Shown here: piece by piece, positions 1-64,000 of the stretch | Layout: each line of letters begins with the position of its first letter | Position numbering within the stretch: position 1 is the stretch's first letter | Source of the DNA: Levilactobacillus brevis | GTDB lineage: Bacteria > Bacillota > Bacilli > Lactobacillales > Lactobacillaceae | Length of the DNA: 64,000 bases | Assembly (NCBI GenBank): GCA_021383565.1 | Contig: CP079699.1 | Coordinates: 992,001-1,056,000 of the forward strand | Direction of reading: 5' to 3' | Notes under the pieces: generated by a model | Told to the model about the DNA's origin: nothing | The model's database searches: none | The model's input: only the letters and a program-made list of their open reading frames with translations | Position numbers and translations under genes: made by a program

Positions 1-49
1 CTTCAGCCATTCCTTCACCAAGCTCAGGGAGTTTGAACGTATAAGCCAT
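1..49 (-). CDS. pdhC: Pyruvate dehydrogenase E2 (dihydrolipoamide acetyltransferase), N-terminus only
   Basis: Only the first 16 codons are inside the window, reading MAYTFKLPELGEGMAE, the usual opening of an E2 lipoyl domain. E2 passes acetyl groups from E1 to CoA. It follows the E1-beta gene on the same strand after an 80-bp AT-rich gap, the normal pdhA-pdhB-pdhC order. The gene continues beyond the left edge, so its length and lipoyl-domain number cannot be judged. Confidence 0.9.
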   Translation of the reverse strand, partial: MAYTFKLPELGEGMAE

Positions 50-129
50 GGGAAAACTTCCTTTCTTTCATTTAATGCAGGATGTTCCCACATCGAGTTT
101 TATCATTTTATTAATAGAGCGGTTACATT

Positions 130-1107
130 TTAATAGTTAACGATTTCACGGACCTTGGCTTCAACGTCATCGGCATTTGGAATCCAATCGTTTTCAGCTT
201 GGGCAAATGGGTAAACGCTATCTGGCGCAGCTACCCGACCAATTGGCGCATCCAAGGACATGATCTTTTCTTCGGCAATGTCGGAGGCCACAACGGCACC
301 AACACCGGCCATCCGTTGTGCTTCTTGAACGACAACAACCTTGTGCGTCTTGTCGATGGAAGCGAAGATGGTGTCCGTGTCAATTGGTGACAGTGAACGC
401 AGGTCAATGACTTCGGCTGAGATGTTGTCCTTAGCCAAGGCATCGGCAGCGGTCAGAGATTCGTTAACTTCTGCACTGTAAGCCACGATGGTCACATCCG
501 TACCTTCGCGAACCACTTTAGCGGAATCTAGCGGAACCGTGTACTTTTCATCTGGCACTTCATCCTTCATTGACCGGTAAAGCTTCAAGTTTTCCATGAA
601 CAGAACGGGATCGTCACTCTCCACAGCGGAGATGATTAAGCCCTTCGCATCGTATGGATTGGCTGGGGTTACAACCCGCAGACCAGGGGTACTGGTGAAG
701 TAGTTTTCCAAGTTATCGGCGTGCATTTCGGCGGTATGCGTCCCCCCACCAAATGGTGTCCGAACAGTAACTGGGAAGTTCTTCTGGCCACCGAACCGGT
801 AGTGGTCACGCGCTAATTGGCCAACAATCCCATCCATGGCTTCGAACGTGAATCCCATGAATTGGATTTCTGGAATTGGCCGCCAACCGGTCAGTGACAA
901 CCCGATGGCTAACCCTAAAATCCCGGATTCGGCCAATGGGGTATCGAAGACCCGGTCTTCACCATATTTGTCTTGCAGACCAACCGTGGTCCGGAAGACA
1001 CCACCGTTTTTACCAACATCTTCACCGAAGATCAAAGTCTTGGGATCGTCGTTTAAGACTTGATCCAGACCAGAAGTGATCGCTTTAATATACGTCATTT
1101 TAGCCAT
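130..1107 (-). CDS. pdhB: Pyruvate dehydrogenase E1 component, beta subunit
   Basis: A 325-residue protein with the transketolase-like pyrimidine-binding fold and C-terminal domain of E1-beta subunits; FGEDVGKNGGVFRTT near residues 27-41 is typical. With PdhA it forms the thiamine-diphosphate E1 enzyme that decarboxylates pyruvate and acetylates the E2 lipoyl arm. It starts 2 nt after the pdhA stop, so the subunits are probably translationally coupled. Length is normal and the frame intact. A branched-chain oxoacid E1-beta is the main alternative, but the LPELGEGMAE E2 start and the family resemblance favour pyruvate. Confidence 0.93.
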   Translation of the reverse strand: MAKMTYIKAITSGLDQVLNDDPKTLIFGEDVGKNGGVFRTTVGLQDKYGEDRVFDTPLAESGILGLAIGLSLTGWRPIPEIQFMGFTFEAMDGIVGQLARDHYRFGGQKNFPVTVRTPFGGGTHTAEMHADNLENYFTSTPGLRVVTPANPYDAKGLIISAVESDDPVLFMENLKLYRSMKDEVPDEKYTVPLDSAKVVREGTDVTIVAYSAEVNESLTAADALAKDNISAEVIDLRSLSPIDTDTIFASIDKTHKVVVVQEAQRMAGVGAVVASDIAEEKIMSLDAPIGRVAAPDSVYPFAQAENDWIPNADDVEAKVREIVNY

Positions 1108-1109
1108 GA

Positions 1110-2225
1110 TTACTTCGACTCCTTTGCTTCGAATTCTGCAATTTGCTTCTTAACCGCTGGAGTAGGAACATTGTAAGTCCACTTCAGGAAGTCGGAAACC
1201 TTTTGTGCTGGGGCAGCTTCTGCTTCCTTCATTGCTTCCTTAAATTGGTCTTTGTATTCGTCGACTAACTTGTCTTCTTGATCTTGTGACCAAACGCCCT
1301 TGTCCGTTAAGACTTTCCGCATCCGAATCAGTGGATCGGCATCGAACCAAGGCTTTTCTTCTTCCTTCGTCCGGTAACGAGAAGGATCATCACCCGCTGA
1401 AGAGTGGGCACCATAACGGTAAGTTAAGGTTTCAATCACAACTGGACCGTTACCAGCAGCGGCAAATTCACGGGCAGCTTTAGAAACTTCGTGAACGGCC
1501 ACAATATCCATCCCGTCAACTTGAACGGAAGGAACACCCATGGCAACCGCCTTTTGGGCTAAGGTTTCAGCACCCGTTTGCTTATAACGTGGTACGGAAA
1601 TGGCCCAACCATTGTTTTGAACGAAGAATACGGCTGGTGCTTGGAAGGCACTGGTGAAGTTAACCCCTTCATACCAGTCCCCTTGTGACGTCCCACCATC
1701 ACCGGTGTAGACAAAAGCAACGCGATCTTCGTCGCCGTTCTTCTTGATCCCCAGGGCTACGCCGGCAGTTTCAACGTATTGGGCACCGATAATAATTTGT
1801 GGGAAAAGCATGTTTGGATTTTCATGTTGGTTTCCTTCAACATGGCCCTTAGACCATAAGAAACCCTTTGCAACAGTTGTACCGTGCTGAATCATTTGTG
1901 GTAAATCACGGTAAGCAGGTAACAGGAAGTCATTTTCCTTAAATGCAGTCACACTTCCCATTTCACTGGCTTCCTCACCGGCAGTTGGAGCATAGAAACC
2001 GAGGCGACCCTGACGGGAGAAGTTCATTGTTTGTTCGTGTAACGTACGCTCCCAAACCATTTTCTTCATGAAGTCAACAAGTTGGTCATCTGAATATTTT
2101 GCCAACGTGTCTGGATCAACAACCTTCCCTTCCCGGTCAATGACTTGCACCGGGTGCTTATATGGGTCGGCCATCGTAGCTTTGATTTTGGCAAAGTCTA
2201 CAATCTGTTTGCTTCCATTAGCCAT
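1110..2225 (-). CDS. pdhA: Pyruvate dehydrogenase E1 component, alpha subunit
   Basis: E1-alpha, about 371 residues. The thiamine-diphosphate motif is visible as GDGGTSQGDWYEG followed about 25 residues later by NNGW. I chose the ATG at 2225 (MANGSKQ) over an in-frame GTG three codons upstream because an AGGAAAG ribosome site sits about 10 nt before it. It is the first gene of the pdh operon, behind a good promoter at 2303-2331. It takes pyruvate into acetyl-CoA. Confidence 0.93.
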   Translation of the reverse strand: MANGSKQIVDFAKIKATMADPYKHPVQVIDREGKVVDPDTLAKYSDDQLVDFMKKMVWERTLHEQTMNFSRQGRLGFYAPTAGEEASEMGSVTAFKENDFLLPAYRDLPQMIQHGTTVAKGFLWSKGHVEGNQHENPNMLFPQIIIGAQYVETAGVALGIKKNGDEDRVAFVYTGDGGTSQGDWYEGVNFTSAFQAPAVFFVQNNGWAISVPRYKQTGAETLAQKAVAMGVPSVQVDGMDIVAVHEVSKAAREFAAAGNGPVVIETLTYRYGAHSSAGDDPSRYRTKEEEKPWFDADPLIRMRKVLTDKGVWSQDQEDKLVDEYKDQFKEAMKEAEAAPAQKVSDFLKWTYNVPTPAVKKQIAEFEAKESK

Positions 2226-2302
2226 AAGTAACACTTTCCTTTCACTTGATATGAAATTGTTAACAAGAGTGAGTTAACGTTGCGTTTCCTGACTACACCC
2301 CT

Positions 2303-2331
2303 AAAGTACCATTTTTTCACAACCGTTGCAA
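2303..2331 (-). promoter_or_regulatory. Promoter of the pdh operon
   Basis: On the minus strand TTGCAA (2326-2331) and TACTTT (2303-2308) are separated by exactly 17 nt, giving an untranslated leader of roughly 70 nt before pdhA. The leader contains a TTGTTAACAA palindrome. Confidence 0.65.
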
Positions 2332-2360
2332 GCCCTTTCATTAACGTAAATAAAGGTTTA

Positions 2361-2378
2361 GTGTGAAATATTCCGCGA
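2361..2378. promoter_or_regulatory. Possible Rex (redox) operator upstream of pdh
   Basis: The 18-mer GTGTGAAATATTCCGCGA matches 14 of 18 positions of the Rex-type palindrome TTGTGAAATATTTCACAA as I remember it. One half is good, the other decayed. It lies about 30 bp upstream of the pdh -35 box. NADH-responsive control of pyruvate dehydrogenase would make sense, but this is inference from one site. Confidence 0.3.
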
Positions 2379-2414
2379 CGCTTGTGATTATCAGCTTTCG
2401 TTATTTTAAATGTA

Positions 2415-2429
2415 CGGAAAGCGTTTTCT
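2415..2429. promoter_or_regulatory. Candidate CcpA (cre) site between pdhA and def
   Basis: CGGAAAGCGTTTTCT fits 13 of 15 positions of the cre consensus WTGWAARCGYTWWCW, with the CG centre and near-palindrome intact. It lies about 90 bp upstream of the pdh promoter and 70-85 bp upstream of def, so it could serve either gene. Confidence 0.45.
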
Positions 2430-2500
2430 TTCATTTCATTTTGAGCGCTTGTTATGTTAAAATAGTTGGTAGTTATGAATAATTTGCGGAGGTAATGCTC

Positions 2501-3061
2501 TTGTTTCTCATGAAAGATATTGTCAGAGATGGCGATCCCGTACTGCGTAAGGAAGCGGCAGAAGTCACTTTCCCCTTATCTGCAGAGGATCAACAGCTCG
2601 CTAAAGACTTAATGGAATACTTAGTGGTCTCTCAAGACCCCGAGCAATGTAAGAAGTATGGTCTGCGGGCCGGCGTTGGTCTGGCCGCACCCCAAGTCGG
2701 TGTGTCCAAGAAGATGGCGTCCGTGCTGGTGCCACCGGCAGAAGAAAACGGCAAGTCGCCCTTCACCGATGTCATCATTAACCCGGTCATCGTCTCTGAA
2801 TCCGTTCAGCTAGGCGCTTTAACCGAGGGTGAAGGTTGCCTGTCCGTGGACAAGGATGTGCCCGGCTTCGTGCCCCGTCATGACCGCATCACGTTGCGTT
2901 ACTACGACGTCAACGGTGAAAAACACCAGATTCGGCTCAAGAACTACCCCGCAATCGTGTGCCAACACGAGATTGACCACTTACACGGGACGTTATTCTA
3001 CGATCACATTGATAAGGATCAGCCGTTCAGTCGCGCTGAAGACACCATTATGATTGAGTAA
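2501..3061 (+). CDS. def: Peptide deformylase
   Basis: Removes the N-formyl group from new proteins using a metal. All three family motifs are present: GVGLAAPQ (about residues 58-65), EGCLS (111-115, the metal-binding Cys) and QHEIDH (155-160, two metal-binding His and the catalytic Glu). The insertion before motif 1 is typical of Gram-positive type II enzymes, as is the length of 186. I prefer the TTG at 2501 as start because GGAGGT lies 7 nt upstream; an ATG at 2495 is too close to it and an ATG at 2510 rather far. Confidence 0.95.
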
Positions 3062-3076
3062 TTGTTTGCAAAAAGA

Positions 3077-3121
3077 GTGCGTCGCTTTCACAAATTTCTG
3101 CGAAAGCGGCGCACCTTTTTT
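3077..3121 (+). terminator. Rho-independent terminator after def
   Basis: A 13-bp stem (3077-3089 with 3102-3114, one G-T wobble) is followed by a run of T residues. Confidence 0.9.
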
Positions 3122-3133
3122 CAGTTAGGTTAG

Positions 3134-3631
3134 TTACTTAACCACGGGATCGTCCAATTTTTTTAAGTCCTTAAGATATTCCACGGTTGATTCATTCATC
3201 AGATAGGCCACGTCCAGGTGAAGCTCACCCGTGTAGACCCAGATGTCACTGACCACGAAGGCCGAGCCACTAACAACCGACTTAATATCGTGGTCGGCAC
3301 TGAAACTGGCTAACGCCTGATTGAAAGCTGCTTCCAATTCCGGTAAGCGCCGTTCCGTGTCCAAACCGGCCGGAAAACTATACTCAAACGACATGACCCC
3401 CCGGCCCCACACATCGGCGACGGTCTCCGCCGCTTCGATCTGACACTCGGGCTCGGTCAGCACGTCTTCATTCACCAGCCGTTGGAGGGCCGCCTTGACT
3501 GCCACATCCGTCTCGTCTTGGGCAGAACGCCGAACAATTCGGGTCGCCCGCTGGACGATGGTGCGGTGAATCATTTCATATATCACGATGGCAATGATAA
3601 TCCCAATGATGATCTCTACTATTAGTGCCAT
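3134..3631 (-). CDS. Conserved-type membrane-anchored protein of unknown function
   Basis: About 165 residues. An N-terminal hydrophobic helix (IIIGIIIAIVIYEMI, residues 6-20) is followed by a basic stretch and a soluble acidic domain, so it is probably anchored in the membrane with the bulk in the cytoplasm. I do not recognise the family. The ATG at 3631 is preceded by GGAGGA at good spacing; an upstream GTG in the same frame overlaps that ribosome site and is rejected. It is convergent with def. Confidence 0.7.
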   Translation of the reverse strand: MALIVEIIIGIIIAIVIYEMIHRTIVQRATRIVRRSAQDETDVAVKAALQRLVNEDVLTEPECQIEAAETVADVWGRGVMSFEYSFPAGLDTERRLPELEAAFNQALASFSADHDIKSVVSGSAFVVSDIWVYTGELHLDVAYLMNESTVEYLKDLKKLDDPVVK

Positions 3632-3719
3632 GGCGTCTCCTCCGTTCACTTTGCGTTAGGTTAATCATAGCATGTTTTACCGTCCAGTGGTAATTCTATA
3701 CAATCGCCTGAAACTATGC

Positions 3720-3725
3720 TAAAAT
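3720..3725 (+). promoter_or_regulatory. Possible extended -10 box for rpoY-rnjA
   Basis: TGCTAAAAT gives an extended -10 (TGnTAAAAT). No convincing -35 box lies 17 nt upstream. About 100 nt separate it from the rpoY start. Confidence 0.4.
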
Positions 3726-3822
3726 TGTGCTAATTGTTGTGTAAGCAACCCGCAGTTCGGATGGACCAATGACGCGCCGTAATGCTGACGCGTTAAATTA
3801 TTTTGTTAAAGGAGTTTTGTCA

Positions 3823-4041
3823 GTGATTTATAAAGTTTATTACCAAAACGATAAAAAGCGGAATCCTAAGCGCGAGGATACCCATTCTCTATACTTGGAA
3901 GCGAACACCGAAGTTGAAGCTCGGGCCCAAGTAGAGGAACACACGGAACACAATATCGAATTCATCGAAGCGATTGAAGGCAACACGCTCGCTTACGAAC
4001 AACAGAATCCGAATTACAAGTTAACGGAGTTTAATGAATGA
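3823..4041 (+). CDS. rpoY: RNA polymerase epsilon subunit
   Basis: A 72-residue protein opening [18 protein letters not shown], characteristic of the small epsilon (DUF1447/YkzG) subunit of Firmicutes RNA polymerase. It starts at a GTG (3823) with AAAGGAG upstream; a longer frame from 3769 would precede that site and is unlikely. Its stop overlaps the rnjA start (ATGA), the conserved rpoY-rnjA pair, which supports both calls. Confidence 0.93.
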
Positions 4042-5717
4042 ACAAGTTAAACGTCAAAAATAACGAGACCGCTATCTTTGGCGTGGGTGGACTTGGTGAA
4101 ATCGGGAAGAATACGTACGGCATTCAATTTCAGGACGAAATTATCCTGATCGATGCCGGGATTAAGTTTCCCGAAGACGAACTATTAGGGATCGACTATG
4201 TCATCCCCGATTATCAATATCTCGTTGAGAACCAAGCCAAGATCAAAGCGCTAGTGATTACCCACGGCCACGAAGATCATATTGGCGGTATTCCGTATTT
4301 GCTCAAGGCCCTGAACGTCCCAGTGTATGCGGGTCCTTTGGCCTTAGCCTTGATTAAGAACAAGCTTGAAGAACACGGATTACTTAAATCGACTGAACTA
4401 CACGCAATTGACGATGATACTGTGCTTAAATTCCGTAAGATGAGTGTCACCTTCTTCCGGACGACCCACTCAATTCCCGATACGCTGGGAGTTGCGGTTC
4501 ATACACCAGTCGGCACGGTTGTGGAAACTGGGGACTATAAGTTCGACTTAACACCGGTTACCAACCAGCCGCCTGATCTGCAAAAGATGGCCAAGCTGGG
4601 CGAAGAAGGCGTGCTCTGCCTGATGTCAGACAGTACCAATGCCGAACGCCCAATTTGGACGAAGTCTGAAAAATGGGTGGGTAAATCCATTCGTAAGATT
4701 TTCGACCAAGTTGAAGGCCGGGTCATCTTTGCCACGTTCGCTTCCAACATCTCGCGTATCGAGACGGCTTGTGAAGTTGCGTTGGCTCACGGACGGAAGA
4801 TCGCTGTCTTTGGTCGCTCAATGGAAGCGGCCATCGTCAACGGTCGTGAACTGGGGTACTTGAACATCCCTGACGATGCGTTAGTGGATGCCAACACCAT
4901 CCGTTCCCTGCCCGCTGAAAAAGTTATGATTCTATGTACCGGTTCGCAAGGTGAACCCATGGCCGCTCTTTCTCGGATTGCCAACGGAACTCACCGTCAG
5001 ATTGCGATTCAACCCGGTGACACCGTCGTCTTCTCCAGTAACCCAATCCCCGGGAACACGATTTCCGTAAACCGCGTGATTAACGAACTGGAAGAAGCCG
5101 GTGCCAACGTCATTCACGGTAAGGTCAATAACATCCATACCTCTGGTCACGGTGGCCAAGAAGAACAGAAGCTGATGCTCCGGCTGATGCAACCGAAATT
5201 CTTCATGCCGATTCATGGGGAATACCGGATGTTAAAGATTCATACCGAGTTGGCTGAACAGTGTGGCGTGCCGTTAGACCATAGTTTCATCCTGCAAAAT
5301 GGGGATGTCTTGGCCTTAACGCAAGATTCCGCCCGAGTGGCTGGTCACTTTACCGCTGGTGATGTTTACATCGACGGTTCCGGGATTGGGGACATCGGTA
5401 ACGTGGTCTTACGCGATCGGCAACTCTTGTCCGAAGAAGGCTTGGTCGTGGTCGTCGCCACGATCGATCTGAAGAATCAAGAGATTAAGGCTGGTCCCGA
5501 CTTGCTCTCCCGTGGGTTCGTCTACATGCGCGAATCCGGCGAACTCTTAAATGAGGGTCGCCGCCGCGTCTTCCAGACGATCCGCCGGGCGATGCGTAAT
5601 CCGAAGGCCACCGAAGCCTCGATTCGTAACGCCGTTATTGATGACCTCCAGAACTTCCTCTTTGCGAAGACGGAACGTCACCCTATGATTTTACCCATGT
5701 TTATTATGACGAAGTAG
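4038..5717 (+). CDS. rnjA: Ribonuclease J1
   Basis: A 559-residue metallo-beta-lactamase/beta-CASP nuclease with endonuclease and 5'-3' exonuclease activity, central to mRNA turnover and rRNA maturation in Firmicutes. The zinc motif HGHEDH is at residues 76-81; the beta-CASP region and HTSGHGG follow, then the C-terminal domain. Length is normal for J1 (about 555). It overlaps rpoY by 4 nt and should be co-translated with it. RNase J2 is the alternative, but position behind rpoY is that of J1. Confidence 0.95.
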
Positions 5718-5727
5718 TCATGACCGA

Positions 5728-5755
5728 AGGGATGCTGTAGTGGCATCCCTTTTCT
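5728..5755 (+). terminator. Terminator after rnjA
   Basis: AAGGGATGC pairs with GCATCCCTT around a 7-nt loop, followed by TTCTTTT. Confidence 0.85.
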
Positions 5756-5832
5756 TTTGCCCTTTTTCCCGATGAATCTTACGACTCCGGAAAGTTCCGT
5801 TAGAATCACTAGGCAGTTTCCTTGATTTCGTT

Positions 5833-5838
5833 TATAAT
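5833..5838 (+). promoter_or_regulatory. -10 box for the lipid kinase gene
   Basis: A perfect TATAAT stands 30 nt upstream of the start codon. The -35 region is weak. Confidence 0.45.
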
Positions 5839-5867
5839 AGTGAGGATTAATAATTGAGAGGAGAAGT

Positions 5868-6830
5868 ATGGTGAGTGTCCAGTTCTATATCATCTTAAAC
5901 GAGCACGCGGGGAGTGGTCGTGCCAAGGTCTTGTGGCCCGAAATCAAGCAACAGCTCGATGCCGCCCAAGTCTCCTATGAGCTCGCCATTTCAGAATACG
6001 CCAACCATGCGATTCTTTTAAGCGAGCAATTTGCAAAACAATTACCAGATACCGCCCATCAAAACTGGGTCGTTCTCGCGGTCGGTGGCGACGGGACCCT
6101 ACACGAAGCCCTCAACGGCCTCACCAAACAACCACGGACCTACCCGATTCCGGTCGCCTACCTACCGATTGGTTCCGGCAATGATTTTGCCCGCGGTGCC
6201 GGCATGGCCCTCAAGTGGCAGGATGCCCTGAAACAAATTATTCAGTGTACTCACGCGACGACCTACGATATCGGGAGCTATGACGAAACAATTAAACAGG
6301 AACGCGGGGTGTTCACCAACAACCTGGGGATCGGTTTTGACGCGGCAATCATTTCGCAAGCCAACCAGTCCAAGGCCAAGGTGTGGCTGAACAAGCACCA
6401 CATGGGCAAACTGTCCTATCTGGCCTCGGCACTCGATGTGTACTACAATCAGACGGGATTTACCCTGACTGTCCACGTGGGCAATCAACGGGACATCTAT
6501 CCCAACGCCTTTCTGGTAACCACGACGAATCATCCGTACTTCGGCGGCGGTGTGGGCATTGTTCCCAACGCCACCATCACCGATCACCAGCTCCATTTGG
6601 TTGTAATCGAGAAGCCAAATTTCTTCAAGCTGATGTGGTTGGCCCTACGGCTCATATTTAAGCGTCATTTGACGTCTAAGGCCGTTCATTACTATCAGGC
6701 ATCAAGTGTCCACCTTACCGTTCCGGCCATCGAATACGGCCAATTAGACGGTGAAGAGATGGGCGGACGGTTCTTCGACGTTTACGTCGGACTCAAGCAG
6801 TACCCGTTTTGGTTTGACGTGACGATTTAA
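5868..6830 (+). CDS. Diacylglycerol kinase-family lipid kinase
   Basis: A 320-residue protein with the catalytic domain of the DagK/YegS/sphingosine-kinase family: NEHAGSGRA at the N-terminus and GGDGTLHEALNG at residues 73-84, the phosphate-binding loop. A likely role is recycling diacylglycerol released by lipoteichoic acid synthesis into phosphatidic acid at the inner membrane face. Lactobacilli carry several paralogs (DgkB-like, YtlR/BmrU-like), so I give no symbol. ATG at 5868 has GAGGAG upstream. It is monocistronic, between two terminators. Confidence 0.85.
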   Translation: MVSVQFYIILNEHAGSGRAKVLWPEIKQQLDAAQVSYELAISEYANHAILLSEQFAKQLPDTAHQNWVVLAVGGDGTLHEALNGLTKQPRTYPIPVAYLPIGSGNDFARGAGMALKWQDALKQIIQCTHATTYDIGSYDETIKQERGVFTNNLGIGFDAAIISQANQSKAKVWLNKHHMGKLSYLASALDVYYNQTGFTLTVHVGNQRDIYPNAFLVTTTNHPYFGGGVGIVPNATITDHQLHLVVIEKPNFFKLMWLALRLIFKRHLTSKAVHYYQASSVHLTVPAIEYGQLDGEEMGGRFFDVYVGLKQYPFWFDVTI

Positions 6831-6851
6831 CTTTTCTGAAAAGCCCAACTT

Positions 6852-6900
6852 AAAAGGGCCGTGCGCCGACAAGTTTTCTTGTCGGCGCACGGCCCTTTTT
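6852..6900 (+). terminator. Strong terminator after the lipid kinase gene
   Basis: A perfect 22-bp stem (6852-6873 with 6878-6899) with a TTTT loop, A-rich on the left and T-rich on the right, so it may stop transcription from both sides. It would also receive transcripts of the repeat RNA copy at 6931-7285. Confidence 0.92.
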
Positions 6901-6930
6901 GAACAAAAATACGAAAGTTTGCGAACACGC

Positions 6931-7285
6931 CCCAGTCCTCAGCTGACAGGATTTACCGCCCGCCATTAAATGCGTTATCAACACCACCTACGGCTGTCAG
7001 AGATTCCGGTTACGATGGATGAAAGCCACTGAGTACGCGGCGACATCGCTGGTGTGGCAACGTTCAGCCAGTTTAATTGGACATCCCTCAGGTAGCCGTG
7101 AGTGAGCTAAATTTGGTCTCAGCCGTGGGATTTTCCAAGTGTTTTACTTGGAAAACGGCGTCTTTGAGACGCGGGCCGACGGCTCAAAGCGAGGGACAAG
7201 ACCGCCTTTTGGCTTTTCCCGTCCTACCCACCGCGATCCAGACCAACTTTGGCGAACGGTAAGGCGGCCAGTACGTGACTGGCGT
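6931..7285 (-). ncRNA. Structured repeat RNA, copy A (internally deleted)
   Basis: No gene is visible in this gap. Read on the minus strand, it starts with GCCTTACCG (complement of 7258-7266) and continues through the same fold as the copy at 36185. The closing stem joins 7240-7250 and 7109-7119 with one mismatch. Hairpins join 7213-7220/7193-7200, 7183-7189/7162-7168 and 7147-7155/7131-7139. The 3' domain follows but lacks about 150 nt present in the 36-kb copy, probably lost between short TCCGG repeats. Strand is inferred from the promoter-like sequence of the 36-kb copy. Confidence 0.65.
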
Positions 7286-7336
7286 ATTAGAACAGTAAGA
7301 AAATTCTCGGTGACCCTTGGCCAAACCAATCAAATC

Positions 7337-7371
7337 AAAAAAGTCCCACCGCCATAACGACGACAGGACTT
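7337..7371 (-). terminator. Terminator after the 69-aa gene
   Basis: On the minus strand AAGTCCT pairs with GGGACTT, followed by six T. Confidence 0.7.
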
Positions 7372-7400
7372 GCCGATGAGCGATCATCGACGGTTTATGC

Positions 7401-7610
7401 TTAGTCTTCAGAAGCATCCATTGCTTCCAGAATCATGTCTAGCTGAGCGCACTTATTACTGAGGTAGTTCATTTCCTCACCATACCGCGGTTCAATCCGT
7501 ACGGTTTCATCAGTACTTTGAACAGTTGCGGATTCCTTTTCTTTCAACGTGGCTAGCTGTGAATTAGCCTGCCGATACTCTTCCAGAATCTCTACCCGAT
7601 TACTCATCAT
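7401..7610 (-). CDS. Small hypothetical protein, probably coiled coil
   Basis: 69 residues, acidic, with heptad-like helical stretches (VEILEEYRQANSQLATLKE and a C-terminal LSNKCAQLDMILEAM). No signal peptide or membrane segment. GGAG precedes the start by 7 nt and a terminator follows, so expression looks real. I do not recognise the family. Confidence 0.65.
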   Translation of the reverse strand: MMSNRVEILEEYRQANSQLATLKEKESATVQSTDETVRIEPRYGEEMNYLSNKCAQLDMILEAMDASED

Positions 7611-7753
7611 TACACAACTCCTTTAACAAAAATAGTTTTTTAATTCCCGTTTTCTCAAACGACTAAAAGGAATCATACCACTTGCTAAAGGATTTGTTAA
7701 CGATTATCTTAAACTTTTTCAGCGAAATTCATAAACTTTTGACGTGCAACCGA

Positions 7754-9286
7754 TTACTTAACCGTCCCGGCAAAGGATGGCATGAAGTACTTACTGATTT
7801 GGTGAACCTGAACGTTTTGTCCCGGCGTTGGCGCGTCAACAAATTGGTTATTTCCTAAGTAGATGGCATCATGGTAAGTGGACCCCTTGGCACCCCAGAA
7901 GAGGATGTCGCCCGGTTTAGCCGAGCCAACGGAATGCGTCGAAACGTAGGCCTCTTGTGCTACCGTGTTATGTGGTAAGCTGACGCCCATCGCGTTCTTG
8001 TAAACGTAAGCGACCAGACCAGAACAGTCCATCCCACTCAGTGAGGAGCCACCCCAGACGTAAGGAATGTTGGCTGAAGAGAGTTTCAGCGCCAGACCCG
8101 TCACGGAGCCGCTGGTTAAGCCGGCCGTGTTTGTGGTCTTCTTAGCGCTACTACTAGTTGTGGCCGCTGAACTGGTTGCGCTTGAAGCCGCACTGCTAGT
8201 ACTGTTAGCTGATGTACTGCTGGTCGTGGTAGCGGCCTTAGCAGCCTGCTTCTTAACGGCCGATTGCGTCGTGGTTCTGATCCGCTTCGTGGTCGTCGTA
8301 GCCGTGGCGTTTTGACTACCAGTCTGCTTCTGCGCTTGGCTGGTGGTACGACTACTGGTTACGGCGCTAGTTGATGACGTGGCACCCGTAGCTGACGACT
8401 GGGTGCTGGACTGACTAGCCGGCTGGGTTGAAGAGGTTGCCGGTGCTGCGGCCCGCGTCCGCCGTTGTGGCTGTGACGTCTGACTCGCACTCGTCACGCT
8501 ACTCGTGCTGGTACTGCTACTGGACGACGTCGTCACGGGAGCACTGCTAGACGTCGAACTGCTGGTCGTAGCCGCTGACTGACTGGAACTGGACTGGGCG
8601 TAGCTGGTACGCGGCGCCTGCGATGTCGTGTTGGCATTGCTGTGGTTACTCTTCGTTACACTGCTACTGGTTGATCCAGTGCTGGAAGAAGCCGAACTGG
8701 TCGTGGATTGACTGGTAGCGGCTGACGTGCCCGCGGCTGCGCTTTGTTTCTGCTGTTGCTTGCTTGCCGCTGCTTGTTGTTGCGCCACGATTTGGGCCTG
8801 CACGGCATTGGCCTTTTGCGTAGATTGATGCGTCGCACTACTGGTCGTGCCAGTCGTCGTGTTGGCTTGCACGCCGGTCGTGGTCTTGGCGGTACTCCCC
8901 CGCGGAATCGTCAATTGTTGACCCACGCTCAACACGTCACCCGTCATGTGATTGGCCTTTTGTAATTGGGCCACGGAGACATGGTATTGCTGTGCTAAAT
9001 CCCAGAGCGTATCGCCGGATTTGACGGTATGCGTCTGCGTCGTCTTAGCGGACCGAACCTGTAATTTCTGCCCGACGAAAATTAAATCAGTTTTGCTGTC
9101 AATCGAATTCTGCGCTTCGAGGTCATCAATCGAGACCCCCAGTTTTTGTGAAAGTTCCCAAACGGTGTCGCCCTGCTTGACTTGAATACTGTCGGCATTA
9201 GCAGTAATGGTCGCGCCGGCTGCCAAGGCACCCATGGCCCCAACAACCCCAACCAACGCTTTTGTTTTTCGTTGTCCTGTACTCAT
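7754..9286 (-). CDS. Secreted LysM - NlpC/P60 peptidoglycan hydrolase
   Basis: About 510 residues. A signal peptide (basic start, hydrophobic stretch, cleavage near ANA-DS at 29-33) is followed by LysM domains at about 33-77 and 85-128, a 250-residue Ser/Thr/Gln/Ala linker, and a C-terminal NlpC/P60 domain with the catalytic Cys in MDCSGLVAYVYK and a downstream His in YHDAIYLG. The family cuts D-Glu to diamino-acid bonds in stem peptides. The linker is probably glycosylated or a wall spacer. The start is uncertain: ATG at 9286, or TTG at 9292, which is closer to the AAAGGA site. Confidence 0.92.
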   Translation of the reverse strand: MSTGQRKTKALVGVVGAMGALAAGATITANADSIQVKQGDTVWELSQKLGVSIDDLEAQNSIDSKTDLIFVGQKLQVRSAKTTQTHTVKSGDTLWDLAQQYHVSVAQLQKANHMTGDVLSVGQQLTIPRGSTAKTTTGVQANTTTGTTSSATHQSTQKANAVQAQIVAQQQAAASKQQQKQSAAAGTSAATSQSTTSSASSSTGSTSSSVTKSNHSNANTTSQAPRTSYAQSSSSQSAATTSSSTSSSAPVTTSSSSSTSTSSVTSASQTSQPQRRTRAAAPATSSTQPASQSSTQSSATGATSSTSAVTSSRTTSQAQKQTGSQNATATTTTKRIRTTTQSAVKKQAAKAATTTSSTSANSTSSAASSATSSAATTSSSAKKTTNTAGLTSGSVTGLALKLSSANIPYVWGGSSLSGMDCSGLVAYVYKNAMGVSLPHNTVAQEAYVSTHSVGSAKPGDILFWGAKGSTYHDAIYLGNNQFVDAPTPGQNVQVHQISKYFMPSFAGTVK

Positions 9287-9298
9287 TTTCAACAACAC

Positions 9299-9721
9299 GT
9301 CCTTTTATGACTTTTTTTCAAACGCAAGTGAACGAGAAAATTCGGCCAAATCAGCCGATCACTTTCGGTCGTTCATAGTAAATACGAATCACAAATTAAT
9401 ATTACCACACGTTTTCCCAGTTCCTTGTGAAATATTAAGGAAATCATAACGGATTTTTAAGGTTAAACATTTGTTCCCGTTTTGAAAATATAACAATTTA
9501 GATACGCATGAAAGCACCGCCACGTTAGTATTAAACGGTTACATTGAAGCAAACAAACGTTCAAATACAGTCGATATCCACCGGCAAACAGTTACTTGAG
9601 GCGGTCAAGGACGGTTGCACATGAAAACAGTTGCAGAATACAAATTGAGCCTGATAACGCTTTCTGTAGGTTACAATTATCAAATTTTCGGGCGACTTTG
9701 TGAAATTGAAAAAAATTCCAC
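9299..9721. other. Long AT-rich gap upstream of the LysM gene
   Basis: About 420 bp without a credible gene. It must hold the promoter of the LysM-NlpC gene (minus strand); TAATAT near 9398-9403 is a possible -10, without a clear -35. A cre-like TGATAACGCTTTCT (9652-9665, one mismatch to the core consensus) lies far from any start and may be chance. No WalR box I would trust. Confidence 0.4.
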
Positions 9722-9747
9722 AAAAAAACGGGAGAAGGTCTCCCGTT
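9722..9747 (-). terminator. Terminator after the DUF1002 gene
   Basis: On the minus strand AACGGGAGA pairs with TCTCCCGTT over a short loop and runs into seven T. Confidence 0.88.
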
Positions 9748-9776
9748 AGTTAGTAATCCCGCCATTCTGACTGATC

Positions 9777-10796
9777 TTAGTTGAAGAGTCCTTGGAAGAA
9801 CGCCACAACCTTATGCCAGATTTGAACAAGGAAATTTTCTGCTTTTTTCGCATCCGCACTGTTGGCAAAATCTTTCACATTGGCCATTTTGTTACCAATG
9901 CTGTTGGCTAAATTGCTAGCCACATTGGTGACGTTGGTCACGTAGGATTTGCTGGTCGACACCGGCGCCTGTTGCACCTTACTCAGGGCCACCGCAATAT
10001 TGGTAATCTGCGTCTGGTTGGTTTTCCCATCAATCCCCTGCTTAGCCAAAGCCTTTTGCAACATGGCTTCGATATCTGCCTTGGTGGCCAAATCGTCACC
10101 GTTTTGTCGTTGCTTGGCCAAGTCAGATGAGACTGACCCGACGGCCGACATCAACTTACCCGGATACTTCTTATCACTACTGTTGTTGTCAATGGCCGGC
10201 TGAGTGGCATCCAACACGCCGTTGGCAGCCTGGGTATTTTCCGAATTCAGCGTCAACCCATCGGCGGCCAAGGCCTTGTACACCCCAGTCAGTGCCGATT
10301 CACCGGAGACTGATTTATCGGCCGTCACCGTGATAATGACATCCTTCACCCCGGCCATCGTTGCGACCATGGCGTATTGTTGCGAGGTCACTTCCGTAAT
10401 ATTATTACTACCATTATAGTCGGCAATGTTGACCTTGACACCAGTTCCCGGATCAGCGGGTGCGAGTGCCACCGAACTAATCATGCTAGCATCGGTGGTT
10501 CCGGCTGAATTCAAGTACTTGGCGTAATCGCTCCCGGTAGCGGTCAAGGCCGTGTAATTGGACTTGACGCCCAGAGCGAAGGCCACGCTATCCTTGTCTT
10601 CGCTAGCTAAACCCGCGCCATAGACCACGTAGGCCTTGGACAAAGCCTTGGTCTGAACCGTGCTGCCACTGGTGGCGGAGCTACTGGTCTCGCTCGTGTC
10701 AGCGGTCGTCGTATCGGCATGTCCGATCACACCGCCCCCGATGCCCACGACCAGAGCGGCCGCGGCTAAGCTCAAAACAATTCGTTTAAATTTCAT
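9777..10796 (-). CDS. DUF1002 secreted protein (YpuA-like)
   Basis: About 339 residues: signal peptide (KFKRIVLSLAAAALVVGIGG, cleavage near GHA-DT), a Ser/Thr-rich stretch, then the DUF1002 domain recognisable by GTGVKVNI and VSGESALTGVYKA, as in B. subtilis YpuA. Function in the family is unknown; export suggests an envelope role. The ATG at 10796 follows AGAGAG by 8 nt; a GTG three codons earlier overlaps that site. Monocistronic, next to two NlpC/P60 genes. Confidence 0.87.
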   Translation of the reverse strand: MKFKRIVLSLAAAALVVGIGGGVIGHADTTTADTSETSSSATSGSTVQTKALSKAYVVYGAGLASEDKDSVAFALGVKSNYTALTATGSDYAKYLNSAGTTDASMISSVALAPADPGTGVKVNIADYNGSNNITEVTSQQYAMVATMAGVKDVIITVTADKSVSGESALTGVYKALAADGLTLNSENTQAANGVLDATQPAIDNNSSDKKYPGKLMSAVGSVSSDLAKQRQNGDDLATKADIEAMLQKALAKQGIDGKTNQTQITNIAVALSKVQQAPVSTSKSYVTNVTNVASNLANSIGNKMANVKDFANSADAKKAENFLVQIWHKVVAFFQGLFN

Positions 10797-10842
10797 TGTT
10801 TGCACTCTCTTTTCACTTGAATTTAACTTCTCCCGTGCACCC

Positions 10843-10848
10843 AGTATA
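10843..10848 (-). promoter_or_regulatory. Extended -10 promoter of the DUF1002 gene
   Basis: TGCTATACT on the minus strand is an extended -10 box (TGnTATACT) about 47 nt upstream of the start codon. The -35 region is poor, as allowed for extended -10 promoters. Confidence 0.6.
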
Positions 10849-11819
10849 GCACGTGAAAATTCCGGGAAGCTAAACGCAACGTGACCTTAGAGAATTCTTC
10901 AAACTTACTTTTACTGCCAGAAACGCCGTGCCCCGGCGTATTCGGGGGCAAAGGCGGATTTGGCCATACTGGATTCTTCGACCTGACCACCCGGCTTAGG
11001 CGCGTGGAGAATGCGACCGGCCCCCGCGTAGAGTCCCACGTGGTGAACGTCACCCGTGCCGTGTTTGGTGGCAAAGAAGACCAGATCACCCGCGGTTAAC
11101 TCTTCCGGCGCCACCGGGAAGCCGTTGGCAAATTGGTCCTGCGTATCCCGTGGTACCGGAATGCCCAGTGCCCGGTGCAAAGCATAGACGAAGCCCGAAC
11201 AGTCGAAACCGGCTGGTGTCAGGCCACCCCAGAGGTACGGCGTGTCAATGAATTGCCGCCCCAGAGCCAGAATGCGATCACCATCATCCACGCCACTCAC
11301 GCCTAATTTTGCCGCTGCGGCTGGAATCTGACCAGCACCTAGAGGCGTCACCACCTGAATCCAGTCGCTGTCTTGACTGGTGGTAGTCAGGATCGCGCCC
11401 ATGGGTAGATCCAAAACGGGCTGTTGGTTGGCGTCCACGAGGGTGGTCGTCGGCTGAACCAGCCGCACCGTCGTTGTGGGATATTCCAACTCAGCATCGC
11501 TAGTGGTCAATTGACTCAGCGGGACCCAACCGGGATAACCGCGGCGCTCTGCCCGATTGGCCTGACGCGTCACGAAAACATGAGCCCAATCCCCCTCTTG
11601 TCGATCCAAGACGACCCGATCGTTGAATAACGCTTCGGTGACAATGCTTTGATTATCCGCTAATCGTTGCCGATCGGCCGGCTGTAAAGCAGCCGCCCAA
11701 GCCGTCAAGTTGCCATCCTTCAAGTACGTTTGATCAGTCTTTGTGGCTTGTTATGATCCCTTTGGGGTTGTCAAATGAAATAATATAATTCATCTGACAA
11801 TCAACGGAGGGAATATGAC

Positions 11820-12497
11820 ATGTCGAAGATCAAGTATAGTGCCGTGGAGAAGCTGGAGTTGATTAATGAGTTTGAAGCATCAGGTCAAACTAATATTGGC
11901 TTTGCCAGAGAACATGGTTTGGCAGACAAGGAGGCGGTCATTCGGTGGCGGGCGTTGTACAAACGAGATGGCTTTGATGGGCTTAAAGAATCTAAAGGTT
12001 GTCGCAGATACAGTGAGGTCTTTAAGCTAAGAGTCGTGTATGCTTTTTTGAACGGCGAAGGTTCACAACGAGAAGTAGCAATGAAGTATGGTTTGCGCTC
12101 AGCTACGCAGGTAAATTACTGGGTTTCCAGGTATAATAGGGACAAAACTGTGACGGCAACCCCGTCTAGAAAGCAGGTCCCAACGATGAGCCGAAAAACT
12201 ACTCTGGCAGAGCGTATTGAAGTGGTTGAGTACATTACCAAGCAGAACCACTCATATAACGAAGCAGCTGAACATTACAGCGTCTCCTACCAACAAGCCC
12301 GTTCGTGGGTGCTTAGAGCTAAGAAAGGTGGTTACAACGCCTTAGAGGATCGACGCGGACACCGTAAGCCACAACGAGAATTAACCGACTTAGATAAGGC
12401 CAATTTGCGGATTAAGCAACTAGAAGGTCAAGTCGCCGACATGGAATTACTGAAAGAATTCGTAAAAAAATTTCAAGAAATTCAGCACAAGGGGTGA
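11820..12497 (+). CDS. IS3 transposase, OrfA
   Basis: 225 residues with two helix-turn-helix regions and a C-terminal leucine-zipper-like helix, as in IS150-group OrfA. Near its end a run of seven A (in GTAAAAAAATTTC, about 12464-12470) can cause the -1 frameshift that fuses OrfA with OrfB; OrfB lies in the -1 frame. It binds the IS ends. Confidence 0.93.
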   Translation: MSKIKYSAVEKLELINEFEASGQTNIGFAREHGLADKEAVIRWRALYKRDGFDGLKESKGCRRYSEVFKLRVVYAFLNGEGSQREVAMKYGLRSATQVNYWVSRYNRDKTVTATPSRKQVPTMSRKTTLAERIEVVEYITKQNHSYNEAAEHYSVSYQQARSWVLRAKKGGYNALEDRRGHRKPQRELTDLDKANLRIKQLEGQVADMELLKEFVKKFQEIQHKG

Positions 12498-13387
12498 ATC
12501 AGCAACATCGACTGGCATATCAGGCAATCAGTGAGGTCAGTCAAGGAAAGCGAGGCGCCATTAAGACATTATTGACGCATATCGGAGTTAGTCGGCAAGC
12601 TTATAACAAGTCTTTTCATCGGCAAGAAACGCCGTGGGAGACTCAAGAGCGGCTTCTAGAAAAGCGAATCACTTATTGGTTCAATCAACATCATCAAGCA
12701 ATCGGAGCTGGCAAGATCTTGTCCAATCTACAGCATGATGAACAGGTGACGTTTAAGGTAACAATCAAGCGTGTTAAACGAATTATGCGTAACTTGAATA
12801 TCAAGTGTCAGATTCGGGTTAAGAAGCGCCAACGTATCAAGGAACAGGAACAATACATTCAGGACAATGTTTTGAATCGTAACTTTAAAGTCGCCGGTCC
12901 CAACCAGGTTTGGCTTGCGGATTCGACTGAGTTGTCTTACGGACCAAAGGGTCAATTCAAAATCCGACTGAGTGGTGTTTTAGATCTATGCGGCCGGAGA
13001 CTGATCGCCTCATTTTTGAGCACTACAGAAACAGCTGTGGCAGAGATCCAGGTTTTTAAACAGGCTTTTGAACAGGCTGGCGATGTACACCCACTGATCC
13101 ATACGGACCGTGGAGCTGCTTACACCGCTAAAGCTTTCAATAACTTTCTGTCAGAACATAAAGTGATGCGCAGTATGTCCCGACCAGGAACACCTTACGA
13201 CAACGCGCCAATGGAGCGTTGGTGGAATGAATTTAAAGCGCATTGGATGGAACGTCATCCAATGCCAAAAACGTATCGAGAGTTTGTGGAGCTGGTAAAC
13301 GAAGGCATCCACTACTTTAATTACTTGGATCGTTCCCCAGAAAGAAACGGCCTCACCCCAGTAGAATACTGGAATGAAGCCGCTTAG
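12494..13387 (+). CDS. IS3 transposase, OrfB (catalytic)
   Basis: 297 residues with the DDE integrase core: Asp in LADSTELSYG, Asp in LIHTDRGAAYTA and Glu in NAPMERWWNEFKAHW. An N-terminal HTH_21-type region is present. It starts at GTG overlapping the OrfA stop (GTGA), but the active enzyme is expected to be the OrfAB frameshift product. Confidence 0.94.
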   Translation: MNQQHRLAYQAISEVSQGKRGAIKTLLTHIGVSRQAYNKSFHRQETPWETQERLLEKRITYWFNQHHQAIGAGKILSNLQHDEQVTFKVTIKRVKRIMRNLNIKCQIRVKKRQRIKEQEQYIQDNVLNRNFKVAGPNQVWLADSTELSYGPKGQFKIRLSGVLDLCGRRLIASFLSTTETAVAEIQVFKQAFEQAGDVHPLIHTDRGAAYTAKAFNNFLSEHKVMRSMSRPGTPYDNAPMERWWNEFKAHWMERHPMPKTYREFVELVNEGIHYFNYLDRSPERNGLTPVEYWNEAA

Positions 13388-13557
13388 AGTAAATATCCAT
13401 TTTATATTATTTCGAATGACAACTTGACAGGGACTAGTACAGCTGCCGTCGGTGCGGACCACACTAATGCCGTGGGAACCTTAATCCGTCGAATCTCCAT
13501 TAAAACCGCCTCCAGTTTCTTTACCCCAATCTTACCAATAATTCGGTCAACTTACTA

Positions 13558-14408
13558 GGGCCTGTTCTCAAACTATTTCAATAGAATCATGATGGCGCAG
13601 ATGTATATGGTGGACAAGAAGCTGGTAGCTAGCTTATCGTAGCGTGTTGCGAAGCGTCTAAAGTTCTTCATTTGATTAAAAAAGTCTTCAATCAGGTGAC
13701 GTTCACAGTAGGTGAAATAATCACAGTCCCAAGGATCTTTGGCATTCTCTTTTGGCGGAATGGTATAGGTCCCATGGGCTGATGTAATTTGGTCTCTTAG
13801 CTTTTCGGCACCATATGCTTTATCCGCAATCACGTTTACGTTAGTCAAATCAACAGTTTCAAGTAGTTCAGGTGCCGCAATACTATCGTGTACCTGACCA
13901 CCTGAAAGCAAGAATTTTAGTGGGTTGCCCAGTCCATCTACTAACGCATGAACCTTGGTGGTAAGGCCACCTCGGCTTCGTCCTATGAATTGGTTGAACT
14001 CTGCATTGACTGCGTTTTTTTAGCACCGGTAGCTTTTTGATGAACCCGAATACTGGTTGAATCTAAGCTGATGTTCTCCATGTCTGGATCTTGAGAAAGT
14101 TCTTCAAACATTTTTAGAAACAGACCGGAATTTGACCAACGTTGAAATCGGCTGTAAATTGCCTTCCAGTGACCGTAGCGCTCGGGAACGTCACGCCATG
14201 CCGCTCCGCTTCGCATCAGCCAGAGAATACCATTGAAAGCCGTTCGGTTATCAATGGTGGCTGGTCGACCGGTACGATAGGCTGGAAACATTGGTTCAAT
14301 GCGGTTCCACTGTTCGTCAGTTAGTTCATAGCGCTTTGGTATAGTCATGATGTACTCCAATCCGTTTTTGATGGAGTATACCAGAAATCAATGTTTAGGA
14401 ACAGACCC
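13558..14408 (-). mobile_element. IS5-family (IS427-like) insertion sequence, copy 1
   Basis: An 851-bp element with ends GGGCCTGTTCTCAAAC and GGGTCTGTTCCTAAAC (complement), flanked by a TA duplication (13556-13557, 14409-14410). It appears identical to the second copy 943 bp away in the same orientation. Confidence 0.93.
13573..14360 (-). CDS. IS5-family transposase, two frames joined by -1 frameshift (copy 1)
   Basis: The first frame (14360-13983) holds the N-terminal DUF4096-like region and the first catalytic Asp (SLDSTSIRVHQ). The second (to 13573) holds Asp in NVIADKAYG and Glu in LIEDFFNQMKNFRR. A run of seven A on the coding strand (complement of 14015-14021) allows a -1 slip. After it the second frame reads NAVNAEFNQFIGRSRGG without a stop, giving a full DDE protein. 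This is the normal expression mode of the group, not decay. Confidence 0.9.
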
Positions 14409-14410
14409 TA

Positions 14411-14498
14411 AAGGAAGGTGAATTTTTTCTTTTTCGCTAAGTTAGTTCAATGTCCATTAGGGTATACCCTATTGGCCTTTTTTATTTCTGTGCTATAC
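14411..14498. other. 88-bp host segment between the two IS5 copies
   Basis: Former upstream region of the split NlpC/P60 gene. It contains the perfect palindrome TAGGGTATACCCTA (14458-14471), a possible operator, and AT-rich sequence. No gene. Confidence 0.5.
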
Positions 14499-14500
14499 TA

Positions 14501-15351
14501 GGGCCTGTTCTCAAACTATTTCAATAGAATCATGATGGCGCAGATGTATATGGTGGACAAGAAGCTGGTAGCTAGCTTATCGTAGCGTGTTGCGAAGCGT
14601 CTAAAGTTCTTCATTTGATTAAAAAAGTCTTCAATCAGGTGACGTTCACAGTAGGTGAAATAATCACAGTCCCAAGGATCTTTGGCATTCTCTTTTGGCG
14701 GAATGGTATAGGTCCCATGGGCTGATGTAATTTGGTCTCTTAGCTTTTCGGCACCATATGCTTTATCCGCAATCACGTTTACGTTAGTCAAATCAACAGT
14801 TTCAAGTAGTTCAGGTGCCGCAATACTATCGTGTACCTGACCACCTGAAAGCAAGAATTTTAGTGGGTTGCCCAGTCCATCTACTAACGCATGAACCTTG
14901 GTGGTAAGGCCACCTCGGCTTCGTCCTATGAATTGGTTGAACTCTGCATTGACTGCGTTTTTTTAGCACCGGTAGCTTTTTGATGAACCCGAATACTGGT
15001 TGAATCTAAGCTGATGTTCTCCATGTCTGGATCTTGAGAAAGTTCTTCAAACATTTTTAGAAACAGACCGGAATTTGACCAACGTTGAAATCGGCTGTAA
15101 ATTGCCTTCCAGTGACCGTAGCGCTCGGGAACGTCACGCCATGCCGCTCCGCTTCGCATCAGCCAGAGAATACCATTGAAAGCCGTTCGGTTATCAATGG
15201 TGGCTGGTCGACCGGTACGATAGGCTGGAAACATTGGTTCAATGCGGTTCCACTGTTCGTCAGTTAGTTCATAGCGCTTTGGTATAGTCATGATGTACTC
15301 CAATCCGTTTTTGATGGAGTATACCAGAAATCAATGTTTAGGAACAGACCC
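14501..15351 (-). mobile_element. IS5-family (IS427-like) insertion sequence, copy 2
   Basis: Same 851 bp, ends and orientation as copy 1, with its own TA duplication (14499-14500, 15352-15353). The different flanks mean two independent insertions. Confidence 0.93.
14516..15303 (-). CDS. IS5-family transposase, two frames joined by -1 frameshift (copy 2)
   Basis: Appears identical to copy 1: first frame 15303-14926, second to 14516, joined by slippage on A7 at the complement of 14958-14964. All three acidic catalytic residues are present in the fused product. Confidence 0.9.
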
Positions 15352-15485
15352 TAGATTGTTCTGAATTTCTTCACGAAGTTGCGCGGAAAGTCCCTGGTGA
15401 CTAGCCCCTATTGGACGAGATAAGTTCTTTTGTCTGCGCCTACCATGCCGAACAGCATCATCTGTTCCACCGCCACCCCACCAAA

Positions 15486-15521
15486 AAGGCCACGCTAGTT
15501 GCGGAAGCCTAGCGTGGCCAG
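15486..15521 (-). terminator. Terminator after transketolase
   Basis: GGCCACGCTAG (15488-15498) pairs perfectly with CTAGCGTGGCC (15509-15519); on the minus strand it runs into TTTTT. The 130 bp left of it, up to the IS5, hold no gene I can support. Confidence 0.9.
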
Positions 15522-15555
15522 AGAACGATATATTATAGAAGAAACAGCCTAAGTC

Positions 15556-17577
15556 TTACAGAAGATCCAGATAGGCTTGGACGATGTTTTCCGGGGTGAA
15601 ACCGGCCATCTTAACCACGGCAGGTCCGTTGCCACTCGCCCCGAACCGTTCTTGCGTTAACGCCACACCATCGAGGCCAACGTAGCGGTACCAGCTGGCG
15701 CCACTCGCCATTTCGACCGCAACCCGCCGCCGCAGATGCTTAGGTAGCACGCGCGCTTGGTAATCGGCGGATTGTGCACTGAATTTTTCAAAACTTGGGA
15801 TAGAAACGACACGAACATCATGCCCAATCTCCGCCAGGCGTTGTTGCGCGTCCACGGCGAGTTTAACCTCGGACCCGGAAGCCATCAGAATGCCCTCCGC
15901 CTCGTGTTGGGCCTCGGTCACCACGTAACCGCCTCGTTTAACGCCGCTACGCACCTTGGCCGCTGCCTTGGGTAAGGTTGGCAAGCCCTGACGCGTCAAC
16001 ACGATTGCCGTTGGGTGATCGGTCGCCGCAATGGCCTGTTCCCAAGCCGCCACGGTTTCATTCCCATCGGCGGGCCGATAAACGGTCAATCCCGGAATCG
16101 ACCGTAAGGCAGCCAGCTGTTCAACGGGTTCGTGGGTCGGCCCATCCTCCCCCACGGCCAACGAATCGTGGGTAAACACGTAAATGACCGGCAGTTTTTG
16201 CAAGGCCGCCAGCCGAATCGCTGGCTTCATGTAATCGGAGAAGACGAAGAACGTTGACCCATAGATTCGAGTCCCACCGTGGAGCGCAATCCCATTCATT
16301 GCGGCCGCTTCGGCGAATTCGCGGACCCCGAACCAGAGATTCTTGCCGGTCGGGTTATCCCGACTGAAGCGGTCCGTCGCCGCCACGTTGGTCTTGTTGG
16401 AACTAAACAGGTCGGCCGATCCCCCCCAGAGATTCGGGCAAGCCGCACTCAGTTGCTGTAAAATCTCGTGACCACTCGCCCGCGAAGCCAGCGCATCTTT
16501 CTTGTAATAGGTGGGCAGACTCGCCGTGTAACCGGTCGGCAAGGTTTGGCTGATCCCCTGCGCAAACTGTGCCGCAAGGGTTGGTTCAGCCGTGGAATAC
16601 CGATCAACCAGATTCGACCATTCCTGATGACTGGCCCAACCACGCGATTTGACGGTACTCTGGAACCGATCACGCACGGCCGTTGGCACTGTGAAGGGAT
16701 CGTTATCCCAGTTGTAGAAGTTCCGGGTAGCCGCGAGGTCTTCATCGTTGAGCGGCGCCCCGTGAACCTTGTTGGTTCCTTGATGCGGGCTCCCCGCGCC
16801 AATAACCGTCTTGACTTCGATCAGGGTTGGCCCGGTCTGATTGTTCTTCGCCGTATTAATTGCGTCGTCGATGGCGGCTAAATCATTGCCATCTGCCACG
16901 CGGAGGTAGTTCCAGCCGTAGCTTTCAAAACGGCCGGCAACGTCATCGTGACAGGCGTTAGACAACGGCCCATCAAGGGAAATATCGTTGGAATCATACA
17001 AAACAATTAATTTATTGAGTTTTAACTGACCGGCAAGGCTGGCCGCTTCAGCAGCCACACCTTCCATCAGGTCCCCATCGCCGCAAATCGCGTAAGTATA
17101 GTGGTCAACCACGTTAAAGGCGTGCCGGTTGTACGTAGCGCCGAGGTGCATCTCCGCCATGGCCATCCCCACGGCCATACCAATCCCTTGACCCAGTGGA
17201 CCAGTCGTCGCATCAACCCCAGGCGTCACCCCATACTCCGGATGACCAGGCGTCTTACTCCCCATTTGCCGAAAGTTCATCAGGTCATGCTTACTCAGTG
17301 CAAAGCCGCTCAAATGCAGTAGGCTATACAACATGGCTGAGCCGTGCCCCGCGGATAAAACGAAGCGGTCCCGGTTGAACCACTGTGGGAAGGACGGGTC
17401 GATGCGTAGGTGCCGTGAGAACAGGACGTAGGCCATTGGCGAAACACCCAACGGTAAACCCGGGTGACCGGACCGCGCTCTAGAAATCATGTCCATACTG
17501 AGCATCCGAACCGCCGTCACGGCCTGCGTATCAACTTCATCAAAATCTGCTTTTTTTACGACTTGTTCATTCAACAT
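15556..17577 (-). CDS. tkt: Transketolase
   Basis: 673 residues, normal for the family. Motifs include [14 protein letters not shown], the thiamine-diphosphate site [13 protein letters not shown], and [16 protein letters not shown] in the pyrimidine domain. It moves two-carbon ketol units between sugar phosphates in the pentose phosphate pathway, supplying ribose 5-phosphate and erythrose 4-phosphate; ribokinase lies immediately upstream in the same direction. It has its own promoter and terminator. ATG at 17577 follows GTGAGG by about 10 nt. Confidence 0.95.
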
Positions 17578-17690
17578 TGTAAAATAACCTCACTTTGAGC
17601 AACCGGACCATTCACAATCGCTAGTTTTGATTGGCACATGCATACGTTGATTTAATCGATATCGTCAACGGCATCTCCTTGACTTTTCTA

Positions 17691-17719
17691 ACTATACCAA
17701 TTCAACTAAAATAATGCAA
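17691..17719 (-). promoter_or_regulatory. Promoter of tkt
   Basis: TTGCAT (17714-17719) and TATAGT (17691-17696) on the minus strand, 17 nt apart. The leader of about 110 nt contains AAGGAG followed by a short frame (see findings) and an inverted repeat CGTTGA/TCAACG. Confidence 0.75.
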
Positions 17720-17823
17720 GCATTCTTTAAGAAGTTATTCTAACGGCGTTTATATTAACTTGATAGCTGTATTATCAAATATACCGATTCGTTGATGTTG
17801 CAACCGGTTGTCTCAAAAGTGCA

Positions 17824-17863
17824 AAAAAAGGCAATCTTTTCCGAAAATTTCGAAAAAGATTGC
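17824..17863 (-). terminator. Terminator after ribokinase
   Basis: On the minus strand GCAATCTTTTTCGA pairs with TCGGAAAAGATTGC, then CCTTTTTTT. The 110 bp between it and the tkt promoter hold only a TTGATA/TATCAA hairpin. Confidence 0.85.
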
Positions 17864-17889
17864 ACAATTTTAGTAAGCTTTCAGAAAAT

Positions 17890-18810
17890 CTATTTTTGGC
17901 TAGCGGCGATGACGTCATCGTACGTTGGAATCGATGGCATGGCCCCTAAACCTTGAACTGTCAGGGAACTTGCCCGTTGCGCGAAGGTTAAGGCAGATTC
18001 GATGTTGCTCAGGTCGCCCTTCAATTGTGAGCTCAAGGCCCCAATGAAGGTATCCCCAGCAGCGGTCGTGTCGACGGCCTTAACCTTGAAGGCTGGCACG
18101 AAGCCAGATTCCTTTTCCGTGGCGTAGTAAGCACCCTTACTCCCGACAGTGATGATCAGGTTCTTGACGCCCATTTCGCGGAACTTGGCCGCGTTGGCAT
18201 CCATGGAAGCCCGGTCGGTCACTTCGATTCCAGTCAAATCGGCACTTTCAGTCTCGTTAGGGACCACCAGATCCGTCACTTTCAAGAGCTCTGGATCGAT
18301 CTTAGCAGCTGGTGCTGGGTTCAAGATCGTGGTTACCCCGTGCTTCTTAGCAACCTTGAAGGCAGCCAAAGCAGCGGCTTGGGGCGTTTCAAACTGGGTA
18401 ATTAAAAAGTCAGCCTTGGCAATATCGTCTTCGACCGCAATGACTTCGTCTTCCTTGATTTGTTGGTTCGATCCCCCATAAACCAAGATACTGTTTTGAC
18501 CCTCTTCATCCAAAAGAATGAAGGCAGAACCCGTCCCAACCGTCTTATCGGTCACGATGGCGCTCGTGTCAATCTTGTCTTCTTGTAGGGATTCGACCAT
18601 GAAACGACCAGCGTCGTCATTGCCGACTTTCCCGATGAACCGGGTGTCCGCACCGGCACGCGCAGCAGCAACGGCCTGGTTCGCACCCTTCCCACCAGCG
18701 GCACTACTCTTGTTTTCAGTTGACAGCGTTTCGCCCGGTAGAGGCATCCGAGGAACCCGTAAGGTTGTATCCACGTTGAGACTTCCAAGAACAGTTACTT
18801 TGTTTGCCAT
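17890..18810 (-). CDS. rbsK: Ribokinase
   Basis: A 306-residue PfkB-family sugar kinase. Signatures are GSLNVDTTLRVPRMP at the N-terminus, GGKGANQAVAAARAGA and the C-terminal DTTAAGDTFIGAL with the catalytic Asp. It makes ribose 5-phosphate from ribose. I use the ATG at 18810 (MANKVTVLG); the longer frame from 18834 starts before the AAGGAG site. The operator at 18844-18859 and the adjacent regulator fit ribose induction. No rbsD or transporter is next to it. Confidence 0.93.
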   Translation of the reverse strand: MANKVTVLGSLNVDTTLRVPRMPLPGETLSTENKSSAAGGKGANQAVAAARAGADTRFIGKVGNDDAGRFMVESLQEDKIDTSAIVTDKTVGTGSAFILLDEEGQNSILVYGGSNQQIKEDEVIAVEDDIAKADFLITQFETPQAAALAAFKVAKKHGVTTILNPAPAAKIDPELLKVTDLVVPNETESADLTGIEVTDRASMDANAAKFREMGVKNLIITVGSKGAYYATEKESGFVPAFKVKAVDTTAAGDTFIGALSSQLKGDLSNIESALTFAQRASSLTVQGLGAMPSIPTYDDVIAASQK

Positions 18811-18843
18811 AATTAACTTCCACTCCTTAACCATTTATCCGTT

Positions 18844-18859
18844 CGTAAAACGTTTTACG
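18844..18859. promoter_or_regulatory. RbsR operator
   Basis: CGTAAAACGTTTTACG is a perfect 16-bp palindrome with the central CG of LacI-family operators. It lies about 40 bp downstream of the -10 box and 34 bp upstream of rbsK, a position where a bound repressor would block elongation. Confidence 0.85.
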
Positions 18860-18899
18860 TATTACCGACACGCCCGGTAACCCGTTTCAGATTACTACT

Positions 18900-18928
18900 A
18901 GCGTATCATGTTTCGAAAAGGCTTACAA
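18900..18928 (-). promoter_or_regulatory. Promoter of rbsK
   Basis: TTGTAA (18923-18928) and TACGCT (18900-18905) with 17-nt spacing and an extended TG before the -10, on the minus strand. Confidence 0.65.
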
Positions 18929-18973
18929 GTAAAACTTGAAATTTTTTTCAATCAAAAGCAAAATTTTGTCGGT

Positions 18974-19984
18974 TTATTTACGAATCGCGGCGGTACTCTC
19001 CCGTTGTCGCAGTTCAACCGGCAATTCCACCGTTTGCGGCGCCAACTGACGCTTTTGAATACGATTAATCAAAAGCGTTGTCGCCTGCTCGCCCATGGTC
19101 ACCACCGGCTGATGAACCGTGCTGAGCTTGGGCACCACGTAGTCATCGAGGTCAATATCATCGTAACCCAGCACCGAGATGTCTTCCGGCACCCGAATGC
19201 CCCGCTCGTGAAGACCACGAATGAGCCCCAGCGCCATCTCATCGTTGACGGCGAAGACGGCTGTTGGCGCCTGCGCGATCACGGCTTCGGTCGCCTGATA
19301 GCCCCCCAGCTTGGTCATCGGCGAAATGATAAAGGCTTCATCGGGAAGCGTCACGCCCACCTGCGCCAGATGGTGTTTGAATCCTTCCAGCCGAACCACC
19401 AGGTTATCCGTGGGATCGGCCGGCATGATAACGGCAATCTGCCGGTGACCCAGCGATAAGAGATGTTCTGCCGCCAGCTTGCCGCCTCGCTGGTCGTTGA
19501 TGCGCACGCTGTCCAGACTCGGACCACCGTTTTGGTCGATCAACAGATACGGAATGCCATTCTTTTTCAAAATATTATCAATAGCCTCGACGGTAATCGA
19601 AGAACTGGAAATGATTAAACCGTCTACCGCCCGCTTGATTAGCTCCTGCAGATAGTAACCCTCCAGATCTTCGTCGTAATTCGCCCCAAAGATCAACGGA
19701 ATAAAGTGCCGCTCACGACTGGTCGACTGCACACCTTTAATAAACATACTGAAAAACGGGTTGCCCAGGTTGGGAACAATCACGCCAATCGTCTGGGCCG
19801 AACGCATAATCAGATTCCGCGCGTTAAAGTCGGGGACGTAGCCCATCTCTTCTTGGAGCTGATGCACGCGGGTCCGCGTATCAATGCTAAACCGCTCGCC
19901 CTTCCCATTTAAAATCTGCGAAACCGTGGTGACTGAAACCCCGGCGGCCTCTGCCAGGTCCCGAATCGTTACTTTCCGTGTCAT
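18974..19984 (-). CDS. rbsR: LacI-family ribose regulator
   Basis: 336 residues. The N-terminal HTH (TIRDLAEAAGVSVTTVSQILNG) is followed by a periplasmic-binding-protein-like effector domain. The adjacent ribokinase gene and palindromic operator make a ribose repressor the best call. GGAGG precedes the ATG at 19984. A TATAAT-like -10 lies at 20068-20073 with a weak -35. The operator is only upstream of rbsK; I see none at the rbsR promoter. Confidence 0.85.
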   Translation of the reverse strand: MTRKVTIRDLAEAAGVSVTTVSQILNGKGERFSIDTRTRVHQLQEEMGYVPDFNARNLIMRSAQTIGVIVPNLGNPFFSMFIKGVQSTSRERHFIPLIFGANYDEDLEGYYLQELIKRAVDGLIISSSSITVEAIDNILKKNGIPYLLIDQNGGPSLDSVRINDQRGGKLAAEHLLSLGHRQIAVIMPADPTDNLVVRLEGFKHHLAQVGVTLPDEAFIISPMTKLGGYQATEAVIAQAPTAVFAVNDEMALGLIRGLHERGIRVPEDISVLGYDDIDLDDYVVPKLSTVHQPVVTMGEQATTLLINRIQKRQLAPQTVELPVELRQRESTAAIRK

Positions 19985-20221
19985 AGCACCCTCCACACCA
20001 ATCTGTCAAAATCTCGTTTAAGTCGTGGTCACCAACGCCCACGCCGGCAACCACGACCACTGCGTTAATTATACCCTATCCGCGCCGTCAGTTGCTGAAC
20101 AATTTTAGTTATTTTTCCAATTGTTATTCGTTATTATTAAAGTTATTAAACCCGTAAGCGTTATAATCTTTATTTCAACGTTAAATTAACTAACTGTCGC
20201 TTTCCATCTGGGTAAATGAAA

Positions 20222-20260
20222 AAGACTAGCGGCACCCTTTCGGTCATGTCGTTAGTCTTC
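20222..20260 (-). terminator. Terminator after the aldo/keto reductase gene
   Basis: On the minus strand AAGACTAACG pairs with CGCTAGTCTT, then TTTC. The 140 bp between it and the rbsR promoter are AT-rich with no gene. Confidence 0.75.
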
Positions 20261-20267
20261 GGTCTAC

Positions 20268-21257
20268 CTAAGCCTTCAAAATCTTATCGATGGCTTGTAA
20301 TTCTTCATCGTCAAATTCCAAGTTTTGGACGGCTTTGACGTTTTCATATAAATGTTCTGGTTTGGAAGCGCCGGTAATCACACTGGTAATCACTGGGTTG
20401 TGTAACAACCAAGCTAAGGCCATGTGTGATAACTTTTGACCGCGGCTGTGGGCAATCTTATTCAGGCCCTGCAACTTCTTCAACATCTTGTCACGACCGG
20501 CGTCCAAGATAAATTCACTGGACCAGTGAATATCGACGTCTTCCGGAATGCCATCCAGGTACTTGTCGGTCAACAGGCCTTCGCACAGTGGTCCGTAAGC
20601 GATGGCGCCGGCATTGTTCTTCTTTAACATGTCGAACAGACCGTCATCATTGGCCGTTTGATTCAACATGTTGTAGGACACTTGGTCCACAACGAATGGC
20701 GTATGCAGGTCTCTGAAGATCTTAATCATCGCTTCGGCTTGAGGGGCCGTGTAGTTCGAGATTCCCACGTAGAGCGTCTTGCCTTGCCGCACCATGTCGT
20801 CTAACGCCACGGCCGTTTCCTCCGGTGACGTCTCGGCATCGTAACGGTGGCTATAGAAAATGTCCACGTAGTCCAGGCCCATGCACTTCAATGAACGATC
20901 CAATGAAGCCATCAGCGCCTTACGTGAGCTCATTTGACCGTAAGGACCAGGCCACATGTGGAAACCCGCCTTACTACTGATGACCAGTTCATCACGATAA
21001 GGCTTTAATTCACGCTCTAAGACCTCACCAAAAAGACGTTCCGCTTCGTAGGACCCTGGACCGTAGTTGGCGGCCAAGTCAAAGCTAAAGATCCCGGCAT
21101 CAAATGCCTTTAAAATAATGTCCCGGGTATCGCCGTAGTTGGCGTGTTCCCCATATTTATGCCACATTCCAAAAGAAATTGCTGGTAGTTGAAAACCAGT
21201 ATTTCCGGCACGCCGCACTGGAATTTTTTCATAACGATGTTCATCTGCTAAATACAT
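20268..21257 (-). CDS. Aldo/keto reductase, YghZ-like
   Basis: 329 residues, TIM-barrel NADPH oxidoreductase. The catalytic tetrad is readable: Asp and Tyr in FDLAANYG, Lys in SSKAG and His in YSHRYD. The long GPGSYEAERLFG and MWPGPYGQMSSRK segments resemble E. coli YghZ, an L-glyceraldehyde 3-phosphate reductase; that substrate is inferred from the family. The ATG at 21257 is chosen because GGAAGGA lies 9 nt upstream. It has its own promoter in the end of murQ. Confidence 0.87.
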   Translation of the reverse strand: MYLADEHRYEKIPVRRAGNTGFQLPAISFGMWHKYGEHANYGDTRDIILKAFDAGIFSFDLAANYGPGSYEAERLFGEVLERELKPYRDELVISSKAGFHMWPGPYGQMSSRKALMASLDRSLKCMGLDYVDIFYSHRYDAETSPEETAVALDDMVRQGKTLYVGISNYTAPQAEAMIKIFRDLHTPFVVDQVSYNMLNQTANDDGLFDMLKKNNAGAIAYGPLCEGLLTDKYLDGIPEDVDIHWSSEFILDAGRDKMLKKLQGLNKIAHSRGQKLSHMALAWLLHNPVITSVITGASKPEHLYENVKAVQNLEFDDEELQAIDKILKA

Positions 21258-21290
21258 TTGCCACATTCCTTCCCTTTATGCCTACCTATG

Positions 21291-21320
21291 AGTATAAAGG
21301 AATTGGTGTGGACCAGTCAA
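21291..21320 (-). promoter_or_regulatory. Promoter of the aldo/keto reductase gene
   Basis: TTGACT (21315-21320) and TATACT (21291-21296), 18 nt apart on the minus strand. Confidence 0.8.
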
Positions 21321-21328
21321 GTTTTGCG

Positions 21329-22243
21329 TTAAACGTGCTGTACGTCATCACTAAGCTTAACGGCTTGAGAAACGTGACCACCCGTGGCATTCAACAACTT
21401 TTTGGCCTCCGCAATGGTCCCCTTGGTCTCAATCAACACGATGGCTAGTGGGACGTTGTTGCCGGCCCGATCGAGCGCGCGTTCCGCCGCCAACGTTGAG
21501 GTCTGAGTGGCTTCCGCAATAATCTTCTTGGCCCGTTCAAAGGTCTTGCCGTTGGTCGGAACCACGTTAATCATCAGGTTCTGGTAAACCTTACCAGACT
21601 TGACCATGATGCCCGTTGACAACATGTTCAGCACCATCTTCTCGGCGGTTCCGGCCTTTAGGAGTGTGGCGCCGGTAATCACTTCGGGCCCCACGACCGG
21701 CGTAATTGGGTAATCGGCTAACTGCGCCAACGGACTGTCCTCGATACAGGAGAACCCAATACCCGTGGCGCCCTGTTCTTGGGCAAACTTCAGTGCGGCC
21801 ACCGTGTAAGGCGTCTGACCGGAAGCGGCACTGGCCACCACCACATCATTTTCCGTCAACTGTACCGCGGCTAAATCGTCCTGCGCCAGCTCGGGGGAGT
21901 CCTCCACGGACGGTAGCGTGTGTGTCAAGGCCTCGTTGCCCCCGGCAATCAGCCCAAATGTCTGCTGTTCGGTCAGCCCATAGGTTGGCTGGAGTTCGGT
22001 GGCATCAATCACGCCTAACCGGCCGGAAGTCCCGGCCCCGACGTAAATCAAGCGCCCACCCTGATCGAACTTCGGGTAGGCCGCATCAATGGCCGCCGCA
22101 ATCTGGGGCAACTGCTTCTGGACGGCGCGGGCTACCCGGTGGTCCTCGCGGTTAATCGTCCCGACCATTTCCAACGTGGATTCGCGGTCAATGTGCGTTG
22201 ACCGGTGATTTCTTTGTTCTGTAAGTAAGTCTTCAAATTGCAT
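21329..22243 (-). CDS. murQ: N-acetylmuramic acid 6-phosphate etherase
   Basis: 304 residues with a SIS domain (GAGTSGRLGVIDATEL) and the conserved TRDHR-like motif near the N-terminus. It cleaves the lactyl ether of MurNAc 6-phosphate to GlcNAc 6-phosphate and D-lactate, recycling cell-wall sugar in the cytoplasm. Start at 22243 follows GGAGG by 8 nt. No MurNAc PTS, murR or anhydro-MurNAc kinase gene is adjacent, so uptake must be encoded elsewhere. Confidence 0.93.
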   Translation of the reverse strand: MQFEDLLTEQRNHRSTHIDRESTLEMVGTINREDHRVARAVQKQLPQIAAAIDAAYPKFDQGGRLIYVGAGTSGRLGVIDATELQPTYGLTEQQTFGLIAGGNEALTHTLPSVEDSPELAQDDLAAVQLTENDVVVASAASGQTPYTVAALKFAQEQGATGIGFSCIEDSPLAQLADYPITPVVGPEVITGATLLKAGTAEKMVLNMLSTGIMVKSGKVYQNLMINVVPTNGKTFERAKKIIAEATQTSTLAAERALDRAGNNVPLAIVLIETKGTIAEAKKLLNATGGHVSQAVKLSDDVQHV

Positions 22244-22310
22244 GGTGTTGACCTCCAACTTTCATTAGACTTGTCGAAATTATGTATTCGCTTTCATAGC
22301 GACTACTCTA

Positions 22311-22367
22311 GGTATAACATGTTTCATACATAATTTCAATTGTGAATATTAACTGACCAATATTCAC
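22311..22367 (-). promoter_or_regulatory. murQ promoter with upstream inverted repeat
   Basis: TTGAAA (22334-22339) and TATACC (22311-22316), 17 nt apart with an extended TG, on the minus strand. Immediately upstream, GTGAATATT (22342-22350) and AATATTCAC (22359-22367) form a perfect 9-bp inverted repeat with 8-nt spacing, a likely regulator site. Confidence 0.7.
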
Positions 22368-22472
22368 GACTATTTACAGTGGTGATCAGTCCGGATTTTC
22401 AGCGGCTATTTGCAAGCCGCGTCATCACCCATCTTTTCAACCAATCACGGCAGATTTTCATGACGACGGGAC

Positions 22473-22518
22473 AAAAAAGGCCCGTTAAACTTGGACTTTT
22501 CATCCAGCTTAACGAGCC
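22473..22518 (-). terminator. Terminator after the peptide-binding protein gene
   Basis: On the minus strand GGCTCGTTAA pairs with TTAACGGGCC, followed by TTTTTT; an inner stem extends it. Confidence 0.85.
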
Positions 22519-22532
22519 AATTTCAAATTAAA

Positions 22533-24179
22533 TTACTGTTCAACACGCATCCACTGGTACCCGCGACTCATGCCGGCTGGGTTCCAGACATATCCCGTGA
22601 CCTTGGAATTCCACATTTCAACCGTTGCGGGTTGATACAGCGGGATAACCCCCTGCTGCGTCATCAACCGTTTTTCGGCGTTAACCAGGTCATTGTACCG
22701 GGCCGTTGGCTTGTTGGCATCCTGATTCTCAGAACGCTTCAAGTAGTCGTCGTACTTCGCGTCGGAGAAGCCACCATTGTTGTTGGTGTTGCCGGTGCTC
22801 ATCAACGACAAGAAGTTGATCGGATCGGCAAAGTCCGCACCCCAGTTCGACAGAACCAGGTCAAAGTTTCCACTGTTTGAGCGACTCAACCGTGTCTTGT
22901 AAGGCAAGGTGTTAATCGTCACCTTCACGTTGGGTAACTTTTGCAGGTTGGCTTGGATATCCTGCGCCACCGTCTTGGTCACACTGGTATCATCGGCCAT
23001 TAACGTCAGGTTCAGCTCCTTGGCGCCACTAGCCTTTAAACCGGCCTTCATCAGTTGCTTGGCCTGCTTCAAGTCATAGGTCACCCCACTCTTGACGTAA
23101 GCGTCCTTGGCAAAGTCGGCCTTGGTCTTCGGGTTCTGCGTCAGATTTTGGGAAACGAAGCCCAGTGGTGCCTTTGAACCATCCCGCAGGACGCTCTTGG
23201 CCAACTGTTGCTTGTCAATCGCCATGGACAAGGCTTGCCGGACCTTCAAGTTCCGTAGTGCCTTGATCCGCTTTTGGTTCATCTGCATGTAGTAGGTGGA
23301 CCCGCCGACAAAGGTCTTCATGCCCTTGTTGTTCTTCAGGTTGGCAACCTGTGTCCCGTCCAGCGTTGTGGCGTCCAATTTCTTTTGTTGATAGAGGTTC
23401 AAGCCCGTTGATGGGTCGGCGACGACTTGGAAGTTCAGCTTCTTCAGCGTAATCTTCTTTTTATCCCAGAACTTGGTGTTCTTGACCAATTGCCAGTTCT
23501 GATCGGTTCCTTGCCATTTGGTCATGACGAAGGGACCATCGTAGGCCGTCTTCTCACTGGAATGGCCGTAACTCTTCCCGTACTTATCGACAACGCTCTG
23601 TTCCTGCGGGAAGAAAGTTGGGAAGGCTAGCAGCAGCTTGAAGTAAGCGACTGGCTTGCTCAACGTGACCTCCAGCTTGTATTTGCCCACGGCCTTAACG
23701 CCTAATTGGCTAGGCGCCAACTTACCATTTTGCACTTGACTGTAGTTCTTGATTCCCGCCATCAAATAGGCATACTCGGCTGCCGTCTTGGGATTAACCG
23801 TCCGCTGCCAAGAGTAAACGTAATCCTTGGCCGTGACCGTCTTACCATCGTTCCAACGATTGTCGTGCCGGAGATTAAAGACGTAGGTCTTCCCGCCATT
23901 GCTGACCGTGGTCTTGGTCGCCATGGCGTTGATCAGCTTCTCATTTTTACCTAAACGATACAATCCTTCTTGCGTGTGGTAGAGCTGCGTCAGACTGGTT
24001 GAATCCGCCGCCTTCGACACGTCCAAGGTCGTGACCTCGGACTTCGTCGACAGCTTAACCTCTTGGTCCGACGCTAACTTACCTGAATTGCTGGACGTCG
24101 TTGACTTCCCGCAAGCGGCCAAACCGCCCACGACCAACGCCGCAATCCCCAGCAAGGTGCCAAAATGTTTTCCTCTCAA
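22533..24179 (-). CDS. Oligopeptide ABC transporter substrate-binding lipoprotein
   Basis: 548 residues. A short lipoprotein signal ends in the lipobox LAAC (residues 20-23), so it is tethered outside the membrane. The mature part is a family-5 solute-binding protein (OppA-like): LYRLGKNEKLINAMATK, WNDGKTVTAKDYVYSWQR and PLGFVSQ are typical. Start is TTG at 24179 with AAGGAG 8 nt upstream. No permease or ATPase gene is beside it, so it probably feeds an Opp system encoded elsewhere. Confidence 0.9.
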   Translation of the reverse strand: MRGKHFGTLLGIAALVVGGLAACGKSTTSSNSGKLASDQEVKLSTKSEVTTLDVSKAADSTSLTQLYHTQEGLYRLGKNEKLINAMATKTTVSNGGKTYVFNLRHDNRWNDGKTVTAKDYVYSWQRTVNPKTAAEYAYLMAGIKNYSQVQNGKLAPSQLGVKAVGKYKLEVTLSKPVAYFKLLLAFPTFFPQEQSVVDKYGKSYGHSSEKTAYDGPFVMTKWQGTDQNWQLVKNTKFWDKKKITLKKLNFQVVADPSTGLNLYQQKKLDATTLDGTQVANLKNNKGMKTFVGGSTYYMQMNQKRIKALRNLKVRQALSMAIDKQQLAKSVLRDGSKAPLGFVSQNLTQNPKTKADFAKDAYVKSGVTYDLKQAKQLMKAGLKASGAKELNLTLMADDTSVTKTVAQDIQANLQKLPNVKVTINTLPYKTRLSRSNSGNFDLVLSNWGADFADPINFLSLMSTGNTNNNGGFSDAKYDDYLKRSENQDANKPTARYNDLVNAEKRLMTQQGVIPLYQPATVEMWNSKVTGYVWNPAGMSRGYQWMRVEQ

Positions 24180-24258
24180 ACGACTCGCTCCTTCTCTAAA
24201 TCTTGGTAACCATCCTTATCGAACCATGATTCCCTCTTTTGCCGATTCGGTAAGACAC

Positions 24259-24292
24259 AAAACAAGAACCATCACCAGCGTGACGGCTCTCG
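24259..24292 (-). terminator. Terminator after the Prs paralog
   Basis: AGAGCCGTCAC pairs with GTGATGGTTCT (two wobbles) on the minus strand and is followed by TGTTTTGT. No clear promoter for the downstream lipoprotein gene is visible. Confidence 0.75.
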
Positions 24293-24296
24293 TCGT

Positions 24297-25283
24297 TTAC
24301 TGCTTATGCTGCTTCAATGCCTTGTGGAATAAGGAATCCACGGGCTCTTGATGATAAATTAAATCCATCGCTTTACCGAACAATTCGCCAACCGACAGTA
24401 CCACAAACTTATCACTCTTTTTCTCGTCTGGCAACTGAATCGAATCGGTGAAGACCACTTTTTCCAGCGGCGAGTCCTCGATACGCGCCGTCGCTTGACC
24501 AGAGAGCACCGCGTGGGTGGCGCAGGCGTAGACATCTGCGGCCCCCGCGGCCTTCAAAGCTCTGGCAGACACGGTAATCCGGAGGGCGGTATCAATAATA
24601 TCGTCGACCAGAATGGCGCGTTTACCCTGCACATTTCCAATCACGGCATCGGGATGTGCGGTGTTCTCCGTATCGTCCCGGTTATCAATGATGGCAATCG
24701 GCGCCCCGAGCAATTCGGCTAACCGCCGTGCCCGACTCACACCAGCATGGTCCGGCGCCACAACAACGAAGTTATCGTCCGTCATCTCGGGATTGTCCAC
24801 AAAGTAACTGGCCAATAGCCGATCGCTTTGCAAATGATCCACTGGAATGTCGAAGAATCCTTGGAGTTGGGCGGCATGTAGGTCTAATGCAATAACCCGG
24901 CTCACTCCATCCATTTGTAACAGTGAGGCAATCAACTTGGCCGTAATGGGTTCTCGCGACCGGGCTTTGCGGTCGGCCCGTGAGTACCCGTAGTACGGAA
25001 TCACCACGTTAATCTTATCGGCACTTGCCCGCCGCGCCGCATCAACCATAATTAACAATTCCATCAGATTGGTGTTGACCGGATCAGAGACCGATTGGAT
25101 GATGAACAATTGGTCACCACGAATACTTTCATCGATACTAATCTGAATTTCACCGTCACTAAAGTGCTTGATCGTTGCCTTACCCAGCTCAACGCCAGCG
25201 GCCTGTGCGATCTTTTCCGCAAGTGGCCGGTTGGAATTCAGTGCAAAAACTTTCATTCTGCCAGCTTCGACATGTTCTGCCAT
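24297..25283 (-). CDS. Ribose-phosphate pyrophosphokinase paralog lacking catalytic-loop residues
   Basis: 328 residues with the class I Prs fold: [32 protein letters not shown] and [18 protein letters not shown]. Two functional sites differ from the usual family. The flexible catalytic loop, normally DKRRP, reads DNRDD (residues 200-204), losing the catalytic Lys and Arg. The PRPP loop, normally DDIIDTAGTI, reads [10 protein letters not shown] (227-236). It may be inactive and act as a regulator of a true Prs elsewhere. Start at 25283 has GGGAGG 5 nt upstream. A structured 73-nt leader precedes it. Confidence 0.88.
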
Positions 25284-25328
25284 AACAGCCTCCCAGTGGG
25301 TTTCCCCAAATTCATTTATGATTTAATG

Positions 25329-25401
25329 GGTGCTGGCCTGGGTGGATCGCAAACTTCTCGACCGCGGCCGGTAAGTTTCGTGCCCCCAAGTCATCAGCAC
25401 C
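25329..25401 (-). ncRNA. Candidate cis-regulatory leader RNA of the Prs paralog
   Basis: On the minus strand, 45 nt upstream of the start codon, a nested hairpin is visible: GGTGCTG...CAGCACC closes it, then CTTGGG...CCCAGG, then AAACTT...AAGTTT, then ACCG...CGGT at the tip. All four stems nest without conflict over 73 nt. No T run follows, so it is not a simple terminator. It is not a T-box or PyrR site that I can recognise. A possible promoter (TTGCGA, 17 nt, TAAGCA) lies just upstream. Confidence 0.55.
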
Positions 25402-25467
25402 TTGCTTAATTGACTGTTTACATTATCGCAATCTTTGGCTGGAAACGCAACGATTCACGCCGCACTT

Positions 25468-27987
25468 TTAGTTTGTTGCCATGAACTGTGCGGGCGTAAT
25501 CCCTTGCATGCCAATCATCGGGTCAATCTGCCGACCGAGCACCAACTCCGGTGTTAAGCGGTAACTGGCCGGTTCGGTCGGTGTCGGGGCGGACGTTGAA
25601 GGCGCTTGCGGCGTCTCCCCCGTCGGCGCCACCGTTTTCTCATCTTTGGACGGCTGCGCTTCGGAAGCTGCCGGGGCTTCGGGCGTTGGCGTTGCGTCCG
25701 GTGCCAAGACACCTTGAATCCGCATGGTCAGCGTCGTCCGACGGTTAACGGACAGATTCGTCACGCAGGTGGCAAACGCATTCGGCTCACCCAATAGAAT
25801 CAGCATGTCCGCGGCCCGGGTCACCGCCGTATATAGCAGATTACGCTGAAGCATACGGTTATACTGCCCCACCATCGGCAAAATGACCATCTTAAATTCC
25901 GACCCCTGTGACTTGTGAATCGACATGCAGTAGGCCAGAGTCAGTCGATTCCAGTCATTTCGCGAATAGGTTACTTCGGTCTGTTCAAAGGCAATCGTCA
26001 GTTGATCGGCCTTGAGCTTCTTGTCCTTGGCACTCAGATCAATCCCCGTAATCGTCCCAATGTCGCCGTTGAAGACATTATTTTCCGGGCTATTAACGAG
26101 GTGCAAGACCTTATCGCCAATTCGAAACTTCTGATTGCGAAATTCGACCTCCTTGGTCCGCTCGGATTTCCGTGGATTCAGAATATCCTGTAGGACCACG
26201 TTGAGGCGATCAATCCCCGCTGACCCCCGATACATCGGTGCCAGTACCTGAATGTCATTGGCCGTGAACCCCTTGGCGTGAGCCTTGGCAACAATCTGGT
26301 CGATCACACTCTCCACTTGATTAGCGTGGCAGGGAATAAACGAGCGGTCGGCTTGATTCTGCGTGAAGTTCGGCGGTAGCTGGCCGTTCTTGATGGCGTG
26401 GGCCAATGGAATAATGGACGAGCCATCCCCCTGACGGTAAATGGTATCCAACTGAATCTTCTGTAATTGATCGCTGGCTAGCAAGTCGTGAAAGACCTGA
26501 CCCGGCCCGACGGAAGGCAGCTGATCCTTATCACCCACCAGGATGACCTGCATCCCTACCGGTACGGCCCGCAGGAGAGTCTTCATCAGATAGACGTCGA
26601 CCATCGACGTTTCATCAATAATCAACAGGCCACCTTCGAGGTCCTTGGTCGCCGCAGCATCTAAGTCCTCCTCGCGACCCGTGAGGCCCAGCAACCGATG
26701 AATGGTGCTGGCCGGCAAGCCGGTCGATTCGCTCATCCGCTTGGCCGCCCGTCCAGTCGGTGCCGCCAGTAGAACGGGGAACGGTTTATCCTTATATTCA
26801 TTAATGTCGAGTGACACCTCGTGGAGCCGGGCATACAGGTTAACCAGGCCCCGAATGATCGTGGTCTTCCCGGTCCCCGGTCCCCCAGTGAGTAAGAGCA
26901 CCTTAGCCTTCACCGCCGCGGTCAGTGCGCTCGTCTGTGACGCATCGTAAACGATATCCGCCTGTTTCTCCACGATCCGTACCTGCTTGGCAATCGCCTC
27001 ATCACTGAATTTTGGTTCATCGTCGCCGCCCTGCAGTAAACGCTGTAGGTGCTCGGCAATCTGCCATTCCGCATCGTACAACGATTTTAGATAAATGCGT
27101 TGATCATCTCCGACTACCTTTTGTTGCTTGGCTAATTCCAGCAACTGATCGGCAATGTCTTGGGGATTCAAGCGCACGTTCCGCGCATTTTCCAACAGAC
27201 TCAGCGTATTGGCCAACAGTGGCTTGGCCGTCGTATAGGTGTCCCCGTTAGCCACCGACAGATCCGTCAGCGTCTGGAGTAGCCCTGCTTGCAACCGTTC
27301 GGGACGGTCCGCAGCGTACCCCAGCTGGGTGGCAATCTGATCGGCCCGCTTGAAGCTGACCCCGGTGATGTCCTCGGCAAGTTGATAGGGATTGTCGTGA
27401 ATCACGTCGAGTGTCTTGGCCTCGTAACGGTTGTAAATGGCCGCCGCGAGCGTACTCCCGAAACCGTAACCGTTTAAGCCGATGATGATCTGTTCCATCC
27501 CGTTGTTGGTCTGCAACTGGCTGACCAGCGTGGCGACCACCTTGGCGGATAACCCGAGCGGCGTCAAGACAGAGCTATCGTCCAGAATCTTCTCAATCGC
27601 ATTAGTGCCCAGCTGATCGACAATCTTAGTCGCCGTCTTCTTGCCCAATCCCGGGAAGTCATCACCACTCAAATAGGCAATGACCCCACTACGGGAAGTG
27701 GGCGTTTCATTTTGGTAATTATCCGCCTGAAATTGCACGCCGTACTTGGGATGTTCAACCTTCTTGCCGGTAAACCGGTAGGTCACATCATCCTTAACGT
27801 CGGCGAAATTCCCGGTCACAACAATCTCGTCTTCGTGCCAGTCCAAGCTGGTCTCGGACACTTTGATTAACATGACCTTGTAAAAACTATCCTGACTCGC
27901 GAAGAAGACCGCACTGACGGTGCCAACCACGTAATCGGCCTGATCATCGTGGTCCGCCGCGAATAAATCCAGTGATTCGGATGCCAT
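25468..27987 (-). CDS. recD2: RecD-like DNA helicase
   Basis: 839 residues: N-terminal OB-like domain, helix-hairpin-helix region (SGDDFPGLGKKTATKIVDQLG), superfamily 1B helicase core with Walker A GGPGTGKTT, DEXQ-type motif IIDETSMVD, and the UvrD-like C-terminal domain with YCMSIHKSQGSEF. The last 70 residues are a Pro/Ala/Thr-rich tail. RecD2 unwinds DNA 5'-3' and acts in repair and fork maintenance without RecBC. Last gene of a three-gene operon, 18 nt behind the TPR gene. Confidence 0.94.
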   Translation of the reverse strand: MASESLDLFAADHDDQADYVVGTVSAVFFASQDSFYKVMLIKVSETSLDWHEDEIVVTGNFADVKDDVTYRFTGKKVEHPKYGVQFQADNYQNETPTSRSGVIAYLSGDDFPGLGKKTATKIVDQLGTNAIEKILDDSSVLTPLGLSAKVVATLVSQLQTNNGMEQIIIGLNGYGFGSTLAAAIYNRYEAKTLDVIHDNPYQLAEDITGVSFKRADQIATQLGYAADRPERLQAGLLQTLTDLSVANGDTYTTAKPLLANTLSLLENARNVRLNPQDIADQLLELAKQQKVVGDDQRIYLKSLYDAEWQIAEHLQRLLQGGDDEPKFSDEAIAKQVRIVEKQADIVYDASQTSALTAAVKAKVLLLTGGPGTGKTTIIRGLVNLYARLHEVSLDINEYKDKPFPVLLAAPTGRAAKRMSESTGLPASTIHRLLGLTGREEDLDAAATKDLEGGLLIIDETSMVDVYLMKTLLRAVPVGMQVILVGDKDQLPSVGPGQVFHDLLASDQLQKIQLDTIYRQGDGSSIIPLAHAIKNGQLPPNFTQNQADRSFIPCHANQVESVIDQIVAKAHAKGFTANDIQVLAPMYRGSAGIDRLNVVLQDILNPRKSERTKEVEFRNQKFRIGDKVLHLVNSPENNVFNGDIGTITGIDLSAKDKKLKADQLTIAFEQTEVTYSRNDWNRLTLAYCMSIHKSQGSEFKMVILPMVGQYNRMLQRNLLYTAVTRAADMLILLGEPNAFATCVTNLSVNRRTTLTMRIQGVLAPDATPTPEAPAASEAQPSKDEKTVAPTGETPQAPSTSAPTPTEPASYRLTPELVLGRQIDPMIGMQGITPAQFMATN

Positions 27988-28005
27988 CTGCTTGTCTCCT
28001 CCTAA

Positions 28006-28701
28006 CTATTCTTTGGTGTCCGTGGTTTGGCCCTTTTGGGTCTGAATAAACCGTTCGATATCGGCCAACTTCTTCTGACCCTTTTCAAAATACGCGGGGT
28101 CTAACGTCTTAGCTGCTTTAAAATACGGACCGTAATTCTCGCCCTGCACCATGGCCACCAGGCCGCGATCGAAATTGGCCCGGCCGTTGTGGGCATCCAA
28201 CTGTAAGACTTGGTCGTAGTACTGCGCGGCCTGCGTCATGTTGCCCAGCGCCAGAAGGTTCTCGGCCACCACCTGCAAGGTTGCAACGTCTTGGGGCTGG
28301 CTCCCCAGCGCCGTCAAACCAAAGACCAGCGCGCGCTTGTGATCACCACTCGCCATGTAACTCTGCGCCATCATCAGATAGCCAGCACCCTTCAGCTGCG
28401 CACCGAGCTGGTCAAATTGTGCGATGGCCTTCGGATAATCCTGGGCCGCGTAGTAGACGTTACCCAAGCCATAGTGTAGCTTTTCCACCGTTTCCGGTTG
28501 GGCGGCAAATAGTCCCAGTGCCTTCATCAAGAGTTCCTCCGCCTGAGCAAAGGAATTGAGATCGACGAGGACCGTCGCTAATTCATAGTAGGTGTCCGCA
28601 TCACCAGGGTAGCTGTCAATGCGCTGCACCAGTTTGTGGACCATTTGTTCAGAGCGTTGTTTGTCCTGTTCTCTACCTTGCCCTGCTTGTTGTTCCGTCA
28701 T
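28006..28701 (-). CDS. TPR-repeat protein
   Basis: 231 residues, with about five helical tetratricopeptide repeats (for instance YPGDADTYYELATVLVDLN and QPETVEKLHYGLGNVYYAA). A protein-interaction scaffold in the cytoplasm; precise role unknown. The ATG at 28701 is preceded by AAGGTG; the longer frame from 28776 lacks a ribosome site. It lies 20 nt after the phosphatase gene and 18 nt before recD2, the usual company of this TPR gene in lactobacilli. Confidence 0.88.
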   Translation of the reverse strand: MTEQQAGQGREQDKQRSEQMVHKLVQRIDSYPGDADTYYELATVLVDLNSFAQAEELLMKALGLFAAQPETVEKLHYGLGNVYYAAQDYPKAIAQFDQLGAQLKGAGYLMMAQSYMASGDHKRALVFGLTALGSQPQDVATLQVVAENLLALGNMTQAAQYYDQVLQLDAHNGRANFDRGLVAMVQGENYGPYFKAAKTLDPAYFEKGQKKLADIERFIQTQKGQTTDTKE

Positions 28702-28721
28702 GTTTATGATCACCTTATTTT

Positions 28722-29381
28722 CTAAATCGTATCGGTCGGCGTGGCTGCCGCCGTTAAGAAGCTCGTATCGTTCCAATCGCGGAGTTCAAAGTGCTGGCCA
28801 CCGTCTGTGGTCTCGAGCACCGTCACACTGGTATTTCGAATCCCGCCGCGTTTGCGCAGATCGGGTAATGGCGTGCCGAGTAAAGCATTAATCTCGGCAT
28901 TCAGTGCGGCGCCATGACTCACCACCAACACGTTGGCTTCGGGTTGAGGATTGGCCGCCACAATGGTCTCGATTCCCGGCGTCATGCGGTCAATAACCTC
29001 TTGGAAGGTCTCCCCGCCAATCCGACTGGTCTCGTACTGGTCGGGATGGTTACGAAAGGCATCCAATTCGGCCGGAAACTGCTGCTTCACGTCATCAAAG
29101 GCCATGCCTTCCAGCTTCCCCAGGTGAAATTCCTCCAGCCGACTCATCAACGTCAGGGGCACGTGCTGGTGAAGTTCCTTAATCACGTGTTGCGCCGTCA
29201 CCCGGGCCCGCCGAATCGGGCTCGAATAAGCATGCTGAAAGCGCGTGCGGCGTAAGAAATGGCCGACCTGAACCATTTGCTGGTAACTCTCGGTTAAGAG
29301 CTCAGAGTCGCCGCCTGCCCCCTGAAAACGACCCTCCAAATTCCACTGTGTCTTCCCGTGGCGTACAAAGTATAATTTCAA
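28722..29381 (-). CDS. Histidine phosphatase family protein
   Basis: 219 residues opening LYFVRHGKTQWNLEGRFQG, the RHG phosphohistidine motif of phosphoglycerate-mutase-like phosphatases; the second catalytic His is in VVSHGAALNAE. It is cofactor-independent of 2,3-bisphosphoglycerate and probably a broad-specificity phosphatase (PhoE/GpmB-like). Substrate unknown. First gene of the phosphatase-TPR-recD2 operon. Confidence 0.9.
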   Translation of the reverse strand: MKLYFVRHGKTQWNLEGRFQGAGGDSELLTESYQQMVQVGHFLRRTRFQHAYSSPIRRARVTAQHVIKELHQHVPLTLMSRLEEFHLGKLEGMAFDDVKQQFPAELDAFRNHPDQYETSRIGGETFQEVIDRMTPGIETIVAANPQPEANVLVVSHGAALNAEINALLGTPLPDLRKRGGIRNTSVTVLETTDGGQHFELRDWNDTSFLTAAATPTDTI

Positions 29382-29459
29382 AGCTTGGCGCCTACCTTTC
29401 TCTTTTTTGGTTAATCGTTCATCATTACTGCCCCATAGAAGAAACAGTCACATCACCTT

Positions 29460-29487
29460 ATTATGCCAGTTTTCAGCTATTTTTCAA
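29460..29487 (-). promoter_or_regulatory. Promoter of the phosphatase-TPR-recD2 operon
   Basis: TTGAAA (29482-29487) and CATAAT (29460-29465) on the minus strand with 16-nt spacing, about 80 nt upstream of the first gene. Confidence 0.65.
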
Positions 29488-29507
29488 AGAAACATACACG
29501 AAAATTT

Positions 29508-29545
29508 CAAAAAACCCGCTAACGGGGAGGCCCTCGTTAACGGGT
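29508..29545 (-). terminator. Terminator after mnmA
   Basis: ACCCGTTAACG pairs with CGTTAGCGGGT (29514-29524 with 29535-29545, one wobble) and is followed by TTTTTT on the minus strand. Confidence 0.9.
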
Positions 29546-29601
29546 GATCATGACTCTTATTTAGGGGTTATAGATGAGCCGCCAAAACCTTAGGGCACCG
29601 A

Positions 29602-30744
<1,143 letters not shown>

Positions 30745-30800
30745 TCATTCAGATTCTGGAGAATCTACGATTTGAAGGTCGCATAAATCCAGTATTGCCT

Positions 30801-30829
30801 AGTTTACCTATTTTGCCGGCGATTTGCAA
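30801..30829 (-). promoter_or_regulatory. Promoter of mnmA
   Basis: TTGCAA (30824-30829) and TAAACT (30801-30806), 17 nt apart on the minus strand. Confidence 0.7.
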
Positions 30830-30911
30830 GCCTGGCGTTTCCTTTCAGAAAACATAGGGCAGCCGGCCCACGTGACAAGGCAAATCGCCTCGTTTTCTCA
30901 CAACATTACAG

Positions 30912-31040
30912 GGCAAAAACACCTCAGTTCCCAGCTGACGAGGCTTATCGCCATTAAACTAGTCATCACCCCCTGCGGCTGCCAGAGATTCCAGCACTGT
31001 GGGGACCACCTGCGGCCTGAGAAGCGGTCTTCTGGCTTGC
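30912..31040 (-). ncRNA. Structured repeat RNA, fragment B (3' domain only)
   Basis: Read on the minus strand it matches the last part of the 36-kb copy, including GGAATCTCTGGCAGCC (one difference) and GATGACTAGTTTAATGG. The stem that is GGACCGC/GCGGTCC in the 36-kb copy is GACCGC/GTGGTC here, still paired. It ends in CCTC...GAGG followed by TGTTTTTG, which looks like a terminator. The 5' core with the closing stem is missing. Confidence 0.55.
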
Positions 31041-31141
31041 AACCTTTAGTAGGTCACTAAAAAACTGCGCCCACCACAATCGGGCTCTTTGTCAACTGTT
31101 GTTGGTAATCGGCTGTCTGAGGTTGCCTAATCGTATTATGA

Positions 31142-32401
31142 TTAGGCAGCCTTTTTAATTCCGAATACTAGATGAATCCTTAATCTAAAGCTACTAAAAC
31201 AACCGAATCCGTAGCTGACTCGCTTGATTACTTTGATTTTATTATTGATACCTTCCATTGGTCCATTAGAATAATTGTATTTTAGCGCATTGTACACAGA
31301 TTCTTGGTGTTCTCTCAACGTATTTAACGGTGTTTCAAGCTCTTCGGAGTAATCATTCTTCTTGTCTAGAATGGTTACTAGTTTGGACGTGTGATGATAC
31401 TTGACGGCTCGCCGAACGGTCTGTAAAAGCTCATACGCTTGGCGTAATCCATCATTGAAGCTGAGAATGTAATCGACCGTACTATTCTCAGTATTAATTC
31501 CTGAGAGATGAGTGAAATTATGATAGACGTTGAAGTTCAGCTTTTCGTTAGGTTTTAAGAGTAGTTTCCAGTATCGTTTTAAGATCTTATGTTTGATATT
31601 TGAATTGGCATAGGACTTCATTATACGAACTCTCACACGATTGAAACCACGCATTATAGAACTCACGATGTGGAACCTATCGGTTACCACAATCGCGTTT
31701 GGAAAAACGGTTTCTGTCAATTGCGGATACGTGTAATTCATATCTGTCACAATGATTTTCACGCCTTCTCGCGCAGCCTTAGTATATCGATTGAAGTATT
31801 TTTCGAGATCATACAGGGTTCGTGATTCAAGGATATCGATAAATTCGTTTCGCATACCGTCCATAAAGACAAAGCTCATTGCACCTTTGGCATCTTTGGT
31901 AGACTTGACTTCATCCATATTAATAACTGCTGGCAACCAGCTGTAATTTGTCTTAATATCCGGTTGGTAGCTACGCATGATTCGTAAAACACTCGTACTC
32001 GAAATGTTTAATTCGTTTGCGATATGTCGCATTGAAACCGTCTCACTGAGCTTTACTAAACACGAGATCCGGCTGACGTTAGAGATGGTGTGGTTTCGCT
32101 GAACCAACGACGTTTCTGCCAGAAAGTATTGATGGCATTGCTTACACTTGAAATTACGTTTTTTAAGGTGAAGTTTAACGTCTCGTTCAACAGCTTGTGG
32201 GAGTTTAACCGTGGTCCAACGCCAACCGTATTTGATAATGCTCTTCTGGTTCAAAACGCCACATTTAGGACAAGCTTTTGGACGGTAGTCTAAAAGTGCC
32301 TGTACCTTGAGTGGTCCCTTTACTTCTAAGGGATTCATTATTTTCAGTTTTTTGATATTAGGGTCTTTTATCCCCAGAATAATTTTAGTATCATTGGACA
32401 T
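31142..32401 (-). CDS. ISL3-family transposase
   Basis: 419 residues. The N-terminal zinc ribbon (CPKCG and CKQCHQYF) is followed by an HTH and the DDE domain (Asp in NMDEVKS, Asp in IVTDMNYTYPQ, C-terminal Glu in NGPMEGINNKIK). Intact. The IS30 insertion about 80 bp upstream of its start separates it from the right IS end and possibly from its own promoter. Confidence 0.94.
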   Translation of the reverse strand: MSNDTKIILGIKDPNIKKLKIMNPLEVKGPLKVQALLDYRPKACPKCGVLNQKSIIKYGWRWTTVKLPQAVERDVKLHLKKRNFKCKQCHQYFLAETSLVQRNHTISNVSRISCLVKLSETVSMRHIANELNISSTSVLRIMRSYQPDIKTNYSWLPAVINMDEVKSTKDAKGAMSFVFMDGMRNEFIDILESRTLYDLEKYFNRYTKAAREGVKIIVTDMNYTYPQLTETVFPNAIVVTDRFHIVSSIMRGFNRVRVRIMKSYANSNIKHKILKRYWKLLLKPNEKLNFNVYHNFTHLSGINTENSTVDYILSFNDGLRQAYELLQTVRRAVKYHHTSKLVTILDKKNDYSEELETPLNTLREHQESVYNALKYNYSNGPMEGINNKIKVIKRVSYGFGCFSSFRLRIHLVFGIKKAA

Positions 32402-32522
32402 AGGATATAGTCACTTTCTTTCTCTTGAAATGTGGTAGTGGATGGACATAGATCTGCGACTATATCCCTTTTTTGTACGACGAATTTACAATTGAAGTGC
32501 AACAAGTAAGAAGATAAAAAAG

Positions 32523-32596
32523 GAACTCATAGCCTGAGTCCTGTAAAATGAAGTCACCACAACAATCATTTAAAGGAGATTTTAGGCTATGAGTTC
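32523..32596 (+). promoter_or_regulatory. Hairpin covering the IS30 transposase start codon
   Basis: GAACTCATAGCCT (32523-32535) is perfectly complementary to AGGCTATGAGTTC (32584-32596), which contains the ATG at 32589. The AAAGGAG site sits in the loop. Transcripts entering from outside would fold and mask the start. Confidence 0.6.
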
Positions 32597-33587
32597 GTAC
32601 AAACATCTTACCTTAAAAGACCGAGAATGCATACTGTTAGGCGTCACTTTAAACGATAGCTATCAAGTTATTGCGGAGAAAATTGGCTGTTCTAAAGCCA
32701 CTGTATCACGTGAAGTTACACGCAATGGCGGTCGTGATGCATACTCAGCTGTCAAAGCACAAGAGAGCTACCAAAGGCGCCGACTGAAGAGCCGCCGTCC
32801 TAGACTCCTAACTGACCTGAAATTACGAGATTTTGTCCTTCGCTGCATCGTTCAATACCAATGGTCTCCCGAACAAATCTCAGGGCGTTTACTTCACGAA
32901 AATAGTGGATGGCGAATTAGTTACAACACCATTTATCGCGGAATTGAACGTGATAATTTGGGAATTAAACGTAAGAGTCGTGGCGCTCGTGGTTTTGCCC
33001 GTAAACTCCGCCATCGTGGCAAAACTCGCAAGGTCAAAGGAACAATCAATGAACGACGGGGGCGGTTTAATGATGTTCCTTCAGTCCATGAGCGGCCAGT
33101 GTCGTGTGATAACCGGAGCTGGTTTGGCCATTGGGAAGGTGACACCGTTCGAGGTAAGACTGGACGTTCAGCTTTAGTTACGTTGGTGGACCGTAAATCA
33201 CGTTACTTACTATCTCAACGAGTTTCCAAAGTAAACGCCAAGAACGTTACACAAGCTATGATTGACTTATTGCATACTGTGACGCCCAAACGAGTTCGTA
33301 CGCTTACGCCGGATCGTGGGACTGAATTCGCAAGATATCGTGAAATTAGTCAAGAGCTAGGTATTCCGGTCTATTTTCCAGATCCACACGCACCACAGCA
33401 ACGGGGAACTAACGAGAATACAAATGGTCTTATTCGTGAGTATTTCCCAAAAGGAACTGATTTAGATCAACTCACTGACCAAGATATTTGTCAGTTCATT
33501 GAAACATTAAATAACCGACCACGTAAGGTCTTAGGCTGGAAGAGTCCATCAGAAATTTTCTTTGGAATAAAGTTGCGCTTGACTTGA
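32589..33587 (+). CDS. IS30-family transposase
   Basis: 332 residues. N-terminal HTH (YQVIAEKIGCSKATVSREV), then DDE integrase core: Asp in WEGDTVRGK, Asp in TPDRGTEF and Glu in GTNENTNGLIREYFPKG. Full length for IS30 proteins. Confidence 0.95.
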   Translation: MSSYKHLTLKDRECILLGVTLNDSYQVIAEKIGCSKATVSREVTRNGGRDAYSAVKAQESYQRRRLKSRRPRLLTDLKLRDFVLRCIVQYQWSPEQISGRLLHENSGWRISYNTIYRGIERDNLGIKRKSRGARGFARKLRHRGKTRKVKGTINERRGRFNDVPSVHERPVSCDNRSWFGHWEGDTVRGKTGRSALVTLVDRKSRYLLSQRVSKVNAKNVTQAMIDLLHTVTPKRVRTLTPDRGTEFARYREISQELGIPVYFPDPHAPQQRGTNENTNGLIREYFPKGTDLDQLTDQDICQFIETLNNRPRKVLGWKSPSEIFFGIKLRLT

Positions 33588-33714
33588 CAATTCGTCACCC
33601 ATTTTTACTCTATACAGTATACAAAAATATCTGCTGCCAGTAACCAATTAAGTTGATTACCAACAACAGATATTTTAGAACCCACAATCGGCAAGGCGCA
33701 GTCTTTATTCGGCT

Positions 33715-34059
33715 TTAAGCCTTCTTTTGAATAATTTCGCGGTCAATCAGGTTCTGCAAGATAAAGTGGTATTGTTCCACGTTTCCCTTGGCGTGCGCAC
33801 CCTTGAAGATGTTGACCCGCCGGTTACCAGACGCGTTAGTCGTCGACATCTTAAAGCCACTGAGATCCTTGGCCACGACCACCCGTAACATCTGATTCCG
33901 GTTGTACGGTGACGTGGGGTCCACCGACCGTTCCAGCGTGTAGTTGCCGGCGTTGGACAGTTGGAAACCCACATCCTTTAAGGCGTACGACTTCACATTC
34001 GGATTCAATTCGTAAATATCAGGATCACCATCAACTTGCATTTGCTTCTCGAATAACAT
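33715..34059 (-). CDS. DUF1831 protein
   Basis: 114 residues, soluble, of the DUF1831 family commonly encoded after a cysteine desulfurase in Lactobacillales. Function unknown; the position suggests a role in sulfur transfer or iron-sulfur assembly. Its start follows the iscS stop by one base, so translation is probably coupled. Confidence 0.85.
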   Translation of the reverse strand: MLFEKQMQVDGDPDIYELNPNVKSYALKDVGFQLSNAGNYTLERSVDPTSPYNRNQMLRVVVAKDLSGFKMSTTNASGNRRVNIFKGAHAKGNVEQYHFILQNLIDREIIQKKA

Positions 34060-34060
34060 C

Positions 34061-35263
34061 CTACTTCACCTCACTATGCTTCTTACTTAATCGCTTGACG
34101 ATTGCCGTCACGTTCTTGATAAACGCGTCAATCTCGTCGCTGGTCGTCTGTTGACCAAAGGATAGCCGAATGGACTCGGCAATCCGGGGACTCTTTTCAC
34201 CAAACATCGCCGTTAAAACGTGGGAGGGTTCAATGGAACCGGCCGTGCAAGCAGATCCTCCGGACACGGCAATCCCGGCCAGGTCTAAATTGGTCTGCAT
34301 CACGTACGTGGAGATCCCTTTAATCCAGATATTCAGGACGTGGTCGAGGTTTTCCCCTTCCAATGACCCATTGACTTCAAAGTCTACGCCATTAGCGGTC
34401 AAGCCCTGAACAACCTGTTCCTTAAAACCATGGAACCGTGCGCGCTTCTCCGCCTTTACTTCTGGCGTCAAAAGCTCAGCCGCCTTGGCAAAACCGGCAA
34501 TGGCGGGCACGTTTTCCGTACCGGCCCGACGCTTTTCTTCCTGGTCGCCGCCCTTAATCAGACTAGGGAAGTTGACGCCCTCGCGTTTGTAGAGGAACCC
34601 AATCATCTTGGGACCGTTAATCTTGTGGGCCGACGTTGACAGCAGGTCGATATGGTCGCGCTGAACGTCAATGTCCAGCAGGCCATAAGTCTGAACGGCA
34701 TCCGTGTGGAACCAGGCCTGATGATCCTTTAAGATTTCACCAATCTCGTGAATCGGCATCCGGCTACCCACTTCGTTATTGCCCATCATGATCGTCACGA
34801 GGATGGTATCGTCCCGTAACGCCGCCTTGAAGTCATCCAGGCTAATCCGGCCGTGTTCATCGACAGGCAGGTAGGTCACCTCAAACCCTTGTTCTTCGAG
34901 TGCGTGGAGGGGCTTTAAGACCGCCTCGTGCTCAATTTCGGTGGTGATGATGTGCTTACCCAAAGACTGCCGAGCCAGTGCGGTCTGCGTAATGGCGGTG
35001 TTATCGCCTTCACTGCCCCCACTGGTAAAGATAATCTCCTCGTCACTAGCCGCATTGATACTGTTGGCAATGACTTGACGGCTATTCTCCATCACTGTGT
35101 GTGCTTGGCGCCCCAGCCCATACAACGTGGAGGCGTTGCCGTACACGTTGGCCATCTTATCGGTCATCTCCGCCAAAACCTCCGGGGCCATGGGCGTCGT
35201 CGCAGCGTTGTCCAGATAAATCTCCTGAACGGCGTGACTGTTATCAATATGAATCTCTTTCAC
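34061..35263 (-). CDS. iscS: Cysteine desulfurase
   Basis: 400 residues, PLP enzyme of the NifS/IscS type. YLDNAATTP at the N-terminus, HTDAVQTYG, the PLP-binding Lys in STSAHKINGPKMIG and the persulfide Cys in GGSACTAGS are present. It supplies sulfur for tRNA thiolation (MnmA lies nearby) and perhaps Fe-S clusters. GTG start at 35263 with AGGAGG 8 nt upstream. The symbol is by analogy; NifS-like or IscS-like cannot be separated here. Confidence 0.9.
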   Translation of the reverse strand: MKEIHIDNSHAVQEIYLDNAATTPMAPEVLAEMTDKMANVYGNASTLYGLGRQAHTVMENSRQVIANSINAASDEEIIFTSGGSEGDNTAITQTALARQSLGKHIITTEIEHEAVLKPLHALEEQGFEVTYLPVDEHGRISLDDFKAALRDDTILVTIMMGNNEVGSRMPIHEIGEILKDHQAWFHTDAVQTYGLLDIDVQRDHIDLLSTSAHKINGPKMIGFLYKREGVNFPSLIKGGDQEEKRRAGTENVPAIAGFAKAAELLTPEVKAEKRARFHGFKEQVVQGLTANGVDFEVNGSLEGENLDHVLNIWIKGISTYVMQTNLDLAGIAVSGGSACTAGSIEPSHVLTAMFGEKSPRIAESIRLSFGQQTTSDEIDAFIKNVTAIVKRLSKKHSEVK

Positions 35264-35288
35264 TCTAAAAACCTCCTGAGCGGCCGAG

Positions 35289-35981
35289 TTAGTCTTGCGC
35301 GGCTAACAGGGCTAATAGCATCTGTGCAGAACGGTGTCCCGCATCAATAATAAAATCATCAAAGTTAACGCCAGAATCATTGTCGGCGTTGTCGGACATG
35401 GCCCGGACCACGACGTAAGGCACGTCAAATTGGTGAGCAACTTGACCAACGGCGGCCCCTTCCATTTCACCAGACAACGCATCTGGGAAGTGGCCCATGA
35501 TGGCCTTAATGGTCTCTGGACTGTTCAAAAATTGGTCGCCGGAAACGATCAAACCGAGCTTGGTCTTCAGTCCCGTATCTGCTGCGGCGGCAACAATCTT
35601 TTCACCCCATTCTTTCGAAGCAGGGAACCGGGCTGGTTGTTGTGGTAATTGCCCGTATTCGTAGCCAAAGGCCCGCGCGTCGGCATCGTGGTAGGCCGTC
35701 TCGGTCGACACCACGACATCCCCGATGTTCAGGTCGGCTGCTAAGGCCCCGGCTGAACCCGAGTTAATCACCAGATCCACGTTGAATTGGGTAATCAGTA
35801 AAGCCGTCGTCAAACCGGCTTCGACTTTACCAATCCCGGACCGGACCAGCACAACGTTTTGGCCGCTGATGGTCCCTTCGTAAAATTCAAGGCCGTGAAT
35901 GTTCGTGGTCTTGGCATCTTGCAGTGCTTCGTGTAATTCCTTAATTTCTTCTTCCATGGCGCAAAGAATTCCAAATGTCAT
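35289..35981 (-). CDS. mtnN: 5'-methylthioadenosine/S-adenosylhomocysteine nucleosidase
   Basis: 230 residues. ILCAMEEEI at the start, catalytic Glu-Asp features in SGEMEGAAVGQVA and RAMSDNAD. It removes adenine from MTA and SAH, feeding the methyl cycle and S-ribosylhomocysteine formation. First gene of mtnN-iscS-DUF1831, with 25 nt to iscS. Confidence 0.94.
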   Translation of the reverse strand: MTFGILCAMEEEIKELHEALQDAKTTNIHGLEFYEGTISGQNVVLVRSGIGKVEAGLTTALLITQFNVDLVINSGSAGALAADLNIGDVVVSTETAYHDADARAFGYEYGQLPQQPARFPASKEWGEKIVAAAADTGLKTKLGLIVSGDQFLNSPETIKAIMGHFPDALSGEMEGAAVGQVAHQFDVPYVVVRAMSDNADNDSGVNFDDFIIDAGHRSAQMLLALLAAQD

Positions 35982-35999
35982 GTGGTGTTCTCCTTAAAC

Positions 36000-36184
36000 T
36001 TTTTTGTCGCGGCCACTGGGACTCGTTCAAAGTCCCGGAAGCCACAGTGTTCTAACCTCGCTAGTAACTTTGGGCTGAGTAGGCTGCTCAGTCTCAGCCC
36101 GGGTTCCCTTTAGTTCACTGAAGGTTGAAAGCTAGAAAACAGCTAGCATCCGTAGTGTGACAAGGATAACGACTATTATAATAT
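36000..36184. other. Hairpin-rich gap and promoter-like site before repeat RNA copy C
   Basis: No gene. Two hairpins stand out: GGGACT/AGTCCC (near 36017-36035) and GGGCTGAG/CTCAGCCC (36072-36100). On the plus strand GTGACA (36157-36162) and TAATAT (36179-36184, or overlapping TATAAT 36177-36182) with 16-nt spacing could start transcription of the repeat RNA. The mtnN promoter must also lie here on the minus strand but is not obvious. Confidence 0.45.
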
Positions 36185-36672
36185 GCTAGTCGCATACTGG
36201 CCGCCTTACCGTTCGCCAAATTTGGTCTGGATCGCGGTGGGCAGGACGGGCCAAGCCAAAAGGCGGTCTTGTCCCTCGCTTTAAGCCGTCAGCCCGCGTC
36301 TCAAAGACGCCATTTTACAAGATAGAACACTTGGAAAATCCCACGGCTGAGACCAAATTTGACTCACTCACGGCTACTTGAAGTGTATCCAATTAAATCG
36401 GCCGAACGTGGTCACGCCAGCGATGTCGCCACACGTTCAGTGGCTTTCAATCATCGTAACCGGAGGCAGCCGGAGATGGAGGTAGCCGTGACAGCGGTGT
36501 TAGCTGACGTCTTGAGTCAGCTTACAGCGCGGGACGTGTTTGGAGACTGGCGACTTTCGCTAGGCTTAAAACCGAGCCGGAGGACCGCTCCACAGGCCGC
36601 AGGCGGTCCCCCGCCGGAATCTCTGGCAGCCACAGGTGGCGTTGATGACTAGTTTAATGGTGATTTGTTTGT
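36185..36672 (+). ncRNA. Structured repeat RNA, copy C (most complete)
   Basis: Order from 5': GCCAGT-type hairpin, GCCTTACCG, closing-stem strand CAAATTTGGTCT (36217-36228), GTGGG, three hairpins (36248-36255/36268-36275; 36279-36285/36300-36306; 36313-36321/36330-36338), CCCACGGCTGAG, closing-stem strand AGACCAAATTTG (36350-36361), TCACGGCT. Then a 3' domain of about 290 nt with stem GGACCGC/GCGGTCC (36582-36588/36603-36609). A 97-codon frame inside it has no ribosome site and is not kept in other copies. Function unknown. Confidence 0.7.
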
Positions 36673-36689
36673 AAACTTTCAACCTTTAG

Positions 36690-36995
36690 TTAATTCATAA
36701 AGAACAGAATCAAGTAAACAATAATAATTAAGGCGACTAACCAAAAAATCGCCCAATTGAGGCGGTGGCCCAGTCGCTTTTGTTTCATCTCGGTTGGGCT
36801 GACACGTTGATCCATGGGTGGTTCTTCGGTCGGTTCATTGCCCTTGGGATTGCCGTGCTTGCGCGCATACTCCTTCTCAACTTGAACCCGTTTACGGTCG
36901 CGTTCCTGAAAGTCCTTTTCGGCCTGTTCCTGCTCGCGGCGGTAATCGGCTCTCGTCTTGGGCGGTTCGTTGTGATCTTGCCAATCATCGTTCAT
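36690..36995 (-). CDS. Small tail-anchored membrane protein of unknown function
   Basis: 101 residues: a charged, Glu/Arg/Lys-rich helical N-terminal 70 residues and one C-terminal membrane helix (WAIFWLVALIIIVYLILFF), so the bulk faces the cytoplasm. The ATG at 36995 has AGGTG 6 nt upstream; a GTG at 37004 is also possible. Last gene after csp and nudF, almost touching nudF. Confidence 0.75.
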   Translation of the reverse strand: MNDDWQDHNEPPKTRADYRREQEQAEKDFQERDRKRVQVEKEYARKHGNPKGNEPTEEPPMDQRVSPTEMKQKRLGHRLNWAIFWLVALIIIVYLILFFMN

Positions 36996-37004
36996 CGCTG
37001 TCAC

Positions 37005-37547
37005 CTACTTCTGTAATAGCCAGTAATAGATGGCCGTAATCGTCTTGGCGTCGTTAATCTCACCGCTCTCAATCATGGCCTGAGCCTCTTGTTTCGTGAC
37101 CGTCAAGAGTTCCAAGTTTTCCCCGCGATCACGGGGTAGCTTGGTCGTCACGGGCTTTAAATCCGTCGCCATAAACAAGGTCATATACTCATCGGAAAAC
37201 CCGACGCTAGAGTAGAATCCGGTAATTCGTTTTAGCTGGCCCGGTTGGTAACGAATCTCCTCGTTGAGCTCCCGCATCACCGCGTGTTCGACGTTATCGG
37301 CATCCCGACTATCTAGCTTGCCGGCCGGAATCTCCAGGGTTGCGGCGGCGATTGGTGCCCGCCACTGCCGTTCCAGAATCATCTTGTGATCGTCAGTCAG
37401 CGCCAAAATTCCCACCGCACCCGCGTGCCGGACGATTTCTCTGGTCGCGGTATCGCCGTTGGGAAGCCGAACGCTCTGCCGTTCTAATTTTACAATCACA
37501 CCGTCATAAAGTTCCTCGGTGGATTCGACGTGTTCTTCTAAATCCAT
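37005..37547 (-). CDS. nudF: ADP-ribose pyrophosphatase (Nudix)
   Basis: 180 residues. LEIPAGKL followed by a Nudix-like box ending in RELNEEIRY. Compared with the classical box there is a two-residue insertion and the final Gly is Arg, as I recall for the lactobacillar NudF group; the metal-binding Glu pair is kept. GFYSSVGFSDE is the usual downstream signature. Hydrolyses ADP-ribose to AMP and ribose 5-phosphate. Confidence 0.88.
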   Translation of the reverse strand: MDLEEHVESTEELYDGVIVKLERQSVRLPNGDTATREIVRHAGAVGILALTDDHKMILERQWRAPIAAATLEIPAGKLDSRDADNVEHAVMRELNEEIRYQPGQLKRITGFYSSVGFSDEYMTLFMATDLKPVTTKLPRDRGENLELLTVTKQEAQAMIESGEINDAKTITAIYYWLLQK

Positions 37548-37548
37548 G

Positions 37549-37779
37549 TTAAGCCTCCTCCGTGCTGCCCGTGACCACAGGCGTCACTTTCGCCGCTTGT
37601 GGGCCACGAATGCCTTGGACAATCACGAATTGCACGGTTTGGCCGGGTTCCAGCTTAAGAAAGCCTTCCCCTTCACCGATAATGCCCGTGTAGTACACGA
37701 AGACATCTTCACCTTCAGGCGTGGTAATAAATCCAAAACCGCGTTGTTCACTATAACTCTTTACTTTTCCGGTTAACAT
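37549..37779 (-). CDS. Cold-shock-domain protein
   Basis: 76 residues, a single cold-shock OB fold. RNP1 reads RGFGFI and RNP2 DVFVYY; the usual His in FVHF is Tyr, so it is a divergent CspA-type protein. It should bind single-stranded RNA or DNA. Start at 37779 after GGGAGGG. Head of an operon with nudF and the membrane protein gene. Confidence 0.88.
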   Translation of the reverse strand: MLTGKVKSYSEQRGFGFITTPEGEDVFVYYTGIIGEGEGFLKLEPGQTVQFVIVQGIRGPQAAKVTPVVTGSTEEA

Positions 37780-37805
37780 GGTATTCCCTCCCATACATAG
37801 TTCGA

Positions 37806-37834
37806 ATTATACTCGCTTGGCCGGTCGACCGCAA
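37806..37834 (-). promoter_or_regulatory. Promoter of the csp-nudF operon
   Basis: TTGCGG (37829-37834) and a perfect TATAAT (37806-37811) on the minus strand, 17 nt apart. The leader is short, unlike long cold-shock leaders. Confidence 0.8.
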
Positions 37835-37972
37835 ACGCGGGGACTCGCCGTTGCTTATCCTTGGTATCTGCGTCGCTCACACTGGCCCACCTTGCCATGT
37901 AACTCCCCACAATATGGGGACCTAAACCGCTTCTTCGACCACAGATAATCCGGAGCGAACCGCCCGCCAATT

Positions 37973-38018
37973 CAAAAATGCCGCAAGACCACCCACGACG
38001 GGCAAGTCTTACGACATT
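37973..38018 (-). terminator. Terminator after ileS
   Basis: ATGTCGTAAGAC pairs with GTCTTGCGGCAT (wobbles) on the minus strand and runs into TTTT. Confidence 0.8.
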
Positions 38019-38051
38019 TCATGAATTTAAAGTGAACTTAATGATTAAGCT

Positions 38052-40865
38052 TTACTTTTCGTCGAACCCTTCCGTTGCCGTTTCGGGGAAGTTTTCCCGA
38101 ACGATAGCGGCACAACGGGCACAGAAGTGTGGATAGTCAGCATCGCTACCAACATCTTCCTTGGTCAACCGGCAACGATCACAAACCTCACCGGCAGCGG
38201 CCGTGACCTTAACCGCAACGTGGTCAAAGGTCAACGCATCGGCTGGTGCTTGATCCAACGCGGCGAAGTCCAGTCCAGAAACCAACAGGATTTGTTGAAC
38301 GTTGATGTTCAGCTTATCCAGCAGCGTCTTGGTCTGATCGTCGATGTACAAGTCGAGGTGGGCTTCAGCGGCCTTCCCGATCAACTTGGCATCCCGAGCT
38401 TCTTCCAACGCCTTTAAGACGTGACTCCGCAGCTTCATGAAGTGGTCCCAAGCGGAACTTTCACCGTCGTCGGCTACTTCATTGGCATCGTCCATGTCCA
38501 AGACCTTAGGCATTTCAGCCAATTGAACGAAGCCTTCGGGTTCCTTCAAGAAGCCCCAGAGTTCTTCGGCCGTGTGTGGCAGGATTGGCGTGATCAGCTT
38601 GGTCAGGTTAACGGCAATCTGGTAGAAGACCGTTTGCATGGAGCGGCGTGCCTTACTGTCAGCGGCATCGATGTACAGGATGTCCTTGGCAAAGTCCAGA
38701 TAGAAGGCAGATAAGTCCGTAACGACGAAGTTAATTAATTCCTTGTAAATGTTCAAGAAATCAAAGTTATCGTAGTGGGCTTCCACGCTCTTGGTAAACG
38801 CATTGAGTTTGTACAGCATGTGCCGGTCAACCGACGTCAACTGGTCAACGGCCACGGCATCGGTCTTCGGATCGAAGTCACTGGTGTTCGCCAACAGGTA
38901 ACGCATGGTGTTCCGCAACTTTTTGTAGCTGTCGGAAATCTTCACGAAGGATTCAGTTGAGACCCGCACATCGGCGGAAGAATCAACGGACGTGACCCAG
39001 AGACGGACGATGTCGGCCCCCATCTTCTTAATGATTTCGTCAGGTGCAATCGTATTTCCGATGGACTTGGACATCTTGTGACCGTCTTTATCCAGCGTAA
39101 ATCCTTGGGAGACCACCTGCTTATATGGGGCCTTCCCCGTTGCCACAACACTCGTGATTAAACTAGAGTTGAACCAGCCCCGGTATTGGTCGGAACCTTC
39201 CAGATAAAGGTCGGCTGGGAAGTCCAGGTAATCACGTTCGGCCAGAACACCCTGATGAGACGAACCGGAGTCGAACCAAACATCCATGATGTCGTTTTCC
39301 TTCGTGAATTCGCCATTCGGTGAGTGTTCACTCGTGAAACCGTCTGGCAAGAGATCCTTGGCTTCGCGTTTGAACCAGATGTTAGACCCGTACTTGCCGA
39401 AGAGATCGGCCACGTGGTTCACCGTTTCCGGCGTGATGATGGCTTCTCCATCTTCACCGTAGAAGATAGGGAGCGGCACACCCCAGACCCGTTGCCGGGA
39501 GATAACCCAATCGCCACGGTCCTTGATCATGTTGGCCAAACGACGCTTACCCCAATCAGGTTGGAACTTCACGTCCGTTAGGCTGTCCAAGATTTCATCA
39601 CGAATCTTGTCGACGGAAGCGAACCACTGCGGCGTTGCCCGGAAGATAACGGGCTTCTTGGTCCGCCAGTCAAAGGGGTAACTGTGTTCGTAAGGCATGT
39701 ATTTCAGTAAGGCGTTAGCGGCCTTTAACTTGTCCAAAGCGATCTGGTTGGCATCGTCATAGAAGACGCCGTCAAAGTCAGGACCGGCTTCAGCTGTCAT
39801 GTACCCCTGATCGTTCACGGGAACTAGGACTGGCAAGTTGTAAAGCTTACCCACGTTAAAGTCATCTTCCCCTAAGCCTGGTGCAGTATGAACCAAACCA
39901 GTCCCAGAGTCGGTGGTCACGAAGTCGCCTAACATCACAACCAGCTTCCGGTCCGCGATGAATGGATGTTGGGCAATGATGTTGTCCATGTCTTGACCCA
40001 TCACGGTCTTCAAGACCTTAACGTCTTCCCAACCAAAACGTTCAGCATTTTCTGCAACCAAGTCACTAGCCAAGACAAACTTCCGGTCTTCGCCAGCAGG
40101 TTGAACAACGGCATATTCGATGCCGGCGTCGATGGTGATCCCTTCGGAACCCGGGATGGTCCATGGCGTCGTGGTCCACACTACCAGGTAGGTGTCGTCA
40201 TCTAAGACGCCCTTCCCGTCAATAACCTTTTCGCCGTAAAAGGCGGATGGTGAGGTTACATCGTGGTATTCCACTTCGGCTTCGGCCATAGCGGATTCGG
40301 AAGACCATGACCAGTACACGGGACGCTTCCCCTTGTAGATCAGGCCACGCTTGGCAAATTCACCAAAAACGCGCACTTCGGCGGCTTCGAATTCGGGCTT
40401 CAGGGTCAAGTAAGGATTGTCCCATTCGGCGGAAACACCTAGCCGCTTGAACCCATCGCGTTGTAAGTTAACTTGCTTCAACGCGTATTCGCGACACAGG
40501 TCACGGAATTCAGCGGTCGACATCTTCTTCCGGTCGTAGCCGGCCTTGGTCAGTTGTTGTTCGATAGGCAAACCGTGAGTATCCCAACCAGGAACGTAAG
40601 GTGCCCGGTAGCCACTCATGGACTTGTAACGCACGATAATATCCTTGGAAATCTTGTTCAACGCATGACCCATGTGGATGGGACCATTCGCGTATGGTGG
40701 CCCATCATGCAAAATAAACGTTGGCTTCCCCTCGTTTAATTTTTGGCGGGCTTCGTAAATCTTGTTTTCAGCCCAGACTTTTTGCCGTTCGACTTCTTTA
40801 ACTGGCAAATTGCCACGCATTTTGAACTTGGTCTTACCCAGATTCAACGTGTCTTTCACTCGCAT
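38052..40865 (-). CDS. ileS: Isoleucyl-tRNA synthetase
   Basis: 937 residues, class I synthetase of the bacterial type. HMGH (in [11 protein letters not shown]) and KMSKS (in [10 protein letters not shown]) form the active site; the large CP1 editing insertion is present and the C-terminus has a zinc site (CDRCRL, CARC). AAAGGAGG precedes the ATG at 40865. Controlled by a T-box riboswitch, but the distance from T-box to gene is unusually long (about 420 nt) because a repeat element lies between. Confidence 0.97.
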
Positions 40866-40908
40866 ACCGTCATTTCCTCCTTTAAATTAATGCCTTCACG
40901 GTTGGTGA

Positions 40909-40948
40909 ACCGGTGAGCTCAAGCCATAACTGGCCTCAGCTCACCGGT
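40909..40948. repeat. Perfect hairpin in the ileS leader
   Basis: ACCGGTGAGCT (40909-40919) and AGCTCACCGGT (40938-40948) pair over 11 bp. No T run on either side, so it is not a standard terminator. It lies between ileS and repeat copy E. Confidence 0.6.
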
Positions 40949-40976
40949 CAACCACACCGGATTTTGTACTTTCATT

Positions 40977-41142
40977 CGCCTTACCGGATGGTCCGCTAGA
41001 CGCTGGAACGCCGTGGCCGCGACTTGAAGCCTCACCAAACCCGTGAGTCTCCAAGCTCGGGCTTATGCTAAGCTAGCAGATAATCACTGCCAGCTAAGCA
41101 TAACGACACGGCTGAGCATCTAGCGGACCATCCTCACGGCTA
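40977..41142 (+). ncRNA. Structured repeat RNA, copy E (divergent core) in the ileS leader
   Basis: Keeps the conserved blocks CGCCTTACCG, TGGAACGCCGTGG, ACACGGCTGAG and TCACGGCTA of the family. The closing stem is an unrelated but perfect 13-bp pair, ATGGTCCGCTAGA (40988-41000) with TCTAGCGGACCAT (41119-41131). Inside are hairpins CTCAC/GTGAG and a longer TTATGCTAAGCT/AGCTAAGCATAA pair. The 3' domain is not evident. On the plus strand it is antisense to the ileS transcript, which would also carry the complementary fold. Confidence 0.6.
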
Positions 41143-41284
41143 AGATTGTTGTTTCAACACAACCGTTGCTGACCAACTACTAGTTCTAGCTCAGGATAAG
41201 CTTAGCAAACCTTTTCTCATTGGCTCCCCAAAACTGATGCGCCAACTTTTTCTAATTTCACATTCCGCATCCGCTAAGACAAAC

Positions 41285-41490
41285 AAAAAACGACCTCGCC
41301 GCAAGGGACGAAATCGTTCGTGGTACCACCCAAATTCAGAAGACGATCTGCATCGTCTTCCCTCAACACCGTATCGGGGTGTTCCGCCGTTGCTTACTGT
41401 TAGTTCAGCCACGGGGCTTGGAGAATGATACCCACTAAACAGGCTGGATGTTAGCCTTCCACCATCGCTAACTCGCTCGTATCCTCTGTT
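41285..41490 (-). promoter_or_regulatory. T-box riboswitch (Ile) upstream of ileS
   Basis: On the minus strand: stem I starts near 41489 (AGAGGATACGAGCG) and returns at GGGTATCATTCTCC, where ATC (41427-41429) is the likely isoleucine specifier. The T-box TGGGTGGTACCACG spans about 41319-41332. A terminator AACGATTTCGTC...GGCGAGGTCGTT plus T run is at 41285-41318. Uncharged tRNA-Ile should stabilise the antiterminator and allow ileS transcription. Confidence 0.92.
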
Positions 41491-41523
41491 TTAGTCGGCG
41501 GATTTCTCTGCCATTTTTATGAT

Positions 41524-42249
41524 TTATTTATCCTGGTCAAAATGCGGTTGATCGTTATCTGGGAAAATCACAACGGTCTCGCCATTATCTTCATTCGAAG
41601 CTGCATCCGCAACTGGGGCGTCAACGACCGGCGTTTCCGTCGCGGTTGCCGCACTTTCCGGTTGCGATGCATCTGAGTTTACGCCTTGAGACTGGTCGTT
41701 GTCAAGCCGGTCACCCACGACCTTCTTGATTTCCTCGTAGCTCGACATGGACCCTTCCTTCAGCAGGCTGTCCCAATCATTGGACTTGACCACCTCAAGC
41801 TGGCTTTCCAGCATAACTTGGAGCCGTTGCCGGAAGACCCGGGTACTCTTCTTCAAGTCATCCGTCTCGACGGCCAGTTTCTTAGCGCGCTTCGAGGCTT
41901 CATCCATGATCTGATTGCCCTTGTTCGTGGCTTCAGAAACGATATCGGAGCTTTGCTTTTGCGCCTCTCTGATGATGATTTCGGATTCCTTTTGAGAATT
42001 GGCCTTAACCTTGTCCGCAGCCTCTTGTGCCACCAAAATAGACTGGTTCAAGGAGTCCTTCAAGTCATTAAAATACTTGAGCTTCCCGTTGGCTGCATCC
42101 AATTGTTCTTCCAATTCTTTGTTATGGTTCAACGTAATTTGGTAATCCTTGATCACTTGATCCAAGAAGTCATTGACCTCATCGACGTTGTAGCCACGCA
42201 TCTTCGTGCCAAACTCTTTATTATGAATGTCTAATGGACTTAGTACCAT
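41524..42249 (-). CDS. divIVA: DivIVA cell-division/polarity protein
   Basis: 241 residues. The N-terminal lipid-binding module reads LSPLDIHNKEFGTKMRGYN, followed by long coiled coils and an acidic disordered tail of about 55 residues. It binds curved membrane at poles and septa and recruits division and wall-synthesis proteins. It stands in the conserved place between ylmH and ileS. Confidence 0.94.
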   Translation of the reverse strand: MVLSPLDIHNKEFGTKMRGYNVDEVNDFLDQVIKDYQITLNHNKELEEQLDAANGKLKYFNDLKDSLNQSILVAQEAADKVKANSQKESEIIIREAQKQSSDIVSEATNKGNQIMDEASKRAKKLAVETDDLKKSTRVFRQRLQVMLESQLEVVKSNDWDSLLKEGSMSSYEEIKKVVGDRLDNDQSQGVNSDASQPESAATATETPVVDAPVADAASNEDNGETVVIFPDNDQPHFDQDK

Positions 42250-42265
42250 TGTGTTCCCTCCGCAT

Positions 42266-43045
42266 CTATTTCTTCAACACCGCTAGGGTGACCCGAATTT
42301 TTTCCTTTTTCGTTCGACCGGCCACTTCGTCCAGCCGAACCCGACCGAACCCGCGGACGGACACAATGTCCGCGACGTCGAGTTCGTAATCCGGCTTGAG
42401 CGTCTCCGTCCAGTTCACCCGAACGTGATTGCCCTCGATGAGTTCCTTCGCCCGGTGACGGGACAAATGAAAGCCAGTTCCCACGATGTTATCTAACCGC
42501 AGAGACGAGAGGGTCGCGGACTCCGCTTCCCACTCATCGATCGGCTGAATCAAGGCGTCAAAGTCACTGACGACTAGCCGGGCCTTGACCCGACCGATGT
42601 GATCGACTTGCCCCGTCAAATAGTCGGCCATCGATGTTTCCGTGATCACCTGCCAGACTTCCCCGTCGGTCAGGATGTCGCCTAAGATTTCTCTTTCGAT
42701 TCCCGAGCCCAGTAAAGTGCCGAGAATCTGGCTATGGTGCAACGTCGCGAATTTTACCGGATAGTCCACCCGCAAGAGCGTCAACTCGAAGTCTTTAGCC
42801 TCGGGTTCGTAGTAATCCGGAAAAAACAGGGCGCGCTGCATCTCAGCCAAATGGTGACCCCCGCTGAATTGAACTTTCACGTCGGCCCGATGCGCCAACG
42901 TGGTGGCAATGTACACTTGCCGTGGGTTCAAGAAATGCGTGAGGACGGGCCGGTATTCGTCGGCCACCTGTTGTAGCCAGCCGCCAACGGCATCTATGAA
43001 GGATGCCTCATCGGGCCGGAAATGTTGCATGACGTTCTCATCCAC
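42266..43045 (-). CDS. ylmH: YlmH, S4-domain RNA-binding protein
   Basis: 259 residues with an S4 RNA-binding domain near the C-terminus (SSLRLDNIVGTGFHLSRHRAKE...VRVN). In B. subtilis YlmH is tied to ribosome rescue and lies in the division cluster. GTG start at 43045 with GGGGAGG 8 nt upstream. The gene order sepF-ylmG-ylmH-divIVA is conserved. Confidence 0.92.
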   Translation of the reverse strand: MDENVMQHFRPDEASFIDAVGGWLQQVADEYRPVLTHFLNPRQVYIATTLAHRADVKVQFSGGHHLAEMQRALFFPDYYEPEAKDFELTLLRVDYPVKFATLHHSQILGTLLGSGIEREILGDILTDGEVWQVITETSMADYLTGQVDHIGRVKARLVVSDFDALIQPIDEWEAESATLSSLRLDNIVGTGFHLSRHRAKELIEGNHVRVNWTETLKPDYELDVADIVSVRGFGRVRLDEVAGRTKKEKIRVTLAVLKK

Positions 43046-43082
43046 GTCTCAAACCTCCCCTCGACTTGTCAAACGTGCAAAC

Positions 43083-43364
43083 TCAGTACAGCAAGCTCAT
43101 GACAATGTACTGCAAGTATTGTAAACCATATTGAACTAACGATAGGACGATGATGGCCACGACTGGGCCGAAGCCTAAGGGTCCCACCGAAATGAAATTA
43201 AAGTAACTTAGAAATGGTTCAACCAGTCGGCCAATGAATTGACCCAATTTCGACTGGTATGCGCCCGGCAACCAGCTCATTAACGCGTAGACCACAATCA
43301 ACAGGATATATGCGCTAACGGCCCAGCTGAGGACTTGAAAAATTAAATTCACTATTGTTAACAA
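43083..43364 (-). CDS. ylmG: YggT-family membrane protein YlmG
   Basis: 93 residues with two hydrophobic segments (about 2-26 and 62-85) and the YggT signature SWLPGAYQSKLGQFIGRLVEPFL in between. Probably helps septum assembly. TTG start at 43364, with GGAG 7 nt upstream. Confidence 0.92.
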   Translation of the reverse strand: MLTIVNLIFQVLSWAVSAYILLIVVYALMSWLPGAYQSKLGQFIGRLVEPFLSYFNFISVGPLGFGPVVAIIVLSLVQYGLQYLQYIVMSLLY

Positions 43365-43376
43365 GGCGTCGCTCCT

Positions 43377-43811
43377 TTACTTCGTAAACTGCGTTCCTAA
43401 ATTAGCTGCGACGTCTCCGCTAACTTCAAAGTTATGCGGGGTACACAGAAAAATCTGTTCACCAATCCGCTTAATCTCGCCACCAACCGCAAATGCGGTC
43501 CCGTTTAGGAAATCCACGATGCGTTGCGCCTGAGACTCGTCGACCCGGGCAAAATTCACGATCACGGCATCGCCGCCCGTGAGTTGCTTGGCAATTGACT
43601 TGGCATCGGAATAAATTCGCGGTTCGCAAATTGCGATATGACTGGCATTGGGCTTTGCATTGCGCATGGCAACCACCTTTCGACTATCAACCGGCCGATT
43701 AGGGGTAGCTGGCGTTGATTTCGCTACCGGAGTTGACTCAGGTTCCTGATAGTCTTCGTCATAATCATCGTTCACACCGAAAAATTTGCTAAGACTAAAC
43801 TTCTCCGCCAT
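43377..43811 (-). CDS. sepF: SepF, FtsZ membrane anchor
   Basis: 144 residues: N-terminal amphipathic helix ([14 protein letters not shown]), a Pro/Thr-rich linker and the SepF core (about 60-135). It bundles FtsZ filaments and ties them to the membrane beside FtsA. Follows ftsZ by 41 nt. Confidence 0.94.
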
Positions 43812-43852
43812 GGTTGGCCACTCCTCTCATAACGACTACTACCGGAATGAGT

Positions 43853-45118
43853 TTACTTACGCCGCCGCTTGAAGAATGGTGGCGTATCCTCACCCTTGTT
43901 ACTGTCATCTGCCGCATTATCATTGTTTGAGCTTGGGTTGAAGATGTTGAAGTCTGGCTTATCGACCCCGGCAAATTCATCACGGGATGAACTTGGCTTC
44001 GGTTCTGGCCGGTGCGCGGGTTCGCGAATGTCCCAGTTGCCAAACGGATCTTGGTTGGTATCCTTAGGCGCTTGGGCGTTTGTGGTATCTGCTGTGTTCG
44101 TAGCTTGACCAGCTTCACGCCGTGCCACCCGACTGTGTTGGGCCGCTTCGCGTTCTTCCTTCTTCTTGTCGATCCCGGTTGCAATCACCGTTACCCGGAC
44201 TTCATCGCCGAGTTCTTCGTCGATGGACGTCCCGAAGATGATGTTCACGTCGCTGGTAGCGGCGTCGGAAACGATTTGTGAAGCAGCTTGGGCTTCAAAC
44301 AAGGACAGGTCCGGACCACCCGTAATGTTCAGCAAGACTTGTTCGGCACCATCGATGGAAACTTCCAGTAATGGTGAGGAGATGGCCTTCTTGGTGGCGT
44401 CTTCCGTCCGGTTTTCACCGTTGGCAGACCCGATTCCCATCAGGGCGGCTCCTTGATCCTTCATCACCGTCTTCACGTCGGCAAAGTCCAAGTTCACGTA
44501 ACCGGGACTCGTGATCAAGTCAGAGATTCCTTGAACCCCTTGACGGAGGACGTTGTCAGCTTCTTGGAAGGCTTCCATCATTGGCGTCTTCTTGTCGACA
44601 ATCTCTAACAAGCGGTTGTTGGCAATGACGATCAGCGTATCCACGCTTTCCTTCATTGCGGCAACCCCTTCAGCGGCGAACCGTGCCCGTCGTGGACCTT
44701 CAAAACTAAATGGCCGGGTGACAACCCCAACCGTCAGGGCACCGCTGTCCTTGGCAATCTTAGCCACGATAGGTGCGGCACCGTTCCCGGTACCCCCGCC
44801 CATGCCGGCCGTCACGAAGACCATGTCGGCACCATCTAAGGCTTCCGTAATCTGTTCTTCGCTTTCTTCGGCTGCCTTGGCGCCCACTTCTGGGTTGGCC
44901 CCGGCACCGAGACCCTTGGTCAGCTTCGGCCCAAGTTGAATCTTGGTCTCAGCCTTTGAAGCCTCTAAGGCCTGGACGTCGGTGTTGGCCACGATAAATT
45001 CGACACCCTTGACGTCTTCGGTAATCATCCGGTTAACGGCATTGTTACCCCCGCCACCGACACCGATAACTTTGATAGTCGCGCCGTGGTTTTGCGCTGA
45101 ATCTAGTGAGTATTCCAT
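43853..45118 (-). CDS. ftsZ: Cell-division tubulin FtsZ
   Basis: 421 residues. The tubulin signature [12 protein letters not shown] binds GTP and the T7 loop [11 protein letters not shown] is present. The C-terminus carries a disordered linker and a conserved tail ending PPFFKRRRK, which binds FtsA and SepF. Forms the Z ring. Confidence 0.97.
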
Positions 45119-45142
45119 ATTTGTCTATTCCTCCATCTCGCG

Positions 45143-46474
45143 TTAGTCGAAGAAGTCGCTAAAGAACTTCCGGAACCCATCAGTTCGCTTTTTCTTTTGT
45201 TTTGGTTGTTTGGCCTTCGGAGCCTGAGCGGATTGGTTCGCCGCGTTATTCGCTGCCTCTTGGGCGGCCTCGCGGGACCGAATCTCATCCGTTTCATCGG
45301 CTAATTGGGTGGAGCCCGTCAAAGCACTCTTGATGAGCAAGTCAATCTCACTCAATCCCCCAAAGTATTTCACTAAAGCTAGGGCCAGGGTGAACGATGG
45401 GTGCCGAAGCCCCATCTGGTCGGGCACGTAGACCCGCACGTTCGTCCCAAACTCATCCGTGGCCAAGTCAGTGATGCCAGGTAGCGCAGCAACGCCACCG
45501 GTCAACACGATACCCCCCGGTAATTCTAAGGCTTGGACCTTGTCTAAGTTTGACCGTAACCGTTGGAAAATCTGGTCGAGCCGCGCTTCAATGATTTCAG
45601 CTAAGTATTTTTCCGAAATTGGCGTCGGTTGGCTTTGACCAACGACGTCGACGGGAAATTCATCCTCGTCGCTTGCTTGGGTCGAATCGGCGTAACCGTA
45701 GTCACGCTTCAACTTCTCCGCGCTGTCCAGAGAGGTGTTCAGGACCACCGAGATATCCTTGGTGATGAACTGGCCACCCTCCTGGTCGACATCAATGTAT
45801 TTTAACTGATGGTCGTGAATCACAGCGGCCGTGGATTGACCACCGCCGAGATCGACTAAGATGGTCCCAAAGTCCTGTTCGCCATCATTCATCACCATCA
45901 TGCCTTGAGCCATCGGGTTAATAACTGTTCCCCGCAGGTTAAGACCAGCCTGTTCCACGGCTTTGCGGGTATTGTGCATGATCGTCTTCGGTCCGGTAAA
46001 CAACGTCCCGTGAATCTCGAGACGAACCCCCACCATTCCGCGTGGATCTTTAATCCCGTCAAACCCATCGACCACGAACTCATCGGCTAAAATGTCGACG
46101 ACCTCGCGTTCCGGTGGCAGGCTCTGGATCAAGGCGGCATTTGCCACCGTCTGGACATCTCGTCCGGTAATCTCGCGTGACTGATCGTCAATGGCAATCA
46201 TGCCGCTACATGGTTCAATTTTTAACATATTTGCGGGAATTCCCACAATCACATCGTGAATTTCGATGCTGGCCTTCTCTTCGGCTTGTCGAACGGCGCG
46301 CTGAATTGCTTCAGCTGCCTTGTCAATATCCACGATTACCCCGCGGCTGACACCATTCGAACGTTCGTTTCCCACACCAATAACGTTCATTTGCCCTTTA
46401 ACATTCTCAGCAACAATGACTTTTATTGAGGTGGTTCCTATATCGAGACCAACGTACATCCCTGAATTATCCAT
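45143..46474 (-). CDS. ftsA: Cell-division actin-like protein FtsA
   Basis: 443 residues. VGLDIGTTSIKVIVAE is the phosphate-1 loop; VDLGGGQSTAAVI and LTGGVAALPG are further ATPase motifs. The SHS2 (1c) domain lies between, and the C-terminal amphipathic helix DGFRKFFSDFFD anchors it to the membrane after a Gln/Ala/Lys-rich linker. 24 nt before ftsZ. Confidence 0.96.
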   Translation of the reverse strand: MDNSGMYVGLDIGTTSIKVIVAENVKGQMNVIGVGNERSNGVSRGVIVDIDKAAEAIQRAVRQAEEKASIEIHDVIVGIPANMLKIEPCSGMIAIDDQSREITGRDVQTVANAALIQSLPPEREVVDILADEFVVDGFDGIKDPRGMVGVRLEIHGTLFTGPKTIMHNTRKAVEQAGLNLRGTVINPMAQGMMVMNDGEQDFGTILVDLGGGQSTAAVIHDHQLKYIDVDQEGGQFITKDISVVLNTSLDSAEKLKRDYGYADSTQASDEDEFPVDVVGQSQPTPISEKYLAEIIEARLDQIFQRLRSNLDKVQALELPGGIVLTGGVAALPGITDLATDEFGTNVRVYVPDQMGLRHPSFTLALALVKYFGGLSEIDLLIKSALTGSTQLADETDEIRSREAAQEAANNAANQSAQAPKAKQPKQKKKRTDGFRKFFSDFFD

Positions 46475-46546
46475 AGAAAAAGGAACCTCCTAAGTTAATC
46501 TAATATCAACACTGCATGAATTCGCTTTTTCCCCTAATTATTTTTC

Positions 46547-46597
46547 AGTTTACCACATTTACTAGGGGTTGAAAAAGCCTTATTGACGCTTTTTCGC
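46547..46597 (-). promoter_or_regulatory. divIB terminator and possible ftsA promoter
   Basis: On the minus strand the hairpin GAAAAAGC/GCTTTTTC (46571-46578 with 46588-46595) ends divIB. Then TTTTCA and TAAACT (46547-46552), 17 nt apart, could start ftsAZ. CCCCTA and TAGGGG flank the -10 region as an inverted repeat. Confidence 0.5.
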
Positions 46598-46615
46598 CGT
46601 TGCAATCAAAATGAA

Positions 46616-47473
46616 TTATTTTGTAAAGGGGTACGAGTACGCCCCGACCTCCAAATTGACCACACCTTTTTGCTTCATCTTCGCCGCAATTCCCGGATAA
46701 TAGGCCATTTTCTGGGCAAAAGTCGGGATGCTGGCGTAGACTTCGTTCCCGTCATTCATGAACAGATGCACCCGATTGGGATTATCTTTATTCGGGGCAT
46801 CATGAATTTCGCTGATATTGCGTTTAATTTCCGAATCAAGCTTGGCGTATTGCAGAATCATACGGTGCAGTGTTCGTGAACTCTTAAAGTTACCGTACAC
46901 CGGCGTGCCACTCTTAGGTTGCGTCACCGACTGTTCACTAACAATACCATTTTCCAAGACTTCATAGTAACGATTTTGCTTCATCACGTACCCCGCGGTC
47001 GCGTACTCGGTCACCCGAACCGTGGCCTGGTTGGGCCGTTGAAAGTGAATCGTGACGCGCTTTAACCGTGAATTTCGTTGGGGCGCTTGTCGTTCCAAAC
47101 GTTGCGTGTGCCCCAGCAGCTTGAAGATTGAATCTCCCGGTTGAAGTTGGACGGCCCGCTGAACCCGTTGGGTGCTCAGCGCCTGTGCCCCCCGCACGGT
47201 CACGGATTGAAGGTGACTGAGCGGCGAAATCAGGTAAACCATCGCGGCAATCACCACCGCAAAGCTGGTCAACAGTAACGTTAACCGGCGGACCAACTTG
47301 CGGTTGCGTTGGTGCTTTAACCGGGGTAATTTATCCCCAATGCGTTTGGCTTGATGAATCCACTTCGGTGCTTTGGCTTGCTTTCGCTGGGCCGCTGCTT
47401 TTCGCTGGTAATTCTCCCAGGGCGTCAACGTTTCTTGTTGCTTCTTATCGTTGCGGTTCAAACGAAACTTCAC
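46616..47473 (-). CDS. divIB: Cell-division protein DivIB/FtsQ
   Basis: 285 residues. A basic cytoplasmic N-terminus of about 65 residues, one membrane helix (LTLLLTSFAVVIAAMVYLI), then the extracytoplasmic POTRA domain (LQSVTVRGAQALSTQRVQ) and beta domain. Works with FtsL and DivIC to activate septal wall synthesis. 33 nt after murG. Confidence 0.93.
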   Translation of the reverse strand: MKFRLNRNDKKQQETLTPWENYQRKAAAQRKQAKAPKWIHQAKRIGDKLPRLKHQRNRKLVRRLTLLLTSFAVVIAAMVYLISPLSHLQSVTVRGAQALSTQRVQRAVQLQPGDSIFKLLGHTQRLERQAPQRNSRLKRVTIHFQRPNQATVRVTEYATAGYVMKQNRYYEVLENGIVSEQSVTQPKSGTPVYGNFKSSRTLHRMILQYAKLDSEIKRNISEIHDAPNKDNPNRVHLFMNDGNEVYASIPTFAQKMAYYPGIAAKMKQKGVVNLEVGAYSYPFTK

Positions 47474-47506
47474 AGCCGCACACCTCCCACTTACTGGATT
47501 AGCGCG

Positions 47507-48601
47507 CTAGTCACGCTTGAGTGAAAGAACCACGTCCAAGACCCGGTCCGCGGCGTCTGGAACACCCAATTGCTTGGACGCAGACGCCATGTCTTGCCGC
47601 AAATCATCGTCGGTCATCAGTTGATCGGCCTTGGCCACCAGGGTGTCCCCGGTCAAGTCGGCTTCCTTGATGATCTCCGCCGCCCCCACATTAACCAACG
47701 ATTGCGCGTTCTTGGTTTGATGGTCCGCCGTGACGTAAGGACTCGGGATTAGAATGGACGGAATCCCATCGGCCGTAATCTCGGCAATGCTGGTGGCCCC
47801 GGCACGACCCACAATGGCCGCCACCTTAGGCAGAACCTCCGGCATATTCGGAATGTACGGTTTCACAACCACGTTGTCACCAAGCGTGGTGCCCTTGAGC
47901 TGTTCCATCACGCCATCGTAACGCTTCTGTCCGGTGACAAAGACCACCTGATAGTCGCGCTGGTTAAAGGCGGGAATGGCCGCCACCGTTGCCGCATTAA
48001 TCTTGAGAGCGCCTTGTGAGCCCCCGAAGATGAGCAACGTTGGGACGTCATCCTTCAAGTTGTAGGACTGCCAGTTGAAGTCACTGACGACTTCGGCAGC
48101 CTCCTGCGCCCGTGGATTCCCAGTCTTCACCATCTTGCTGGCTGGCAATTGGTCCAGCGCTGCATCGAAGACGTAGGCAATCCGGTCCACGTAGCGACTG
48201 AGGAATCGGTTGGTAATCCCTACCACACTATTTTGCTCGTGAATCATCGTCGGGACGTGGAGCCGGCTAGCGGCATACACCACGGCACCCGAGACATAGC
48301 CCCCGGTCCCAACGACCACGTCAGGCTTAAAGGTTTTGATCATTTTTTTCGTTTCGTGAACACTCTTGAGGAACAGATACAGCGTCTTGAAGTTCTCCAA
48401 CGACAGGGAACGCTTGAATCCTTGAATCTTTGTGGACTTAAACGGAATGCCCTTGGCTGGTACAATACTGCTCTCCAGGCCCCGTTCTGAACCCACGTAG
48501 AGAACTTCTGCGTGGGGGTCTCGTTTCTTTAAGGCTTTAATTAGGGCCAGCGCCGGGTAAATATGCCCACCGGTACCGCCACCCGATACGATTAGTCGCA
48601 T
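47507..48601 (-). CDS. murG: UDP-GlcNAc:lipid I GlcNAc transferase MurG
   Basis: 364 residues, GT-B glycosyltransferase. [14 protein letters not shown] at the N-terminus, [14 protein letters not shown] and [11 protein letters not shown] are the signature glycine-rich loops. Makes lipid II on the inner membrane face. Begins directly at the murD stop. Confidence 0.97.
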
Positions 48602-49981
48602 TTACTTTTCCTCCTGCTTACCCGTAAGCTTCTCCACGGCTTTGATAAAGCGATCGCCGCGGACCTCAAAGTTCCGGTATTGATCCCAACTGGCATTGGC
48701 TGGCGATAAGAGAATAATATCGCCCGGAGCGCTCAGTTGGTAAGCGACTGGCACCCCGGCTTCGGCGTTTTCGACCGTCTTGATGGTCTTCACGCCCGCC
48801 TGTTTTGCCGCGTCTTCCAGTAATTTAGCCGTTTGACCGAAGAGTACAATGGCCTTGACGTGCGCCTTCAGCGACGGCACCAACTTCTCAAAGGTGTAGC
48901 CCCGATCCAAGCCCCCAGCCAATAACACGACCGGTGCGTTGAACCCCTTCAAGGCCATCTCAGTGGCCTCCATGTCGGTAGCCTTAGAGTCGTTGTAGTA
49001 TTGACGGCCCTCGGCTTCTAACACGTATTGCGTCCGGTGACGCACACCACCGAAGCTCTTCAGCACGCTGACAATCGCGGCGGTGCTGACCCCCTTGATC
49101 TTAGCGACCGCAATTGCGGCCAACGCATTTTCGACGTTATGATCACCGGGCACCTTGATCTCGCTGGCGGCCATGATCTTTTCACCGCGGAAGTACAACT
49201 CCCCGTCAACCTCGTAGGCTCCATCTTGCGACTGATTCAGCCGGGAGAACGGGACAACCTTGGCGGCAGACTGCTGACTTAATTCCCGCCATTCGGGATT
49301 ATCGAAGTTGACGACAAAGTAATCGTCGGCCGTTTGATTGGCCGTAATCTTCATCTTGGCCGCAACATAGTTGGCCCGCGTCTTGTGATAGTCCAAGTGA
49401 TTCGAGAAAATGTTGGTTAAAACGGCGATGTGCGGGTGAAACTTGGTAGTTCCGACCAGCATGAAGCTGGAAACTTCCAGCACCAGCGTATCGTCGGCCG
49501 TTACTTCTTGGGCCACCTTACTAGCAGGAACCCCAATATTACCGGCGTACACCGCGTGACCAGCCGTCCGATCGTGATCCAGCATCTTCTGGATCATCGT
49601 GGTCGTCGTGGTCTTGCCGTTGCTCCCCGTGACGGCAACCATCTCGGCCTCGGCCACTTCACTGGTGAGTTCCATCTCGGTGATGATGGGTAGCTTCAGG
49701 TCCAACGCACGCTTCACGACGGGAACATCGTAGGGAATCCCCGGATTTTTCACCATCAAGTCATATCCGGCATCTAACAGATCCGGCGTTTGCTTCCCTA
49801 AAATCACCTGAAAACCGGCTGCCTGCAACTCCTGGGCATCCTGATTCTTTTCCAGTGGTTGAACGTCACTGACGGTCACCTTAGCCCCCAAACGCTTTAA
49901 TAATTTGGCTGCATTGGTTCCGCTCTTGGCCAATCCCAAGACCAGAACCTTTTTCCCTGCATATGTCGTGATCTGCTTCAT
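48602..49981 (-). CDS. murD: UDP-MurNAc-L-Ala:D-Glu ligase MurD
   Basis: 459 residues, Mur ligase. ATP loop AVTGSNGKTTTTTMI, central domain NIFSNHLDYH and C-terminal YNDSKATD are present. Adds D-Glu to the peptidoglycan precursor in the cytoplasm. First gene of the second half of the dcw cluster, behind its own probable promoter. Confidence 0.97.
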   Translation of the reverse strand: MKQITTYAGKKVLVLGLAKSGTNAAKLLKRLGAKVTVSDVQPLEKNQDAQELQAAGFQVILGKQTPDLLDAGYDLMVKNPGIPYDVPVVKRALDLKLPIITEMELTSEVAEAEMVAVTGSNGKTTTTTMIQKMLDHDRTAGHAVYAGNIGVPASKVAQEVTADDTLVLEVSSFMLVGTTKFHPHIAVLTNIFSNHLDYHKTRANYVAAKMKITANQTADDYFVVNFDNPEWRELSQQSAAKVVPFSRLNQSQDGAYEVDGELYFRGEKIMAASEIKVPGDHNVENALAAIAVAKIKGVSTAAIVSVLKSFGGVRHRTQYVLEAEGRQYYNDSKATDMEATEMALKGFNAPVVLLAGGLDRGYTFEKLVPSLKAHVKAIVLFGQTAKLLEDAAKQAGVKTIKTVENAEAGVPVAYQLSAPGDIILLSPANASWDQYRNFEVRGDRFIKAVEKLTGKQEEK

Positions 49982-50273
49982 AACACCGTTCGCTCTCCAT
50001 TCGTTTAGTGTTGCTGATTTATTTTCATTTTATATTGTTGCTGTCCGTCGTCAGAACGACGGCGGACCTACTTAGCTCTAAAATTGACACTACCCCTAGT
50101 TTATCAGGTTAGCCGGCTTATCTCACTAAATCTGCCAAAATCTACAAGAAATCTTCGATATTCGGCAAGTTTCCCTTAAAACTGCGGCTTAGTCACGACC
50201 CCGGCACCCTTCACTCGACTAAAAAAGGCTAGCCCCGCCCTAACGAGCAAGCTAGCCCATTAGTCGTCAGTCG
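49982..50273 (-). other. Break in the dcw cluster: mraY terminator and murD promoter
   Basis: 292 bp. On the minus strand the mraY terminator GGGCTAGC/GGCTAGCC plus six T lies at 50221-50258. An extended -10 TGATAAACT (hexamer at 50098-50103) follows, then a TCCGTCGTC/GACGGCGGA hairpin in the murD leader. No gene. Confidence 0.7.
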
Positions 50274-51245
50274 TTAGTGTGCAAGAATCGTCCACACCCC
50301 AGTTAACGCGGTAATCAAACCAATTCCCCAGAAGGTTAAGTCAATCTTCCATTCACTCCAACCCTTCATTTCGAAGTGGTGGTGAATCGGACTCATCAGG
50401 AAAATTCGTTTGCCCGTTAACTTGAATGAGGCAACTTGCAACATAACACTCGCGGTCTCAATCACAAAGATCAACCCAATCCACAGCAACGATAGTTCAT
50501 GATGCAACAGGATGGAAACCGCGGCTAACGCGCCACCCAATGCTAAAGAACCGGTGTCACCCATAAAGATCTTGGCGGGTTTGTGATTAAAGATGAGAAA
50601 ACCGAGAAGACTGCCGACTACGGCAAAACAAAAGATAGCAATGTTGAGTTGATGTTGTTGGTAGGCAACGATACCGTAAGCCGTAAAGGCAATGCTGGCC
50701 AACCCACTGACCAGACCATCCAGCCCGTCCGTTAGGTTCACCGCATTCGAGAAGCCCACCAACCAGATAATAATGAAGACGGCGTACCAGCCACTCATGT
50801 GCCAGTCGCCCAGCCCCGGCACGTGAAGCGCCATTGGGAGCTGCTCGTGGATGTAGACCCAGAATAGAATCAGGGCCCCGACGATTTGACCCAGCAACTT
50901 CTGCCAGGCCTTCAGTCCTTCATTTTGACGGTGGAACAGCTTGATACTGTCGTCCCACATCCCCAACGCGCCGTACAGGACCAAGATAAACAATAAGATC
51001 CAGGTCGTGGATAGAACGTGGTGTGGGGCTAGCGCCCAGCTCGTCACCAAGGTCATGATGACAATCGCGATGATGTACAGCAGGCCACCCATGGTTGGCG
51101 TGCCGGACTTTTTCTCGTGCCACGTGGGGCCTTCTTCTCGAATCATCTGGCCTTCATGGCGCGCTCTAAAGTAGCGGATTAGTGACGGCATAAACGCCAC
51201 GGTAATTATAAAACCACCCAGTAAGGGTAAACCAACATTCATCAT
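50274..51245 (-). CDS. mraY: Phospho-MurNAc-pentapeptide transferase MraY
   Basis: 323 residues with about ten membrane helices. Family signatures: [27 protein letters not shown] and the Asp-rich site [17 protein letters not shown] near the C-terminus. Makes lipid I. Ends with a strong terminator. Confidence 0.97.
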
Positions 51246-51267
51246 TTCTCTTTCTCAATCCTCGTTC

Positions 51268-53427
51268 TTATTTATTTTGTTTCAGGGTAACTGTTAACGT
51301 TGCACCCGAGGCAACGGTGGTACCCGCCTTAATACTTTGCTTCGTCACGTAGCCATCGCCCGTCACGTTCAGTTTAAGGCCTTCAATCTGAGCTAATTTT
51401 ACCACATCACCCTTCGACCAGCCGGTTAAACTTGGCAGAGCGACCGTGCCGCCCGTATTCAAGAAGACCCGTTGATTCTGATACAGCGTGGTGCCGGCAG
51501 AAACAGATTGTTTGGTGACCTTCTGCCCACTGCCTAACGTGGTGACCGTGGCGCCAGCTTTGGTCAACGCCGCCGTGGCTGCCGTCAATGACTTGCCCGT
51601 GACGGCTGGCATCTTGGATACCTTGGTTGTCTTGGCTTCGGTATCCTCCTGAAGTGCCCGCGCCATGACGGGTTTCATGATCGATGCCAGTAGTTGGGTT
51701 GCCGTCTTGCTGCCGAGATGTGGCTGCTTCATCGTGATATACATGACGTACTTAGGATTGCTAGCGGGGACCGTGGCAGCGACGGAGTACAGATAGTTGT
51801 CATCGCCTGACAGATACCCCTTTCCGTTGCTGACCTGCGCCGTCCCGGTCTTCACCGCGACTCGCTGCCCGCTCATCTTGTAGTCACTCCCAATACCATA
51901 ACTCTTATAGACGACATCTTCCATATGTTTTCGGACAGCCTTGGCCGTTTTGGCCGAAATGGGGTTGCCCATGACTTTAGGCGAGTACTGTTTCACCGTC
52001 TTGTTGGTGTCCGAGTCGGTCACCTTACTGATCACGTAAGGTTTCATCATCTTCCCGTTGTTGCTGACGGCCGTCATGGCCTGTAGCATCTGGAAGACCG
52101 TGACCTGAATCCCTTGACCAAACGCCGTGTCGGCCTGTTCGATCGGCCGCTGGAAGGCAATGCTCCCACTCAACTCGCCGGGCAACCCAGAGTTGGTACT
52201 CTTGAGGAAGCGGAAGCGGTCGATATACTTCTTCCAGGTCTTGGCCCCCATCTGTTGTTCCAAATGGGCCATGGCAACGTTACTGGACAATGCAACCCCC
52301 TTGTTATAGGTAATGGTACCCCAGCCAGAGGTGTTCCAGTCCGGAACGGTCTGATTGCCAATCGCGTATTTCCCAGATTGGTAGGTCGCATTCCCATTGT
52401 AGTTGCCACTATCAATGGATGACGCCAGGGTAAAGATCTTCATGGTCGACCCCGGTTCGTAAGCGTCCTGAACCAACGTGTCCCGCCAGATCTGATCGAT
52501 GCCCTTCTTGGTCGTGGCGTTGAAGGTTGGCCGTTGCGTCGCCGCTAGAATAGCCCCGGTCTTGGCGTTCATCAGAACCGCGTTCATCGAGTTGGCCTTG
52601 ACCTGACTTTGTACGCTACTCATTTCCGTTTCCAGTAGGGTCTGTAACCGGGTGTCTAACGTGGTATAGACGTTATCGCCGTTTTTGGCCTTCTTATACT
52701 TCTGTTTCGTCCCGGGAAGTTGGTAGCCATACATATCCTTCTTAATCTTCTGCGAGCCGTTCGTCCCGGTCAGTTGCTTGTTGAAGGCCTGCTCGATTCC
52801 CATGGACCCCGTCAGCGTGGTCTGACCATCGCTAGCGGTCTTAGCCTGCGCCAACCCGATCAAATGCGAGGCAAACGTTCCATTGGGATACAATCGAGAT
52901 TCCTGCTGAATGAAGTTGACCCCGTTGAGATGTTCCTTTTGAATCTTCTGCTTGGTGGTCAACGAGATATTTTGGCCGGCCGTCCCAAATTCAACCTGAA
53001 ACGGATGACCCGAACTGGGGTTGAGAATCTTGAGGGCCTTCTCGCGACTGATTGGCAGATTCTTGGCCAACACGGTCGCGATCTTTTCCTTATTCGTGGC
53101 GTACAGCTTCTGTCCGTCCACACTCTTCTGTCGCTTATCTAAGACGACGTACAGGGAGTAGACGCTGGTATCCTCGGCAATGGCTTGGCCGTTGGCATCG
53201 TAAATGGTCCCCCGCTTGGCCTTCAAGGTCTCGTTCGCCGTATACAACTTCTGAGCGGAAGCACTCAGGTTGACGTTTTGAACCTTTTTTCCAATGGAGA
53301 TATACGAAAAGCGACCAACGATGAGGATAAAAACCGCAATGAAAAGGAAAAACAGAAACTGGCCAACGTACTTCCGGTTCCTGCGGGGCTGCTTATTCAT
53401 CATTTGTCGCTTATTTGGATCCTTCAT
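51268..53427 (-). CDS. pbp2B: Septal transpeptidase PBP2B (FtsI-type) with PASTA domains
   Basis: 719 residues. A membrane helix near residues 25-45, a dimerisation domain, the transpeptidase domain with SxxK in EPGSTMKIF, SxN in LSSNVAMA and KTGTAQVSNG, and two C-terminal PASTA domains from about residue 585. Cross-links septal peptidoglycan. Its start overlaps the ftsL stop by one base. Confidence 0.95.
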   Translation of the reverse strand: MKDPNKRQMMNKQPRRNRKYVGQFLFFLFIAVFILIVGRFSYISIGKKVQNVNLSASAQKLYTANETLKAKRGTIYDANGQAIAEDTSVYSLYVVLDKRQKSVDGQKLYATNKEKIATVLAKNLPISREKALKILNPSSGHPFQVEFGTAGQNISLTTKQKIQKEHLNGVNFIQQESRLYPNGTFASHLIGLAQAKTASDGQTTLTGSMGIEQAFNKQLTGTNGSQKIKKDMYGYQLPGTKQKYKKAKNGDNVYTTLDTRLQTLLETEMSSVQSQVKANSMNAVLMNAKTGAILAATQRPTFNATTKKGIDQIWRDTLVQDAYEPGSTMKIFTLASSIDSGNYNGNATYQSGKYAIGNQTVPDWNTSGWGTITYNKGVALSSNVAMAHLEQQMGAKTWKKYIDRFRFLKSTNSGLPGELSGSIAFQRPIEQADTAFGQGIQVTVFQMLQAMTAVSNNGKMMKPYVISKVTDSDTNKTVKQYSPKVMGNPISAKTAKAVRKHMEDVVYKSYGIGSDYKMSGQRVAVKTGTAQVSNGKGYLSGDDNYLYSVAATVPASNPKYVMYITMKQPHLGSKTATQLLASIMKPVMARALQEDTEAKTTKVSKMPAVTGKSLTAATAALTKAGATVTTLGSGQKVTKQSVSAGTTLYQNQRVFLNTGGTVALPSLTGWSKGDVVKLAQIEGLKLNVTGDGYVTKQSIKAGTTVASGATLTVTLKQNK

Positions 53428-53828
53428 TATTTGTTAACATTCCTTATGCGGTCGTTTTGGAGAGATAGACCTTGCTTTTTAGCAATTTTATCAAGCCGAC
53501 TGCGACTCTGCAACTCATTTATTTGTTGTTGCTTGTTGGTATTACGATTGGTATAGGTGGTCACAGCACTGTTGACGCTTTGCAGTTCGTGCTGGGCATT
53601 GCTCAAGGAAATTTTCGCGGAAACGACACAGACCATCAGCACAGCCAAAACGAGGCCGCAAACGGTCATCAAACATTTTTCAAATTTAGAAACCGGTAAT
53701 TTTTGGCTATTAGGATTGCCTTGAGGGTGAACCTCCGGCTGCGCTTGCCGTTGCGGTTGTTCTATGTTTGGGCGTTGTTGGGGTTCCTGTGTGAGAGGAA
53801 CGGCTTCAGCTAAATTATTTTGCGCCAT
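53427..53828 (-). CDS. ftsL: Cell-division protein FtsL
   Basis: 133 residues: a Gln/Pro-rich cytoplasmic N-terminus, one membrane helix (CLMTVCGLVLAVLMVCVV) and an outside coiled coil. Position between rsmH and pbp2B is the conserved place of ftsL, which decides the call as sequence conservation is low. Confidence 0.88.
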   Translation of the reverse strand: MAQNNLAEAVPLTQEPQQRPNIEQPQRQAQPEVHPQGNPNSQKLPVSKFEKCLMTVCGLVLAVLMVCVVSAKISLSNAQHELQSVNSAVTTYTNRNTNKQQQINELQSRSRLDKIAKKQGLSLQNDRIRNVNK

Positions 53829-53870
53829 AATTGATCATCTTCCTATGTCAATATTTAGTAATTGGTTTGA

Positions 53871-54815
53871 CTATTTAACTTTTTCTAAAACGCGAAGCTT
53901 GGCACTATGAGCTCGGTGGTTAGCAGCCAATTCCTCCTCCGAAGGCGTAATCGGCTTACGATTAACCAACTGGTAGTCGGGCTGCAAGTTATCCGGAATC
54001 ACGGGAATACCGTGGGGAAGTTCCGGTAAGGAGGAATGTTCACGAAACATGGTCTTGACTAACCGGTCTTCTAACGACTGGAAGGTAATGACACTGACCC
54101 GGCCGTGAAGTGCCAGCAGGTCGATGGCCTGTTCCAGAGAATCCTCTAGGGCGCCGAGTTCGTCATTCACGGCAATCCGAATCGCCTGAAAGACCTTCTT
54201 GGCAGGATGACCCCCGTGGCGCCGAGCGGCAGCGGGAATCCCCTCCTTGATAATCTCAACGAGTTGCCCCGTCGTGTCGATGGGGGCTGTGGCCCGGTGG
54301 CGTTCAATGGCCCGGGCAATCGGCTTGGCAAATTTCTCCTCACCGTAACGGTGGAAGATGCGCATCAAGTCGTTGAAGTCCCATTCATTGACCACGATCC
54401 AAGCGGTTAACTTGGCGCTCTGATCCATGCGCATGTCTAGCGGTGCGTCGTGTTGGTAACTAAATCCCCGGTCGGCTTCGTCAAATTGCGGCGAAGAAAC
54501 ACCGAGGTCGTAAAGAATACCATCGACCTCGGTAATGTTCCGGGCGTTGAGTTCTTCTTTGATTTGGCGGAAGTTACGCTTGATAAACGTGAGCTTTCCC
54601 TCGTCAACGTACTTCTTTAAGTGTTCTTGATTGTAAGTAATTGCGGTCTGATCTTGGTCAAATGCGTACAGGTGACCCGTGGTTAACTGCTCCAGAATGT
54701 GCTGGCTGTGACCGCCACCACCGAGAGTGCAGTCAACGTAGGTGCCCGTTGGCTTGATGGCTAACCCCGCCACTGCTTCATTTAACAAAACCGTTACATG
54801 ATGAAAGTCTTCCAT
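53871..54815 (-). CDS. rsmH: 16S rRNA m4C1402 methyltransferase RsmH
   Basis: 314 residues. [15 protein letters not shown] is the SAM-binding motif, followed by [19 protein letters not shown] and [11 protein letters not shown]-type elements. I choose the ATG at 54815 ([15 protein letters not shown]) after GGGAGAG; the longer frame runs back into mraZ. Second gene of the mraZ operon. Confidence 0.95.
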
Positions 54816-54835
54816 GAACACTCTCCCTTCCCGAG

Positions 54836-55267
54836 TTACATCCCAAAGTCGATTAAATTTTCGGCGATATCGTCGAAGTCTTCTTCGGCGGCGGTAGAAA
54901 ATTGTTCCCACCGTTCTTGACTCCAAATTTCAAAGCGGTTCGCCACACCCACGATGACACACTGTTTGGTCAATGCGGCGTGCTCTTGTAAAGATTTGGG
55001 TAAGTTGATTCGTCCCTGCTTATCCAGCTCGCACTCCGTCGCAGCGGAGTAAAAGAACCGGACAAAGGCCCGTGCATCTTTACGGTTGACTGGCAAGGCT
55101 TTCAATTTTTCTTGCAAGGCTGACCACTCGGACATGGGATAACCGAATAAACACCCATCCATCCCGCGGGTCACCACAAATTGTTCGCCAAGCTGCTCCC
55201 GAAATTTTGCGGGGATAATGAGCCGGCCCTTGGTATCGATTGAATGTTCAAATTCGCCCATGAACAT
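54836..55267 (-). CDS. mraZ: Transcriptional regulator MraZ
   Basis: 143 residues with two SpoVT/AbrB-like MraZ domains; [14 protein letters not shown] and [13 protein letters not shown] are the repeated DXXGR motifs. A ring-forming DNA-binding protein that controls the dcw operon. The ATG at 55267 (MFMGEFEHS) has GGGGGT 8 nt upstream and matches the family start better than the ATG two codons earlier. Confidence 0.95.
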
Positions 55268-55299
55268 GGCCATTACCCCCTATTTGTAACTATTGTCAA

Positions 55300-55329
55300 G
55301 TTTACCACATGCCCCCACTTTCTACCACA
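55300..55329 (-). promoter_or_regulatory. MraZ-binding repeats at the dcw promoter
   Basis: Read on the minus strand, three direct repeats with exact 10-nt period: TGTGGTAGAA, AGTGGGGGCA, TGTGGTAAAC. MraZ boxes are GTGGG-like repeats at this spacing. TTGACA (55294-55299) follows immediately and may be part of the promoter, though no well-spaced -10 is obvious. Confidence 0.75.
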
Positions 55330-55365
55330 ACGTTTCCGAATTTTTATAAATTTCCCCACAAAGCT

Positions 55366-55401
55366 TAAAAAAGCCGCGGCGAACATCTGTTCACCGCGGC
55401 T
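55366..55401 (-). terminator. Terminator after the DUF3397 gene
   Basis: AGCCGCGGTGAACA pairs with TGTTCGCCGCGGCT (one wobble) on the minus strand, followed by TTTTTT. It insulates the dcw operon. Confidence 0.9.
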
Positions 55402-55467
55402 GGAAACCCTTCATATTTCACCCAAAAACCGGTTCAATAATCAAAATTATTAATATTTATGCATTAA

Positions 55468-55821
55468 CTAACTAATTACAAGTAAAAAGCACACGCCAAA
55501 TCCGAGAAGCCAGTACAAATCGGTTAGGCGCCAGAATGTTTTGAAGAAGCTGGGATACAAAATCTCGTGGTTGCGAATCGCCTGTAGCAAAGTCACCACG
55601 ATTCCCACCAACATCCAGCCAATCACGAGCCAGGGCATGATAACCCCCGCCCCTGCCGGAATCAAGATGAGTGAGCACCCTAAAAAGAGGGGCGCCATCA
55701 GATCCCAGGTGCTTAGCCACGCTGGCCAACGCCGTCGTAGCAAAGCTTTAACGCCCCGAATGAGCAAGAACCCAATCACCAGTATGGCCAGTTGCCCGCC
55801 CGGCGATGTCCAAAACTTCAT
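55468..55821 (-). CDS. DUF3397 membrane protein
   Basis: 117 residues with about four hydrophobic helices (10-25, 42-60, 66-85, 101-116). The DUF3397 family is found upstream of mraZ in lactobacilli; function unknown. ATG at 55821 follows a G-rich ribosome site (GGGGGGAAG). Confidence 0.83.
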   Translation of the reverse strand: MKFWTSPGGQLAILVIGFLLIRGVKALLRRRWPAWLSTWDLMAPLFLGCSLILIPAGAGVIMPWLVIGWMLVGIVVTLLQAIRNHEILYPSFFKTFWRLTDLYWLLGFGVCFLLVIS

Positions 55822-55852
55822 GTTACTTCCCCCCACTGCTAGTCTTCGTTAT

Positions 55853-55881
55853 ATTATAGAGATTTCGCGGGGGACTTGCAA
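55853..55881 (-). promoter_or_regulatory. Promoter of the DUF3397 gene
   Basis: TTGCAA (55876-55881) and TATAAT (55853-55858) on the minus strand, 17 nt apart. Confidence 0.85.
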
Positions 55882-55922
55882 TCGAGATTTGTAACAACTC
55901 CTTGACAAGTTACCCGAACCTG

Positions 55923-55951
55923 TTGCATTTCGACCGACGCCACGGTAAACT
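55923..55951 (+). promoter_or_regulatory. Promoter of the DUF4044 gene
   Basis: TTGCAT (55923-55928) and TAAACT (55946-55951), 17 nt apart, diverging from the DUF3397 promoter. Confidence 0.65.
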
Positions 55952-55991
55952 AGTTGAGTAAAATGGGACGTAAAGAGGTGGCTATTCACGT

Positions 55992-56108
55992 ATGGAAAAG
56001 AAAAAGAAATCAACATTTCAAAAGATTCTCAACGTTTTTGTTTGGATTATGATCATCGCAACGATTGGGTCACTTGTTTTCGGTGCCATTACCGCGTTCA
56101 TGAACTAA
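55992..56108 (+). CDS. DUF4044 small membrane protein
   Basis: 38 codons: MEKKKKSTFQKILNVF followed by one membrane helix (VWIMIIATIGSLVFGAITAF). The Lys-rich start and single helix match the DUF4044 family of tiny proteins in Lactobacillales. GAGGTG lies about 12 nt upstream; a terminator follows. Function unknown; divergent from DUF3397 and next to mraZ. Confidence 0.8.
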   Translation: MEKKKKSTFQKILNVFVWIMIIATIGSLVFGAITAFMN

Positions 56109-56119
56109 GCAAGTCCAAG

Positions 56120-56175
56120 AGGTAAGCTTCGCAGGATAGTGTTTTTCCTGAGAAACTTGCCTTTTAATTTTGCAT
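56120..56175 (+). terminator. Terminator after the DUF4044 gene
   Basis: AGGTAAG and CAGGA pair with TCCTG and CTTGCCT, then TTTTAATTTT. Confidence 0.7.
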
Positions 56176-56311
56176 AAAAACCACAAAGCGTGGTCGACCA
56201 TTCATTCCGTCACGCAGTGCCTTTTTAACCGGCTAGGCGACGATTTCTGACTATCAATAAGGTAAGTTAGCTAATTAACTGGTTACGCTTACATTGTCCT
56301 TCAACATAGAT

Positions 56312-56735
56312 GATGCTGTCCGCCTTACCGTTCGTCAAATCTGGTCTGGATCGCTGTGGGCAGGATCGGGAAAAGCCAAAGGGCGGTCTTTTCCCTCGCT
56401 TTGAGCCGATGACCAACGTCTCAAAGTCGTCATTTTCCAAGCAGAGCGCTCGAAAAATCCCACGGCTGAGACCAAATTTGACTCACTCACGGCTGCATGA
56501 GACGTATCCAATTCAGCTAGCCGAATGTTGCCACTGCAACGATATTGCCGCGCGTTCAGTAGTTTTCAACCATCGTAACCGGAGACAGTCAGAGATGGAG
56601 GTAGCCATAACAGCAGTCTTAGCTGATGTTCTGAGTTAGCTTACAGAGTGGCCGTTGGAGGTTGACGATCTTGGTCAGACTTCAAACCGAGCCGGAGAAC
56701 CGTTTCTCAGTCCACAGACGTTCCCTCTGGCAAAC
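56312..56735 (+). ncRNA. Structured repeat RNA, copy D1
   Basis: Same orientation and fold as the 36-kb copy. Closing stem GTCAAATCTGGTCT (56334-56347) with AGACCAAATTTGAC (56469-56482), one mismatch. Hairpins GGGAAAAG/CTTTTCCC (56368-56375/56388-56395, perfect), CTTTGAG/CTCAAAG (56399-56405/56420-56426) and TTTTCCAAG/CTCGAAAAA (56433-56441/56449-56457). The 3' domain runs to about 56735, where it meets copy D2 tail to tail. The long frame over it (56310-56639) has no ribosome site and is broken in other copies. Confidence 0.65.
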
Positions 56736-56950
56736 CCGTAGCCGTGAGTGAAGCGACCTATGAGCTCAGCCGTGGGATTATCTTAGCGGCATCAGCCGGT
56801 TAGATAATGGCGACTTGGAAACGCCGATTCTGGGCGGTTCCAAGCGAGCTCCGAGACCGCTTTTCAGGCTCGGAGCGTCTGTTATGATCCCTTTGGGGTT
56901 GTCAAATGAAATAATATAATTCATCTGACAATCAACGGAGGGAATATGAC

Positions 56951-57628
56951 ATGTCGAAGATCAAGTATAGTGCCGTGGAGAAGCTGGAGTTGATTAATGA
57001 GTTTGAAGCATCAGGTCAAACTAATATTGGCTTTGCCAGAGAACATGGTTTGGCAGACAAGGAGGCGGTCATTCGGTGGCGGGCGTTGTACAAACGAGAT
57101 GGCTTTGATGGGCTTAAAGAATCTAAAGGTTGTCGCAGATACAGTGAGGTCTTTAAGCTAAGAGTCGTGTATGCTTTTTTGAACGGCGAAGGTTCACAAC
57201 GAGAAGTAGCAATGAAGTATGGTTTGCGCTCAGCTACGCAGGTAAATTACTGGGTTTCCAGGTATAATAGGGACAAAACTGTGACGGCAACCCCGTCTAG
57301 AAAGCAGGTCCCAACGATGAGCCGAAAAACTACTCTGGCAGAGCGTATTGAAGTGGTTGAGTACATTACCAAGCAGAACCACTCATATAACGAAGCAGCT
57401 GAACATTACAGCGTCTCCTACCAACAAGCCCGTTCGTGGGTGCTTAGAGCTAAGAAAGGTGGTTACAACGCCTTAGAGGATCGACGCGGACACCGTAAGC
57501 CACAACGAGAATTAACCGACTTAGATAAGGCCAATTTGCGGATTAAGCAACTAGAAGGTCAAGTCGCCGACATGGAATTACTGAAAGAATTCGTAAAAAA
57601 ATTTCAAGAAATTCAGCACAAGGGGTGA
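56951..57628 (+). CDS. IS3 transposase, OrfA (copy 2)
   Basis: Protein sequence identical to the OrfA at 11820-12497, with the same A7 slippage run before its end. Confidence 0.93.
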   Translation: MSKIKYSAVEKLELINEFEASGQTNIGFAREHGLADKEAVIRWRALYKRDGFDGLKESKGCRRYSEVFKLRVVYAFLNGEGSQREVAMKYGLRSATQVNYWVSRYNRDKTVTATPSRKQVPTMSRKTTLAERIEVVEYITKQNHSYNEAAEHYSVSYQQARSWVLRAKKGGYNALEDRRGHRKPQRELTDLDKANLRIKQLEGQVADMELLKEFVKKFQEIQHKG

Positions 57629-58518
57629 ATCAGCAACATCGACTGGCATATCAGGCAATCAGTGAGGTCAGTCAAGGAAAGCGAGGCGCCATTAAGACAT
57701 TATTGACGCATATCGGAGTTAGTCGGCAAGCTTATAACAAGTCTTTTCATCGGCAAGAAACGCCGTGGGAGACTCAAGAGCGGCTTCTAGAAAAGCGAAT
57801 CACTTATTGGTTCAATCAACATCATCAAGCAATCGGAGCTGGCAAGATCTTGTCCAATCTACAGCATGATGAACAGGTGACGTTTAAGGTAACAATCAAG
57901 CGTGTTAAACGAATTATGCGTAACTTGAATATCAAGTGTCAGATTCGGGTTAAGAAGCGCCAACGTATCAAGGAACAGGAACAATACATTCAGGACAATG
58001 TTTTGAATCGTAACTTTAAAGTCGCCGGTCCCAACCAGGTTTGGCTTGCGGATTCGACTGAGTTGTCTTACGGACCAAAGGGTCAATTCAAAATCCGACT
58101 GAGTGGTGTTTTAGATCTATGCGGCCGGAGACTGATCGCCTCATTTTTGAGCACTACAGAAACAGCTGTGGCAGAGATCCAGGTTTTTAAACAGGCTTTT
58201 GAACAGGCTGGCGATGTACACCCACTGATCCATACGGACCGTGGAGCTGCTTACACCGCTAAAGCTTTCAATAACTTTCTGTCAGAACATAAAGTGATGC
58301 GCAGTATGTCCCGACCAGGAACACCTTACGACAACGCGCCAATGGAGCGTTGGTGGAATGAATTTAAAGCGCATTGGATGGAACGTCATCCAATGCCAAA
58401 AACGTATCGAGAGTTTGTGGAGCTGGTAAACGAAGGCATCCACTACTTTAATTACTTGGATCGTTCCCCAGAAAGAAACGGCCTCACCCCAGTAGAATAC
58501 TGGAATGAAGCCGCTTAG
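57625..58518 (+). CDS. IS3 transposase, OrfB (copy 2)
   Basis: Protein sequence identical to the OrfB at 12494-13387, with the full DDE triad. Overlaps OrfA by 4 nt. Confidence 0.94.
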   Translation: MNQQHRLAYQAISEVSQGKRGAIKTLLTHIGVSRQAYNKSFHRQETPWETQERLLEKRITYWFNQHHQAIGAGKILSNLQHDEQVTFKVTIKRVKRIMRNLNIKCQIRVKKRQRIKEQEQYIQDNVLNRNFKVAGPNQVWLADSTELSYGPKGQFKIRLSGVLDLCGRRLIASFLSTTETAVAEIQVFKQAFEQAGDVHPLIHTDRGAAYTAKAFNNFLSEHKVMRSMSRPGTPYDNAPMERWWNEFKAHWMERHPMPKTYREFVELVNEGIHYFNYLDRSPERNGLTPVEYWNEAA

Positions 58519-58700
58519 AGTAAATATCCATTTTATATTATTTCGAATGACAACTTGACAGGGACTAGTACAGTCCCCCCACCGCGTTCCAGCTCATAGG
58601 TCGCAAACGGTAAGGCGAACAGTGCCATCCGCAACCGTCAGCGAGTCGAGAATGGCTGGCAACCGTAGGCAAAAAGTTACACGACACCCCCAAAACGTCA

Positions 58701-58741
58701 AAATCCTATGGTCCGCGCCAGAACGCTAACCATAGGATTCT
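58701..58741 (-). terminator. Terminator at the end of the 120-aa gene
   Basis: AATCCTATGGT (58702-58712) pairs perfectly with ACCATAGGATT (58729-58739). Weak T run on the minus strand, CTTTT on the plus side, so it may act from both directions. The 85 bp to its left are the upstream flank of repeat copy D2. Confidence 0.7.
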
Positions 58742-58742
58742 T

Positions 58743-59105
58743 TTATTGACACCGGGTTAAGGCCGCCAACTGCTGGTCCACAGCTTGGCGACTGGGCGTG
58801 GCCTTTCCGATCAGGTCGAGCAGGTCTCGCCCCGTCTCCGTCACCACCGTCTCTAATCCGCTGGTGGCCAGCGAAGCATAGACACTCAGCAGCGTCTGTA
58901 AGCTTTGATAGTCCGTCTGCCACTGCACATCACGCTGTGGATTCGCTAGTAAGGTCAGCGTTAACCGGTGAATATTCTGATTAATTCGGGCCCGCGTTTG
59001 CCGTTTACGTCGCCGTTCTCGCAAGAGTGGTAAGCTCACAATTCCCAGGAGAATGATAAGCTCACTCACGGCTTTAAGCCAATTGGTCCACATCCCCAAT
59101 ACCAT
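58743..59105 (-). CDS. Hypothetical membrane-anchored protein
   Basis: 120 residues. One N-terminal membrane helix (LKAVSELIILLGIVSLPLL) then a basic region (RERRRKRQTRARINQ) and a helical cytoplasmic domain. I do not recognise the family. The ATG at 59105 has GGGGAGG about 9 nt upstream; the longer frame from 59162 lacks this. Confidence 0.65.
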   Translation of the reverse strand: MVLGMWTNWLKAVSELIILLGIVSLPLLRERRRKRQTRARINQNIHRLTLTLLANPQRDVQWQTDYQSLQTLLSVYASLATSGLETVVTETGRDLLDLIGKATPSRQAVDQQLAALTRCQ

Positions 59106-59224
59106 CGAAAAAGCCTCCCCCCATTTAGTTAACAGGATACGCCCGTTAACCCTGTCCGCCAATCATCTTGACGGCTGGGGAGAGACTTAGTTAAGTCACT
59201 TACTCTGTAGACGTTTTTAACGTC

Positions 59225-61579
59225 TTATTCCGATGTCTCTGGCTGGTCGGCCGAACTGTCCGGTTGCTTGTAGACCTGGCGGGGTTTACTTCCCTCCTGT
59301 GGGCCAATGTACCCCCGCTGCTCGAGATCATCCATGATGCGCGCCGCACGGTTGTACCCGATGCGGAACCGCCGCTGAAGGAGTGACGTGCTGGCTTTTT
59401 GTTGGTCCACCACGAATTTCAGGGCATCGTCAAACAGCTCATCATCACTGTCGCCGGCCTCTTCTTGCTGAATCTCCTCGTCGCTAACCATCATGTCCTC
59501 GTCGTAGTCGGCGGTCTGTTGTTGCTTGATAAAGTCGACCACGTTGGCCACGTCTTCGTCCGGGATAAATGCCCCCTGGACCCGCACGGGCGAGTTCGCG
59601 TCGACGGGCTGATAGAGCATATCCCCGCGACCCAGAAGCTTTTCGGCCCCGTTGGTATCCAGAATTGTTCGGGAGTCAATCCCACTGGACACGGCAAAGG
59701 CAATCCGGGATGGCACGTTAGCCTTGATCAGACCAGTGATGACGTCGACGGATGGTCGTTGCGTTGCCAAGATCATGTGCACCCCAGCGGCCCGGCCCAT
59801 CTGCGCCAACCGAATGATGGCGTCTTCGACTTCGCTGGAGACTGTCATCATCAAGTCGGCCAATTCATCGACGACGACCACGATGTACGGCAACGTGGGC
59901 CGCGCCTGATCGTCCTCGGCGTTGGCTTTCTGCACAAACGCGTTGTAACCAGAAATTTTCCGTTGTCCGAACTGCGAAAAGAGTTCATAGCGGCGTTCCA
60001 TTTCGGCGACGACCTTGTGCAGAGCCCGGGCGGCCTTCTTAGGTTCCGAGACCACCGGCGTCAACAGATGGGGAATCCCATTGTAAACACTCAGCTCGAC
60101 CTTCTTCGGGTCAATCAACATGAGCTTAACCTGATCGGGCCGCGCATTCATCAAGATACTGGTAATAATGCCATTGATCGCCACGGATTTACCACTCCCA
60201 GTGGCCCCGGCAATCAGTAAATGCGGCATCTTGGTCAGATCCATGCTAACAACCTGCCCCGTGACGTTACGCCCCAACGGCACCTGTAATGGTTTATTGG
60301 GGTGAGCCGGTTGGGCTTCGACGACATCGCGAAAGGCCACGGTCGACACTTCTTTGTTGGGCACTTCAATCCCAATCAAGGACTTTCCGGGAATCGGTGC
60401 CTGAATCCGAATGCCCTTGGCCGCCAATGCGAGTGCCAAGTCATCGGCAAGATTGACAATCCGTGACACCTTGACCCCGATGGCCGGGTGCAGTTCGTAC
60501 TCGGTCACGGAGGGGCCAAGGCTAACGTTCTTGACTTCGGCATCCACGCCAAAACTATCGAGGGTCTGCTTCAAAATCTTCGTGTTGGCGTCGATAGCGT
60601 TCACCTCATCGGTCTGATCGGTTGGTGGCACCTGTTTCAGAAGATCAGCCGTGGGTAATTTGTAATTCGGATCGACCGGCGTGCTGTTGACCAGCCCCGC
60701 AGTGTCCTCTTCGGCTTCGGCGGATGCCGGCGTTGCGGCCGCGCTGCTTGGCGTCTGAGACTGCTCATTCGCCACCGTAATATGGTAGCTGGGTTTCTGA
60801 CTGGCCGGTTTAGCCGTAGCCACCGGTTCTGGCAGATCCTTGGCGTCCGGATCGGTCGGCGTGACCGGTGGTGTCGCCTTCGTGGGCTTGGCTGTCTCAC
60901 GTTTAGCACGCAGATCTTTAGCCTTCTCGTTACCACGCTTCAGAGCATCGCCACTGGCCTGAACGCCGTGGTGCAGCGTCCGGGCAATCGTCTGAATCCA
61001 CCGCTGAATATCCGCGAACGGAATCTGGAAGAAGACGATGACCCCACCGAGCATGATGAGCCACGCGGCAACCTGGGCCCCCACTAAGGCAATCAACCAG
61101 GCCACAATACTGAGTTCAAACGCCCCAATGGCTCCACCACCGAGCTGGGCGGTCAGGCCCCCACTCCACAGGTCGGCTAACCCGGCCTGCCAGGTGATGG
61201 CAAGAAACTGGCTGTGTTGATCAACTTCAATAAAGTGATTGGCCGTAATCCACAGGAGCCATCCCCCATAGATTAGACCCCCACCGAGCCAATAGTGTCG
61301 CGCCAGCTGGGGTAACACTCCCGTGACGGCCAAGGCGGCACCCAAGGCCCCAATTAAGACGAGACCAAACTGATAGGTATCCCCGATGGCTAAGCGGATC
61401 AGATTGGCCCATAACGTCCCTAAGAGACCGAGATTGAAGAGGCCCAGTGCGGCTAAGGCTAGAAGTACCAGCCCAATGACATTACTGGTATAGGGAAACG
61501 GCTGCTTTTTCGTCGTCCGCCGCTTAGTCGGTTTACGTTTTGCTGGCCGACGCCGAGACGTCTTTCGTTTCGTAGCCAA
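59225..61579 (-). CDS. ftsK: DNA translocase FtsK/SpoIIIE
   Basis: 784 residues. A very basic N-terminus, four or five membrane helices (about 33-190), an acidic/Pro-rich linker, then the motor: Walker [14 protein letters not shown], Walker [14 protein letters not shown], and the C-terminal gamma winged helix ([22 protein letters not shown]) that reads KOPS/SRS-type sequences. Moves chromosome ends out of the closing septum. Functionally linked with the dcw cluster. Confidence 0.96.
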
Positions 61580-61607
61580 GAAGCGGCCCCCTTTCGTTTT
61601 TCAAAAA

Positions 61608-62120
61608 TTATTTCAGCTTATCGTGTGGGTACTGATGAACCCGTTCGAGATTCGGAAATTGTTGCTGCCGCAAGACTTCGTAGATGACAATGGCAGCCGA
61701 ATTCGAGAGGTTCAGCGCCCGAATGTGGCGGTCATCTTGGGGAATGCGAATACACTTCTCGACGTTCTTACGCATGAACGGTTCGGGTAACCCCGTGGTC
61801 TCCTTACCGAACAAGAAGTAGTGGTCGTTATCGTTTAGACTGTAATCGGGTTCCGTGTAGTCCTGATCCGCAAATTTTGAGACTAAGTAGAGTTGCGTTG
61901 GGTCCGGAATTGACGCTAAAAATTCCGGTAAGTTTTCGTGGTAGCGGACATCGACCTTGTCCCAGTAGTCCAGGCCGGCCCGTTTCAAATGGGCATCATC
62001 GACCGAGAACCCCAGCGGCTTGATGAGGTCTAAGACCGTATCTGTGCCGGCACAGGTCCGGGCGATGTTTCCCGTATTGGCTGGAAATAGTGGTTCAAAT
62101 AACGCAATATGATTCGTCAT
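61608..62120 (-). CDS. trmL: tRNA (cytidine/uridine-34-2'-O)-methyltransferase TrmL
   Basis: 170 residues, SPOUT knot protein. IALFEPLFPANTGNIARTC, FGKETTGLP and the C-terminal IPQDDRHIRALNLSNSAAI are the three family motifs. Methylates the wobble nucleotide of Leu tRNAs. Own promoter. Confidence 0.94.
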   Translation of the reverse strand: MTNHIALFEPLFPANTGNIARTCAGTDTVLDLIKPLGFSVDDAHLKRAGLDYWDKVDVRYHENLPEFLASIPDPTQLYLVSKFADQDYTEPDYSLNDNDHYFLFGKETTGLPEPFMRKNVEKCIRIPQDDRHIRALNLSNSAAIVIYEVLRQQQFPNLERVHQYPHDKLK

Positions 62121-62164
62121 ACTCTCTCTCCGTTCTGTCTATCAAACATTCGTTCTGTTCCATC

Positions 62165-62194
62165 ATTATAGCCATTCTGGTAGGCTTTTGACAA
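62165..62194 (-). promoter_or_regulatory. Promoter of trmL
   Basis: TTGTCA (62189-62194) and TATAAT (62165-62170) on the minus strand, 18 nt apart. Confidence 0.85.
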
Positions 62195-62266
62195 GGCCCG
62201 CTTTTCACGGTCACTCACCAATTCTGCGTGACGGTAACATGTCAGCTTACACCCAGTTGACCACAG

Positions 62267-62310
62267 AAAAAAAGCAGTTCCTCGGTGTGGGCACGGCGAG
62301 GAGCTGCTTT
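62267..62310 (-). terminator. Terminator after rlmA
   Basis: AAAGCAGCTCCTCG pairs with CGAGGAACTGCTTT (one wobble) on the minus strand, followed by TTTT. The 130 bp from here to rlmA hold no gene. Confidence 0.9.
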
Positions 62311-62440
62311 AGTGAAGTGCTACTTGTCAGCCGCTAACAGTATTCGCTGATATCGACCGCCAAACGATTTCTCATTGGTAAATATAACACCGCGCTGTCA
62401 GGTTCGCAAGTCCCTTGCCTAAGATTCTTTAACGTTTTAC

Positions 62441-63292
62441 TCAATTCACTTGCGCGCTTAACAAAGTCACATCGACGGTGATGTGGTCGAACGGATGGGC
62501 TTGAACCTCCGCCAGTTGGGCCTCATCAGCACCCCAGTGCATCGGAGTCATCAGCATCAAGTCGGCGAATAGGTCCGCTGGTACCGGCACTTGATAGCGA
62601 ATTCGCTGGGTCGTCGCCGTTGGGTAGTGTTGCTTAAATAAGCCCAGCACGTTGCCGTTATCGTAGGTGGCGTGCGCACTACCGGCCGGGAAGATGGCCT
62701 GTCGCAATTCAATCAGGTAATCGGCGTTGGGGATCACTTTCAACAGACGACCACCGGGGGCGAGCACGCGGTTAAACTCCTTGTAGGCCGACGGTGAGAA
62801 GAGATCCAGGACCGTGGTGAAGGTCCCGTCACTAAAGGGCATCTGGGCCAGATCGGCCACGCAGAAGAAGGCGGAACTTCCCAGTTGCGTCGCCAGATTA
62901 ATTCCCGGCTTGGAGAGGTCAAAGCCAATGGCGGTATCGCGATTGTCGCGGCGTTGCAGAACATCCGCCAATGGCGTGCCCTCCCCGCAACCCACGTCGA
63001 GAATGGTCTGCGGACCGGCCGGCATTTGGGCGGCGAATTCGGCCGTAATCCCGGCAAACAAGCCGGCCTGGAGCATCCGGCGCCGGGCGGCCAACATGGC
63101 ATTGTCGTATTCACTGGCCACGGCACGTTGCATGAAGTATAGGGTACCCTTCTTGGACAGATCCACGTTGTGCCCCTGCGGACAGACCAGGCTGTGTCCG
63201 TCGACGTGATCGTACGGGGCGAGGCAGACGGGACAGCGGAATAAATTTACGTGCGCGGTCAAAAAAGCAGCCGCTTCATCAATCTTTTTCAT
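62441..63292 (-). CDS. 23S rRNA guanine methyltransferase RlmA-type
   Basis: 283 residues. An N-terminal zinc finger (FRCPVCLAPY...LVCPQGHNVDLSKKGTL) followed by a Rossmann methyltransferase (ILDVGCGEGTPLADVL). This is the RlmA(I)/(II) family that methylates G745 or G748 of 23S rRNA; in Gram-positives the G748 enzyme (RlmA-II, TlrB-like) is usual and affects tylosin-type macrolides. Start at 63292 follows AAGGAG and overlaps the upstream gene by 14 nt. Confidence 0.88.
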   Translation of the reverse strand: MKKIDEAAAFLTAHVNLFRCPVCLAPYDHVDGHSLVCPQGHNVDLSKKGTLYFMQRAVASEYDNAMLAARRRMLQAGLFAGITAEFAAQMPAGPQTILDVGCGEGTPLADVLQRRDNRDTAIGFDLSKPGINLATQLGSSAFFCVADLAQMPFSDGTFTTVLDLFSPSAYKEFNRVLAPGGRLLKVIPNADYLIELRQAIFPAGSAHATYDNGNVLGLFKQHYPTATTQRIRYQVPVPADLFADLMLMTPMHWGADEAQLAEVQAHPFDHITVDVTLLSAQVN

Positions 63293-64000
63293 CAGTTGTT
63301 TCTCCTTGTTCAGTTCCGGGCGTGGCGGGTTCCGTGTAGCCACCCACGAATTGGCGGTACCAGCGGAAACTTTCCGTAGCAATCACGCGAATCACGGCGT
63401 ATCCGGGAATTCCCAGAACCACGCCGAGGACGCCAAAGGCTTTCCCGGAAATTAGTAAAATAAAAATAATTGTTAACGGGTGAATCTTAAGGGAGCTTCC
63501 CAAAACGAGGGGCGAAATGAACCGGCCCTCCAGCGTCTGCTCAATGACGAAGACCAGCAACACCTTCACCAACATCCACGGTGAAATGAAAGCCGCGACT
63601 ACCACGGCCGGTACCATGGCTAAAAATGAGCCCAGATACGGGACCAAATTCAAGACACCGGCGACAATCCCCAGCAACAAGGCAAATCGTAGGCCAACAA
63701 TCAGGAATCCCACGTAGAAGAGAATAGCGACGATAAAGGCCACGATTAATTGTCCCCGAACGTAGTTGCTGACTTGGCGGTTCATTTCGACCAAGAGGTG
63801 CTTGGCCGATTCACGGTGCTTAATGGGCAACACCTTGGCCAAATAATCGGGCAATTGATGACCATCACGCAATAGATAGAAAAGAATAAATGGTGCCGTG
63901 ATGACCCCCACTGCGATGGCGACTACTCGGCCAACAATGTTGCCGACGGAGCTGACCGTGCTCTGGGCGAAGCTAGAAATCACCGACGATGAACTGTCGG
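63279..64000 (-). CDS. AI-2E family transporter, 5' end outside the window
   Basis: About 240 residues of the C-terminal two thirds of a YdbI/PerM-like permease (PF01594): repeated membrane helices, the family signature NLVPYLGSFLAMVP and LEGRFISPLVLGSSLKIHP, then a short acidic tail. The frame stays open to the right edge, so the GTG at 63983 is not the true start. Substrate unknown; some relatives export autoinducer-2 or exchange ions. Overlaps rlmA, suggesting one operon. Confidence 0.88.
   Translation of the reverse strand, partial: DSSSSVISSFAQSTVSSVGNIVGRVVAIAVGVITAPFILFYLLRDGHQLPDYLAKVLPIKHRESAKHLLVEMNRQVSNYVRGQLIVAFIVAILFYVGFLIVGLRFALLLGIVAGVLNLVPYLGSFLAMVPAVVVAAFISPWMLVKVLLVFVIEQTLEGRFISPLVLGSSLKIHPLTIIFILLISGKAFGVLGVVLGIPGYAVIRVIATESFRWYRQFVGGYTEPATPGTEQGETTDEKD

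Follow-up and report, generated by a model that had tools for sequence, protein, structure and literature searches.

The locus at positions 36185-36672 of the window, meaning the whole 64,000-nt stretch of Levilactobacillus brevis DNA analyzed here (contig CP079699.1, positions 992,001 to 1,056,000), raises the question of whether a dispersed repeat is an RNA, a mobile element, or both, and of why its fold persists. The initial annotation, made from the letters alone, had grouped this and five other places in the window into one repeat family with covarying stems and had judged a single free noncoding RNA of about 490 nt plausible for the locus. The observation of a repeat family with covarying stems was confirmed, and the interpretation was supported in part.

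A mobile element without a gene of its own

Alignment of 17 near-complete copies with their flanks placed the window element at 36118-36689, the originally drawn interval of 36185-36672 being its inside. The repeat starts with CTRAAGGTTGAAAG and closes with the reverse complement of that sequence, and near-full copies measure 556 to 639 nt, mostly 572 to 601 nt. The 14-bp 5' terminal inverted repeat (TIR), CTGAAGGTTGAAAG, lies at 36118-36131 on the plus strand and matches the right end at 13 of 14 positions; the aligned copies put the 3' TIR at 36676-36689 on the minus strand. The element is bordered by a left target-site duplication (TSD), TTAGTTCA (36110-36117), and a right one, TTAATTCA (36690-36697), which agree at 7 of 8 positions. 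With up to two mismatches allowed, the TIR pattern gave 57 + 63 matches in the own genome, compared to 19 + 20 for a reversed control pattern.

The TSDs were then assessed by comparing the 7 to 8 bases outside both ends of TIR pairs with those of shuffled partners, inner and repeated pairs having been removed. For 22 pairs from the own genome (G000) the mean match was 0.834 versus 0.488 after shuffling, and for nine pairs from Lactobacillus sp. HBUAS51381 (G022), the relative used for the empty-site comparison, it was 0.754 versus 0.413, with none of 2,000 shuffles as high in either genome. A match of at least 6/7 or 7/8 was found in 16 of the 22 and 6 of the 9 pairs, respectively. The signal was not significant in G030, which provided three copies only (339 of 2,000 shuffles). 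G022 does not have the element at the window site, its empty site reading TTAGTGCA once, and carries an element at another site that is unoccupied in the window.

MITEs have TIRs, target duplications, no gene, and many copies. The present repeat shares all of these, and insertion polymorphism, TIRs, target duplications, and the absence of an internal transposase gene together mark it as MITE-like. It differs from MITEs in that its inside, a covarying fold, rather than its ends is conserved across species and genera. No conserved frame was found in the right module. Neither did the 1.48 Mb of DNA examined (overlaps included) contain a convincing autonomous copy; for the ISL3 element adjoining one copy, no ends shared with the repeat were found. 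An origin from a plasmid or phage was likewise rejected, as blastn gave no match at an E value of 1e-5 in either collection. Judged from these sequence comparisons, the repeat is a mobile, dispersed MITE-like element of Lactobacillaceae without a gene of its own, which would have been moved by a cut-and-paste transposase acting in trans.

Two homologous modules pointing apart

The interior of the window element turned out to consist of two homologous modules, each about 170 nt long, that point away from each other, 36210-36367 on the minus strand and 36465-36632 on the plus strand, separated by a 97-nt central spacer (36368-36464) whose length coincides with the spacing peak of about 97 nt in the own genome. 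When iterated, a profile of the right half also recovered the left half, on the other strand; a single-pass profile comparison of the two halves was marginal (E = 0.11). We also used R1, a covariance model built from 24 right-type modules only. The right module of the window, itself one row of that model, scored 155.4 bits, and R1 matched the left half at full length (model positions 1-173) on the minus strand, with 40.9 bits for 36210-36367 and 51 bits for the left-type module at 56329-56486. On the plus strand of the left half there was no R1 match up to E = 1. Since the reverse complements of right-type modules also give 23 to 46 bits, the R1 score alone is weak, and the homology argument is carried by the orientation contrast and the shared motifs. 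The fold-back layout proposed earlier is real at the level of whole modules, and the single transcript gives way to two modules of the same kind on opposite sense strands.

This arrangement is general. In 80 named loci, chosen by a pattern in right-type modules, we counted 175 modules (223 hits minus 48 reverse-strand hits overlapping a better one), and among the 67 neighbors less than 1,200 nt apart, 58 were divergent, six plus-plus, three minus-minus, and none convergent. Close neighbors in the own genome were divergent in 39 of 42 cases, the others being one tandem and two convergent pairs, both more than 1,100 nt apart. The divergent spacers of the named loci ranged from 4 to 916 nt, most commonly about 97 nt. 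The partners of a pair were only 46 to 78% identical (30 pairs compared, one counted twice), which argues that each module folds on its own. Nested clusters were seen at L274:5355-6600, L199:1238-2345, and L262:1043-1816 (minus, minus, plus, plus, and similar), with minus modules on the left and plus modules on the right, as if pairs had been inserted into or had grown around older pairs.

Copies in the window

R1 modules were present at all six places that had been assigned to the family. The first, at 6905-7317, is an element in minus orientation with its right module partly missing and a left-type module at 7102-7258 (R1 match on the plus strand). The second, 30925-31049 on the minus strand, had been taken as a copy at 30912-31040; it does belong to the family, but as an internally deleted remnant in which the TIR at 31036-31049 is joined to a partial right-type module, and its R1 match (30976-31097, minus strand) reaches only 29.8 bits. 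Many copies in the own genome likewise show an internal deletion with one end retained. Next to the remnant lies an ISL3-family transposase (31142-32401), and the matching stretch is absent from G022. Besides the element at 36118-36689, the window contains a lone module at 40985-41133 (minus strand, in sense; 71 to 73 bits) between a T-box and ileS, and a divergent pair recognized by R1 at 56329-56753, formed by 56329-56486 (minus) and 56584-56753 (plus). The last place, annotated as a copy at 56738-58615, does hold a left-type module (56744-58617; profile-hit pieces at 56744-56879 and 58563-58617, R1 match at 56776-56880 on the plus strand), but the module is split by a 1,694-bp IS3-type IS at 56880-58573.

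The same 1,694-bp IS, with HTH_Tnp_1 and rve domains, is also found at 11749-13442. Its right end occurs seven times in identical form in the own genome, and five of the seven ends abut a module, always at the same point, one does not, and one is unclassified; two of the five sites share identical flanks, leaving perhaps four independent insertions. The structured repeat thus seems to be a target of this IS3-like IS. A further repetition in the window, a direct duplication at 13553-15303 with 943-bp spacing, contains two copies each of 112- and 125-amino-acid open frames.

Distribution and novelty

A blastn search with 36190-36670 returned at least 46 matches in the own genome, with 79 to 94% identity excluding self (among the best 40 of 158 candidates), and R1 gave at least 127 hits there at E values up to 0.001 (among the best 150 of 773 candidates). 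By blastn, the family was present in 26 of 35 Levilactobacillus genomes. R1 was further applied to samples at the family, order, and phylum levels with strict filters, the best seven candidates per genome being considered. In the Lactobacillaceae sample, modules were detected in at least 106 of 397 genomes and at least 10 of 40 genera, each of the ten with at least one genome below an E value of 1e-13. Named hosts include Levilactobacillus, Lactiplantibacillus herbarum, several Secundilactobacillus species, and Companilactobacillus nodensis. At least 22 of 395 genomes matched in the order-level sample, one of them outside the family with a weak score (E = 5.5e-5, 32.7 bits) attainable from reverse-strand structure alone, and in the phylum-level sample only one of 398 did, the own genome.

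The repeat had no Rfam 15 match in the window at the gathering threshold, the comparison including ROOL and GOLLD; the sole gathering-level match in the window was a 23S-methyl RNA motif (RF01065) at 62266-62366 on the minus strand. For six family loci searched up to E = 1, the lone match was to an unrelated microRNA (E = 0.032), and around the copy at 40985-41133 there was no strong match except a separate T-box. In the largely openly accessible literature searched for lactobacilli and their relatives, we found no description of such a repeat; the parts consulted of a 2008 survey of stem-loop families cover L. johnsonii as the only lactobacillus, with one mostly genic family (PMC2267715). The proposal that the family is structured, shows compensatory changes, and is undescribed was supported. 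With R1, a large class of intergenic sequence for which no Rfam 15 match was found now has a covariance model.

The fold and its strand

Each module folds as a closed stem with three hairpins. In the R1 alignment, 35 of the 54 pairs were changed on both sides, and the fraction of paired cells was 95.5%, versus 83.6% in shuffles; covariation reached a score of 0.380 versus 0.169 for shuffled alignments (none of 500 as high) and 0.057 to 0.078 for slid structures. The left type, represented by 28 modules, showed the same: 94.9% of the cells were paired versus 86.7% after shuffling (at most 88.0% in 300 shuffles), and double changes affected 31 of 59 pairs versus a mean of 12.7 in the 300 shuffles. 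The stems quoted in the initial annotation were present where inspected, and pairing across the family lay far above chance by both controls.

We then asked which strand carries the fold. Among 76 representatives less than 80% identical to one another, the sense strand had 178 G-U versus 35 A-C cells, spread over 35 versus 8 pair positions. With repeated DNA removed, the ratio on the modules' own sense strands was 89:21 for left and 106:19 for right pair members. When G-U was disallowed in folding, the counts equaled those of a strand-neutral set of pairs. In a MAFFT alignment made separately for the Levilactobacillus right type, the ratio was 184:65. For the Levilactobacillus left type, the kind present in the window and of which few modules reach the score cutoff of the 76-representative count, the signal in sense was weak (106:69; 24 versus 22 pair positions). 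Since a selected double-stranded cruciform should accumulate G-U and A-C cells alike, the approximately fivefold excess of G-U on the sense strand points, for the wider family, to a fold selected as RNA on one strand.

Selection on standing copies

Modules occupying the same site in two species were more alike than the adjoining noncoding DNA in 30 of 34 distinct comparisons, in which gaps were counted and repeated comparisons of the same DNA were removed. About 10 of the 34 have clearly matching modules, and the choice favors high module values, so the argument for selection in place rests more on the count of paired changes. That count used 26 of 33 matched pairs of copies (seven less surely matched ones being omitted) and only base pairs standard in the first sequence; the comparisons are partly dependent, as three related genomes recur. 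The change rate was 0.039 at paired and 0.110 at unpaired bases. Both sides had changed in 21 pairs, of which 19 still paired, where 2.0 double changes are expected if the sides change independently; of the single changes, 42 left the pair intact and 18 disrupted it. The copy at 40985-41133 and its same-site counterpart in G022 had none of 47 pairs broken. In the copies from G005 and G010 that were displayed, the core was intact while the ends and flanks were eroded. These comparisons show, at the level of sequence, that the fold of standing copies in different species is kept by selection, and we are highly confident that the repeat is a mobile element with a selected fold.

Genomic setting

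The modules are mostly intergenic: with short frames lying over modules set aside, 5 of 173 fell inside a crude open frame. Gaps between convergent genes made up 36 of 96 gaps with modules versus 28 of 187 without (odds ratio 3.4, Fisher p = 4e-5); this comparison uses crude gene prediction and nonindependent units, short frames over modules having been removed before counting. Terminators between gene and element were about as common (52 of 116) as in the background (89 of 168), which lends no direct support to a terminator or boundary role, and replacement of terminators by the repeat was rejected on this count. The initial annotation had also noted a promoter-like site before the copy. It is near chance, one site being found where 0.4 (SD, 0.6) was expected, and there was no enrichment of promoter signal in the spacers (7.87 versus 7.74 shuffled) or the outer flanks (7.75 versus 7.65) of module pairs. 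The promoter reading was therefore rejected.

The module at 40985-41133 lies between two recognizable features. The ileS gene, which starts at 40865, encodes class I tRNA synthetase domains with an FPG/IleRS zinc finger, and upstream of it lies a T-box leader at 41301-41517 (76 bits, below the Rfam cutoff of 93; E = 1e-16). The T-box is a separate upstream match, and the idea that the module is itself the T-box was rejected. Being in sense between the two, the module is very probably part of the ileS mRNA.

A proposed cis-acting role and its alternatives

The reading that we prefer, with a probability of roughly 0.4, is that of a mobile MITE-like repeat whose divergent RNA modules are kept by the host as cis-acting RNA elements. 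Mobility is indicated by the TIRs, the TSDs, and the site empty in G022; RNA, by covariation above the controls and the one-strand G-U signal; selection in place, by the same-site comparisons and the pairing-preserving double changes; and the setting, by the divergent layout, the enrichment between convergent genes, and the copy between T-box and ileS. As structured elements for stability, processing, or boundaries, the modules would act within leaders, 3' regions, and read-through RNA; helpful ones would be retained by the host while the transposon ends decay. The module RNA would have its role in cis at transcript ends or leaders, and that it is kept there for a host function falls somewhat short of even odds. 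Several observations weigh against this reading. The enrichment between convergent genes could merely reflect the insertion sites of least harm, promoters are not enriched in spacers or outer flanks, and terminators near the elements occur at background frequency. There is also no convincing autonomous copy in the DNA examined, the strand signal of the Levilactobacillus left type is weak, the TSDs of the three G030 copies are not significant, and two distant neighbor pairs in the own genome are convergent.

Two other readings accept the RNA or the mobility and place the function elsewhere; both appear unlikely. In the first, the modules are genes for independent, trans-acting small RNAs, transcribed outward from the spacer and merely spread by the mobile ends. 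Divergence of nearly all close neighbors, the folding of left and right modules each on its own outward sense strand, and terminator-like sites between gene end and element at a background-like frequency are all compatible with this. Against it, no promoter signal above shuffles was seen in the spacers. The spacers also vary widely in length, the commonest being tight for two divergent promoters, and by eye none was conserved in eight pairs from other genera. In the second, the RNA or a single-strand fold serves the spread of the element itself, for example if a transposase or some other mobility protein recognizes it; the TIRs and TSDs, the polymorphic insertions, and the high copy number would fit this. 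It accounts poorly for the pairing retained in same-site copies of different species, on which occasional remobilization or gene conversion could possibly bear, and for the G005 and G010 copies with an intact core, from whose decayed ends no further transposition is expected.

More doubtful is a function of the DNA, as folded single strand or cruciform, in binding a chromosome-organizing, recombination, or topoisomerase protein, like the BIMEs of Escherichia coli. The inverted pairs, the intergenic sites, and the convergent-gene enrichment would suit it, as would the weak strand signal of the Levilactobacillus left type and the quasi-palindromic nature of the modules, R1 still recognizing the reverse complements of right-type ones. 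The one-strand G-U/A-C asymmetry of the wider family is not expected of a double-strand cruciform, though single-stranded DNA of both strands, in which G-T is likewise tolerated, may be the folded form.

Very little speaks for one free RNA of about 490 nt made from a promoter before 36190. The plus strand of 36196-36665 does fold stably (-187.6 kcal/mol), and one promoter-like site lies at 36157-36184. Yet the fold of the reverse strand is just as stable (-186.4 kcal/mol), the sense of the left module is the minus strand, modules also occur singly and with variable spacers, and the promoter-like site is near chance. A small protein encoded in the 3' half is next to impossible, as the 97-amino-acid frame of the window copy (36359-36652, TTG start) is not conserved, and a coding reading was rejected. 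Of 97 right-type modules, at best 40 share an open frame, and their lengths fall into all three phases; the frame that begins at an inner start stops after 14 to 60 residues in the 11 copies read.

Relation to known repeats

In enterobacteria, the intergenic REP/BIME repeats pair palindromic units in inverted orientation and are targeted by insertion sequences. The present repeat likewise forms inverted intergenic pairs and is an apparent IS target; unlike REPs, which are 20 to 40 bp long, its modules have about 170 nt, several hairpins, and a one-strand signal. ROOL and GOLLD are large structured RNAs found in lactobacilli. Our modules are structured and occur in lactobacilli as well, but gave no Rfam match at the gathering threshold in the window or up to E = 1 in six family loci, and have a high copy number and transposon ends. 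By analogy, the nearest kind appears to be the bcr repeats (bcr1 to bcr18) of the Bacillus cereus group, which are also dispersed and intergenic, some families being MITE-like and some having conserved RNA structure (PMC3446304). They belong to another bacterial family, and paired divergent modules are not mentioned in the parts of that report consulted, the comparison being one of descriptions only (PMC3446304). Copies were found transcribed there, 84 of 165 and 62 of 155 in two strains (PMC3446304).

Implications for Lactobacillaceae

Because the two modules are oppositely oriented, one correctly folded module would result whichever strand is transcribed. It is possible, if still doubtful, that a MITE family has seeded Lactobacillaceae chromosomes with RNA modules, more than 100 of them in the L. 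brevis genome, and that host selection now retains individual copies, forming a genome-wide layer of cis-acting RNA at gene boundaries. It is equally tentative to regard the divergent pairs, with one folded module from either strand, as the bacterial equivalent of transposable elements that have been exapted. If true, a mobile repeat would have carried an RNA of complex structure into ten genera of lactic acid bacteria, with single copies kept by natural selection where they landed, and the family would offer a testable case of bacterial transposon exaptation at the RNA level.
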